Shown: positions 1 through 42,980 of the stretch, one piece after another
Layout: each line of letters starts with the position of its first letter
Numbering within the stretch: position 1 is the first letter of the stretch
DNA from: an uncultured Phycisphaerae bacterium
Lineage (GTDB): Bacteria > Planctomycetota > Phycisphaerae > Sedimentisphaerales > Anaerohalosphaeraceae
Assembly: GCA_937949545.1 (NCBI GenBank)
Contig: CALEDR010000013.1
Span: 1-42,980 of the forward strand
Direction of reading: 5' to 3'
DNA: 42,980 bases
The notes under the pieces: generated by a model
Databases searched by the model: none
What the model was told of the DNA's origin: nothing
The model's input: only the letters and a program-made list of their open reading frames with translations
Made by a program: the position numbers and the translations under genes

Positions 1-833
1 AGCATCAGAGTCAGAATTGTCGGCACCAGCGGAAACGCGGTGATTTTTTCCTCTTTAATTTTCTGAAGGATTTGATGGACATAAACAAAGGTTTTTTCGA
101 GGATTACCGTGCCCCCGAACATAATGCTCATTAGAACCTGATACAGTCCGTAATCAAACGACAGGGGCAGTACATCCAGAATGATATCATCCGGCGTATT
201 TTCGAGATACTGGATAATACTCTTGGCGGCGGAGACCATATTGTGATGAGAGCAGACCACGCCCTTGGGCTGTCCGGTGGAGCCGGAGGTGTAAATCAGG
301 GCGGCCAGGTCCTGCTCAATCAGACGGGGGAATCGGACGGAGGAGGGGGATTGGGCAAGAAGGCCTTCCAGACTCCAAGACGGTTTCACATCGGAAATGG
401 ACATGTCAGAGCCATTCTTCCAGATGCAGCCGATTGACCGTTGAACTTGGCGGGAGGCGGCCTGAACCGTAGGGGCAAGCGGAGCCGAAGAAATAAGGAA
501 GTCTGCATCGCAATTGTCGAGGATATAGGCGAGTTTAGCCGGTTTTAACGCCGGATTCAGAAGGACAAACACCCCTCCGGCTTTCAGGATTGCGTAAATC
601 GATAAAACAGCTTCATAACAGTTGTCCAAAAAAATGACCACCCGGCCCTGGAGAGGCAGCCCCAGAGAAAGCAGATGCAGGGCCAGCTGATCGCTTTCCT
701 GTTCGAGCTGTTGATAAGTATAACGCCCCTGACTGTCTGCAATCGCTGTTTTGTGAGGATAGTGTACAGCCGTTCTTCGAAGCCACTCATGAAGCAATAC
801 TGGTTCAAGCTGGAAGCCTTTGGAAGCAGTCAT
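1..833 (-). CDS. AMP-forming acyl-CoA/acyl-ACP ligase, C-terminal part outside window
   Basis: The 277 codons seen here are the N-terminal half of an ANL-superfamily adenylating enzyme, which activates a carboxylic acid with ATP and passes it to CoA or a carrier protein. The phosphate-binding loop YTSGSTGQPKG lies at residues 181-191, and the N-terminal domain begins in the usual way with a 'tava..p.k.Ai' stretch. The ATG at 833 overlaps the amidotransferase stop by 4 bp (TCAT on the plus strand at 830-833), so translation is probably coupled. Upstream genes in the operon are the amidotransferase and an ACP, so a carrier-protein acceptor is plausible. Proteobacterial exosortase-A/EPS loci carry a similar ligase-amidotransferase set. 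The substrate cannot be read from the sequence. The gene runs off the left edge, so the C-terminal lid domain is not visible. Confidence 0.9.
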   Translation of the reverse strand, partial: MTASKGFQLEPVLLHEWLRRTAVHYPHKTAIADSQGRYTYQQLEQESDQLALHLLSLGLPLQGRVVIFLDNCYEAVLSIYAILKAGGVFVLLNPALKPAKLAYILDNCDADFLISSAPLAPTVQAASRQVQRSIGCIWKNGSDMSISDVKPSWSLEGLLAQSPSSVRFPRLIEQDLAALIYTSGSTGQPKGVVCSHHNMVSAAKSIIQYLENTPDDIILDVLPLSFDYGLYQVLMSIMFGGTVILEKTFVYVHQILQKIKEEKITAFPLVPTILTLM

Positions 834-2851
834 TTTCGAACCCTGTCAGGAGAACAATAGGTGGTTTTGGACATTGGTTCCGGGGAAGTCGTTCGATAAT
901 CAAAGACAGTCAGTCGGTCCGGTCGTTTGGGAGGATAGTACGGAAAGTTTTTGATAAATTGTTCATACAGAATCTGAGAAGAAAGAATCCCAACCAGGGC
1001 CATATTGTTGGTTTCATTGGGGTAGTGAGCGGAACGAACAGCCGAAAGCAGCTTTTGAGTTTTTTCAGGGTCAAAGAGTCCGAACTCTCGAAGAGCCTTT
1101 TCCGACAGCAGCTCATCGTGATACGGGTTTTCGTGAAAGAGAATTTCCCGAATAGGGGCCCGGTATGGATGTTTGGACCGAGATACAATCGGTTCAGGAA
1201 GATTTTTTTGGAAGAGTTTTTTGAGAAGAAATTTTTCCCGAAGGCCGAAGATTTTCCAGCGAGGGTGGATACGGCAGGACTCCTCCATTATCCGATGGTC
1301 GAGGAATGGGGTTCTGATTTCCAGCGTATTTCCCATAGCCGGGCGGTCCCCCTGAGAGGACAGCAGATAATTGCTTAAAAAGAGCGTGATTTCCAGGTAT
1401 TGGGCTCGGCTTAAGATATCCCAGCGGCTGAAATTCTCCGGCAGAGAAGCCCGCAGCTCCTCCAGACAGCTGTAGGCGGCGAGCTGGTCCTGCACCGGGT
1501 GACTGAAAAAGGTTTTGATTCGTGCGGTATTCATCCAGCGGATTTCATGAGAATAGAAAGGATTAACCGTTTCTGTAAAGTGTTTCCCGAAAAACGCAGG
1601 AATCGTACGGGGAAGCCGGGCATCTTTGAACAAATAGGGATAAAGGTAGCGGAGGCAGGCGGGACGCCGGGTGGACTGCGGCTGGCGTGCCCAAAATCGC
1701 CTTAGTTTGGTTTCTTTATAGATGTTGTAGCCGCCCCAGAACTCGTCCGCTCCTTCTCCGGTCAAAACGACCTTGAATCCGCTCTTTCGAACCTGTTCAG
1801 ACAGCAGCAAAAGAGGAACCGGTGCCGTCCTCAGCAGCGGTTTCTCCGCATACCAAATCATCCGCGAAAGATGCTGACCGATATCTTTATTGGAGACATA
1901 AGTTTCTGTATGGTTCACTCCGAGATGACGAACCATCAGGTCCTGATAGGGGCCCTCGTCAAAATCAGGGTGTTCAAAGCGAATGCCGAAGGTGCGCAAA
2001 GCGTTATTAAAATTCCCGGCAATTTTGGCGGTGACGCCGGAGGAGTCCAGCCCGCCGCTCAGATAAGAGCCGACCGGAACATCCGCCCGCAGACGGATTC
2101 GAATGGCATCTGTCAGGATGGCATCCACTTTTTCGACCTGCTCTTTCAGCGACAAATTCGTCCGTTCAGCGTTTCCCAGCGGTAAGTCCCACCACTTGCA
2201 TGTGGTTACCTGCCCGTTCCGAAGACGAAGATAATGTCCGGGCGGAAGTTCGAAGACGTTTTGAAACACTGTTTGACCGGGCAGCGGTGCCCAGAAGGTG
2301 AAAATTTGATCCAGCACTCTGGGCTCCAGACATCGGGGGAGGTCCGGTGCTTGAAAAAGCGACTTGATTTCGGAGGCAAAGAGCAGCCTGTTTTCATCCT
2401 GATAATAGTGAAGCGGCTGGATGCCGATGCGGTCACGTGCCAAAAACAGTTCTTTGTTTCGGCTGTCCCAGACGGCCAGGGCAAACTGACCGTTCAGTTC
2501 ATGCAGACAGGAAGGGCCTTTCTCTTCGTACAGATGAAGCAAAACTTCTGTATCGCTTTCCGTATAAAAACGATGACCGCGGGCAAGCAGGTCGTTTCGA
2601 AGTTCCGGATAGTTGAAGATTTCCCCGTTAAAAAGAATCCAAAGCGTTTGGGTCTCGTTGTGAATGGGCTGGGTCCCTTTTGACAGGTCAATAATACTCA
2701 ACCGGCAATGCCCCAGTCCCGCCCAGTCATCTAGGTACATCCCCGCCTCATCAGGACCGCGATGTTCAATGGCCGCCATCATGGACAGCAGAACACCCGA
2801 AGAAGGATAAAGCGGCCGGCCAAGACCGCAAATACCGGTTATTCCGCACAT
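830..2851 (-). CDS. Asparagine synthetase-type glutamine amidotransferase (exosortase/EPS-associated)
   Basis: This 673-residue protein is a class II glutamine-hydrolysing amidotransferase. The nucleophile is Cys2 (MCGITG), exposed after Met removal. The Ntn glutaminase domain spans about 1-210, with RGPDE at 31-35 and FNGEIFNY at 74-81. The synthetase domain follows, with its ATP pyrophosphatase loop SGGLDS at 265-270. The family makes an amide from a carboxylate through an acyl-adenylate, using ammonia from glutamine. It is longer than ordinary AsnB (about 550) and resembles the 'amidotransferase 1' found beside exosortase-A polysaccharide loci. It overlaps the ACP by 13 bp and the ligase by 4 bp, so the three are one operon. 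Context favours modifying an acyl or sugar acid in polysaccharide biosynthesis rather than asparagine supply, but that is inference. Confidence 0.9.
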   Translation of the reverse strand: MCGITGICGLGRPLYPSSGVLLSMMAAIEHRGPDEAGMYLDDWAGLGHCRLSIIDLSKGTQPIHNETQTLWILFNGEIFNYPELRNDLLARGHRFYTESDTEVLLHLYEEKGPSCLHELNGQFALAVWDSRNKELFLARDRIGIQPLHYYQDENRLLFASEIKSLFQAPDLPRCLEPRVLDQIFTFWAPLPGQTVFQNVFELPPGHYLRLRNGQVTTCKWWDLPLGNAERTNLSLKEQVEKVDAILTDAIRIRLRADVPVGSYLSGGLDSSGVTAKIAGNFNNALRTFGIRFEHPDFDEGPYQDLMVRHLGVNHTETYVSNKDIGQHLSRMIWYAEKPLLRTAPVPLLLLSEQVRKSGFKVVLTGEGADEFWGGYNIYKETKLRRFWARQPQSTRRPACLRYLYPYLFKDARLPRTIPAFFGKHFTETVNPFYSHEIRWMNTARIKTFFSHPVQDQLAAYSCLEELRASLPENFSRWDILSRAQYLEITLFLSNYLLSSQGDRPAMGNTLEIRTPFLDHRIMEESCRIHPRWKIFGLREKFLLKKLFQKNLPEPIVSRSKHPYRAPIREILFHENPYHDELLSEKALREFGLFDPEKTQKLLSAVRSAHYPNETNNMALVGILSSQILYEQFIKNFPYYPPKRPDRLTVFDYRTTSPEPMSKTTYCSPDRVRK

Positions 2852-3096
2852 GAGAGCTTTCGTTCTAAAAACCGCGAAATATTGTTCAGTGTATCGAGAT
2901 TTTCCGGGATGAGTTCTTCGTCGTGGATTTTGATTTGATAGGTCTGTTCCAGGAAACTGATCAGCTCAAGAATTCCGGTGGAGTCAATAATTCCATTGGC
3001 TGTCAAAGAGGTATCATTCTGGAGTTTTGAGTCATCTCCGAAAAGAAAAGTAATGGTAATAAATTGCCGTATTTGATAATTGTTTGTTGTAGACAT
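2839..3096 (-). CDS. Acyl carrier protein
   Basis: This is an 85-residue acidic protein of ACP size. Ser39 in GIIDSTGILEL matches the phosphopantetheine attachment site of acyl and peptidyl carrier proteins (usual form D-S-L/x), followed by the typical amphipathic helix ELISFLEQ. It would carry a thioester-bound acyl or aminoacyl group for the amidotransferase and ligase encoded just downstream. It is the first gene of the minus-strand operon, and its last 13 bp overlap the next gene. No good Shine-Dalgarno sequence is visible before the ATG. A dedicated ACP outside a fatty-acid cluster suggests a pathway-specific carrier. Confidence 0.85.
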   Translation of the reverse strand: MSTTNNYQIRQFITITFLFGDDSKLQNDTSLTANGIIDSTGILELISFLEQTYQIKIHDEELIPENLDTLNNISRFLERKLSCAE

Positions 3097-3246
3097 TGTT
3101 AATCCAGATTATGCATAGTCCTTTTAATATATAATTTTAATTATAAAATATACAATCTTGGGTAGAATTAACATTACAATTATTATCCGGCTTTCCGATA
3201 AAAAACTCCAGAGGAAAAGTTTTGAAAGAATGATCGAAAATCCAAT
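3097..3246. promoter_or_regulatory. AT-rich divergent intergenic region
   Basis: This 150 bp region separates the divergent ACP operon and the EpsI gene and is far more AT-rich than the neighbouring genes. It should hold promoters for both directions. A TATAAT hexamer lies on the minus strand at 3140-3145 and a TAGAAT on the plus strand at 3163-3168, but neither has a convincing -35 box at the right distance. No strong Shine-Dalgarno precedes either start. Confidence 0.4.
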
Positions 3247-3933
3247 ATGAAGATACATCTGAATTTTTTGGGCTGGATGGCGGCAGCCAGTCTGCTTTTG
3301 GCGGTTACGGGGTGGGGCTACCGACAGGTTGCGATTCATTTGAATGCATTGGCACAAGACCCGCTTCTGCCGTCAATTCCTCTTTCGGCATTTCCCTATC
3401 GCATTGAGAAGTGGGAAGGAGAGGACGAGCCGCTCAGTGAAACAGTGTTGGGGGTTGCCAAAAATGACGATTATGTCAATCGAGTATATCACATTCCTGG
3501 CACGGAGACTTTTGTAAACTTTTATATTGCTTATACGAGCCAGCCCCGGTTGATGCTCGGGCATCGGCCGGACCGCTGTTATGTCGGAGCCGGCTGGAAT
3601 CTTGAACAGATAGAAGAACGGCAGCTTCAGACCGCCGAGGGGCAGACTATTCCGGTATTGCTCTACACATTTCGAAAACCGCCGCCTGATTTAACGCGAT
3701 TGATTGTCCTGAATTATTATTTAATCAACGGTCAGGCAACAAATGATCATCGGACTTTCTCGGGGCTTCGCTGGCGTTTTCCGGCTTTTTCCCGGGAGCA
3801 AATCCGATATGTTGCCCAGATTCAGGTTGCTTCCACCTCCACAACATCCGTTTTGTCGTTTGCGGTTCTTGCCGCGCCTCTGATTGAGACCCATATGCCT
3901 ATGCCGTCGGCCGGGGGCTCATCAAAGAATTAA
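3247..3933 (+). CDS. epsI: Exosortase-associated protein EpsI
   Basis: This 228-residue protein has one N-terminal hydrophobic segment (about 8-26) that would anchor it, with the rest outside the cytoplasmic membrane. The EpsI hallmarks are present: the EKWEGEDEPL segment near residue 54, a Y...Y stretch, and HRPDRCYVGAGW at 106-117 containing the family's conserved H..(x)C...GW. EpsI proteins occur beside exosortases, or fused to their C-terminus, in PEP-CTERM/EPS loci; their biochemical role is not established. Here the gene stands alone, about 21 kb from the exosortase. The ATG at 3247 is the only workable start because an in-frame stop lies just upstream; no clear ribosome site is seen. 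Its 3' end overlaps the convergent LamG gene by 12 bp. Confidence 0.88.
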   Translation: MKIHLNFLGWMAAASLLLAVTGWGYRQVAIHLNALAQDPLLPSIPLSAFPYRIEKWEGEDEPLSETVLGVAKNDDYVNRVYHIPGTETFVNFYIAYTSQPRLMLGHRPDRCYVGAGWNLEQIEERQLQTAEGQTIPVLLYTFRKPPPDLTRLIVLNYYLINGQATNDHRTFSGLRWRFPAFSREQIRYVAQIQVASTSTTSVLSFAVLAAPLIETHMPMPSAGGSSKN

Positions 3934-5733
3934 AATGGTTTTGGTTTTCGCCGGAGGTTTGTAGGGCAGGACGGTGAGGGTGACCGATATGGTTTCCTGT
4001 CGGATTTCATTAGCAGCCGTAAACCAAACAGTGTAGGTGCCTGCCTGTCCGTAAGCCGGCTTCCATTTCAGTACATTTCCTTCAAACACGGCGCCGCCAG
4101 GAAGATTTGCTGCTGTAATCGGGACCGGCTGGCCGGCCAGATTGACAGCTTGTACAGGAAGCGTCAGAGTCTGAAGCTCATAAAGAGTCTGGTTTTCGAG
4201 CGGCGCAAAAATCGGTGTCGGTTCTTTAATTTTGATGGCGACGGTACGCTGGCTGCTCATCACTCCATCGGTTGCCGTAAAAACCACGGCCCATTCGCCG
4301 CGCTGATCTTCTCCAGGCGTCCACCGAAATGTCCCGCTGTTGAAAACAGCACCCGCAGGCAGATTCTGAACGGAAACCGTATAAGGGTTTCCGTCCAGCT
4401 CTACCACCGTAAGGGCGAAAACGATCGGCTGTTGAGGTTCAGCGGTTATGAGATTGGGAGCAAGAATGAACGGAGCTCGGATATTTCGATAGGTAAACGT
4501 CTGGTACGCGGGAGCCTGGGAGCCGTCCAGGGCTTCAAGGGTCAGAGACAAAGTGAGGGTGTCGAAATAAAAACCGTCTGCATCAATCCCAATGCCCCAG
4601 TTTTCCGTTCTTCCGGCTGCGTCAAAAAATTCGAGCATGGCGGAAGAAAAGGGAACAGGATTAGTCCGGGAAGGAGCGGACAGTGCAAAAGGCCTGGGAT
4701 AGATTGTATACACCCAGGAGTCCGGCGAATCGATTTGCTGAAGGGAAAAGGACAATGTCTGCCGGTTTGCCTTTATATCGGTAGCATCAAAGGATTTAAG
4801 AAGGGTTGCATGGGGAGCGAAGAAATCGGAGGGGGACAGCCATATCAGAGGCTGGTTGATCGGCAAACCGCTGTAGATGCGCACGTCCCGAATGATGCCG
4901 TCGATTGTGTCCAGCCCCAGTCGGCCGCCGATGCAGATAGGCATTGCATTGGTGCCGATGGTCAGATCGGCCGGACTTTGAGCAATACAATCGCCGTTCA
5001 GCCATATCTGCACCTGAGTTCCGTCAAATGTTCCCAGCAGATGATACCACTGATTAAGGAGAATTTTGCGCGTTTCATCAGAAGCGACCGCATCTTGTCC
5101 GCCGGGAATGCCGTCAGAGAGCAGAAAGCGGGGTGTCAAGCCGTCTGCTCCCAAATCAAGGGCCGCCAACTCCCAGGGCTCAGAGCGGGTTTCATACGGC
5201 TTGATAAACAGTTTGCCGTAGGGACGGGGTGAGCGGATTTTAAACCAGAGGGATATTGCCAGATTCATTCGGCTGCACAGATTCACCGGATCGTCAATCT
5301 GAAGATATTGACTGCCCGAAAAAGAGACCCCTTCTCCCGCGACCCATACCGGATTGTTGACAAACAGTGCCGGACTGCCGCTTACAAAGAAATTATTGGC
5401 CTGCGTACCTGAGTATTCATTCATCCGCCAGGCGGCGGTTAGAGCGGGAGCATTCGGCATACAGACCAGACTTGGCTGTGTGCGGTCCGTCTGAACCGTG
5501 AATCCCAAAGGCGGGTTTTCCAGAAGGCGAATCGCCAGAAGAGGATTCAGGCAGTTGCTGGCGGGGCGAACATTGGTCAGCGTCAGTACGGCGTCAGTGA
5601 TGACGAAGCCCGGTTCGATGGATAAGACATTCGGGGAGAACCCCCATGTGCAGCCGTCAAAGGGAGGACAGACATACGCCGCTGACAGTCCGATAAGATT
5701 TGAACTGAGGAGCAAAAGACTCATCACTCTCAT
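3922..5733 (-). CDS. Secreted LamG-domain protein with tandem Ig-like repeats
   Basis: This 603-residue protein starts with a short signal peptide (about 1-19). After a short N-terminal region comes one LamG/concanavalin-type jelly-roll domain (about 98-292) with the usual ALTAAWRMNE start, IKPY/WELAALDLG core and NQWYHLLGTFDG...VQIWLNG motif. Two Ig-like (putative-Ig/cadherin-like) repeats fill about 415-595, each with the pattern LPAGAVF...W.P...Q.G.W.V.F.A. This suggests a carbohydrate- or matrix-binding surface protein. It ends in KTKTILIL with no PEP-CTERM tail, no dockerin repeats and no LPXTG, so how it is retained is unclear. It sits 45 bp downstream of a larger LamG protein and shares a closely similar LamG domain, so the pair look like products of duplication. 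GGAG lies 8 nt before the ATG. Confidence 0.8.
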   Translation of the reverse strand: MRVMSLLLLSSNLIGLSAAYVCPPFDGCTWGFSPNVLSIEPGFVITDAVLTLTNVRPASNCLNPLLAIRLLENPPLGFTVQTDRTQPSLVCMPNAPALTAAWRMNEYSGTQANNFFVSGSPALFVNNPVWVAGEGVSFSGSQYLQIDDPVNLCSRMNLAISLWFKIRSPRPYGKLFIKPYETRSEPWELAALDLGADGLTPRFLLSDGIPGGQDAVASDETRKILLNQWYHLLGTFDGTQVQIWLNGDCIAQSPADLTIGTNAMPICIGGRLGLDTIDGIIRDVRIYSGLPINQPLIWLSPSDFFAPHATLLKSFDATDIKANRQTLSFSLQQIDSPDSWVYTIYPRPFALSAPSRTNPVPFSSAMLEFFDAAGRTENWGIGIDADGFYFDTLTLSLTLEALDGSQAPAYQTFTYRNIRAPFILAPNLITAEPQQPIVFALTVVELDGNPYTVSVQNLPAGAVFNSGTFRWTPGEDQRGEWAVVFTATDGVMSSQRTVAIKIKEPTPIFAPLENQTLYELQTLTLPVQAVNLAGQPVPITAANLPGGAVFEGNVLKWKPAYGQAGTYTVWFTAANEIRQETISVTLTVLPYKPPAKTKTILIL

Positions 5734-5778
5734 TCACTCAACTCCAGCTGAGACATTTTGGCAGTTTTGAAAGTTTTG

Positions 5779-8700
5779 TTACAGCAGATCGGCGCTTTCC
5801 AGCAGGGTCTGATACCAATTCTGCAGTTGGACTTCCTGCACGGTTACCGTTACTGTTTCAGAGGGCAGGCCGTCGGCATGGAACTCGATGTGGTATTCAC
5901 CGGCCTGTCGGTACCAGGGCCTCCAGGTAAAAGTCTGTGTTTTCGGATCAAAGACGGCACCGCTCGGGAGGTTGGAAGCCCGATAGGGAACTTTATTTCC
6001 GTTTTCATCGGCGGCCTGGACCTGGAAGACCAGCCGACGGTTTTCCTTGACAAGGTATGTTTGATAGAGCCGACGCACTTCGTCTTCCGTCAGAGCGGTG
6101 TTGTACGTGCGGACTTCATCAATCAGTCCCAGAAAACCGACGATTCGCAGGGCTGGATCTCCGTAATTGCCGACGTCAAACGTGGAACGCAGCTGCGTAA
6201 GACCGCTATAGGTGCCGGCGGCTTTCTGCTGACCGTCCAGATAAACGGCGTATTGCCCGTTGTTCCACGTCAGAACCACATGGGCCATACGTCCGTTCTG
6301 CAACTCGGCGAGGTCCTGCCGAAGAAGGGCGGTATCACCCAAACTGACAGCAAGTCTGCCGTTGATGGTCAGCAGGGCAATCCGATTGGAACCGTTGAAG
6401 GTGTGTCCGAGCAGATACCGGGCACCGTTTTCAGACGAGGGAGCCAGCCAAAGCGAGATGGTACCCGTCTGAGGAGTAAGGATATCCGAAGGAATTTGCA
6501 AAGCCTGATTGCGGTTTTCAAAGAGCAGATAATCTTCATCCGCCCAGGACCGTCCCCATTTAGGGTTGCTGACAAGGACAGCTTGCCGCTTGCCGACGAC
6601 ATCGGCGGTGCTCTCCGTACCGTAGTCATCCAGAGGCCAAAGACCGGTCATAACCGCCGAGGCGTTCCTGGGACGGCCCGCTGCATACAGCTCTTGAATC
6701 TCTTCGCCGGACAAGACGCCGGAATAGACCCGCACTTCGCTTAACCAGCCGTTGAGTGTGTTCGTGCCCATTCTTCCGCCCAGGCATAGCGGCATCGAAT
6801 TGGTCCCGATGGGGAAGTTGACGGCTGCAGAGGCTATAAGTCTGCCGTTCAGGTACAGAGCGATCTGAGAGCCGTCATATGTACCGACGATGTGATGCCA
6901 TTCATTCAGATTCAGGGTGGTGCTGCTGTCGGCGGCCATGGCAAATCGCCCCCCGACCGCTCCGTCGCTGACTAAGAACCGCACGGTATTTCCATTTTGC
7001 CCCAGATCGATGGCATACATTTCCCAGGGATCTGCGTATGCCGTGTGGGGCTTGATGAAAACTTTCGGCCAGTCGTTGTCGTATGCCCGAAGCTTCACCC
7101 AAGCCGACAGCGTCGTAGGACTGCTCAAAGAAACGACCGGAGAATTGGGAATTTCAAGATACTCGCTATTATTGTGAAAGGATAAACCTTCTGCGTCGGT
7201 CCAGACAGGCCCGTTTCGTAGAGTTCCGTGATGACTGCCGCTGGAATCAAATGCCGTGGTTCCGCCTGTTTCCGTCAGTTTCCACTGAGCGGCCAGAGAA
7301 ACGGCCGAAGGAGCAAAAGAGGCCTGGACGGTTTTGTTCCCGTTCGTGGTCAAAACAAGCGGATTAGCGGAACCGGAAGCATCTCCGGACCATCCGGAGA
7401 AAATATATCCGGAGTTGGGTACGGCTGTCAGGGTGACTGTCTCACTGCTTGTGTAAGATGCTTTGTTGGGCGAAACAGAGACCGTGCCGTTAGCCGTGTT
7501 GATTGTCAGGGTATAGGCGGCAGGCTGTCCCGTTGCCGGCCAAATCGGACCGTAGTCAACCCGGTAAGCATTCCACATATTGACAACAAACGTACCGACG
7601 GCGTTCGGACCGGCCCCGCTTTCGGTTTGTAAATAAGCGTAAGGCCCTCCGGTCTTGATCACATCCATATAGCGGTCGGTATAGTCAAAAAAGGCAGGGT
7701 GATTCCAGGCATCTTTGATGTTCATGATTCGACAGGCCAGAGCGGCTCCAATGAAGGTGCAACCGGTTTCCCGATAGGCCGTCAGCCAGTATTTATTGCT
7801 TTTGTATGGATTGGTTGCGTGGACAATGCCCCATTCAGGCAAGCCGATGTCGGCGGCGGAATAAGGAATTTTTTCCACATCCCGTGAATCAGGCGACCAC
7901 GAGGGACTGTTGGTGGCGTTCACGTCGGCTTGGGTGACATAGAACACCTGGTCGTCTTCGCCGAAATGGATGTAATCCGCGGGGGGATTCCCGGGTCCAT
8001 AGGGTGCCGTGTAGAGATATTGTCCGCTTTTGGCTCCGATGGCTTTCATTTCCGTGTCGTTGTTCAAGACGGTTCCGGCAAACAGAATGGGGAGTTTGCG
8101 TCCGCTCATATGCCCGCCGTCATTGATCCAGAGGTTGGAGCCGCCGGCTTTAATAATGCCGTACAGATCAATGCCCAGCTGGACATATCGGATCAGAAGC
8201 GTTTCTTTTTGGGCATTGGTGTAATTCAGATTCAGAATCAGTGCTGCCGCCGTCGTTTGATGAGCCAGATCCCGCCCGTAATCGGGCATATTGTCGGACG
8301 GATGCAGATAGCGTCCCGTCCAGGTTCTTTTGTGGTCGAGCCAGACCTTCTGGAACCAGGTTTCCGCTGTAGCAAGAGTGGGAGTACCGGGGACCGGTGT
8401 CAGTCTGGCCAGCTTGCTGTAATCCAGATTGCTGACGGTATAAAGACTTGTTTTGTTGGTCCCGCAATAAGGCGGCCGGAAGGCGCCGGCGGGAGGAGGG
8501 GTTTGCACGACCGTCAAAACAGCGGCTGTTCGGATTTGAGGCAGTCTGACGGTATCATGACTGATGGTAGAGACCAGCGAGGAATTCGGCTGGACCGTCA
8601 GGGTGGCGCCCGCTCCGACATTCAGGCCGACATTCAGGGCGGCATTATAAGTTTTTTCCGCCCAATCCGCCATGGCGCTGTCATACCCCTGATTGGGGCC

Positions 8701-8991
8701 GGGAACGGGATTAATCATGGAGCCGTTTTTGGTTCGACCGTTGATTTCCTGGGAAAGTGGGGTAATGCTGATGATGGTGACAGGACCTACAATCCAGTAG
8801 TCTCCGTTGGCATACGTTCCGTACCGGTAGGTTCCGGCAACTCCGTTGGTGGAAATGGGCTTATCGAAGGTCCAGGTAATTCCCCATTGTTCAATCCAGT
8901 TGGTTCCGACGGCTGCTTGGCTGTTCAGAGCCAAGAGTATCGGAAGCACAAAAATGAACAGATGCCGGTTTCGAGTGATTAACGTTTTCAT
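5779..8991 (-). CDS. Large secreted protein: unassigned N-terminal domain, InlB-like repeat, two LamG domains, Ig-like domain
   Basis: This 1070-residue protein has a clear signal peptide (about 1-26, ending SQAA). Residues 27-485 form a domain I cannot assign. It has helical stretches such as HQTTAAALILNLNYT, an aromatic-rich stretch and YTDRYMD, and could be an alpha/alpha-toroid-like carbohydrate-active domain. Residues 492-560 resemble a divergent InlB B-repeat (GTVSVSP...YTSSETVTLTAVPNSGYIFSGWSGD). Two LamG domains follow (about 565-765 and 775-965), then a C-terminal Ig-like repeat with LPSGAVFDP and W.P.YRQAGEYHIEF. No dockerin or PEP-CTERM tail is present. It is the first gene of a two-gene minus-strand unit. 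A polysaccharide-binding or -degrading surface role is inference from LamG content and the EPS neighbourhood. Confidence 0.75.
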   Translation of the reverse strand: MKTLITRNRHLFIFVLPILLALNSQAAVGTNWIEQWGITWTFDKPISTNGVAGTYRYGTYANGDYWIVGPVTIISITPLSQEINGRTKNGSMINPVPGPNQGYDSAMADWAEKTYNAALNVGLNVGAGATLTVQPNSSLVSTISHDTVRLPQIRTAAVLTVVQTPPPAGAFRPPYCGTNKTSLYTVSNLDYSKLARLTPVPGTPTLATAETWFQKVWLDHKRTWTGRYLHPSDNMPDYGRDLAHQTTAAALILNLNYTNAQKETLLIRYVQLGIDLYGIIKAGGSNLWINDGGHMSGRKLPILFAGTVLNNDTEMKAIGAKSGQYLYTAPYGPGNPPADYIHFGEDDQVFYVTQADVNATNSPSWSPDSRDVEKIPYSAADIGLPEWGIVHATNPYKSNKYWLTAYRETGCTFIGAALACRIMNIKDAWNHPAFFDYTDRYMDVIKTGGPYAYLQTESGAGPNAVGTFVVNMWNAYRVDYGPIWPATGQPAAYTLTINTANGTVSVSPNKASYTSSETVTLTAVPNSGYIFSGWSGDASGSANPLVLTTNGNKTVQASFAPSAVSLAAQWKLTETGGTTAFDSSGSHHGTLRNGPVWTDAEGLSFHNNSEYLEIPNSPVVSLSSPTTLSAWVKLRAYDNDWPKVFIKPHTAYADPWEMYAIDLGQNGNTVRFLVSDGAVGGRFAMAADSSTTLNLNEWHHIVGTYDGSQIALYLNGRLIASAAVNFPIGTNSMPLCLGGRMGTNTLNGWLSEVRVYSGVLSGEEIQELYAAGRPRNASAVMTGLWPLDDYGTESTADVVGKRQAVLVSNPKWGRSWADEDYLLFENRNQALQIPSDILTPQTGTISLWLAPSSENGARYLLGHTFNGSNRIALLTINGRLAVSLGDTALLRQDLAELQNGRMAHVVLTWNNGQYAVYLDGQQKAAGTYSGLTQLRSTFDVGNYGDPALRIVGFLGLIDEVRTYNTALTEDEVRRLYQTYLVKENRRLVFQVQAADENGNKVPYRASNLPSGAVFDPKTQTFTWRPWYRQAGEYHIEFHADGLPSETVTVTVQEVQLQNWYQTLLESADLL

Positions 8992-9110
8992 ATCTTCTTC
9001 TTCACTTTCGGACAGGTTGGCGGTTTCAGCTTAAAACAACCCCAAGATTGGCAATTCAACCCAGAAGCATTTGCTGTTCTGGCCGAATTCTCTGTTGTCT
9101 CAAGTAAACC

Positions 9111-9128
9111 TTAACAAATATTTGGTAA
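9111..9128. promoter_or_regulatory. Near-perfect 18 bp palindrome upstream of LamG operon
   Basis: TTAACAAATATTTGGTAA matches its own reverse complement at 16 of 18 positions. It lies about 120 bp before the start codon of the large LamG gene, a position suited to a dimeric repressor or activator. The regulator is unknown. Confidence 0.35.
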
Positions 9129-9213
9129 ACCCGGCTATGATAGGAGATGTTCATGCTGCTCGTCCGATAAAATCGGAACTGCAGAAATGAATTTAGACTG
9201 AAAATGATTGAAT

Positions 9214-9255
9214 ACGGAAGGAGGTTATGATTGCATTTCTGAAATAACCTTCCGT
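9214..9255. terminator. Imperfect hairpin, possible terminator
   Basis: ACGGAAGG+TTAT (9214-9221, 9225-9228) pairs with ATAACCTTCCGT (9244-9255), leaving a 3-nt bulge and a 15-nt loop. No U-tract follows on either strand, so termination is doubtful; a structured leader or binding site is equally possible. Confidence 0.25.
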
Positions 9256-9601
9256 TATTGGAAATTTGCCCTTTTTATTTGGGAGGGCATACCCATTTCT
9301 TATGATAAAAAAACAAACGTATATGAATTATTATTATTTGAGCGATTATAGATTGCCGAATTATATCAGTATTTTTCCCTATCGTCAAATGAAATTATCG
9401 GACTTGAAATTTTTTATGGAAAATTCAGGAGGTTTGTTGTTTTCCCAAAAGATTCCGACTTATTTGGGTTATTTTCAGTACATATTGAAGAAAGGGAAAT
9501 CTCCGTTTTTGGTGTATTCACATCCTGTTTAGGCATTTTACGGTTTGCGGCCCAGACAAGGTGAATCTGCCGGATGAAAATCGCCGATAAATGTAGATTG
9601 A

Positions 9602-9641
9602 TTGAAACGTTAGACCGAGATTGTACAATAGAAATCTCGGT
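9602..9641 (+). promoter_or_regulatory. Candidate sigma-70 promoter with dyad over the -10 box, polysaccharide operon
   Basis: TTGAAA (9602-9607), a 16 bp spacer and TACAAT (9624-9629) resemble a housekeeping promoter reading toward the DegT gene. A perfect 9 bp inverted repeat, ACCGAGATT (9614-9622) and AATCTCGGT (9633-9641), is centred on the -10 box, as an operator would be. The resulting transcript would have a leader of about 215 nt, including a CTCGCCT/AGGCGAG hairpin (9682-9708). This is the only promoter I can propose for the 13-gene operon. Confidence 0.4.
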
Positions 9642-9853
9642 ATCCAAAAAATTTAGGAAAAAAAGATCAATAAACGATAAACTCGCCTTTTAAATAGAAT
9701 TAGGCGAGGGATGAAAACGGTTTCGGCAGCCGACGGGGACGGAGTCTAAGTTCATTCTCCTGCGTCTGGAAAAAGTGGTTGTCGGAGCAAGATAATTCGG
9801 CCGGCGTGTCTTTTTCAAACTATTCAGACGCCTGATGTCTAAGGAGCGAACCC

Positions 9854-10999
9854 TTGACGATTAAACCCTTTGAAAAACCGATTTATGTAACCCGTCCGTT
9901 TCTGCCTGATTTGTCGGAATTTACCGCCGGTCTGCGCGAAATCTGGGAGAATCAGTGGCTGACCAACAACGGGCCTGTGCTGGAACGATATACGAGAAGA
10001 CTTATCGAATATTTTGATACCGAGAATGTCTGTCTTTTTAATAATGGAACGCTGGCCCTGCAAATCGGTCTGCAGGGTTTGGGAATCAGTGGGGAGGTTA
10101 TTACGACCCCGTTTACCTTTGTTGCGACTACTCATGCTTTATACTGGAATAAAATCCGTCCGGTTTTTGTGGATATTGAACCGGACTTTTACACCCTCGA
10201 CCCCAAAAAGGTGGAAGCGGCAATTACCCCCTGGACGACGGCCATTCTGGCAGTTCACGTTTACGGGCATCCGTGTAAGGTGATTGCCCTGGCGGATATT
10301 GCACGCCGTCACAATCTGACGCTGATTTACGATGCGGCTCATGCCTTCGGGGTCGGAGTGAACGGCCGCTCGATTGCCCACTTTGGGGACCTGACGATGT
10401 TCAGCTTTCACGCCACCAAACCGTATCACTCGATTGAAGGGGGGCTGCTGACCTTCCGAGACCCCGGTCTGAAGCAGAAGTTCGATTATCTGAAAAATTT
10501 CGGTTTCAAGAATGAAGTCGAAGTCGTTATGCCCGGAACCAACGCCAAGATGAATGAATTTCAGGCCCTGATGGGCGAAATGGTGCTGCGGCACATGCCG
10601 GAGATTGTTTCATCCCGCCGGCAGATTTATCGGCATTATTGCGACTGTCTGAAGGACGTTCCCGGTATCAGACTGCCGACGCCTCTGCCGAATGAGGTGG
10701 TTTATAATTACGCCTATATGCCGATCGAAGTAAATGCCGGCGAATACGGCATTAGCCGAGACGATTTGTATCAGGTTCTCAAACAGTACAACGTGTACAC
10801 ACGCCGCTATTTTTATCCCCTGCTGAATGATTTTGCCTGTTATCGTTCCGTTTCCGTCAGCGATCCGCTGACCGTGGCCCGCGGCGTGGCGGAGCGGATC
10901 CTGACGCTGCCCATCTACTGCGGTCTGTCTTTGTCGGATGTGGAGAAGATTTGCGGGCTGATTCGTCAGATTCCCGGACAGCGAAAGAGCTCGGCTTAA
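9854..10999 (+). CDS. DegT/DnrJ/EryC1/StrS-family PLP sugar aminotransferase
   Basis: This 381-residue enzyme matches the full family length. FNNGTLALQIGLQ (from 62) is the phosphate-contact region, Asp160 in YDAAHAFG should contact the PLP ring nitrogen, and Lys189 in FHATKPYHSIEGG is the PLP Schiff-base lysine. The family transfers an amino group from glutamate to a nucleotide-linked keto sugar. The TTG start is supported by AAGGAG 7 nt upstream (9841-9846). The next gene is a hexapeptide acyltransferase, so the two may make an N-acylated amino sugar; no dedicated keto-sugar-forming dehydratase is in the operon. It is the first gene of the polysaccharide operon. Confidence 0.9.
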   Translation: MTIKPFEKPIYVTRPFLPDLSEFTAGLREIWENQWLTNNGPVLERYTRRLIEYFDTENVCLFNNGTLALQIGLQGLGISGEVITTPFTFVATTHALYWNKIRPVFVDIEPDFYTLDPKKVEAAITPWTTAILAVHVYGHPCKVIALADIARRHNLTLIYDAAHAFGVGVNGRSIAHFGDLTMFSFHATKPYHSIEGGLLTFRDPGLKQKFDYLKNFGFKNEVEVVMPGTNAKMNEFQALMGEMVLRHMPEIVSSRRQIYRHYCDCLKDVPGIRLPTPLPNEVVYNYAYMPIEVNAGEYGISRDDLYQVLKQYNVYTRRYFYPLLNDFACYRSVSVSDPLTVARGVAERILTLPIYCGLSLSDVEKICGLIRQIPGQRKSSA

Positions 11000-11047
11000 G
11001 AAACGGCTTCCCCCCGAAGAGAACCGTTGGTTTTTACAAGGATTCCT

Positions 11048-11623
11048 ATGAAAAACAGTTTTTATACGGCGGATGAGTTAAAGAACATCGGATTTCAGCA
11101 GCTCGGACAAAATGTTTTTATCAGCCGCTACGCGCATTTCTACCGTCCGGAGCTGATGTGCATCGGCAGTCATGTGCGAATCGATGATTTCTGCATTCTA
11201 AGCGGACAAATCAAAATCGGCAGTTATATTCATATCGGAGCCGGAACAACCCTGATTGCGGGCATGGCCGGCATTGAACTGGAGGATTTTTCCGGTTTGT
11301 CCCACCGGGTGAATATTTTCGCCATTTCCGATGATTTCAGCGGTCGCGGAATGATTGGGCCGATGATTCCTGATGAATTCCGAAATGTCCGGTCGGGCAA
11401 GGTGCTTCTGCAGAAGCATACGGTGGTCGGCTGCGGTTCTGTGATTCTCCCCGGAGTGACCCTGGCGGAGGGAAGCGCGGTCGGGGCCCTGAGTCTGGTG
11501 ATTCGCAGTACACAGCCGTGGAAAACCTACGGCGGCCATCCGGCACGGGTCACGGGCCCCAGAAGTCAGCGGGTTCTGGAGCTGGAGAAAAAATTTCTGG
11601 AATCGCTGGACGGATCGCTATGA
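11048..11623 (+). CDS. Left-handed beta-helix (hexapeptide) acyltransferase
   Basis: This is a 191-residue acyltransferase of the LbetaH superfamily, which moves an acetyl or similar group from CoA to a sugar. Isoleucine-rich hexapeptide repeats run from about 37 to 165 (IGSHVRIDDFCILSG, IKIGSYIHIGAG, VVGCGSVILPGVTLAEGSAVGA), ending in the common GGHPARV signature. The ATG at 11048 is preferred to the in-frame TTG at 11027 because AAGGA sits 5 nt before it. Placement after the DegT gene suggests N-acetylation of the amino sugar made by that enzyme, which is inference. The stop overlaps the flippase start (ATGA at 11620-11623). Confidence 0.85.
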   Translation: MKNSFYTADELKNIGFQQLGQNVFISRYAHFYRPELMCIGSHVRIDDFCILSGQIKIGSYIHIGAGTTLIAGMAGIELEDFSGLSHRVNIFAISDDFSGRGMIGPMIPDEFRNVRSGKVLLQKHTVVGCGSVILPGVTLAEGSAVGALSLVIRSTQPWKTYGGHPARVTGPRSQRVLELEKKFLESLDGSL

Positions 11624-13074
11624 GCTCGGAGCTGCGGTCCAAAACCCGTCGGGCGGCTCTGTGGAGTCTTCTGGAAATCGCCGGACAGCGGGGCGTGCAG
11701 TTTGTTGTGGGCGTGATCCTGGCCCGCCTTCTGCTGCCGGAAGAGTTCGGCCTGATCGGGATGCTCCTGTTTTTTCTGGCGCTGGCCCAGATTTTTCTGG
11801 ACAGCGGATTCGGAGCGGCCCTGATTCAGCGGCAGCAGATTACCGACGCGGACATTAATTCCATTTTTTATTTCAATATTCTGGTCGGGTTTGTTTGTGC
11901 CGGTGTGTTATGCCTTTTGGCACCTGCTGTGGCGGTTTTTTATCAGCAGCCGATTCTGAAGCCGCTGCTCCGCTTTTTGTCCCTGATTCTCATTATCAAT
12001 GCCTTCGGTCTGGTTCAGAGTACGCTGCTGGTCAAAGCAATCGATTTCAAAACGCAGACGAAAGTCTCGCTGCTGGCGGCGATTCTGTCCGGAGGAATCG
12101 GCATCACCCTGGCGGTTCTGAATTTCGGCGTCTGGAGTCTGGCGGTCCAGCAGGTCTGTACCGCCTTGTTTCGAACTGTTTTCCTGTGGCTCTTCAGTTC
12201 GTGGCGGCCTTCCCGACTGTTCAGCCTGCGATCTCTGAAGGATTTATTCAGCTACGCCTGGAAACTGCTCTGTTCCGGTTTTCTGAACGCGGTCTTTGAC
12301 AATCTTTACTATGTGGTCATCGGCCGGCTTTTTCCGCCGGCGGAACTGGGATATTTTACCCGTGCAGACAATCTGCAGCAGCTGCCCTCGATTACGCTGA
12401 GCAGTGTGGCGGGGCGGATTGCCTTTCCGGTCTTTTCAACTATTCAGAAAGAGCCGGAACGCGTCAAAAGAGGTCTGCAAAAAGCTCTGATGTTCACGGC
12501 TCTGATTCATTTTCCGCTGATGCTCAGCCTGGGAGCGGCGGCCCGCCAGATTGTCCTGGTCCTGCTGACGGAAAAATGGGCCCCCTGCATTCTTTATCTG
12601 CGGATGCTCAGTCTGGTCGGCATGATGCTTCCGCTTCACGTGCTCAATCTGAACGTTCTGCAGGCCCTGGGGCGGTCGGACTTGTTTTTGCGGCTTGAAC
12701 TGGTGAAAAAAAGCCTGGTGGTTCTGAATCTTTTGATTGCCTGGCGGTGGGGGATTCCGGCAATTATTCTGGGGCAGATTGCAGTTTCCCTGCTGGGATT
12801 GTATCTGAACGGCTGGTTCAACAAAAGCCTTATCCGCTATTCCTTTGGGGAACAGATTCAGGACCTGTCTGCTTATCTGAATCCGGCTCTGATTGCGGCG
12901 GCGGCGGTTTATCTGATCGGCCTGATGCCGATTCCCTCTCCGGCGGTTCAGCTGCTGCTTCAGGTTGCGGTTGGGACGGCGGTTTATCTGGTATTGTCGG
13001 AGGTTTTACGATTGGAGGCTTATCTGGAGCTGCGGCGAATCCTCGTCGGCCGCCTGCAGGCTCTGCGGGGCTGA
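11620..13074 (+). CDS. Wzx-type oligosaccharide flippase (MOP superfamily)
   Basis: This 484-residue integral membrane protein has about 12-14 hydrophobic helices. The N-terminus (SKTRRAALWSLLEIAGQRGVQFVVGVILARLLLPEEFG) is typical of WzxC-like polysaccharide flippases, as is the FTRADNLQQLP segment around the middle. It would move lipid-linked repeat units from the cytoplasmic to the outer leaflet. The ATG at 11620 overlaps the previous stop as ATGA; a longer frame from 11518 exists but lies inside the preceding gene. It is the central export step of the Wzx/Wzy pathway implied by the neighbours. Confidence 0.88.
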   Translation: MSSELRSKTRRAALWSLLEIAGQRGVQFVVGVILARLLLPEEFGLIGMLLFFLALAQIFLDSGFGAALIQRQQITDADINSIFYFNILVGFVCAGVLCLLAPAVAVFYQQPILKPLLRFLSLILIINAFGLVQSTLLVKAIDFKTQTKVSLLAAILSGGIGITLAVLNFGVWSLAVQQVCTALFRTVFLWLFSSWRPSRLFSLRSLKDLFSYAWKLLCSGFLNAVFDNLYYVVIGRLFPPAELGYFTRADNLQQLPSITLSSVAGRIAFPVFSTIQKEPERVKRGLQKALMFTALIHFPLMLSLGAAARQIVLVLLTEKWAPCILYLRMLSLVGMMLPLHVLNLNVLQALGRSDLFLRLELVKKSLVVLNLLIAWRWGIPAIILGQIAVSLLGLYLNGWFNKSLIRYSFGEQIQDLSAYLNPALIAAAAVYLIGLMPIPSPAVQLLLQVAVGTAVYLVLSEVLRLEAYLELRRILVGRLQALRG

Positions 13075-13092
13075 ATCTGTTCGGGGGATTGT

Positions 13093-14100
13093 ATGCAGAA
13101 TCCGCTGGTCAGTGTTCACATGATTACCTACAATCAGGAGCGTTTTATCCGTCGTGCGATTGACAGTGTGCTGGCGCAGAAAACCGATTTCCCGTTTGAA
13201 CTGGTTATCGGAGAGGACTGTTCAACGGACGGAACCCGACAGATTGTCCGGGACTATCAGCAGAAGCATCCGGAGAAAATTCGCGTGGTAACATCCGAGC
13301 GCAATGTGGGTCCCAAGAAAAATTTTGTCCGTACGATTGAGGCCTGCCGAGGCAAATACATCGCTTTCTGCGAGGGCGATGACTTCTGGCATTGTCCGGA
13401 CAAACTGCAGATTCAGGCGGATTATCTGGAAAAGCATCCGGGCTGCGGTCTGGTTTATTCGGAGCATGACCGTTTTTTTGCAGAAAAAGGAAAAACCATC
13501 CGGAACTTTTATCAAACCGTCGGTCAGGAGCCGCCGGCCTGCCTGAATGTCTTTGAAGGCTGGGGGCCGTATCATATTCTGACCTGCACGGTCATGGCCC
13601 GGCTGGATATGGTCCAATCGATTGTCCGCAATCCGTTTCCCTATCAGGATGAGCGGCATATCGGCGGACTGGATATTCCGCTGTTTATCGAAATCGCTAT
13701 GCGGGCATCCGTCTTTTACATCCGGCAGTCCCTGGCGACCTATACAGTCCAGGCGGAGTCCGCATCCAACACCCGCAATTTCCAGAAAAAAGCTCGGTTT
13801 GTCAAATGCAACGTTGAGACGTACTTGTATCTGGCTGAGAAATACGGGCGAAAAGGGGATTCTGAGCATCTTTACCGGGACTGGCTTCGAGCCTGTTTAT
13901 GGGCGGCCTTTTGGGACCGGGATAAACCCTTGGCCGAGCAGGCCCGTCAAAAAGGAGCACTGGATTCCTGGAAAGCCCGTCTGCTCTATATCGGGGCCGT
14001 CAGACCCGAGCTTCATCTCCCTCTTCGCGGGCTGATTACTCTGTTTCTCCGATGGAAAAATCGAATTGCCGGCAGGATGGATCGGTATTTTTCCGATTGA
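13093..14100 (+). CDS. Family 2 glycosyltransferase
   Basis: This 335-residue enzyme has a GT-A fold. Its N-terminus VSVHMITYNQERFIRRAIDSVLAQ and the EDCSTDGTRQI motif bind the nucleotide sugar, and CEGDDFW (near residue 94) contains the metal-binding acidic motif typical of this GT2 subgroup. The C-terminal 100 residues are basic and may sit at the membrane. It probably adds one sugar to the lipid-linked repeat unit; donor and acceptor cannot be read. GGGGGA lies 4 nt upstream of the ATG. It follows the flippase by 18 bp. Confidence 0.87.
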   Translation: MQNPLVSVHMITYNQERFIRRAIDSVLAQKTDFPFELVIGEDCSTDGTRQIVRDYQQKHPEKIRVVTSERNVGPKKNFVRTIEACRGKYIAFCEGDDFWHCPDKLQIQADYLEKHPGCGLVYSEHDRFFAEKGKTIRNFYQTVGQEPPACLNVFEGWGPYHILTCTVMARLDMVQSIVRNPFPYQDERHIGGLDIPLFIEIAMRASVFYIRQSLATYTVQAESASNTRNFQKKARFVKCNVETYLYLAEKYGRKGDSEHLYRDWLRACLWAAFWDRDKPLAEQARQKGALDSWKARLLYIGAVRPELHLPLRGLITLFLRWKNRIAGRMDRYFSD

Positions 14101-14127
14101 AACATATGTTGGCGGGAGGTGTCGAAC

Positions 14128-14697
14128 GTGCGGGGAATGAATCGGCTGCATACACTCTATCTGCGGCTTTTTTATCGGTTTGACTATTTGGGGCGGGGCG
14201 TTTCCGTCGCTCCTTCCTGTGAGATTCGCCGGGCTGCCGCTCCCTATATTTTTCTGGGGGACGGCGTACAGATTGACAAGGATGTATGGCTGAATATCCC
14301 CTATGAAGCCGGTCCTTTTGTAAAGGGCCGGCCGCTTCTGCAGATTGGGGACCGAACCGCTGTCGGAAGACGATGCTTCTTTACGGCCATGCGGCAGATT
14401 CACATCGGCCGGGATGTCCTGTTTGGTCCGGGGGTGCTGCTGGCGGACCATTCGCATCGCTTTGAGGACCCGGCGGCTCCGATTATCCGCCAGGGCGTTA
14501 CCGAGCCCGGAAGCATCATCATCGAAGACGGCTGCTGGTTCGGCTATCACTCGGCCGTCGTCACTCACAAAGGCCGCGAAATACGCATCGGACGCAACTC
14601 CGTCATCGGGGCCAATGCTGTGGTAACGCGGAGCTGCCCGCCGTACAGCGTGCTGGTCGGAAATCCGGCACGAATCATTCCTTACAAGAACGATTGA
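14128..14697 (+). CDS. Hexapeptide-repeat O-acetyltransferase
   Basis: This is a 189-residue LbetaH acyltransferase of the WbbJ/maltose-acetyltransferase-like group. Repeats run through IFLGDGVQIDKDVWLN, IGDRTAVGRRCFFTA and IHIGRDVLFGPGVLLADHSH (His in DHSH is the likely catalytic base), ending with VGNPARII. It probably O-acetylates a sugar of the repeat unit. GTG at 14128 has GGGAGG 8 nt upstream and is chosen over the GTG at 14119, which lies within that site, and the ATG at 14137, which is too distant. Confidence 0.83.
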   Translation: MRGMNRLHTLYLRLFYRFDYLGRGVSVAPSCEIRRAAAPYIFLGDGVQIDKDVWLNIPYEAGPFVKGRPLLQIGDRTAVGRRCFFTAMRQIHIGRDVLFGPGVLLADHSHRFEDPAAPIIRQGVTEPGSIIIEDGCWFGYHSAVVTHKGREIRIGRNSVIGANAVVTRSCPPYSVLVGNPARIIPYKND

Positions 14698-14733
14698 CTT
14701 CCAAACATCCGCCGCCGAACCTGGGAGAACCCT

Positions 14734-16170
14734 GTGGAACAGATGGCCGGTGCCAACCTGGAGTACGCCGATCAGACGACCCTGCATCCGCTGGGATTGA
14801 TGGCGGTCTTGTGTTTGGGGGTCTGCGTGCTCTTTTTCCCAAAACGGTGGTCTGTCGTACCGTTTCTTCTGATGGCCTGTTTTATTTCCACAGCCCAGCG
14901 TCTGGTGATTTTCGGAGCAGACCTTACGCTGCTTCGCATCCTGGTGCTTTTTGGGTTTCTGCGGGTTCTGATACGAAAAGAATACCAGCCGTTTGCATGG
15001 AACCTGCTGGATACCCTCCTGGCGGCATGGCTTCTGAGTCAGACTGTGATTTACTCGCTTCAGATAGGCACGACGTCCGCCTTGATGAACCGGCTCGGAT
15101 TTGCTTTTGAATCGCTCGGGTGCTATTTTTATTTTCGAACGCAGATTCGGGACTGGAAAGAGGTTTCGTCGGCCATCACCGGATGTATTTGGATTAGTGT
15201 TCTGGTGACTGTTTTTTTTATGATTGAATGGTCTACGGGTCGGAACCTGTTTGCGTTTTTCGGGGGTGTTCCTGAGATTACAGCTGTTCGGGAGGGCCGC
15301 CTGCGGTGTCAGGGGGCCTTTTCGCATCCGATTCTGGCCGGCTGTTTCTGGGTGTCTCTGCTTCCGCTGATGGCCTGTCACTGGTGGAAATCCCCGTCCG
15401 ATCGGCGTCTGGCGGCTGTCGGGGTTGTCTGCTGTCTGCTGATTGTAGCGGCCTGCTCCTCCAGTACACCGATCGCAGGGGTTCTGTTTGCTTTACTGGG
15501 GGGGGGGGTGTTTGTCCTTCGGAGGCATCTGTCTCTGATCCGCTGGGGAGTCGTGCTTCTTCTGGTTGTGCTGCACTTTGTTCGGGAAAAGCCCGTCTGG
15601 CATCTGGTCTCGAGGGTCAATATCGTCGGCGGGTCCACCGGATGGCATCGATATTACCTGATGGATGCCGCTATTAAGCATTTTGGAGAATGGGTGTTTC
15701 TGGGAACCCCTTCAACAGCTCATTGGGGATATGGGCTGAATGATGTGACCAATCAGTATATTCTGGAGGGGGTCCGGGGCGGACTGCTGAGTCTGCTTTT
15801 GTTTATCGGGGTTCTGACGGCGGCCTTTGTCAAAGCAGGCCGTCTGCAGCGGTCCGTAAAAGCAGACCGATATCTTTTGTATTTGTTCTGGGCGCTCGGC
15901 GTCAGCCTCTTTGTTCATTGCATGAATTTTATTGCGGTTTCCTACTTTGGCCAGATTTACGTGATTTTCTTTCTGCTCCTCGGGATGATCAGTTCTCTTT
16001 CGCCGGTTTTTCCCCCAAAGGCGATCTTGAGAAACTTCGGCAATTCGAAAACGGTTCAGCCGTTTCCGCCGATGCAGGAAGACATTCATCGCACGCCGTC
16101 AGGATTTGTTCCGGTTTCTGACCGCCCGTTACGCAGGGAGGGATTGGGTGCAGATAAAGCGAATGATTGA
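14734..16170 (+). CDS. O-antigen ligase/polymerase-like membrane protein (Wzy/WaaL superfamily)
   Basis: This 478-residue protein has about 11-12 membrane helices and a large extracytoplasmic loop before the final helices (SRVNIVGGSTGWHRYYLMDAAIKHF), the arrangement of Wzy_C/O-antigen ligase family proteins. It would polymerise repeat units or join them to an acceptor outside the membrane. The GTG start has GGGAG 6 nt upstream. The gene contains an uninterrupted run of 11 G (15498-15508, residues 255-258, LLGGGVF) near mid-gene. A one-base gain there would shift into a frame that stops at 15677, so the tract could switch the gene off or be a sequencing-error hotspot. The 3' end overlaps the next gene by 23 bp. 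Confidence 0.82.
   Translation: MEQMAGANLEYADQTTLHPLGLMAVLCLGVCVLFFPKRWSVVPFLLMACFISTAQRLVIFGADLTLLRILVLFGFLRVLIRKEYQPFAWNLLDTLLAAWLLSQTVIYSLQIGTTSALMNRLGFAFESLGCYFYFRTQIRDWKEVSSAITGCIWISVLVTVFFMIEWSTGRNLFAFFGGVPEITAVREGRLRCQGAFSHPILAGCFWVSLLPLMACHWWKSPSDRRLAAVGVVCCLLIVAACSSSTPIAGVLFALLGGGVFVLRRHLSLIRWGVVLLLVVLHFVREKPVWHLVSRVNIVGGSTGWHRYYLMDAAIKHFGEWVFLGTPSTAHWGYGLNDVTNQYILEGVRGGLLSLLLFIGVLTAAFVKAGRLQRSVKADRYLLYLFWALGVSLFVHCMNFIAVSYFGQIYVIFFLLLGMISSLSPVFPPKAILRNFGNSKTVQPFPPMQEDIHRTPSGFVPVSDRPLRREGLGADKAND
15498..15508 (+). repeat. 11-G homopolymer tract inside the polymerase/ligase gene
   Basis: Eleven consecutive G residues encode Gly-Gly-Gly plus parts of the flanking codons. It is the longest G run I noticed in the window. 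Runs of this length are prone to slipped-strand change. Confidence 0.9.
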
Positions 16171-16954
16171 AGAGTTTTCGGCTGTATGTTATGCCGTTTA
16201 TTCAAAGGCGGCTCGGAGAGGTCCGCGGCGGGTTGTGCTTTATTACCACAGTGTCCGTCCGGAGAATACAGCCTCCTTTACCCGGCAGATGGAATATTTG
16301 GCAGACCGCTGTCAGGTCGTGCGGGCCTGTCAGATTCTGTCGGCTCCTTTGACCGGGAAAAAACCGCTTGTGGCCCTGACGTTTGATGATGCCTTTGTGT
16401 CGGTTTGGGAACAGGCCGTCCCGGTGCTGGAACGGCTGGGTCTGACCGCATCGATTTTTGTCCCGGTGGGCCTGCTCGGCTTCCAGCCGAAATGGGGGTT
16501 GATTGAGCGGACGGAGGATCAGTCTGAAAGGGTAATGAGCCCGGAGGATTTGAAGCGGCTTCAGCGGAAAGGATTTGATTTGTATTCTCATACGATGTCG
16601 CATCCATTTTTGACGCGTCTGGATCGGCCGCAGATTCGGTATGAACTGGAACAGTCTCGCCGAGTTTTGGAAGAGCTTCTGGGCGTACCGGTTGACGCCG
16701 TCAGTTATCCGCATGGAGATTACAACCGGACCGTGCTGGAGGAAGCGGAGCAGGCCGGCTACAAATGGGGATTTACCATCGAGCCGCGAACCGTCTTCGG
16801 ACAGACCAACCCGCTGGCCATAGGGAGATTCAGCGTCAGTCCTTCGGAGGGACTCTTTTCCTTTCGCCTGAAAGTGCTTGGGGCCTATCAGGTCTGTTGG
16901 GGACTGCAGAAACTGAAAAAAAGAATTTTGGGAAAACGGTGCATTGATGAGTGA
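16148..16954 (+). CDS. Polysaccharide deacetylase (NodB-homology domain)
   Basis: This 268-residue carbohydrate esterase family 4-type protein removes N- or O-acetyl groups from polysaccharide. The metal and catalytic residues are visible: LTFDDAF with Asp80 and Asp81, and SHTMSH with His148 and His152 (numbered from the GTG at 16148); SYPHGDYN follows. An earlier LYYHSV motif is typical of the exosortase/EPS-associated group. AGGGAGGG ends 5 nt before GTG 16148, so this start is preferred over TTG 16106 and ATG 16163. It has no clear signal peptide. Coupled upstream (23 bp overlap) and downstream (8 bp overlap), it probably tailors the repeat unit or its amino sugar. Confidence 0.87.
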   Translation: MQIKRMIEEFSAVCYAVYSKAARRGPRRVVLYYHSVRPENTASFTRQMEYLADRCQVVRACQILSAPLTGKKPLVALTFDDAFVSVWEQAVPVLERLGLTASIFVPVGLLGFQPKWGLIERTEDQSERVMSPEDLKRLQRKGFDLYSHTMSHPFLTRLDRPQIRYELEQSRRVLEELLGVPVDAVSYPHGDYNRTVLEEAEQAGYKWGFTIEPRTVFGQTNPLAIGRFSVSPSEGLFSFRLKVLGAYQVCWGLQKLKKRILGKRCIDE

Positions 16955-17978
16955 CTGGAACTGGCAGGAATCGTTTACACAGACGGAATGGGAGCGGCAG
17001 GCGTCCGCTTTTCTGGATTATAATCTGTATCAGTCTTGGGCTTATTTGAATGCCCGAGCCGCCGGAAAGGGAGAATTGCTCAAACCGCTTTGTCTTCGCT
17101 TCGGAGGACAGGTTTGTCTGATGGCTCATGTGCGGGTTATTCAGCTTCCGCTGGCAGGGCTGAAGGTCGGCTATGTCCGCTGGGGGCCCGTCATGCGGAA
17201 AACGCAATCTCTGGATTCGATTCCGATTGAAGCCCTTCAGCAGCTTCGCTCTTTTCTGATTCCCCGTGTCGTTCATGTGGCGCGGATTATTCCAAATCTT
17301 TACACCGCCGACGTTCCCCCTTCCTGGAAAGAGGATTTTCTGAAGGCCGGCTGGAAACCCGCGGGGATCGCTCCGTATCATACCATCCTTTTCCCGCTGG
17401 ACTTGCCGGAAGAAGAAATGCGAAAAAAGCCGTGTCGAACCTGGCGGGCCAATCTGAAAAAAGCAGAGCAGGCCGGCTTATCCGTCGTCGAATCGCTGGA
17501 TCCGGACATCTGGCGGATTTTAGAGGAATTGTATCGTTCCTCGCAGAAAAAGAAGGGATTCCGGGGACTGGATCTCCGGGAATACGTCCGCACACAGGAG
17601 ATGCTGCTGGATCATCAGAAAATGAAGATGATCATGGTTATGGAAAACGGAGTCCCTCTTACGGTGGATGTGAACAGCTGTTTTGGAGATACCAGTCTGG
17701 GATTGTTTCAGTCCACAAGCGAGCGGGGGTATGAAGTGCTGTCCTCCTATCTGGCCTGGTGGAAAAGTTTTCTGTCGGCCAAGCAGGCCGGAATGAGACG
17801 CTATGATTTGGGAGGTGTGGACCCGAAGCGAAATCCCTCCGTGTATCAGTTTAAGAAGCGGATTGGAGGAAAGGAGGCAATTCAGATAGGCGGTTTTGAT
17901 GCCTGTGCCAATCCGGCGATCGAGTGGATTTGGAAAACAATAAGCAGGCTGCATGAATGGAAAAAGAGTCTGGCATGA
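16947..17978 (+). CDS. FemAB-like aminoacyl/acyltransferase (GNAT fold)
   Basis: This 343-residue protein resembles the FemAB/BioF2-like double-GNAT family. Supporting segments are YNLYQSWAYLNARA near the start, GYVRWGPVM, the charged CRTWRANLKKAEQAGL and, late on, YDLGGVDPKRNPSVYQFKKRIGG, which is the family's conserved substrate/fold motif. Members transfer an amino acid or acyl group to peptidoglycan precursors or sugars; a version occurs in many PEP-CTERM/exosortase loci. ATG 16947 overlaps the deacetylase stop by 8 bp. In this operon it may decorate the glycan with an amino acid, which is inference. Confidence 0.82.
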   Translation: MSDWNWQESFTQTEWERQASAFLDYNLYQSWAYLNARAAGKGELLKPLCLRFGGQVCLMAHVRVIQLPLAGLKVGYVRWGPVMRKTQSLDSIPIEALQQLRSFLIPRVVHVARIIPNLYTADVPPSWKEDFLKAGWKPAGIAPYHTILFPLDLPEEEMRKKPCRTWRANLKKAEQAGLSVVESLDPDIWRILEELYRSSQKKKGFRGLDLREYVRTQEMLLDHQKMKMIMVMENGVPLTVDVNSCFGDTSLGLFQSTSERGYEVLSSYLAWWKSFLSAKQAGMRRYDLGGVDPKRNPSVYQFKKRIGGKEAIQIGGFDACANPAIEWIWKTISRLHEWKKSLA

Positions 17979-18922
17979 CGGATTTGTCGATTGTAATTGT
18001 CAACTGGAATACTCGGCAGCTGGTGCTGGACTGCATCCGGTCAATTTATGAAACAGCCAAGGAATGCAGGATGCAGGTCATCGTAGTGGATAATGCCTCC
18101 GAAGACGGTTCGGTTCAGGCAGTCCGCCAGCAGTTTCCGCAGGTTGAGGTTATCGAAAACAGGGAAAATCTCGGATTTGCACGGGGAAACAATCAGGGAA
18201 TGGCGGTTGCAGAAGGGCGGTATCTTTGTCTGATTAATTCAGATGTTGTGGTTCTGGAAGGCTGCCTGAACCATTTGATGAATTATCTGGACGCACATCC
18301 GCAAGTCGGGATGGTCGGCCCCAAGCTGCTCTGGAAAGACCGGACCCTGCAGTGGTCCTGCCGAAAATTTCCGTCGCTGTGGAATACGTTCTGTCCTGCC
18401 GTCGGATTGCCCCGGCTGTTTCCGAGGGTGCCGTTTTTCAGCGGCGAACATATGGGGTATTTCCCGCATGATCGGGTCTGCCAGGTGGATGTTCTGGTCG
18501 GTGCATTTCTGATGGTTCGCCGGGAGGCCTATGAACAAGTCGGCGGGATGGATGAAAATTATTTTATGTACTGCGAGGAGGTGGACTGGTGCCGCCGGTT
18601 TCACGATGCCGGCTGGAAAATTGTCTTTTTGCCGGAGGCACAGGCCGTTCATTACGGAGGAGGAAGCTCCGATCGGGAGCCGGTTCGATTCTTTCGGGAA
18701 TACTGCCTGTCTCTGGTCAAGTATTGGAAGAAACATCATTCCCCGCTGGAGGTTTGTCTCTTTCGGCTGATATTCTTTCTTCGCCAGGTATGGCGATGGC
18801 CGCTCCGTTTTGTCCTGTATGCCGCCAGCAGTCTTCTGGGGAAAGCGGAGAAAAAAGATTATTATAGGAAAAAACTTCAGATGATTTATACCGGGATGAG
18901 ATGCATTTTTAAAACCTGCTGA
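17975..18922 (+). CDS. Family 2 glycosyltransferase, rhamnosyltransferase-like
   Basis: This 315-residue GT-A enzyme has SIVIVNWNTRQLVLDCI, VVDNASEDGSV, ENLGFARGNNQG and the INSDVVV metal motif, then VGAFLMVRREAYEQVGG and the acidic MYCEEVDWCRR site. This set is typical of WcaA/RfbN-like rhamnosyltransferases, though the donor cannot be assigned. A basic hydrophobic C-terminal stretch may associate with the membrane. ATG 17975 shares ATGA with the FemAB stop; an in-frame ATG at 17957 lacks a ribosome site. Confidence 0.88.
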   Translation: MTDLSIVIVNWNTRQLVLDCIRSIYETAKECRMQVIVVDNASEDGSVQAVRQQFPQVEVIENRENLGFARGNNQGMAVAEGRYLCLINSDVVVLEGCLNHLMNYLDAHPQVGMVGPKLLWKDRTLQWSCRKFPSLWNTFCPAVGLPRLFPRVPFFSGEHMGYFPHDRVCQVDVLVGAFLMVRREAYEQVGGMDENYFMYCEEVDWCRRFHDAGWKIVFLPEAQAVHYGGGSSDREPVRFFREYCLSLVKYWKKHHSPLEVCLFRLIFFLRQVWRWPLRFVLYAASSLLGKAEKKDYYRKKLQMIYTGMRCIFKTC

Positions 18923-18942
18923 ACGATTCTGTGAGGTCGGAT

Positions 18943-19614
18943 ATGAACTTGGATATTTGGTATGAACGTGTTATCCGTTATTATCAAAAATATGGAGCCG
19001 CCGCTGTTTTCAAACGGATGTTTCAGAAAATCATGGAGACCCTGTCGCCCAGGCCCGATGTTGTGTACTATGTGGACCTGCCGCATCTGGACTCTCCAAA
19101 ACATGCTCTTCCGCGTGACTGGCGGATTGTCGAACGGAAAAGCCGGGAGGAAATGAGCGAGCAGGAAGTAGAGACCCTGTGCTCCCAGTTGGGACGAAAG
19201 GCGGCCCTCAAGCATCTGAAGGAGCGGTTCGAAAGACGTTCCTCTCTTTGGCTGGCTTATATTGGAAATCAGCCGGCTGGGATGATTTGGTCTGAGGTCG
19301 GCTCCACAATGAATCCGCATTATCTGCTTTTAGCCCCCAAAGACGTTCATTTGTACGACAATTATGTATTCGAGCAGTTTCGCGGCAAAGGAATCAATCC
19401 GATTTTGGTGGAAACCGTCATTTGGCTCCTGAAGAATCAGGGATTCTGGAGGGTTTACGGTGAGACCAAGTGGAGGAATGTATCAGAGCGGCGTTCTTTA
19501 AGCAAAACCAGCTTTGAAATCCTCGGGACGGCCTCGACCCGATGGTTTCTGAAAAAAATGCTTGTCGTTTGGCATTTCGGCGATGATCCGCATGTCCTGC
19601 CGGTTCGGAAATAA
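18943..19614 (+). CDS. GNAT-fold acyltransferase
   Basis: This 223-residue protein has the GNAT core in its second half: WLAYIGNQPAGMIWSE (beta strand pair), then DNYVFEQFRGKGINPILVE, which gives the acetyl-CoA-binding R/Q-x-x-G-x-G/A pattern (FRGKGI), and a Trp/Arg-rich C-terminus with N-x-x-S-x-R. It probably transfers an acetyl or other acyl group from CoA to an amino group in glycan or peptide assembly. GAGG lies 6 nt before ATG 18943. The first 60 residues match nothing I know. It lies between two glycosyltransferases in the operon. Confidence 0.75.
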   Translation: MNLDIWYERVIRYYQKYGAAAVFKRMFQKIMETLSPRPDVVYYVDLPHLDSPKHALPRDWRIVERKSREEMSEQEVETLCSQLGRKAALKHLKERFERRSSLWLAYIGNQPAGMIWSEVGSTMNPHYLLLAPKDVHLYDNYVFEQFRGKGINPILVETVIWLLKNQGFWRVYGETKWRNVSERRSLSKTSFEILGTASTRWFLKKMLVVWHFGDDPHVLPVRK

Positions 19615-19673
19615 AGTCGGCATTCAGACTGGATGACGCAATTCCGCATATATTTGACGGCGACGGTTGGAAT

Positions 19674-20570
19674 ATGAATTTTGTCATTGTCACGCCGGTT
19701 TATAACGAGCAAAAGCACCTGGCCCAAACGATTGAAGGAGTTCTTGCGCAGAAGGTTTTGCCTGCCCGGTGGGTGATTGTGGATGACGGTTCAACGGATG
19801 CAACGGCTCAGATAATCGGCCGCTACGCGGAAAAAGTCCCCTGGATTCGTTATCTTTACCGCTCTCGGGAAGGCGGACAGACATACTATGCCAGCAATGT
19901 GTATGCGATTGCCGAGGGGGTAAAGGCCTGCGGCGATTTGAACTACGATTTTTTGGCGATTCTGGATGGAGATATTCTGCTGCCGTCCGATTATTATCAG
20001 AAGATTTTTGAGCGTTTTTCCGAAAATGAAAAGCTCGGAATCGCCTCCGGGGTATATCTGGACAACGTTCAGGGAAAACTACGAAAAATTCTGAACGACC
20101 GACGCTCCACCCCTAAAGCCCTGATGGTGTTTCGAAGGGCCTGTTATGAATCAATCGGCGGTTTTCTCCCGCTCAAGTACGGCGGCGAGGATACCTGTGC
20201 GTGTTTTATGGCCCGGATGAAGGGCTGGAAAACCTGGTCTTTTCCGGATTTGACGGCCGTTCATAACAAACCGGTCGGGACCGGGCATGGAGCGGGGCTG
20301 CTGCAGATTCGCTTCCGGCAGGGCATTGGAGAGTATTTTCTGGCGGCACACCCGCTGTTTTTTGGCCTGAAAGCCCTACGCCGCTGCGTCAAAGAACCTC
20401 CTTTTCTTCTGGGCGGGCTTGCCAGAATGGCTGGTTTTGTTTTTGCGCATTTTATGCGGGAAAAACGCCAGATTCCTCAGGAATTGATTCAGTATATCCG
20501 TCGGGAGCATCTGGAGCGTCTGTTCAGGGGCAATAGAATCCCGGCGGACTTTCAGGTAAACCAGCCATGA
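19674..20570 (+). CDS. Family 2 glycosyltransferase
   Basis: This 298-residue GT2 enzyme shows VIVTPVYNEQKHLAQTIEGVLAQ, VDDGSTDAT and the LDGDILL metal-binding motif, followed by YGGEDTCACFMARMKGW, the usual acceptor/base region. The last 80 residues carry a short hydrophobic segment (GLARMAGFVFAHFM), perhaps a membrane contact. The sugar is not predictable. No clear Shine-Dalgarno is seen. Its stop overlaps the Alg14-like start as ATGA (20567-20570). Confidence 0.87.
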   Translation: MNFVIVTPVYNEQKHLAQTIEGVLAQKVLPARWVIVDDGSTDATAQIIGRYAEKVPWIRYLYRSREGGQTYYASNVYAIAEGVKACGDLNYDFLAILDGDILLPSDYYQKIFERFSENEKLGIASGVYLDNVQGKLRKILNDRRSTPKALMVFRRACYESIGGFLPLKYGGEDTCACFMARMKGWKTWSFPDLTAVHNKPVGTGHGAGLLQIRFRQGIGEYFLAAHPLFFGLKALRRCVKEPPFLLGGLARMAGFVFAHFMREKRQIPQELIQYIRREHLERLFRGNRIPADFQVNQP

Positions 20571-21028
20571 TGAAGAAGCTGAAAATCTGCTTAGCCGCTT
20601 CTGCAGGCGGACATCTCAGCCAGCTGCTAGCTATACAGGAGGCCTGGACGGGGCGTGATCTGGTCTGGGTGTCCACCGGGGAAATGGTGCGGGAAAAACT
20701 TCGGGCTTTGGGAAAAACCTACATCGTCGGGGAGAGCAATCGCCGGCAGCTGTTCAAAACCCTTGCGGTAATGGGCCGCTGTTTTTGGATTGTCTGGAAG
20801 GAAAAGCCCCAGCTTGTTGTCAGCACCGGGGCTGCGGCGGGCTTTTGGATTTGTTTGTGGGGCAAGCTGCTCGGAGCCAAGGTCATCTGGCTGGACAGCA
20901 TCGCCAATGCAGAATGCCTGTCGCTGAGCGGACGGCTGATCCGGCCTTTTGCGGATTTGGTTCTGTCTCAGTGGCCGGATGTGGCGGCCAAATATCCCAA
21001 CGTCGAATATCGGGGCGAAGTAATATGA
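20567..21028 (+). CDS. Alg14-like glycosyltransferase membrane subunit (PssD/CpsF type)
   Basis: This 153-residue protein matches the Alg14 family: CLAASAGGHLSQLLAI at the N-terminus, VVSTGAAAGFWICLWGKLLGAKVIWLDS in the middle and ADLVLSQWPDVA near the end. Alg14-type proteins anchor the catalytic Alg13-type partner at the membrane and bind the acceptor; in bacteria such pairs (PssD/PssE, CpsF/CpsG-like) add the second sugar of a repeat unit. The partner is encoded immediately downstream with an ATGA overlap. Confidence 0.88.
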   Translation: MMKKLKICLAASAGGHLSQLLAIQEAWTGRDLVWVSTGEMVREKLRALGKTYIVGESNRRQLFKTLAVMGRCFWIVWKEKPQLVVSTGAAAGFWICLWGKLLGAKVIWLDSIANAECLSLSGRLIRPFADLVLSQWPDVAAKYPNVEYRGEVI

Positions 21029-21513
21029 TTTTTTTGGCGGTCGGAACACAGTTTGGTTTTGACCGATTGGTCCGGGCAGTCGATAAGACCGTTGAAGAAG
21101 GACTCATCCGGGAGCCCGTTTTTGCTCAAATCGGGCCCGGGCAGTACCGGCCTCGATATATGGACTATGCAGTCAGTCTGGAAAAGACCCAATTCGAAAA
21201 GACTCTGCATGGCTGCCGGGCGATGATCAGTCATGCCGGAATCGGCAACATCAGTCTGGCCCTGTCCCTTCAAAAGCCGCTTTTGGTGATGCCTCGGTTG
21301 AAAAAATACCATGAAGTTGTCAATGACCACCAGGTTCACACTGCCCGAAAGTTTGAACAGCTGGGGCATATTGTGGCCGTCTATGAGGAAAAAGATCTTG
21401 CGGACGGCATTCGGCGGCTGGAAACGTTTGTTCCGGTGCCGAGGATTCCAAACAGGCAGGGGGTTATTCTCCGAATTCATGAGTTTATCGAAAATCTTTA
21501 TTGGAAAAAATAA
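21025..21513 (+). CDS. Alg13-like glycosyltransferase catalytic subunit (PssE type)
   Basis: This 162-residue GT28-C-type protein begins MIFLAVGTQFGFDRLV, the family signature, and contains the UDP-sugar-binding SHAGIGNISLAL and PRLKKYHEVVNDHQ. It pairs with the Alg14-like protein to form a two-part transferase. ATG 21025 overlaps the partner's stop; a longer in-frame opening from 20785 is only the shadow of the upstream gene. It is the last gene of the 13-gene operon. Confidence 0.88.
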   Translation: MIFLAVGTQFGFDRLVRAVDKTVEEGLIREPVFAQIGPGQYRPRYMDYAVSLEKTQFEKTLHGCRAMISHAGIGNISLALSLQKPLLVMPRLKKYHEVVNDHQVHTARKFEQLGHIVAVYEEKDLADGIRRLETFVPVPRIPNRQGVILRIHEFIENLYWKK

Positions 21514-21649
21514 GATGGAAAATATCCACATGTTTTGTTGCAGGAAAATGCTGGATGAATTGTTTTGAATATAATGGTAAAACATTTTGATACAGTGTTT
21601 TCGGCACAAACACAGCCAATATTCTCTTTTATTCACAATCATTTACTGG

Positions 21650-21655
21650 TAGAAT
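21650..21655 (+). promoter_or_regulatory. Possible extended -10 promoter for DUF362 gene
   Basis: TGG-TAGAAT is an extended -10 (TGn plus hexamer) placed so that transcription would begin about 25 nt before the TTG start at 21687. No good -35 box lies upstream, as is common for extended -10 promoters. Confidence 0.35.
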
Positions 21656-21686
21656 AGAGTATTTAGGAATTGGGAGGGGAAGAAAA

Positions 21687-23717
21687 TTGTTCGATTTGAA
21701 AAAGAATCGAGTGCGATATTTTTGTTTGCGAATTTTCCTTCGGTGTCGGAAATCCCTTCTTTCCCTGGCCTTTTTTATTTCGGGTTTTCTTGCGCTGATT
21801 TGGTTTCTCATTCGAGTTATCCCGAAACCCAGCCGAGCGGCCTATCCCTGTCAGCGGGCTGCCTTCCCGCTGGCGTCGTCGTTTGTGCTTTATGTAGCAG
21901 GGATGCTGGGGGCGTGGGCCAAATGGGCTTCTGCCAGACGTTTTTTGCGGCACAATCATTGGCTGGAAGGGGGGCTGCTGGTTGGCTTGGCCGGACTGAT
22001 TGTGTTTCTGACGTTGGGGCTGGACCCTCCATCCAATCAGGCGGCTTTTGTATCGCTCGATGGACCCAACCAGCCGATGGGAACGGCCGGCGGGATTTTT
22101 CCCGGCCGGGTGGTGTGGGTTCACGACCCCGCTGCTACTGCGTGGGATGGGGCCGGTTATGTCTGGTGGGACAATGAGCATACGAATCCGGCTGTTGTTG
22201 AATCGATGCTGTCCAGAGCCATTTGCTGGCTGACCGGAAAGCAGGATGACCGCAGTGCTTGGGATGCTTTGTTTCGCTATCACAACAGCAAACGGGGCAA
22301 AGGAAATGTAGGTTATACGGCAGGGGAACGAATCATTATCAAGCCCAATCATAACAATCAGTGGTCGCATCAGAGCCGATATAATTTTCCGGATACGCCT
22401 CCGGCTGTTTATGCGGCTTTGCTCAAGCAGCTGGTTTATCGAGCAGGGGTGGACCCGGCCTGCATTACGATCAGTGAGCCGTCGCGTTATATCGATGACA
22501 AAACCTATCATGCCTGCGTTTCGTTATTTCCTCAGATTCGATTTGAGGAAACCAATTATTTTAAACCGGAATACAATCCGGGTACAGAGGGGCGTACAAG
22601 AGCCGAACCCGTGCCGGGCATGATCATCTGGTTCTCCGCCAATCCCCAAACCGGACAGCCTATTGCCGATTATCCGTTGGCCCGGTCTTTTATAGAGGCA
22701 GACTATATCATTAACCTGGCCCGGATGCAGGGGCATGCCTTTGCAGGCGTTTCGCTGTGTGCCAAAAACTGGTATGGCTGTTTCGGCGTCAGCCCGGAAT
22801 ATGACAGTGCCATTCATTCCGGCAACGCGCTTCATTCGCTTCTGACGTATCCCGCTTACGCCGGCTACAGTCCCCTTGTCGATTTGATGGGGCACAGACA
22901 TTTGGGGCAGAAAACCCTCCTGTATATCCTCGATGCCCTGTGGGGATTTGAATATAACCAGGTCGGACTTCCGGCTAAATACACCATCCCTCCTTTTAAC
23001 GGGGACTATCCTTCGAGCCTTCTGGTCTCCCAGGACCCGGTTGCGCTGGATTCGGTCGCACTGGATTTTTTGGCGGCTCAGTTCAATCTGCCCGATATAC
23101 CCATCGACAGTTATCTGCACGAAGCCGCTTTGGCGGACAATCCGCCGTCGGGCACTTTTTATGACCCGGAGGCAGATGGCACCCGGATGTCTCGTCTGGG
23201 GGTTCATGAACATTGGGACAATCCGCTGAATAAACGGTATTCCCGCAATTTGGGTACCGGATCGGGAATCGAGCTGCTGTGTATCAACACGACTGTTTAC
23301 CCTTCACCTTCCAACACGTCCCTTCCGGCGGACTTGAACCAAGACGGCATAGTCGATTTATTGGACCTTCTTCGGATGACCTCTGCTTGGGGCTCTTTCC
23401 CCGGAACCGCCGGATGGGATTTTGTCTGTGATATTGCTCCGCCCGGGGGTGACGGACAAATCAGTCAGATTGATTTTTGTCTTTTGAGCAGCTTTTGGAT
23501 GCAGCAGAACTGCACCCAGACGAATTTGTGCGATTTCTCAAAAGACTGCCGCGTGAATATCGAAGACCTCGCTATTTTCGGAGATTCCTGGCTTTCTATC
23601 ATAGGCCAGTCTCATTGGAATGCGGACTGTGATACAGTCCCGGCGGAGGGAGACGGACTTATCAATCAGAAAGATTTTGCCGTATTCAGCACAAACTGGC
23701 TTTGGATAGGGTATTAG
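21687..23717 (+). CDS. Membrane-anchored DUF362 protein with dockerin-type C-terminus
   Basis: This 676-residue protein has three N-terminal hydrophobic segments (about 24-43, 61-77, 93-111). A DUF362-type domain follows (about 115-530), with DYIINLARMQGHAFAGVSLCAKNWYGCFG and VSQDPVALDSVALDFLA as recognisable family segments. Residues 546-676 hold four dockerin-like EF-hand repeats (DLNQDGIVDLLDLLRMTSAW, then GGDGQISQIDF, SKDCRVNIEDLAIF and EGDGLINQKDF). DUF362 proteins have no settled function; some bind Fe-S clusters, but no ferredoxin CxxCxxC set is visible here. Dockerin tails in Phycisphaerae are common on secreted proteins. TTG 21687 is supported by GGGAGGGGA 6 nt upstream. It lies between the two polysaccharide gene blocks. 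Confidence 0.8.
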   Translation: MFDLKKNRVRYFCLRIFLRCRKSLLSLAFFISGFLALIWFLIRVIPKPSRAAYPCQRAAFPLASSFVLYVAGMLGAWAKWASARRFLRHNHWLEGGLLVGLAGLIVFLTLGLDPPSNQAAFVSLDGPNQPMGTAGGIFPGRVVWVHDPAATAWDGAGYVWWDNEHTNPAVVESMLSRAICWLTGKQDDRSAWDALFRYHNSKRGKGNVGYTAGERIIIKPNHNNQWSHQSRYNFPDTPPAVYAALLKQLVYRAGVDPACITISEPSRYIDDKTYHACVSLFPQIRFEETNYFKPEYNPGTEGRTRAEPVPGMIIWFSANPQTGQPIADYPLARSFIEADYIINLARMQGHAFAGVSLCAKNWYGCFGVSPEYDSAIHSGNALHSLLTYPAYAGYSPLVDLMGHRHLGQKTLLYILDALWGFEYNQVGLPAKYTIPPFNGDYPSSLLVSQDPVALDSVALDFLAAQFNLPDIPIDSYLHEAALADNPPSGTFYDPEADGTRMSRLGVHEHWDNPLNKRYSRNLGTGSGIELLCINTTVYPSPSNTSLPADLNQDGIVDLLDLLRMTSAWGSFPGTAGWDFVCDIAPPGGDGQISQIDFCLLSSFWMQQNCTQTNLCDFSKDCRVNIEDLAIFGDSWLSIIGQSHWNADCDTVPAEGDGLINQKDFAVFSTNWLWIGY

Positions 23718-23756
23718 GGCGAAGGCTCAGGGGTTCCATCGGGTTCTGTATGAATC

Positions 23757-23915
23757 ATGTCTGACATTTCTTTTTCCGGAATGATAAACTCCATAACCGA
23801 AATCTCAGAGAAAGAGTCCTTTTCAAAACTCGTTACGGCGGATATGTTTTTGGACGCGGCCCAGCCTCAAACAACACCTCTTGAGGACGCCGGCCGAATA
23901 AGAAAACTCAGATAA
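23757..23915 (+). CDS. Possible small protein, 52 residues, unknown
   Basis: An open frame of 52 codons (MSDISFSGMINSITEISEKE...) fills most of the 214 bp gap before the epimerase gene and stops 16 bp before its start. The product is soluble and mixed-charge with no known motif. No ribosome site lies at the usual distance. It may be a real small gene, a leader peptide, or chance. Confidence 0.22.
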   Translation: MSDISFSGMINSITEISEKESFSKLVTADMFLDAAQPQTTPLEDAGRIRKLR

Positions 23916-23931
23916 GGAACAGGATATAAAT

Positions 23932-24927
23932 ATGGAACAGCAGACGATGAAAGTCTTAATCACCGGCGGCGCGGGGTTCATCGGCTCCCATCTGGCGGAG
24001 TCGCTTTTGAGAGGCGGACATACGGTTACCGTGATTGATGATTTAAGCACCGGGCGGCTTCGGAATATTCAGCATCTTCTGACAAATCCGTGTTTCCGGT
24101 TTGTTTTTGACTCTGTCCGCAATGAAAGCCTGATGAATCAGCTGGTTGAGTCTTGCGAGGTTATCGTGCATCTGGCGGCAGCCGTCGGCGTTCGGCTGAT
24201 TGTCGAGCGTCCGGTTCATACCATCGAAACCAACATCCATGGTACCGAAGTGGTCCTGGCGGCAGCCAACCGGTTCCACAGAAAGGTCCTTTTGGCTTCC
24301 ACTAGCGAGGTGTACGGCAAAAGTGAAGCCATTCCTTTTCGTGAGGACGATGATACTGTTCTGGGCAGCACACGGTTCAGCCGCTGGTCGTATGCATGCA
24401 GCAAGGCGATTGATGAATTCCTCGGATTGGCCTATTACCAACAGTACAATTTGCCGGTGATTATCGTACGGCTGTTCAATACCGTCGGCCCCCGTCAGAC
24501 AGGGCAATACGGAATGGTGATTCCCCGTTTTGTGGAGAGGGCTTTGCGGAATGAACCGCTGGAAATCTACGGCAGCGGAAAACAAACGCGATGCTTTTGC
24601 TGTGTGTTTGATGTCGTCCGGGCCCTGCAGGACCTGATAAACTGTCCGGAAGCCTGCGGACAGGTCTTCAATCTCGGTTCCAATGAAGAAATCAGTATCG
24701 AGAATCTTGCCGACCGCATCATTGCGATGACGCAAAGCCGCAGCCGAAAGGTTTACCGCGACTTTGAACAAGTCTTTGGACGCCCCTTTGATGATATGGT
24801 CCGACGGGTGCCCTGTCTGGAACGGATCCGTCAGGTTATCCATTTTCAGCCGACCTATACGTTAGACCAGACGCTTTTTTTGATTATTGAGGATATGAAA
24901 AAACAGCTTGCGTCTGCTGAAAGATAG
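23932..24927 (+). CDS. NAD-dependent nucleotide-sugar epimerase/dehydratase (extended SDR)
   Basis: This 331-residue protein is an extended short-chain dehydrogenase of the GalE/UDP-glucuronate decarboxylase type. TGGAGFIGS at 11-19 is the NAD-binding loop, Asp36-Asp37 of VIDDLST should bind the ribose, LASTSEVYG supplies the catalytic Ser/Thr near 124, and Tyr154-x3-Lys158 (YACSK) is the catalytic pair. The RLFNTVGPRQ segment is typical of UDP-sugar enzymes. It would make a UDP-sugar for glycan assembly; epimerisation, decarboxylation or dehydration cannot be told apart here. It begins the second polysaccharide block and ends 3 bp before the exosortase fusion. Confidence 0.88.
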   Translation: MEQQTMKVLITGGAGFIGSHLAESLLRGGHTVTVIDDLSTGRLRNIQHLLTNPCFRFVFDSVRNESLMNQLVESCEVIVHLAAAVGVRLIVERPVHTIETNIHGTEVVLAAANRFHRKVLLASTSEVYGKSEAIPFREDDDTVLGSTRFSRWSYACSKAIDEFLGLAYYQQYNLPVIIVRLFNTVGPRQTGQYGMVIPRFVERALRNEPLEIYGSGKQTRCFCCVFDVVRALQDLINCPEACGQVFNLGSNEEISIENLADRIIAMTQSRSRKVYRDFEQVFGRPFDDMVRRVPCLERIRQVIHFQPTYTLDQTLFLIIEDMKKQLASAER

Positions 24928-24930
24928 ACA

Positions 24931-26898
24931 ATGTCTTCAAGTGTTCCTTTAAAAGACTGCAAAGCCCTGATTTTGGTTGGTGAACCGGATTTCGGCCGAT
25001 GCCCGCTGGCCAGCCGGCTGCACCATGCCTTTTGGTCTTTTGGGGGCAAGCCGGTCTTTTTGCGCCTCGTGGAAATTCTGGCTGAACAGGGGTTGCAGCG
25101 TGTTGAAGTCTGCAGTTCTGAAAGGAATCGCCCCTTCCTTGAATCATTGGTTTTTCCGGATAGGGTAAATGTCCATTTGCGATTTGAGACATTCCCACGA
25201 GGTACCGCCGGCAATATTCGAGATGCACTGGCTGCAGAATCTCCTGAAACCATCCTTTTGGTTTTTAACGGGGCGATGCTGGCCCCTCCGCCGCTGAAAG
25301 ACATCCTTGAGGAACATCAAAACAAGCAAGGGGTTCTGACTGTCTTTTTCCAGCCGACTGATGAATCCGAACCGGTTCACAAAGATGCGGAAGTCTATGT
25401 CTGCTGTTCGGATATCATTCGCCAGATTCCCCCGGAGGGATACTTTGATTTAAAAGAGAATTTGGTGCCTGCTCTTGTGAAAAAAGGGCTCCCTGTCGCT
25501 TGCGGGGTTCTCAAAAAACCCACAGAGACTTATCGGACGTGGATGGAGTATGTGGAGGCCGCAGGCCGGTATTTGAGCTTTTTGGAGGAAACCGGCGCTG
25601 GGCTTGCAGGATTTTCCCGAACTGCTGTCGACGGATTGTGGGTAGGACAGAATGTTCAAATCGATCCGACGGTTCGCACGGCCGGACCGGTGTTTATTGG
25701 AAACAACTCCATTGTCAAAGAGGGCTGTATTCTTTTGGGACCTTTGATGGTCGAGTCTGATGGGTGGATAGGCCCTCATGCGGTAATCAGTTTTTCTGTC
25801 ATTGGGGCCGGAACGACTGTGGGGGCTCAGTGCCGTCTTGATTGCTGTATGACGGATACAGGAGCGGTGCTTCCGTCCGGCACAGAGGGGTCTGAACAAC
25901 TGTTTGTCCTTTCCAGGGGCAAGCTATCTTCCTTTACAAGGAAGCTTCGAACCCGGCTGGTACAGCGTCAAAGCCTCGCGCAGGTTTCGTCTTTGTCATC
26001 CTGGCTGGCTCAGCCGAGAAAAAAATTCGAGGCTTTTTTGGCACTCGGAGTTCTGCTGATTGTTCTGTTTGCCGTCCATTGGAATCTCACCCTAATAGAC
26101 CTTTGGCAGGTGTGGATGCTCAGCGATGAATACTCCAGCGGCATTCTTGTACCGCTTTTGGCCGCGTATGTAATTTGGGACCGCAGAAAAATCCTGCTGG
26201 ATTGTCCGATACGTCCCTATCCGCCGGCTTTTTGGGCTCTTTTGTTCGTCCAGATACTCCGATTCGGAGCTCTTTTGATGGGGTCTGCAAGTCTTGAGCG
26301 TCTGTGTTTTCTCTTAACCATCGGCGGCCTAGTGTGGTTGATTTTAGGCGGACAGTGTTTTAAGAAGATATTGCCGGTCTGGATGTATCTGTATTTGATG
26401 TTTCCTCTGCCCAAATCTGTGGAATGGACGATTACACCGCCTTTGCAGAAATGGGCAACCGTTTCCGCTGTTTTTTGCCTGGAAGCCTTAGGGTTTAATG
26501 TGATTCGAGATGGAAATATTATTAATATTAATGGTACTCTTGTTGCGGTGGCGGAGGCTTGCAACGGTCTGCGAATGCTGACGGCCTTTTTCGTTGTAAG
26601 CGGTTTCGTGGTTTTGATATGCAAATGTCCCCTTTGGCAAAAGGTTGTAATCTTTCTTTCGAGTGTGCCGATAGCATTAATATGCAACACCATCCGTCTG
26701 GTTCTGACGTCAATCGCCTTTTTGTTTTTGGATGGGCAAATATGGGAAAAGATATTCCATGATTACGGCGGTCTGGCCATGATGCCGCTGGCCCTGCTTT
26801 TGACGGTCCTGGAGTTGCGGTTTTTATCGAAATTGTTTATCGATTCGTCGGAGCAAACAATTCCCAAGGTTGTTTGCAGACAGAAATCCTCGGTATGA
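24931..26898 (+). CDS. Exosortase fused to N-terminal nucleotidyltransferase-like/hexapeptide module
   Basis: This 655-residue single reading frame has three parts. Residues 10-220 follow a sugar-1-phosphate nucleotidyltransferase fold (GGKPVFLRLVEILAEQG, RGTAGNIRDAL, LLVFNGAML, then a WMEYVEAAGRYL end). The glycine-rich GGxGTRLxP loop is replaced by VGEPDFGRCPLA and the metal-binding NGD by Asn113-Gly114-Ala115, so catalysis is unlikely. Residues 235-310 form hexapeptide turns (VGQNVQIDPTV, GPVFIGNNSIVKEGC). After a linker, about eight membrane helices (365-635) make an exosortase with Cys544 in EACNGLR, Arg589 in NTIR and His610 in FHDYGG, the expected catalytic residues. Exosortases cleave and anchor PEP-CTERM proteins outside the membrane. 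EpsI is encoded separately at 3247. It is followed 15 bp later by the BY-kinase. Confidence 0.88.
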   Translation: MSSSVPLKDCKALILVGEPDFGRCPLASRLHHAFWSFGGKPVFLRLVEILAEQGLQRVEVCSSERNRPFLESLVFPDRVNVHLRFETFPRGTAGNIRDALAAESPETILLVFNGAMLAPPPLKDILEEHQNKQGVLTVFFQPTDESEPVHKDAEVYVCCSDIIRQIPPEGYFDLKENLVPALVKKGLPVACGVLKKPTETYRTWMEYVEAAGRYLSFLEETGAGLAGFSRTAVDGLWVGQNVQIDPTVRTAGPVFIGNNSIVKEGCILLGPLMVESDGWIGPHAVISFSVIGAGTTVGAQCRLDCCMTDTGAVLPSGTEGSEQLFVLSRGKLSSFTRKLRTRLVQRQSLAQVSSLSSWLAQPRKKFEAFLALGVLLIVLFAVHWNLTLIDLWQVWMLSDEYSSGILVPLLAAYVIWDRRKILLDCPIRPYPPAFWALLFVQILRFGALLMGSASLERLCFLLTIGGLVWLILGGQCFKKILPVWMYLYLMFPLPKSVEWTITPPLQKWATVSAVFCLEALGFNVIRDGNIININGTLVAVAEACNGLRMLTAFFVVSGFVVLICKCPLWQKVVIFLSSVPIALICNTIRLVLTSIAFLFLDGQIWEKIFHDYGGLAMMPLALLLTVLELRFLSKLFIDSSEQTIPKVVCRQKSSV

Positions 26899-26913
26899 CA
26901 GAAATGGAGTCGT

Positions 26914-29184
26914 ATGGACAATTCGGACATGAAGGAAAGTATTGTTCCGACGGCGGAACTGGTCGAGTACCGCCCTCAGCCGACGGAGGAACTGCCGCAT
27001 TCGGAGATTGACCTTTGGGGATTGCTCCGGCGGCGATGGTGGGTGATTCTTTTGCTGACGGTGCTGGTCTGGGGTATTGGATTTCCGACGGTATTTTTCC
27101 TGATGCCCAAGCAGTACCGAACGACGGCACTGGTGGAAGTGGCTCCGATTATTCCAGAGATTATATATCGTGATCGCGATTCCGACCAGCCGCTGCCCAA
27201 CTATGAAGGATTCAAAAACACGCAGGCAATGCTGATGAACAGCGATAAAGTCATTCGCCGGGTTGCCGAAGAAGTCCAAAATCTCAATCTTTCTTTTTTT
27301 GCTCAGGGGAGAGATGCCTATACGGGGCTTCGTCAGATGTTTGAGCAGGGGATTATTGAGATTGAACCGGACCGTGGGTCCTATCTGATTACCCTGAGCA
27401 TGACCACTCCGGCCGCACAGGCGGAAGAAGCCCGAACGCTGATTAACTTGCTTCTCCGCAATTATATGGCGGTGGTTGTGGAAGACCTGCGGGATCGAGA
27501 AAATACGCGTCTGAACAACCTCCAGAGCGAGCGAAAGCAGCTGACGCAGAAACTCGAAGCCCAGCAGGAAACCATCCGTCAGCTGGTGGAAGAATACGGA
27601 ACGGGGGAATTGACGGCTCTCCAGCAGATGCATTACGAACGGCTGGCCAGTCTTCAGAGAGAGCTGACCAATACGGAAATCCAACTGCTGGCGCTGGAAG
27701 CCCAGATTCAGGCGGCCGAACAGAGCGGCCAGGAGGCCCTGCCGTCGGACTTCGTTCAGCAGCGTTCTCAGATTGTCCAGAACGACCCGATTCTGCGGGC
27801 TCTTCAGGAGGATATTCGCCGGTATGAACAAACCCTTCTGGTCAGCCGCCAGACGATGCAGCCGAATAATCCGATTTTGGTTCAGCAGGAGCAGGTTTTT
27901 GAAACTCTGAAAAACCGCTATGAAAAGCGGCAGCAGGAAGTTCTGGATGAGTTCAATGCGGCCTTTGAGGAGCGCCGCATGAGCGGCCGGCAGCTGCAGC
28001 TGGCTCAACTGAAAGCTCAGCGTTCTCAGCTGGCCTCGCTGATGCAGCATCTTCAGGAGAAACTGCAGCAGCAGGATGCGGAGACGATCCGAATCGGCCG
28101 CAAACAGCTGCTGATAGAGGACCTCAAGGAGCAGATTCAGCAAAGCAAAGAGCAGATGCAGGAGGTTGATCGCAAAATCAAAGAGCTGATGATTGAGAGC
28201 AAACGGCCGGCCCGAATTTCCGTCGCTGATGAGGCCTTCAGCGTCTCCGCTCCGGGCAAGCGAAAGAAAACGGCGGCTGCTGTGGGCTTCGGAGGACTCC
28301 TTTTCGGCCTGCTGACGGCTCTGCTTATTGACCGGCTGGACCGGCGGATTCACCATCCTCAGGAAGTCGTCAAGCGGATACAGGTGAGGATTCTGGGCAC
28401 AACGACCGACCCGCATTCTATTCAGCGAAATCTTCTGGGCCGGCAGCTGAACGACGATTATCAGACAATTCGTGCCAATCTGGGACTTTTGGACGGCTCG
28501 AACGGCTCCAAAATGATTCTGGTGACCAGCCCGGGAGTGCAGGACGGCAAAACCACGTTTTGTGTCAATCTGGCTGCTTCCTTTGCCAACTCCGGCCAAA
28601 AAACACTCCTGATTGACGCGGATTTGCGAAAACCGGACGTGGTGGAAGTGCTGAATCTGCCCCGCGCCCTTCGCGGATTTCAGGATTATCTGTTCGGCAA
28701 AAAGCTTGAAGAGTGTTTGTACCAGCATTCCAAACCCAACTTTTTCATTCTTGCGTCCGATTTTCGGAATAGTGCGGATGCGCTCGATTTGCTGGCTCAT
28801 CCGCAAAGCGGTGAACGGCTCCGTACCCTGCGGGATTCTTTCGGCATCATTTTGATTGATTCCCCGCCGGTTCTGGCGTTTGCAGATGCACTGGTGCTGT
28901 CTCGGTATGCCGATGCCGTCATTCTGACTACGTTTTTGGGCCGGACCTCGCAGCCGGATATCCAGGAGGCCTTGTCCAGGCTGCGGCAGGTGGGGGCCAA
29001 GGTCATCGGAACGGTGGTCAATAATGTGAAAGCCGAGCAGGGCTACCGCTCCTACGGCTACGGCTATGCATACGGCCAGAGGGGCCGAAAGCACCGCAAG
29101 AAAAACCCCGACTTGTTTTTGACGGCTTCTCAGGAGCCCTCTGATCCGCAGACATTTCCTCCGAATCCGAAGCAGCCGTCCTGA
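26914..29184 (+). CDS. Wzz-type chain-length regulator fused to BY-kinase
   Basis: This 756-residue protein combines a Wzz domain and a bacterial tyrosine autokinase. Membrane helices lie near 43-63 and 453-472, with a long extracytoplasmic coiled coil between (about 195-430, many Gln/Glu/Leu heptads). The kinase domain has Walker A SPGVQDGKT (539-547), Walker A' LIDADLRK (566-573) and Walker B IILIDSPP (645-652). Its tail carries a tyrosine cluster, Tyr711, 714, 716, 718 and 720, the usual autophosphorylation zone. It would set glycan chain length and control polymerase and export. GGAG is 5 nt before the ATG. It lies between the two genes with fused nucleotidyltransferase-like modules. Confidence 0.92.
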   Translation: MDNSDMKESIVPTAELVEYRPQPTEELPHSEIDLWGLLRRRWWVILLLTVLVWGIGFPTVFFLMPKQYRTTALVEVAPIIPEIIYRDRDSDQPLPNYEGFKNTQAMLMNSDKVIRRVAEEVQNLNLSFFAQGRDAYTGLRQMFEQGIIEIEPDRGSYLITLSMTTPAAQAEEARTLINLLLRNYMAVVVEDLRDRENTRLNNLQSERKQLTQKLEAQQETIRQLVEEYGTGELTALQQMHYERLASLQRELTNTEIQLLALEAQIQAAEQSGQEALPSDFVQQRSQIVQNDPILRALQEDIRRYEQTLLVSRQTMQPNNPILVQQEQVFETLKNRYEKRQQEVLDEFNAAFEERRMSGRQLQLAQLKAQRSQLASLMQHLQEKLQQQDAETIRIGRKQLLIEDLKEQIQQSKEQMQEVDRKIKELMIESKRPARISVADEAFSVSAPGKRKKTAAAVGFGGLLFGLLTALLIDRLDRRIHHPQEVVKRIQVRILGTTTDPHSIQRNLLGRQLNDDYQTIRANLGLLDGSNGSKMILVTSPGVQDGKTTFCVNLAASFANSGQKTLLIDADLRKPDVVEVLNLPRALRGFQDYLFGKKLEECLYQHSKPNFFILASDFRNSADALDLLAHPQSGERLRTLRDSFGIILIDSPPVLAFADALVLSRYADAVILTTFLGRTSQPDIQEALSRLRQVGAKVIGTVVNNVKAEQGYRSYGYGYAYGQRGRKHRKKNPDLFLTASQEPSDPQTFPPNPKQPS

Positions 29185-29208
29185 ACAAGCGAAGAGGGGA
29201 GAGATTTC

Positions 29209-30810
29209 ATGCAGGTTTTTTGGTTTGGGTCTGAACATTTTTGCAGTTCATCCGCCTCTTTGGGGCCGCAGCTGTTAACGGCGTATCCGGCCAATCGGCT
29301 CCTGCTGGATATGCTGAAGGCCGGCGCTCTGCAGAAGCCCTGCCGATTTTGGCTGCCGGAATCAGTCCGAATCCAGGACCTGGAGCGGTGTAAAGGAGTC
29401 TTTTTTTATCCTCCCGACGGCGTCAGTAATTCGATACGTCTTTCTGTACCCAAAACGGACTGGGCGATTCTTTCGAACGGAGCTGTCTTTACGGAAGTGG
29501 ACAGGACGTATCTTGAAGATGTTCTTTCCTCCCTGGATTGGGACATAGCGGTTTTCCGCATTGACCCTTCGCTGGACGCCAGCCGGGAGCAGGTTCGTCT
29601 GACAAGAGACGGACGCATTGTCGGTTTTCGCCGATACTATCAGCCCGCATTCGAACCGGACTTTCCCTCGGCGGATTGGCCGGATTTCCTCTGCTGCAGG
29701 GCTGAAAAATTCGAGAAACTTTTGAGTGCTTTACTCAGAAAACCGACCGCTTCTTTTGCTGAATATGCCGAATTGGTCGGCGGCCGAATTCTTCGGTTTC
29801 GTCTCGGCGGCAGGCGGTTCGACCTTTTTTCCAAAACCGGATTGGCGGCTCTGCTTCGATTCAGCCAAACCTGCCGTTCGGAATCCGCGGCAAAGACAGA
29901 CGAATCGGAAAGGACGGCCCTCAAAGGGATCATTCATGTCGGCAGGGAGGTTCGTTTGGGGCAGGGGGCTGTGATTGCGGCTCCGGCAATTCTCTGTGAC
30001 CGGGCTGAGGTCGGCGAGGGCGCCGTTCTTCAGGGGGTTCTGCTGGGACCATCTGTTTGTGTGCCGCCCGGTCAGCAGGTCCGCCACAGCGGATTGTGGA
30101 ATCAGACAACCCCGGACTCTTGGGCCGGACATTTGAATCTGTGTTCAGACGGATTGTGCCGCTCAGAGAAACCCTTCCGCCAATGGCCGCTCTTTTCTTA
30201 TCCCCGATTTGGCAAACGCCTGGTGGATATCCTGATTTCCGTTCTTGTGCTGGGGTTGTTTTTGCCGTTTTTCCCGCTGATTGCTCTGGCGGTCAAACTG
30301 ACCTCGCCGGGCCCTGTCTTCTTTCGAGCACGCCGTCAGGGCCTTCACGGCAGAGAGTTTTCCTGTTTGAAGTTTCGGACGATGATTGTCGGGGCCGAAT
30401 CCTTTCAGGACCGGCTTCGGATGGTCAATCAGGTGGACGGTCCGCAGTTTAAGATGGAAGATGACCCGCGAACCAGCCCCGTCGGCAAATTTCTGCGGGA
30501 TACATGCATCGATGAACTGCCGCAGTTTTTGAATGTTCTGCTCGGCCAAATGAGTGTGGTAGGACCGCGTCCCTCTCCGGAAAATGAAAATGAATATTGT
30601 CCCCCGTGGCGTCAGGCTCGTCTTTCCGTTCGGCCGGGAATTACCGGCCTCTGGCAGGTCAGCCGGACTCGCCGGCCGGGTCGCGATTTTCAGGAATGGA
30701 TTTATTATGATATGGAATATGTCCGGAAATTGTCGCTGGGCATGGACCTGAAGATTTGTCTGTTGACCGCACGCAAGCTGATTCTTTCTTTTTTGGACCA
30801 GTTTGGATAA
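29209..30810 (+). CDS. Initiating sugar transferase fused to N-terminal nucleotidyltransferase-like/hexapeptide module
   Basis: This is a 533-residue protein. The C-terminal 200 residues (332-533) are a bacterial sugar transferase (WbaP/WcaJ-type polyprenyl-phosphate hexose-1-phosphate transferase): a hydrophobic segment at 339-363, [14 protein letters not shown], the catalytic DELPQ (Asp435-Glu436), [10 protein letters not shown] and [11 protein letters not shown]. The N-terminal 235 residues resemble the later part of a nucleotidyltransferase fold ([47 protein letters not shown]) but lack the opening glycine loop and have Asn90-Gly91-Ala92 in place of NGD. Hexapeptide turns follow (237-285). 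Normal family members are 200-480 residues without this module. It starts repeat-unit synthesis on undecaprenyl phosphate. Confidence 0.88.
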
Positions 30811-30846
30811 TCAAAGTCAAGATTGGCATCACAGAAGGGAGTTTGA

Positions 30847-33800
30847 ATGCAGAAGAGATTCGGTCGAATCAACTGGGCATTTTTGGTAGTAGTGCTCTTT
30901 GCCCTGGCAGCCGGAACACTGACCGTCGGGGGATTGTGGTACTGGAACAAACACCTGCGGGCCCAGCGGGGGCTGGAACGGGGTCTGGCAGCCTATGAGA
31001 AGAAGGATTGGGACGTAGCGGCCGTCTATCTCGGGCAGTATCTGGCGGCGATTCAGCCCAAACAGGATACGGCAATCCTGATCAAATATGCAGAGGCCCA
31101 GATGAATCGCCGTCCTCTGACGAAGGGATACATTGAGCAGGCCCTGCGGGCCTATCATCAGATTCTTCGTCTGGAGGACAACCCGGATGTGTCCCGCCGG
31201 CTGATTGAATTTTACGTCCGCACGGACCCTGCAGAGGCCCAGCGGATGGCCGAGGCCTTTCTGGAACGGCAGGACAATCCCGAAATTGCCTGTTATGCCG
31301 CACAGGCCATGATGCAGCGAGGTCAGATGATTCCCGCCCGGCAAAAACTCCAGCAGGTTCTGGAGCGGTATCCGGACTGCCTGCAGGCTTACCTGCTCAT
31401 GGTCCGTCTGGCCCAGCAAGACCCAGACCTTTCCGACAAAACCCCTCTGGAATGGCTGAATGCCGCCGTGGAAGCTAATTCAAGCGAGCCGTCGGCTTAT
31501 TTGTATCGGGCCCAGTATCATCTTCAAAACCTGCGGACAGATGAAGCTCAGGCCGATATTGAAAAGGCGAAAACACTGCCGCTCCAAACCCGTCAGCAAA
31601 AGCTTCAACTGGCTTCCGTATACCTGACAGCCGGACGGCTGGAGGAGGCAGAGCGGCTGTTGAGCAGCTTGCAGTCTGAACAGGCCGATGACCTGTCGGT
31701 CTGGCTTTTGTGGGCACAATGGGCCGTTCGAAGCGGCCGCACGGAGGGAATGGTTCGGGTGGCTCAGGAGGGTATGGCTGCACTTCAGCCGGACCCGTAT
31801 GATTTTCTGATAACCGCTGCAGAACTTTTCATTCAGGCACGCCGCTGGGACCAGGCGGAAAGCATTATCCGACTGATGACAGAACGAAAGGACGAATCGG
31901 AGACCATCGCGTATCTGCAGGGGCTTCTGGCACAGACAAAAGGGGATTGGCCGACTGCTTTGACGATTTGGCGGAAATTGTCAGCGTCTTCCACCGCCCC
32001 GGATGCCTCCATTCGTCTGGCTCAAGCTCTCATGGAAGCGGGAGACCCCCTGGCGGCTGTCCAGCAGCTTCGCGGGCTTCTGCTGCGATTTCCCGAACAT
32101 GCGGAGGCCCACGCTCTGCTGGCGCGGTGGTCTCTGAAGGAAGGTCGATTAGTCGAGGCGGCTGACCATATCCAGAAGGCTTTGCGGAAACAGCCGGACA
32201 ATCAGGACTATCGCAGAATTTGGCTGACCGTTCGGTTTCGACAGATGCAGACATCGCAGAATCCCCCGGATCAGGCTGAACAGGCCCGACTGATTCAGGA
32301 GAGTCAGGAAATGGCCCGCCGAGACCCTTCTTTCCTGGCTGAACAAATCAGTTTCTGGATTGAAACCGGACGACTGGAGGAAGCTCAAGCACAATTAGAG
32401 CATCTGAAAAAACAGGAAGGCCCGACAATACGGGTTCGACTTCTGGAAAGTGATCTTTTCCGCCGGCAGGGGCAGTACAGGCAGGCTCGGCAGATTTTGG
32501 AAGAGCTCCGCCGGGATTATCCAGCTTCGCTCGAACCGATCCAAAAGTGGGTCGTTTTTGCTGTCCAAACCGGCGAATATGAACAGGCGGCAGCGTTTCT
32601 GGATGCCATCTCTCCGGAATCCTTCTCTGCCGAACAGCAAAAAGTACTGGCTGTCTGGCGGGCGGAGGTGCTTTTCCTGAAAGGGCAGGTACAGGAAGCG
32701 GCGGCGGTTCTTGCCGATTTGGCCAAACAGTATCCGGCGGACATTCCGCTTCGCCGGCGTCTGCTCGAATGGACGCGCCGAACGGCAGAGCCGGAGCAGC
32801 TCCGCAGATGGATCGAAGACATCAAAAATGCGGAAGGGGAACAGGGACGGCAGTGGCGGTATGAGCAGGCCCGTCTGCTCTTTGAACGAGGCCAGATTCG
32901 GCGGGATTATCCGCAAATTGTCTCACTTCTGAACGCGGTGCTCCGCAGTTATCCGGAGGATATAGACAGCCGAATCCTGCTGGCTTCTGTTTATGAGGCC
33001 TCCGGCAATCTGGCGCTGGCGGTCCAGGAATATCAGAACGCTCTGGCCAAAGACATGGACAACCTCGAATTGATTGCTTCAGCGGTAGCGGCTATGTATC
33101 GAGCCCAGGAATACCGGGCAGCGGAGATGGTTCTTCAGCAGGCGGCCCGACGCGGCCTGCGGGATCCGCGGCTGACGCATCTGGAGGTTCAGCGGCTCCT
33201 TCAGCAGGGGCGATTCGGGACTGCCGCGGAAATTCTTCAGGATATGATTGCAAAAAATCCTAATGACCAGAATCTCAAATTGTCGCTGGCCCTGATGCAT
33301 CTTTATCAAAATCAGCTCTCGGAAGCCGAGCAGATTCTTCATTTGCTTCAGGAAGCGGAACCTTTTTCGCTGCCGGTTATTGCGGCTCGTGTGGAACTGG
33401 CGATGCGCCGGAAAGAGACCGACCAGGCCGTTCAGATTTGTGATGCGGCCCTGACGGCCCGGCCCTCTGAGCCCCGTTTGTATGCGCTGCGGGCGATGGT
33501 TCGGACCCAAATCGGTCTGACGGAACAAGCGCAGGGGGATATCAAAACAATGCTGCGCCTTTCGGAATCATCCCGGGACAGTTTTCTGCTTGCCGCAGAT
33601 TTGTTTATGAATCTGAATCAGACGGATGCTGCCGTCGAAACCATGGAAGAAGCCCTTCGCCTGTATCCGGAGGACCTGGCGGTTCTTCGCAAAGCGGTCT
33701 TAATCTATGCTCGGGCTCCTCAGCAAAGAAAGGTCATCGAGGCTCTTGTCGAAAAATATCTGGCGGCAGAACCGAAGGATCCTACCGTCCTGCTGCTGAA

Positions 33801-35004
33801 GGCCCAGATGCTCTTGTCGGAAAACACAGCCGCCGCGGCGGATGAAGGCGAGAGAATCCTGCACAGTCTGCTGAATGACTACCCGCGAATCGAGGGGGGA
33901 TGGGCAGCCCTGACGGAATGGTACATGCGAAACGGACAGACCGGTCGGGCCCTGGACAGTCTTCTGAAAGGGTTGGAATTCTTCCCGGAAAGCAGCATCC
34001 TGTTGCTGATGAAAGCCCGTCTGGAGGCGATGCGCGGCGGACATTTGGCCCTGCCGACTCTGCAGGATTTGTACAAACGGTTCCCGAACGATGAGCGGGT
34101 GGCGGCCTTGTATGCAGAACTGTGCATTCGAACCGGACGTTTTCAGGAGGCCGAAAGCGTTCTGGAATCCCGCAGAGAAACACAGGAGAAGGGGAATTCT
34201 GCTTTTCGGATACTTACCCTCCATTTTCTGCATCAAACCGGGCGTCGCGAACAGGCCTGGCAGCTGTTCGAAAAAGAATTGAAAGAAAGTCCTGAGCCGA
34301 GCCATGTTTTCTACCGCTGGGCTGTCCTTTTGATTAAAGACCAACAGCGTACCGCCCTGCAAGAGCTGCTGGAAAAGTATTCGGAGTATTCTCCGGCCTG
34401 CCTGGATGCTGCGGCTCGTATTTGTCTTCAGATGGGATTGGATGAAGACCCCAAAGGACGCGAAACCGTTGCTGAATGCCTGCGTTTGCTTCTGGAACGC
34501 CGGCCGAATCACCCTCAGCTGATGCTGTCTCTGGCAAAACTATATCATTTTTGGCAGCAGTACAAACCTGCAGAACAGCTCTATCGGGCCCTTCTGACGC
34601 AGAACAGTCTGACGGAAGAGACAGACCGGGCCGCGGCGATGAATAACCTGGCCTGGATTCTGTTTTCTCAGAATAAGCAGCTGCAGGAAGCGCTTCAGTG
34701 GGCCGATAAGGGCTTGATGATTCAGCCCCAAAATGCAGATTTACTGGATACCCGAGGCGAAATCTTTTTTGAGATGGGACAGTTTGCAAAAGCCCGGGAA
34801 GACTTTGAGCAATCTCTGAAAAATGCCCCGCCTTATTCACCGGAGCGAGTCAAAACCGGATATCGGCTGGTCAAAACGTTTTTGGCGATGAATGAAAAAC
34901 AACAAGCCGCAAGGTGGGCCCCGGAGGTATGGCGATGGAATCAGAGCAATCCGGTTTTGAATAAAGACCAAATGGAGGAACTGCAGGATCTTTTCGGACA
35001 GTAA
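30847..35004 (+). CDS. Giant membrane-anchored TPR protein, PrsT-like
   Basis: This 1385-residue protein has a single N-terminal membrane helix (about 10-33) and then almost nothing but tetratricopeptide repeats, seen as recurring A/G-L-...-Y-P-.. helical pairs. Clear late examples are NNLAWILFSQNKQLQEALQ and LDTRGEIFFEMGQFAKAREDF. It would stand in the periplasm as a scaffold for EPS or PEP-CTERM machinery. A TPR lipoprotein called PrsT is typical of PEP-CTERM loci; this protein is longer and has no lipobox, so it is an analogue or distant homologue. AGGGAG lies 7 nt before the ATG. It closes the second plus-strand block and directly precedes the PEP-CTERM-type substrate gene. Confidence 0.85.
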   Translation: MQKRFGRINWAFLVVVLFALAAGTLTVGGLWYWNKHLRAQRGLERGLAAYEKKDWDVAAVYLGQYLAAIQPKQDTAILIKYAEAQMNRRPLTKGYIEQALRAYHQILRLEDNPDVSRRLIEFYVRTDPAEAQRMAEAFLERQDNPEIACYAAQAMMQRGQMIPARQKLQQVLERYPDCLQAYLLMVRLAQQDPDLSDKTPLEWLNAAVEANSSEPSAYLYRAQYHLQNLRTDEAQADIEKAKTLPLQTRQQKLQLASVYLTAGRLEEAERLLSSLQSEQADDLSVWLLWAQWAVRSGRTEGMVRVAQEGMAALQPDPYDFLITAAELFIQARRWDQAESIIRLMTERKDESETIAYLQGLLAQTKGDWPTALTIWRKLSASSTAPDASIRLAQALMEAGDPLAAVQQLRGLLLRFPEHAEAHALLARWSLKEGRLVEAADHIQKALRKQPDNQDYRRIWLTVRFRQMQTSQNPPDQAEQARLIQESQEMARRDPSFLAEQISFWIETGRLEEAQAQLEHLKKQEGPTIRVRLLESDLFRRQGQYRQARQILEELRRDYPASLEPIQKWVVFAVQTGEYEQAAAFLDAISPESFSAEQQKVLAVWRAEVLFLKGQVQEAAAVLADLAKQYPADIPLRRRLLEWTRRTAEPEQLRRWIEDIKNAEGEQGRQWRYEQARLLFERGQIRRDYPQIVSLLNAVLRSYPEDIDSRILLASVYEASGNLALAVQEYQNALAKDMDNLELIASAVAAMYRAQEYRAAEMVLQQAARRGLRDPRLTHLEVQRLLQQGRFGTAAEILQDMIAKNPNDQNLKLSLALMHLYQNQLSEAEQILHLLQEAEPFSLPVIAARVELAMRRKETDQAVQICDAALTARPSEPRLYALRAMVRTQIGLTEQAQGDIKTMLRLSESSRDSFLLAADLFMNLNQTDAAVETMEEALRLYPEDLAVLRKAVLIYARAPQQRKVIEALVEKYLAAEPKDPTVLLLKAQMLLSENTAAAADEGERILHSLLNDYPRIEGGWAALTEWYMRNGQTGRALDSLLKGLEFFPESSILLLMKARLEAMRGGHLALPTLQDLYKRFPNDERVAALYAELCIRTGRFQEAESVLESRRETQEKGNSAFRILTLHFLHQTGRREQAWQLFEKELKESPEPSHVFYRWAVLLIKDQQRTALQELLEKYSEYSPACLDAAARICLQMGLDEDPKGRETVAECLRLLLERRPNHPQLMLSLAKLYHFWQQYKPAEQLYRALLTQNSLTEETDRAAAMNNLAWILFSQNKQLQEALQWADKGLMIQPQNADLLDTRGEIFFEMGQFAKAREDFEQSLKNAPPYSPERVKTGYRLVKTFLAMNEKQQAARWAPEVWRWNQSNPVLNKDQMEELQDLFGQ

Positions 35005-35116
35005 GACAGAGTGGTACAGGAGAAGAGAATCGTTTCCAGTTAAAAATTTTTTCTTATATAAAAGACATACTCTATCTATATACAAATAAAATTTTTGTTA
35101 GTTTTTTTCTTTTTTC

Positions 35117-35146
35117 TTGACTTCTTTTTTGGTTGATGCGTAGAAT
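35117..35146 (+). promoter_or_regulatory. Sigma-70-type promoter for the PEP-CTERM-type gene
   Basis: TTGACT (35117-35122), an 18 bp spacer and TAGAAT (35141-35146) match the housekeeping consensus at 10 of 12 positions. An AT-rich stretch upstream could act as an UP element. Transcription should begin near 35153, leaving a leader of roughly 220 nt. Confidence 0.65.
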
Positions 35147-35308
35147 AGGAGACGCTTACATGATTCGACTTCCTTGAGATTGAGGCGGAGAAAACTTAAA
35201 GGTTTTTGGAGAGCGAGAAAACGAATTGCGGGGGGTAAGAGCAAGGAGATTTTTTCGTCATCTCAACAAAACGGAAGTTTTTCTCCCCTTTTTAAATCCA
35301 GCGGAATA

Positions 35309-35332
35309 ATTGTCTGTACTTGAACAGATAAT
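35309..35332 (+). promoter_or_regulatory. Hairpin/dyad in the leader before the PEP-CTERM-type gene
   Basis: ATTGTCTGT (35309-35317) and ACAGATAAT (35324-35332) form a 9 bp RNA stem (one G-U pair) with a 6-nt loop, ending 42 nt before the start codon. It could be an mRNA stability or translation element, or a DNA operator. Confidence 0.35.
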
Positions 35333-35374
35333 AATCTGAGAAAAACATTATTTTTTTTGTGAAAGGGAAAGATT

Positions 35375-35953
35375 ATGAACAAAAGGATGCTTATTCTGAC
35401 AACTGTGTTGATGCTAAGCGGATACGTTTTAGCTGATGCAGTCTTTGTACCCCCTGTGGCGGACCTCTATGATTTGGACCATTATTATGCCTATACATGG
35501 GGTATCAATCTCGGCTTTAAGACTACAGAGACCCCGATTGTTGCCGCTGAACTGGTTTTCAAAGATATTTACAACTGGCGAGTGGAAGAAGACCATCTTT
35601 ATGTCACCCTTATGAATACGGCACCGCTTGGAGTCAAACGGTACTGGGATGGTCAGGGCGGCGGAGATTATTTTGCCGGACAAGGGCTTTTGCTGATCGA
35701 CTGGAATGACCCAGCCGAGTGGGATAAAACCAAAGACCTTGTGATTCCGTTTAATTCGGCTCAGCTGACGGCCCTGAATGCCTACGGGGCGGACGGAAGA
35801 ATCGGTTTCGGCTTTGATCCGGACTGCCACTATTACAACAAGGGCATTGAGTTCAAAGTGGTTACGGCTGTTGTGCCGGCCCCGGGTGCTGTGATGCTGG
35901 GTTCCATCGGAATGTTGCTGGTCGGCTGGCTGAGAACGCGCAAGGCCGTTTAG
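35375..35953 (+). CDS. Secreted protein with PEP-CTERM-type sorting signal
   Basis: This 192-residue protein has an N-terminal signal peptide (about 1-20, cut near VLA-DA). Its body is rich in Tyr, Asp and Trp with no known domain. The C-terminus VVPAPGAVMLGSIGMLLVGW, then LRTRK, has the three-part exosortase sorting layout: a short proline motif (PAPG at 168-171 in place of PEP), a hydrophobic helix and a basic end. It is the only visible substrate candidate for the exosortase in this window. Such proteins are cleaved and moved to the cell surface or EPS matrix. It has its own promoter and a strong terminator, so it may be expressed at a high level apart from the cluster. Confidence 0.85.
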   Translation: MNKRMLILTTVLMLSGYVLADAVFVPPVADLYDLDHYYAYTWGINLGFKTTETPIVAAELVFKDIYNWRVEEDHLYVTLMNTAPLGVKRYWDGQGGGDYFAGQGLLLIDWNDPAEWDKTKDLVIPFNSAQLTALNAYGADGRIGFGFDPDCHYYNKGIEFKVVTAVVPAPGAVMLGSIGMLLVGWLRTRKAV

Positions 35954-36043
35954 CTTCATATCACAGTGAACAGAACGGGGTTTTCTGCACTTGGCCGGTG
36001 AGAAAAAGCGGGGGGCCGGAAAGGGCAGGAGGGGACTGTGAAT

Positions 36044-36080
36044 AAAAATTGGAAAGTCTTCGTGACTTTCCAATTTTTTT
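36044..36080. terminator. Strong bidirectional intrinsic terminator
   Basis: A perfect 15 bp stem, AAAAATTGGAAAGTC (36044-36058) with GACTTTCCAATTTTT (36064-36078), encloses a TTCGT loop. T runs follow on the plus strand and A runs precede it, so it should stop both the PEP-CTERM-type gene and the convergent minus-strand gene. Confidence 0.9.
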
Positions 36081-36121
36081 GGTTGCGGGAGAGACGCCGG
36101 GAGGGGGATTCTTAAATATTG

Positions 36122-38410
36122 TTAAGTCTTCCAAAGCCATTTTTGGGCAAAAACAGCGAAATCATTGATATCCACTCTGTCTGCGCCATCGAGATTTTGG
36201 AGAACAGGTGCTTCCGTAAGCCATTCTTCTGAAAACAAAGCAAGGTCGGCCAGGTCTACATCTCCATCTGTATCGAAATCAGCTTTGGTTGTGTTTGTAT
36301 GAAGCCAGTGACGGCTGAACTCTTCAAAATCATTCATATTGATTCGGCCGTCTTGAGTCAAATCATGAATGTCGGAAAGAGAGTCATTCAGCCAGATTTC
36401 CAACATTTCCGAGAGATCAAGAAGGTCTACCGTCCCGTCAATGTTAAAATCGGCTGGGTTTCCGAATTTGGATGCTTGATTGGTCCCGCCATAAAAGCCC
36501 AGATTGACTCGTTTTCCATTCGGCCAGGGTTCCGCAGACCAGTCATCATTGGGGTCGCCGGCATTGATACAGGGACTTGTCACAGGGTCGAGAACCCAGG
36601 TCTGCGTCTGCGGCTCCCAGCGGCCGTAGCGGCTCCTCAGGTGAAAGTCTCTGTTTTGCGGCAAGATAAGGTTGCTGTGAAGGGCAAATTCCGGCTCCTG
36701 ATGCAGAATGCCCGGTCCGAAGGAAGCGGTAGAATCATTGTCGACATAGATGTCTTCCGGCAGGTTGGATAGGCAGCTGTAGGAAGCGGAAAAGGAGGAA
36801 CTGCGGATTTGGATTTGCCGGCCTCTGTTATGCGGGGATACAGTTATACCGTTGTAGAACACAATGGAGTTTCGCAGATTGACAGAGGAATCGAAATCCG
36901 TCATAATTCCTCCGCCGCCGAACCAGGCCTGATTGCCTGTAATTGTACAATAGGTAAAGGAGACGGAACTGTTCAGATTGACCGCCGCCGCTCCGCCGTA
37001 TCGGCCCTGATTGGCGGTAAGGAGGCAGTGTTCGAATACCGCCTGGGAGTTTTGTCCATAAAAAGCTCCACCCCATCCGCCGTCTGCATTGCAGCTTTCA
37101 AAAATGCAGAATCGAACAGTCAGGCTAACCCCAAAGCAGGACAGAGCCGCTCCGTGAGGCGGATTGTCTTCCTGACTGCAGACGGCGTTTCGGATAGTCA
37201 ATCCCTGCAGGATAAACGGGGAGCCGTCCGGTTGGTTCAGCACAAAACCTCTTCCCAAACCATTCGGGTCGATAATCGTAGAGGCGGCAATCTCCAAGTT
37301 CGTCGGCTCCGTACTTTGAATTGTAAGACTCTTTCCCTGCGGATTCAGATTGAAATTGCCGGGTCCGGAGTAAACTCCCGGCAGAAGAAGAATACGGTCT
37401 CCGCTTTGGGCCGCATCCAGGGCCTGCTGAATCGAGGCAAAGGGATGATGCTGTGAACCATTCGGATCGGCTGAACCGGCCGGATGGACGTACCAATCGG
37501 CGGCTGGACAAAGGGCATTTATCAGCCAGAGCGGTCCAAAGAAAAATAGTTTTCTCACGGTACCTCCAAACCAGAAAAGAGGATTTGGTTTTTGTGTAAA
37601 GACTTCTTTGAGGGAGGGTTTTCGCCACGTTCCGATTCCTTCCCACCAGAAAGCCGGATGCGGCAGCGGGGACATCCCTTTTTTCTCTAAAAGCCGATTT
37701 ACTAAACGCAGGAGATGCTGCATGCAGTTTATCCCGCCTTTTTGCCAGGCACAGGCACCGATTTCAACAGCCTCCTGCCGGAGCTGTGCGCCGGACAGAT
37801 TCTGTTCAAGGGCCCGGAGCAGTCGTTGAGCCAGCGGTAGCAGCTCCTGCTCCCACTGTTCCTGCTCCATCCGCTGCGAGACCTGGATTTGCTCCAGCAG
37901 CCGCCGGCGGTTTTCTTCCCGCTGAAGCCGCGTTTGGGCTTCGGCGGCCAGACGTTCCCGGCGGGCGGCTGCACAGGACGGCAGGAAAGCCTCCATCAGC
38001 CCCAAAAGAGGGTCTCCGAGAATCCACACCAGAAACGTCATAATAAGGGTTCCTTCGGCGGCCAAACTGAGCCATTCCAAGATGGAAGAGGCGGAAATAG
38101 GCCCCGCCGAAATCAAACCGGCCAATGTTCCTAAAAAAGGACTGGCATCATAAAACAGCAAATAAAAGGCGGAAGAAGTCCAGAGGTGTTCGCTGGTTAA
38201 CTGTTTGCGGACGACTCCGCGGAAGACTGCAAAGAGATAAACGCTGGTCAACAGGAGAAAAGCGATTCCGGAGAACCCGCTCACCGAAAAAATAACCCAC
38301 CAGCCGGCTCCGGCCTGTCGAAGAGCCATAATCAAAAGGAATCCGGCACAGACGATCAGCCAGAGGGTTCCGGCGACGTGGAGAACTTTCAGCAGTTTAT
38401 GCAACGTCAT
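36122..38410 (-). CDS. Membrane/coiled-coil domain joined in frame to secreted right-handed beta-helix protein with dockerin tail
   Basis: One 762-codon frame contains two unlike halves. Residues 1-284 have about four membrane helices (10-30, 38-62, 84-104, 115-135) and a charged coiled coil (147-200), with no assigned family. From residue 285 (VRKLFFFGPLWLINALCPAADW) the sequence reads like a fresh signal peptide. It is followed by a pectate-lyase-like right-handed beta-helix (about 305-640; WYVHPAGS..., FASIQQALDAAQSGDRILLLPGVY) and four dockerin EF-hand repeats (645-762; DFNIDGTVDLLDL, DLTQDGRINMNDF, DFDTDGDVDLADL, DGADRVDINDF). The GTG codon at 37558 has GGAGG four nt upstream, so the second half may be translated separately. 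It could be a real fusion or two genes that lost the stop between them. Confidence 0.72.
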   Translation of the reverse strand: MTLHKLLKVLHVAGTLWLIVCAGFLLIMALRQAGAGWWVIFSVSGFSGIAFLLLTSVYLFAVFRGVVRKQLTSEHLWTSSAFYLLFYDASPFLGTLAGLISAGPISASSILEWLSLAAEGTLIMTFLVWILGDPLLGLMEAFLPSCAAARRERLAAEAQTRLQREENRRRLLEQIQVSQRMEQEQWEQELLPLAQRLLRALEQNLSGAQLRQEAVEIGACAWQKGGINCMQHLLRLVNRLLEKKGMSPLPHPAFWWEGIGTWRKPSLKEVFTQKPNPLFWFGGTVRKLFFFGPLWLINALCPAADWYVHPAGSADPNGSQHHPFASIQQALDAAQSGDRILLLPGVYSGPGNFNLNPQGKSLTIQSTEPTNLEIAASTIIDPNGLGRGFVLNQPDGSPFILQGLTIRNAVCSQEDNPPHGAALSCFGVSLTVRFCIFESCNADGGWGGAFYGQNSQAVFEHCLLTANQGRYGGAAAVNLNSSVSFTYCTITGNQAWFGGGGIMTDFDSSVNLRNSIVFYNGITVSPHNRGRQIQIRSSSFSASYSCLSNLPEDIYVDNDSTASFGPGILHQEPEFALHSNLILPQNRDFHLRSRYGRWEPQTQTWVLDPVTSPCINAGDPNDDWSAEPWPNGKRVNLGFYGGTNQASKFGNPADFNIDGTVDLLDLSEMLEIWLNDSLSDIHDLTQDGRINMNDFEEFSRHWLHTNTTKADFDTDGDVDLADLALFSEEWLTEAPVLQNLDGADRVDINDFAVFAQKWLWKT
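37556..37567 (-). promoter_or_regulatory. Internal ribosome site and GTG start within the fusion gene
   Basis: On the minus strand GGAGGT (37567-37562) is followed by ACC and an in-frame GTG (37558-37556) that begins a signal-peptide-like segment. This suggests a second product of 478 residues starting inside the longer frame. Confidence 0.5.
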
Positions 38411-38423
38411 GTCAAATGGTTTC

Positions 38424-38454
38424 GTTGTCTTTTGTTTTGGGCAGCTAAGACAAC
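38424..38454 (-). other. Inverted repeat between export gene and fusion gene
   Basis: GTTGTCTT (38424-38431) and AAGACAAC (38447-38454) form a perfect 8 bp stem with a 15-nt loop in the 54 bp gap. There is no U-tract on the minus strand, so it may be a processing or attenuating hairpin rather than a full terminator. Confidence 0.4.
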
Positions 38455-38464
38455 TCCATTTTTC

Positions 38465-39202
38465 TTAGTTGCTCGGACTCAGAACACGGTAGGCGCTGCC
38501 GCCGGCGAAAATCGGCCCGACGATTTCCTGAATTGTCAGCCCGACTGAAGCCAGAATCGTCGGCGGTACATAAATGACGTCCCCGTTTTCCAAAAGCACA
38601 TTCTGCTCCATCCGCCCGTGTTCGGCCATTTTCTTGAAATTGAGATTAAACACCAAAGAACGCTCGGACGGAGCCTTGGCGGGCCGAATCACCTGAATTT
38701 TTTCCTTCCAGGCTAAGTTGGTCGGTACAGCCCGGGCAACCGCCTGCAGGACGCTGTCACGCCCGGTGTATGTATAGGCCCCCGGTCGTTCCACCTGGCC
38801 GATAACATAATAAAACTTGCTTTGATTGACCACTTGAACGTCAACAGGATAATTCCCGGCCAGTTTGTAGAGAGCGGACAGTTTCTGGGAAATGATCTCC
38901 GCCACTTGGCGGGGGGTTTTGCCCGCAACGGGAATATGTCCGATTTCTTCTAATGAAATCGTTCCGTCCGGTTTGATGACCTGAGTGAAGCCCGGTGATG
39001 TTTCGGCTCCGCGCAGAAGCGGAATTTGCGTACTGATCACCGTAACGGTATCTGGTGGCTGGAGGATGTATTCCTCCATCGTAACTTCTGTTTCATTCGG
39101 AAATTGGAAGGCCTGAATATCCTCCGGCCGGGAGGAGAAACAGCCGCTCAGCATGATTGCGGCAAAAATGAATATTACAAGACAAGACTTATCTGTTATC
39201 AT
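38465..39202 (-). CDS. Wza-type polysaccharide export outer-membrane lipoprotein
   Basis: This 245-residue protein has a lipoprotein signal with lipobox LSGC (Cys21). The Poly_export domain follows (about 45-130; YILQPPDTVTVIST, VIKPDGTISLEEIGHIPVAGKTP), then an SLBB-like domain (FYYVIGQVERPGAYTYTGRDSVLQAVARA) and a late NVLLENGDVIYVPP motif. It would form the outer-membrane passage for the polymer, working with the Wzz/BY-kinase. At this length it lacks the C-terminal region of E. coli Wza (about 380 residues), as many short homologues do. AAGGAAAGGG precedes the ATG, and a near-consensus promoter lies at 39251-39279. Confidence 0.9.
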   Translation of the reverse strand: MITDKSCLVIFIFAAIMLSGCFSSRPEDIQAFQFPNETEVTMEEYILQPPDTVTVISTQIPLLRGAETSPGFTQVIKPDGTISLEEIGHIPVAGKTPRQVAEIISQKLSALYKLAGNYPVDVQVVNQSKFYYVIGQVERPGAYTYTGRDSVLQAVARAVPTNLAWKEKIQVIRPAKAPSERSLVFNLNFKKMAEHGRMEQNVLLENGDVIYVPPTILASVGLTIQEIVGPIFAGGSAYRVLSPSN

Positions 39203-39250
39203 CGATTTACCCTTTCCTTGGACTTATGGGAAAACTCCTAATTAATAAAA

Positions 39251-39279
39251 ATTATATCGGCAATTTGAACGGGGGTCAA
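39251..39279 (-). promoter_or_regulatory. Sigma-70 promoter for the export lipoprotein gene
   Basis: On the minus strand TTGACC (39279-39274), a 17 bp spacer and TATAAT (39256-39251) match the consensus at 11 of 12 positions. Transcription should begin near 39244, about 40 nt before the start codon. Confidence 0.85.
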
Positions 39280-39336
39280 TAGAAATAAGGCGGATGGGAG
39301 AAATAGAAAAAAAGGGAGTTTGGAGAGGGATTGCGC

Positions 39337-39365
39337 TTGAAAAGTTTGGAGACGGCTGGTAAGTT
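39337..39365 (+). promoter_or_regulatory. Candidate promoter for tRNA-Ser
   Basis: TTGAAA (39337-39342), a 17 bp spacer ending in TGG, and TAAGTT (39360-39365) give a fair -35 with an extended -10. It would start transcription about 20 nt before the tRNA. Confidence 0.4.
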
Positions 39366-39393
39366 CAGGCAATAAGTATGTTTGACGGCGACA

Positions 39394-39484
39394 GGAGAGG
39401 TGGCCGAGAGGCTGAAGGCAACGGTTTGCTAAACCGTCGTACGGGCGCAAGCCCGTACCGCGGGTTCGAATCCCGCCCTCTCCG
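39394..39484 (+). tRNA. tRNA-Ser(GCU)
   Basis: This is a 91-nt class II tRNA. The acceptor stem pairs GGAGAGG (39394-39400) with CCTCTCC (39477-39483), followed by discriminator G, as expected for serine. The anticodon loop TTGCTAA carries GCT, reading AGC and AGU. A long variable arm (ACGGGC-GCAA-GCCCGT) and a perfect T arm (GCGGG-TTCGAAT-CCCGC) are present. The CCA end is not encoded. Confidence 0.95.
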
Positions 39485-39505
39485 TTCCAAACAGGGCGGT
39501 TTTTT
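39473..39505 (+). terminator. Intrinsic terminator sharing the tRNA 3' half
   Basis: CCGCCCT (39473-39479), part of the tRNA T-arm and acceptor strand, can pair with AGGGCGG (39493-39499), which is followed by six T. This would end the tRNA transcript but competes with folding of the mature tRNA. Confidence 0.55.
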
Positions 39506-39571
39506 CGTTTTTCGGTCGGTACAAAAAATGTATCCACGCTCTGCATTTTTTGTATATCATCGAGCAGGCAA

Positions 39572-40231
39572 TTGAAGATACAGATTAGCGAGATATTTTA
39601 CTCACTCCAGGGGGAAGGGCGTCTCGCCGGAATTCCGAGTGTATTTGTCCGTTTATCAGGTTGTCCCTTGCGCTGCCGTTGGTGCGATACAAAGTACGCC
39701 TGGGATTCTCAGGCAGGCCGAGAAATGGACTTAGGGGATGTTGAGAAGGAATTGTCTAAATACGACACGCCGTATCTTGTTCTTACAGGCGGCGAGCCGA
39801 TGGTGCATCCCGATTTGGAAGTGTTGGTCCGAAAACTGGCACGAAAGGACCGTCATATCACCATCGAAACATCCGGAATTCGCTGCATCAAGGGGCTTGC
39901 CTGTGATTTGATGAGCATCAGCCCCAAGCTGTCGAATACCGGCGGGCCGGCAGAGTGGTTTCGACCGGATGAACTGAAGAAACTTCTGGCGGAGTATGAT
40001 TATCAGCTCAAGTTTGTTGTGGATCAGCCGGATGACCTCGATGAGATTGCGGCTTGTCTGGAAGCACTCGGGGCTGTGGAGCCGTACAAAGTTTATCTGA
40101 TGCCGCAGGCGGTCAATCGGACGGAATACATTCAGAAGGCGCCATGGATTGCCGAATCCTGTCTCAAAACAGGTTTTTGTTTTTCGGGACGACTGCAGGT
40201 GCTCCTTTGGGACGGACGGCGCGGACGGTAA
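39572..40231 (+). CDS. queE: 7-carboxy-7-deazaguanine synthase
   Basis: This 219-residue radical-SAM enzyme turns carboxy-tetrahydropterin into 7-carboxy-7-deazaguanine in the queuosine pathway. Cys31, Cys35 and Cys38 (CPLRCRWC) hold the [4Fe-4S] cluster; the N-terminal ISEIFYSLQGEGRLAGIPSVF, the TGGEPMVHPDL segment and the C-terminal RLQVLLWDGRRG are typical of QueE. The TTG start at 39572 is chosen because the family sequence begins there; no good ribosome site is visible. No other queuosine gene is in the window. Confidence 0.92.
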   Translation: MKIQISEIFYSLQGEGRLAGIPSVFVRLSGCPLRCRWCDTKYAWDSQAGREMDLGDVEKELSKYDTPYLVLTGGEPMVHPDLEVLVRKLARKDRHITIETSGIRCIKGLACDLMSISPKLSNTGGPAEWFRPDELKKLLAEYDYQLKFVVDQPDDLDEIAACLEALGAVEPYKVYLMPQAVNRTEYIQKAPWIAESCLKTGFCFSGRLQVLLWDGRRGR

Positions 40232-40232
40232 G

Positions 40233-40261
40233 TTGACAGGGACAGTGCGGCGGGCTACTAT
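40233..40261 (+). promoter_or_regulatory. Sigma-70 promoter for surE
   Basis: TTGACA (40233-40238), a 17 bp spacer and TACTAT (40256-40261) form a strong promoter that begins directly after the queE stop. Transcription should start near 40268, about 20 nt before surE. Confidence 0.8.
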
Positions 40262-40286
40262 AGCGAAAAATGAATCGGGAGGGATG

Positions 40287-41057
40287 ATGCATATTCTGCT
40301 GACCAATGATGACGGGATTTTTGCGCCGGGGCTTACAGCGCTGTACAGCCGCCTGGTTCGGCTGGGAAAGGTAACGGTGGCGGCACCGTCGGATGTGCAG
40401 TCAGGAGCCAGCCACAGCATTTCGCTGAAGGAGATTCGGTGTGATTCGGTGGAGCTGGTGGGCAAGTTCTGCGGATTTCGGGTGGAGGGTTCGCCTGCGG
40501 ACTGCGTGAAGCTGGCGATGAACGAACTGATTGAGGAGTCGGAGCCGGTGGATTTGGTTGTGTCGGGGATGAACTGCGGGGCGAATGTGGGGATTAATGT
40601 GTTTTACTCGGGGACGGTGGCGGGGGCGATTGAGGGGGCTTTTTACGGGCTGCCGGCGGCGGCGGTGAGTGCAGCCGTTGATGAACCGATGAATTATGAA
40701 GCCGCGGCGGATTATGCCTTTGCGGTGCTTAAGAAACTTCTGCCGATGCCTGCCGGTCAGGTTGTGAATTTGAATATTCCGCGTCTTTCACAAGGTAAGC
40801 CCAAAGGGGTTCTGGTGGTGCCGCAATCAACCCACGGGTTTGAGGAGTCGTATGATGCCGTGGAGGATGCAAACGGACAGAGTGTGTATCGGCTGACCGG
40901 CGGGCCTCATCGGGATCCGCATACGGATGAGCTGATTTCGGATACGCAGGCGCTGGCGGCCGGATATATCACGCTGACGGGACTTCGGCTGGACCTGACG
41001 GATGCGGCTGTCAACGAACGGCTAAAAAAAATCCAGTTCTGGTCGGAGGGAATGTGA
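40287..41057 (+). CDS. surE: 5'/3'-nucleotidase SurE
   Basis: This 256-residue protein is a metal-dependent nucleoside monophosphate phosphatase of the SurE family. The metal ligands are visible: Asp8 and Asp9 in TNDDGI, Ser39 in QSGASHS and Asn96 in SGMNCGANVG. The GSPADCVKLAM segment is also typical. Of two adjacent ATG codons, 40287 gives the standard N-terminus (MHILLTNDDG) and better spacing from GGGAGGG; longer in-frame openings from 40149 overlap queE. Its last bases overlap the next gene's GTG. Confidence 0.93.
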   Translation: MHILLTNDDGIFAPGLTALYSRLVRLGKVTVAAPSDVQSGASHSISLKEIRCDSVELVGKFCGFRVEGSPADCVKLAMNELIEESEPVDLVVSGMNCGANVGINVFYSGTVAGAIEGAFYGLPAAAVSAAVDEPMNYEAAADYAFAVLKKLLPMPAGQVVNLNIPRLSQGKPKGVLVVPQSTHGFEESYDAVEDANGQSVYRLTGGPHRDPHTDELISDTQALAAGYITLTGLRLDLTDAAVNERLKKIQFWSEGM

Positions 41058-41620
41058 GTTTGATTTTTGAGAGTCCGTGGCTGCTGCTGGCGGTTTCAGC
41101 GGTTCTGCTGGGGGTGATTTCCGTCGTCTGGCAGATGCGGGGGCATCGGGGGCGGTGGATGTTTGTTCTTCCGGTTTTGGCGGCGATGTCGGCTGTGGGG
41201 CTGGATGTGCTGGTGCAGACGGATTCGGAGCAGATTCAGTCGGTGCTCGAGGTCTGTCGTCGGGCGGCTTTGGCGGGAGATGCCGGATCGATAGCTCCTT
41301 TTATCGCTTCTGATTATCGGGATGCAGTGCATTCAACCAGGACGGAGCTGCTGAAAGCGGCCGAAGATGTTTTCCGTCGAGCGGCACTGGAAAGAGTAGT
41401 GGAGCGAGGCCATAAACTTCGGATTGAGGGGGATACGGCTCAGAGTCGAATACGGTATCGTGTGCATCTGGATCCGCAGCGGAGTGTTTACGCGGCTGGG
41501 GGGAGTCTGCTGTTTGTGGTGCTGGAGATTGACTATCGGCGGAGCAGGGGACAATGGCAAATCCGGCAGGTTGTTTTGGTGAGCGTAAATGACACGCCGA
41601 TGGGGTGGAAAGATGTTTAG
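41054..41620 (+). CDS. Membrane protein of unknown function with possible NTF2-like domain
   Basis: This 188-residue protein has two N-terminal membrane helices (about 8-26 and 34-52). The soluble part begins LEVCRRAALAGDAGSIAPFIASDY, then has alternating beta strands and charged helices (LRIEGDTAQSRIRYRVHLD, LLFVVLEIDYRR..GQWQIRQVVLVSV). That pattern resembles SnoaL/NTF2-like folds, though this is inferred from the strand layout. The GTG start overlaps the surE stop (GTGA) with GGAGGG just upstream, so it is co-translated. No function is known. Confidence 0.65.
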   Translation: MSLIFESPWLLLAVSAVLLGVISVVWQMRGHRGRWMFVLPVLAAMSAVGLDVLVQTDSEQIQSVLEVCRRAALAGDAGSIAPFIASDYRDAVHSTRTELLKAAEDVFRRAALERVVERGHKLRIEGDTAQSRIRYRVHLDPQRSVYAAGGSLLFVVLEIDYRRSRGQWQIRQVVLVSVNDTPMGWKDV

Positions 41621-41629
41621 CATATAAAA

Positions 41630-41678
41630 CCGGAGCTATGCACGGCCGGTTTCGAAGACCTGCACAGCTCCGGGTTTT
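41630..41678. terminator. Bidirectional intrinsic terminator
   Basis: CCGGAGCT (41630-41637) pairs with AGCTCCGG (41666-41673), extended across one mismatch by TGCA/TGCA, with AAAA before and TTTT after (41675-41678). It lies between two convergent genes. Confidence 0.7.
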
Positions 41679-41699
41679 GTCGAGGGGAAAACCGGTTCT

Positions 41700-42122
41700 T
41701 TAATTGCGGGCCAGAGCTTTGCGCTGTTCGACGATGCTTTCGATTTTTTCGAGCAGTTCGCTCAGGTCAAAGGGTTTGACGATATAGTCATCAATGCCGC
41801 ACGAGTTGGCTCGAGCGATATCCTGAGTCTGGCTGCGTGCGGTGAGCATGATGACGGAGATATCCTGACCCCACGGCTGCCGACGGAGGGTTTCCAGCAT
41901 TTCGTGGCCGTCCATAACCGGCATAATCACATCCAGGAGGATGACATCCGGCATTTCTTTTTCGGCCTGCTGGAGGCCTTCGCGTCCATCGTGAGCAGTC
42001 ACAACCTCGTACTCGTTCATTTCGAGCCGGTCTTTGAGGGTTTGGACGATGTTGGGTTCGTCATCCACCACGAGGATTTTGGTTTTTTTCGTTTTTTTCT
42101 TAATTCCAAAAAAGTCAAACAT
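41700..42122 (-). CDS. CheY-like response regulator
   Basis: This is a 140-residue single-domain receiver with no output domain. The acidic pocket is Asp20-Asp21-Glu22 (VVDDE), the phosphorylation site Asp64 (ILLDVIMP), the switch Thr94 (MLTA) and the conserved Lys116 (VKPF). A basic N-terminal stretch (KKKTKKTK) precedes the fold. It lies 12 bp downstream of a histidine kinase gene and is probably its partner. It would signal by protein contact. Confidence 0.92.
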   Translation of the reverse strand: MFDFFGIKKKTKKTKILVVDDEPNIVQTLKDRLEMNEYEVVTAHDGREGLQQAEKEMPDVILLDVIMPVMDGHEMLETLRRQPWGQDISVIMLTARSQTQDIARANSCGIDDYIVKPFDLSELLEKIESIVEQRKALARN

Positions 42123-42134
42123 GGTTCCTTCTCC

Positions 42135-42980
42135 CTATTTTTTATTGCCCGGACATGTTTGCATGTCCCTATTGGACATTTTTATTCGAGCGATTTCCGG
42201 CAGCTGATTCGGATTCTTTGTGTCGGCCGGATATTCCGCCATACCCATCATCGGCAAAATGGGCAGGACGGAAAAGTTCTTTTTGATAGAAAGCTGAATC
42301 ATTTTTTCAATTCTTTTCCGGACATTGTCTATCTTTTGATAATTAGATTCGTTTATCACAAAGGTAATTTCTGATTCACTGGTTTGAAGGGCCAAATCTG
42401 CACTGCAGGTCAGATAAAAACGACTCTGAGCGAGCAAGTCATGGATGATTTTTTCCGCGGCGTCGCGTGTGTCCGCTTCGGGCTTTTCGGAGTCAAAGCG
42501 GATAATCAGGACGGCGGTCTGCCTATCAGCATTTTTTGTTTTTGGGATGGCTTCGAGATGTTTTGTGAGAATAAACTGCGGGTCGGCCTTCGGCAGGGAG
42601 AAATAGAAGCTGCTTCCTTTGGAAGGTGTGCTTTCAAACCAGATGGCCCCGCCGTGGATTTGAATGATTCCTTTGCTGATGGCCAGTCCCAGTCCGCTGC
42701 CTTTGGAGCCCGGACCTGCCTGTCGGGCGACCTGGTAAAATTTTGTAAAGATATATTTCTGAATCTCCGGCGGAATGCCTACGCCTGTATCCTGAACGCA
42801 GGCAATGATATTCTTTCCTTCGGTTTTTAAGGAGACGGTAATTTTGCCTCCGGAAGGGGTAAACTGAATGGCGTTTCGGAGAAGATTGACCAGGACCTGT
42901 CGGAGCCGTTTAATGTCGGCATAAACGGGGGTAATCATTCCCTGGGTTTGGGCGGATATGTTGATGCCGGCTTTTTGGGC
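42135..42980 (-). CDS. Sensor histidine kinase with degenerate GGDEF-like tail, N-terminal part outside window
   Basis: The 281 codons seen contain the HATPase_c domain: N box NLLRNAIQF, G1 DTGVGIP, F box FTKFYQ and G2 GSGLGLAI. After the kinase core, about 130 residues (LIIRFDSEKPEAD..., SEITFVINESNYQKIDNVRKRIEKMI, MMGMAEYPADTKNPNQLPEIA) follow the order of a GGDEF domain, but the GGDEF signature itself is missing, so the tail cannot make c-di-GMP. The frame is open to the right edge; the His-containing dimerisation domain and sensor are not seen. The response regulator follows 12 bp later. Confidence 0.88.
   Translation of the reverse strand, partial: AQKAGINISAQTQGMITPVYADIKRLRQVLVNLLRNAIQFTPSGGKITVSLKTEGKNIIACVQDTGVGIPPEIQKYIFTKFYQVARQAGPGSKGSGLGLAISKGIIQIHGGAIWFESTPSKGSSFYFSLPKADPQFILTKHLEAIPKTKNADRQTAVLIIRFDSEKPEADTRDAAEKIIHDLLAQSRFYLTCSADLALQTSESEITFVINESNYQKIDNVRKRIEKMIQLSIKKNFSVLPILPMMGMAEYPADTKNPNQLPEIARIKMSNRDMQTCPGNKK

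Follow-up and report, generated by a model that had tools for sequence, protein, structure and literature searches.

Paired degenerate GDP-mannose-pyrophosphorylase-like modules on the exosortase and the initiating sugar transferase of planctomycete bacteria

In a group of planctomycete bacteria, most of them uncultured, N-terminal modules are carried both by a protein-sorting enzyme and by an enzyme that starts sugar chains. Within the window, which is the whole 42,980-nucleotide stretch of DNA analysed here, the genes for these two enzymes flank a single gene that encodes a Wzz-type chain-length protein with a BY-kinase domain. The open reading frames and coordinates of the exosortase and transferase genes were confirmed, and profile matches bear out the original prediction that the Wzz/BY-kinase gene is the only one between them. 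The features of the locus are as follows.

23932-24927, + strand: NAD-dependent epimerase/dehydratase, 3 bases upstream of the exosortase gene (PF16363, PF01370)
24931-26898, + strand: exosortase gene
24931-25614, + strand: pseudo-nucleotidyltransferase core of the exosortase N-module, residues 1-228 (Pfam NTP_transferase at 25-148; AF2 model)
25267-25275, + strand: NGA, exosortase residues 113-115, at the place of the metal-binding Asp of active enzymes
25624-25905, + strand: left-handed beta-helix of the exosortase N-module, residues 232-325 (Hexapep matches; strands in the AF2 model)
26044-26850, + strand: exosortase domain, residues 372-640, with Cys544, Arg589 and His610 (PF09721, 165.9 bits)
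26914-29184, + strand: Wzz-type chain-length protein with BY-kinase domain and Tyr-rich tail (Wzz, AAA_31, TIGR01007)
29209-30810, + strand: initiating sugar transferase gene
29209-29892, + strand: degenerate nucleotidyltransferase-like core of the transferase N-module, residues 1-228 (predicted; AF2 model, GMPPA/GMPPB fold)
29476-29484, + strand: NGA, transferase residues 90-92 (read in the sequence)
29911-30108, + strand: left-handed beta-helix of the transferase N-module, residues 235-300 (Hexapep; strands in the AF2 model)
30181-30804, + strand: monotopic phosphoglycosyl transferase domain, residues 325-532, with Asp435-Glu436 (PF02397, 201 bits)
30847-35004, + strand: TPR protein resembling PrsT of PEP-CTERM/exopolysaccharide loci (TIGR02917, 278.6 bits, below the cut-off of 312.2)

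The exosortase is a clear member of PF09721 (cut-off 25.7 bits), and Cys-Arg-His, which we take to be the exosortase catalytic residues, is intact in all 57 proteins of this type. Among the 25 of 34 NCBIfam families listed, it falls short of XrtD (134.5 against 400 bits) and XrtA (123.5 against 208), the remaining subtypes score lower still and below their cut-offs, and only the general models 8TM_EpsH (122.2 against 105.55) and exo_archaeo (56.1 against 23) are passed. The transferase belongs with the monotopic phosphoglycosyl transferases (PF02397 cut-off 27 bits), its catalytic domain finds its best structural matches in WbaP and PglC, and the Asp-Glu pair, presumably the catalytic dyad of these enzymes, is intact in 55 of 55 members. 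It is not a large transferase of the WbaP type, as the model of its N-terminus shows a core followed by a beta-helix and no PF13727 match was found in the window protein or the 55 members. The protein between the two enzymes is a BY-kinase by TIGR01007 (125.3 against 108.05 bits), and a Pfam profile search found no pseudo-nucleotidyltransferase module on it; the part in the module system that the original prediction had given to chain length is not supported. In the source genome, 31 of the 37 listed PEP-CTERM matches lie above the family cut-off.

Both proteins have the architecture first proposed for them, namely a nucleotidyltransferase-like core, then hexapeptide turns, then a membrane enzyme, as judged from Pfam and predicted structures. 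On the exosortase, NTP_transferase (PF00483) scores 23.3 bits against the Pfam cut-off of 21.2 and Hexapep 31.3 against 27, with Exosortase_EpsH following; at E values up to 0.1, these two families match 48 and 57, respectively, of the 57 exosortase-type proteins. The sugar transferase shows Bac_transf and a Hexapep match below cut-off (20.6 against 27 bits). At the same E value limit, Hexapep matches all 55 transferase-type proteins and PF00483 none of them, such that the transferase-side module is placed in the nucleotidyltransferase-like fold by its predicted structure. The AF2 model of the exosortase N-module, with pLDDT mostly above 90, adopts the GMPPA/GMPPB fold and, as a predicted structure, matches GMPPA/GMPPB, eIF2B and AGPase chains with a Z-score of 30.6 over 315 aligned residues at 2.8 A. 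For the predicted transferase N-module (residues 1-310), the corresponding values are 14.1, 269 and 6.0 A. Among the 50 Foldseek matches listed for the transferase model, such chains have E values from 4e-9 to 7e-7 with TM-scores of only 0.2-0.4. The high rmsd and low TM-scores of this model count against the explanation proposed below.

Equivalences to the active site were drawn from a HMMER alignment to plant VTC1 and from the description of the VTC1 active site in the available text of PMC9168903. Residues N109-S110-D111 of VTC1 align to the NGA of the exosortase (residues 113-115). The catalytic Asp is lost in 56 of 57 exosortase-side modules, with Asp at place 115 in just one, and in 55 of 55 transferase-side modules, which sets both apart from active sugar nucleotidyltransferases. 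The equivalent of Lys23 also persists in only 1 of 57 exosortase-side modules, and their phosphate loop has changed from GGxGTR to GxxDFGR. By these computed results, the modules are dead and the host enzymes keep their own catalytic residues. The exosortase side retains the Glu and the Gly-Thr-Ala-Gly stretch with which the active relative holds guanine (E86 in 51 of 57, G91 in 57 of 57). Ten positions are invariant in the 57 sequences, and nine of these lie in the core, including G91 and G94 in the base-binding stretch and D173, K175 and E176 close to the catalytic Glu-Lys of VTC1; the tenth is G270 in the beta-helix, where several others are nearly invariant. In the transferase-side module, D205 is retained in 51 of 55. 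Between the two stretches that align with VTC1, the exosortase-side module is shorter by about 30 residues, and sugar binding may for this reason be gone. In fold and dead site, the modules fit a GMPPA-like regulatory pseudoenzyme, which would bind a nucleotide sugar and a partner subunit but not catalyse.

The original prediction had treated NGA, in place of the Asn-Gly-Asp of enzymes, as a mark of one and the same module on both proteins. The letters are indeed there at residues 113-115 and 90-92, and yet only two of the 57 exosortases and two of the 55 transferases carry NGA, and we reject it as a shared signature. The exosortase side instead has [PS]A[SAG] at this place in 29 of 57 modules, and the transferase side has NGR in 27 of 55, with Arg at the third position in 42 of 55. 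Profile-profile comparison of the whole modules, which had been suggested as a check, gives P 1e-21, driven by the repeat helix, which by itself gives P 1e-25. Hexapeptide repeats are expected to match one another generically, and we therefore do not take the helix match as proof of homology. Without the beta-helix, the cores score 18.9 (P 0.047), within the range of 11-23 spanned by unrelated families, and homology by core profile was rejected as not significant. One ‘family’ with a very high score was excluded from this comparison because it mixed exosortases and transferases, direct fusion proteins having joined the clusters, and its score was thus not independent. The predicted structures of the two modules agree over their whole length as a core plus left-handed beta-helix. 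Given the rarity of NGA, the non-significant core profiles and the matching structures, we read the modules as sharing fold and architecture by their models and as having diverged long ago, with NGA common to both only incidentally. The reading frames, coordinates and architecture of the initial observation are thereby upheld, but not the same module with NGA.

The link between the modules is more apparent in their distribution. Among the best 80 of 87 related loci, 48 carry both fusions, 8 the fused exosortase only, 6 the fused transferase only and 18 neither, and the order exosortase, BY-kinase, transferase is kept in 48 of the 48 with both. In seven of the eight loci with a fused exosortase only, the fusion lies no more than 3 kb from the end of the locus. 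The 18 ‘neither’ loci are defined by length and score limits, and include several that are truncated and others that are free-module or direct-fusion variants. Across 161 genomes of the order Sedimentisphaerales, counting the exosortase-side module among the matches listed, 81 have both modules, 64 neither, 5 only the exosortase-side and 11 only the transferase-side module. The Fisher value of 8e-27 for this co-occurrence is not a probability, since the genomes are kin, and the named loci overlap with the 161 genomes, so that the two sets are not independent samples. A PF02397 transferase of some kind is present in 148 of the 161 genomes, including 55 of the 64 with neither module. Of 294 genomes sampled from the phylum, seven have a transferase-module match of at least 100 bits, and all seven fall within the 11 that have an exosortase-module match of at least 100 bits.

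Six of the 11 transferase-only genomes were inspected, and the contig ends before the place of the module in five (L240, L246, L247, L248 and L249), while in the sixth (G133, locus L245) the exosortase-side module is actually present. Among the exosortase-only genomes, G047, G124 and G130 appear by their coordinates to have the module near a contig end, and G031 (L076) is a real exception, with no transferase within 9 kb of an intact-looking locus. In the searched genomes, the modules are mostly present, and absent, as a pair. Neither a failure of structural comparison nor independent occurrence within the order, either of which would have spoken against the original prediction, was encountered. 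This tendency to co-occur suggests that the two modules fit together and tie both jobs to each other.

The pairing concerns the modules more than the exosortase. At L072, L107 (whose genome also holds L220), L115 and L218, the exosortase-side module stands alone as a separate protein and the locus lacks an exosortase, and L127 likewise has the module without an exosortase. Conversely, the exosortases of L243 and L244 are of the same kind but lack the module, and a search of the two genomes concerned (G134 and G142, 84% and 78% complete) found no match to the transferase module. Neither module was found at L244, where the exosortase and kinase genes remain; L243 ends 600 bases past the kinase gene, and a weak exosortase-side module in G134 is possible, as one of its two matches lies outside the matches listed. 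Elsewhere, in Nitrospira, a deltaproteobacterial MAG and some planctomycetes, an exosortase-type module is fused straight to the transferase (L129, L131, L133, L137, L207 and L208), and the two of these loci that were checked, L133 and L137, are Wzx/Wzy-type operons. The exosortase-side module tracks the transferase-side module and not the exosortase. Because the module stays with the transferase where the exosortase is missing, and elsewhere shares a chain with the transferase, the exosortase is not an obligatory member. A shared adapter or sensor, as first envisaged, is consistent with the common architecture and with this strong two-way link between modules, but an obligatory exosortase is not.

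The modules also co-diverge. In 48 sequence sets (the 48 loci with both fusions, minus one with a split kinase open reading frame, plus the window), their trees correlate with r 0.88, compared with 0.80 and 0.77 for each module against the enzyme on its own chain, and in 95% and 99.6% of 500 bootstraps the module-module value is the greater. Holding five other regions constant leaves a partial correlation of 0.42 (38 loci) or 0.50 (26 loci). The TPR neighbour, used as a control, correlates with the modules about as closely as these correlate with one another (r 0.87 and 0.91), and much of the raw co-divergence is therefore a shared fast clock. This control makes the raw correlation of the trees a weaker argument for contact, and we regard the co-divergence as moderate support for a link.

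Several known proteins offer guidance. The GMPPA/GMPPB complex (7d72, 7d73), which is the top match within this fold for each module, and VTC1 likewise consist of a core and a left-handed beta-helix, with a dead paralogue paired with another copy. According to the available portions of the sources, GMPPA is a non-catalytic paralogue that binds GDP-mannose and GMPPB (PMC11228364), and the beta-helix makes the main contact between subunits (PMC9168903). Unlike in that complex, neither partner here looks active and both are fused to membrane enzymes, and no pyrophosphorylase activity is expected. The best PDB sequence match of the exosortase-side module (E 1.7e-30, including the GYFDIKE stretch) is tlr0611, a UTP-glucose-1-phosphate uridylyltransferase by its record (8x7s), whereas the module lacks the metal-binding Asp. 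The transferase has a catalytic domain like that of WbaP (8t53; Z 18.8, 160 aligned residues, 36% identity), a large monotopic phosphoglycosyl transferase that also bears an N-terminal accessory domain. In WbaP, this part is described, in the text available, as a membrane bundle of four helices and a DUF that responds to UMP (PF13727; PMC10942596), in place of which the present protein has a predicted pseudo-pyrophosphorylase.

We tentatively propose that a matched pair of dead GDP-mannose-pyrophosphorylase-like modules links the two membrane enzymes and acts as a nucleotide sensor, a reading in which both the contact and the ligand are inferred. The modules would bind each other, most likely through their beta-helices as GMPPA and GMPPB do, and would hold the exosortase beside the transferase, which places the first sugar on the lipid carrier. 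The exosortase-side module, with its retained base-binding residues, might sense a nucleotide or nucleotide sugar and gate chain initiation, a job that has been suggested for the unrelated nucleotide-sensing N-terminal domain of WbaP. With the exosortase fused on in most loci of the order, sorting and initiation could then belong to one regulated assembly. A wider version of this proposal is appreciably more doubtful. Here, dead sugar-nucleotide enzymes would be a general plug-in coupling unit, whose complementary halves, one on an exosortase or free and the other on the transferase, form a complex that senses nucleotides and gives the go-ahead for the first sugar transfer; in the present order, the exosortase would also be held there to keep sorted proteins and glycan in step.

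It is appropriate to question whether the exosortase takes any part. The modules might serve the sugar transferase only, as a two-part nucleotide sensor, with one half on the exosortase simply because the genes are neighbours; the exosortase would be a passive carrier and sorting would go unregulated. The presence of the module without an exosortase (L072, L107, L115, L218 and also L127), its fusion to the transferase outside the order and the response of the unrelated WbaP domain to UMP, as given in the accessible part of PMC10942596, all accord with this explanation. However, the exosortase fusion persists in 56 named loci and in several families of the order, although its linker could readily disappear, and a passive passenger might be expected to separate more often; we consider this explanation rather unlikely, though worth serious attention. 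A distinctly improbable alternative is that the modules are scaffolds only, whose beta-helices dimerise in place of the dimerisation elements of large transferases and build oligomers without any ligand. The loss of catalytic residues from both modules, the role of the beta-helix as oligomer interface in this fold (in the available text of PMC9168903) and the conserved helix positions, G270 among them, would fit, but nine of the ten invariant exosortase-side positions lie in the core.

Two further explanations appear less probable again. The modules could be two unrelated acquisitions that look alike because the fold is common and that are kept together by operon inheritance alone, as the lack of a significant match between the core profiles might indicate. 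We consider this improbable in view of structures that agree along their full length and of L244, where neither module was found although the exosortase and kinase genes remain. The least likely explanation is a kept or changed enzymatic activity, such as another transfer reaction on a nucleotide sugar made by the operon. Although the invariance of D173, K175 and E176 (57 of 57) and the retention of D205 in the transferase module would be in keeping with catalysis, the exosortase-side module has lost the metal-binding Asp and the Lys of active enzymes and has an altered phosphate loop.

To our knowledge, the reason why exosortase and exopolysaccharide genes travel together is still unexplained. 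If our preferred reading of a joined, nucleotide-sensing pair is true, a physical tie between exosortase and transferase would provide a direct and testable reason for this clustering. The clustering itself is not new: exosortase genes near Wzz and PF02397 sugar-transferase genes were described in 2006 (Haft 2006, PMC1569441), and the present locus shares this arrangement and adds a PrsT-like TPR protein. The available portion of that report describes exosortase fusions to CAAX-protease-like domains and makes no mention of a module common with the transferase. Our search of the freely licensed PubMed Central literature, mostly by abstract, found no published account of the paired modules or of an exosortase-nucleotidyltransferase fusion. 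Fusions of monotopic phosphoglycosyl transferases to sugar-modifying, regulatory and other functional domains have already been reported (PMC10942596 and PMC12802240, citing a 2021 survey), and the accessible text of these two sources names no pseudo-pyrophosphorylase or exosortase partner module. A protein partner likewise controls the first exopolysaccharide step in the EpsW-EpsZ system of Myxococcus, but there, as far as the available text of PMC12802240 goes, it is a response regulator rather than a pseudo-pyrophosphorylase. If the joined pair does sense nucleotides, initiating transferases would have a second kind of nucleotide-sensing regulatory domain, derived as in GMPPA from a dead biosynthetic enzyme.

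The original prediction placed an exosortase and an initiating sugar transferase on either side of a BY-kinase, each enzyme carrying a nucleotidyltransferase-like N-terminal module with Asn-Gly-Ala (NGA) where enzymes have Asn-Gly-Asp. Both open reading frames lie at the coordinates it gave, NGA is present at residues 113-115 of the exosortase and 90-92 of the transferase, and the single gene between them encodes a Wzz/BY-kinase of 756 residues. The genes considered here are as follows:

21687-23714, DUF362 protein carrying dockerin-type repeats (two genes upstream of the exosortase)
24931-26898, forward strand, exosortase
26914-29184, forward strand, Wzz/BY-kinase
29209-30810, forward strand, initiating sugar transferase (PF02397)
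G000:C34:11754-12539, in the same genome, second exosortase (337 residues), lacking the module

By ORF coordinates, 3 bases separate the epimerase gene end from the exosortase gene start, and gaps of 15, 24 and 36 bases follow from the exosortase gene through the PrsT-like TPR gene. Because these gaps are so short, the run from epimerase to TPR gene reads as one operon. The genome holds two exosortases and 31 PEP-CTERM matches above cut-off, with none above cut-off in 14 control genomes, and therefore a sorting system is present.

The two modules occur together well beyond this contig. A genome-collection scan with the exosortase-side profile, from which the best 80 of 87 relatives were kept as loci, returned mostly planctomycete MAGs, many labelled Sedimentisphaerales or Phycisphaerae, and in all 48 loci with both fusions the exosortase, kinase and transferase genes follow in that order on one strand. 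Co-occurrence was assessed by single-sequence searches of 161 genomes of the window's order: 81 have both modules, 5 the exosortase-side module only (exosortase-side counts being among the matches listed), 11 the transferase-side module only and 64 neither. Six of the 11 transferase-side-only genomes were fetched, and no clear case of a missing partner was found among them. The modules do more than track possession of a transferase, since PF02397 transferases occur in 148 of the 161 genomes and, by our tally, in 55 of the 64 that gave neither module. Among 294 genomes of the phylum, 11 have an exosortase-side match of at least 100 bits, and the 7 with a transferase-side match of at least 100 bits all fall within these 11.

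The exosortase N-terminus exceeds the Pfam cut-off for NTP_transferase, a profile that 48 of 57 relatives match at E up to 0.1. Among PDB sequences, its best match is the UTP-glucose-1-phosphate uridylyltransferase tlr0611 (E 1.7e-30); GDP-mannose pyrophosphorylases and eIF2B epsilon rank next. None of 55 transferase-side relatives matches NTP_transferase (E up to 0.1), the hexapeptide part alone being detected. In AlphaFold2 models (mean pLDDT 87.6 for the exosortase, 81.5 for the transferase), the exosortase-side module aligns with GMPPA/GMPPB (Z 30.6, 315 residues, 2.8 A). The transferase catalytic domain matches WbaP and PglC, its residues 1-310 align with GMPPA/GMPPB (Z 14.1, 269 residues, 6.0 A), and all matches listed beyond the first three are same-fold chains (GMPP, AGPase, eIF2B and similar proteins). 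Foldseek also points to a GMPP-type fold (E 4.4e-9 to 6.6e-7 among 50 matches listed), with TM-scores of just 0.2-0.4. On these models, we take the two modules to have the same fold. In profile-profile alignment, the core-only score of 18.9 falls within the 11-23 range of unrelated families, so that homology of the two cores is not proven by sequence alone. Model secondary structures suggest that the modules have decayed at different places (exosortase residues 136-160 versus transferase residues 113-164): the exosortase-side module seemingly lacks a strand pair that the other keeps, and the transferase-side module the helix after the GTAG stretch.

NGA itself fails as a shared signature, occurring in just 2 of the 57 modules on the exosortase side and 2 of the 55 on the transferase side. 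The commonest residues at this place are PAS (12), PAA (5), SAS (5) and SAG (4) in the former and NGR (27) and DGR (8) in the latter. What holds is loss of the Asp, which is kept in 1/57 and 0/55, respectively. The guanine contacts reported for VTC1 are residues 80 and 85 (PMC9168903), residue 80 being Asp as printed there and Glu in the PDB sequence by our count; the aligned exosortase-side Glu is kept in 51/57 and the aligned first Gly in 57/57. Invariant positions peculiar to this module are W35, H129, G170, D173, K175, E176 and Y207. Judged by sequence, the host enzymes look active, with catalytic C-R-H in 57/57 exosortases and D-E in 55/55 transferases.

Distances were compared across 48 sequence sets, 47 from the loci plus that of the window. 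The correlation is 0.88 between the two modules, and 0.80 and 0.77 between each module and the enzyme on its own chain. The TPR neighbour, likewise fast-evolving, reaches 0.87 and 0.91 with the two modules. With five other regions held fixed, the module-module correlation is 0.42 (38 sets) or 0.50 (26 sets), and each module is the highest or second-highest partner of the other. Co-divergence therefore gives moderate support to module pairing.

The partner of the exosortase-side module varies. In regions fetched from the phylum it is fused to an exosortase (L202, L203, L206, L210), fused to a transferase (L207, L208) or free beside a transferase (L205), and a stand-alone ORF adjoining the exosortase encodes it in other planctomycetes (L138-L141, L209, L216, L217). 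In L072, L107 (same genome as L220), L115 and L218 it is a free protein of 343-381 residues, followed by the kinase and a module-bearing transferase, and no exosortase was found in these loci; L127 resembles them, its transferase matching the module profile in the helix part only. Conversely, L243 and L244 have the kinase and an exosortase of the same kind, sharing 63% and 72% identity with the L073 protein, without the exosortase-side module, and their incomplete genomes gave no transferase-module matches; L243 ends 600 bases past the kinase gene, and for G134, one of the two genomes, the exosortase-side absence holds among the matches listed. Nitrospirae/Nitrospira records (L129, L131, L133) and one deltaproteobacterial MAG (L137) show direct fusion of an exosortase-type module to the transferase; no exosortase was found in these loci, and the two operons checked (L133, L137) are Wzx/Wzy-type. 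Given these arrangements, the link between module and initiating transferase is the steadier one, with the exosortase often joining as a third partner.

Two further arrangements were seen. An acidobacterial MAG (L136:239-1396 and the next ORF) has a free exosortase-type module and then a transferase whose N-terminus is itself module-like. In one MAG (G012, L079:2-4153, same contig as L014), a module-bearing exosortase and BY-kinase share one open frame of 1384 residues, which may reflect a genuine fusion or the loss of a stop codon.

Analogies suggest how such a pair might operate. For GMPPA, a catalytically dead paralogue, binding to GDP-mannose and to its partner GMPPB is described (PMC11228364), and the main contact in this fold is reportedly made via the beta-helix (PMC9168903). 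The large initiating transferase WbaP has a UMP-responsive, dimer-supporting N-domain (PMC10942596), and a partner protein is reported to switch another initiating transferase (PMC12802240). By analogy, the two modules may form a pair that responds to a nucleotide or nucleotide sugar and gates transfer of the first sugar; its module fusion would bring the exosortase to that site. A 2006 report (PMC1569441) already placed exosortase genes close to Wzz and PF02397 genes, and initiating transferases fused to other domains are already known (PMC12802240, PMC10942596). A search of freely licensed papers turned up no account of exosortases bearing a pyrophosphorylase-like module, or of the paired modules.

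A few loci depart from the common pattern. Among intact-looking loci, L076 (G031, 9974 onward) alone combines a fused exosortase with a short kinase ORF of 451 residues and the finding of no transferase in the next 9 kb. The trio also appears on contigs deposited as Pelotomaculum (L064) and Candidatus Kuenenia (L106) MAGs; the latter name looks wrong because the contig belongs to G128, a genome placed in the window's order, and the L064 contig may have been misplaced.
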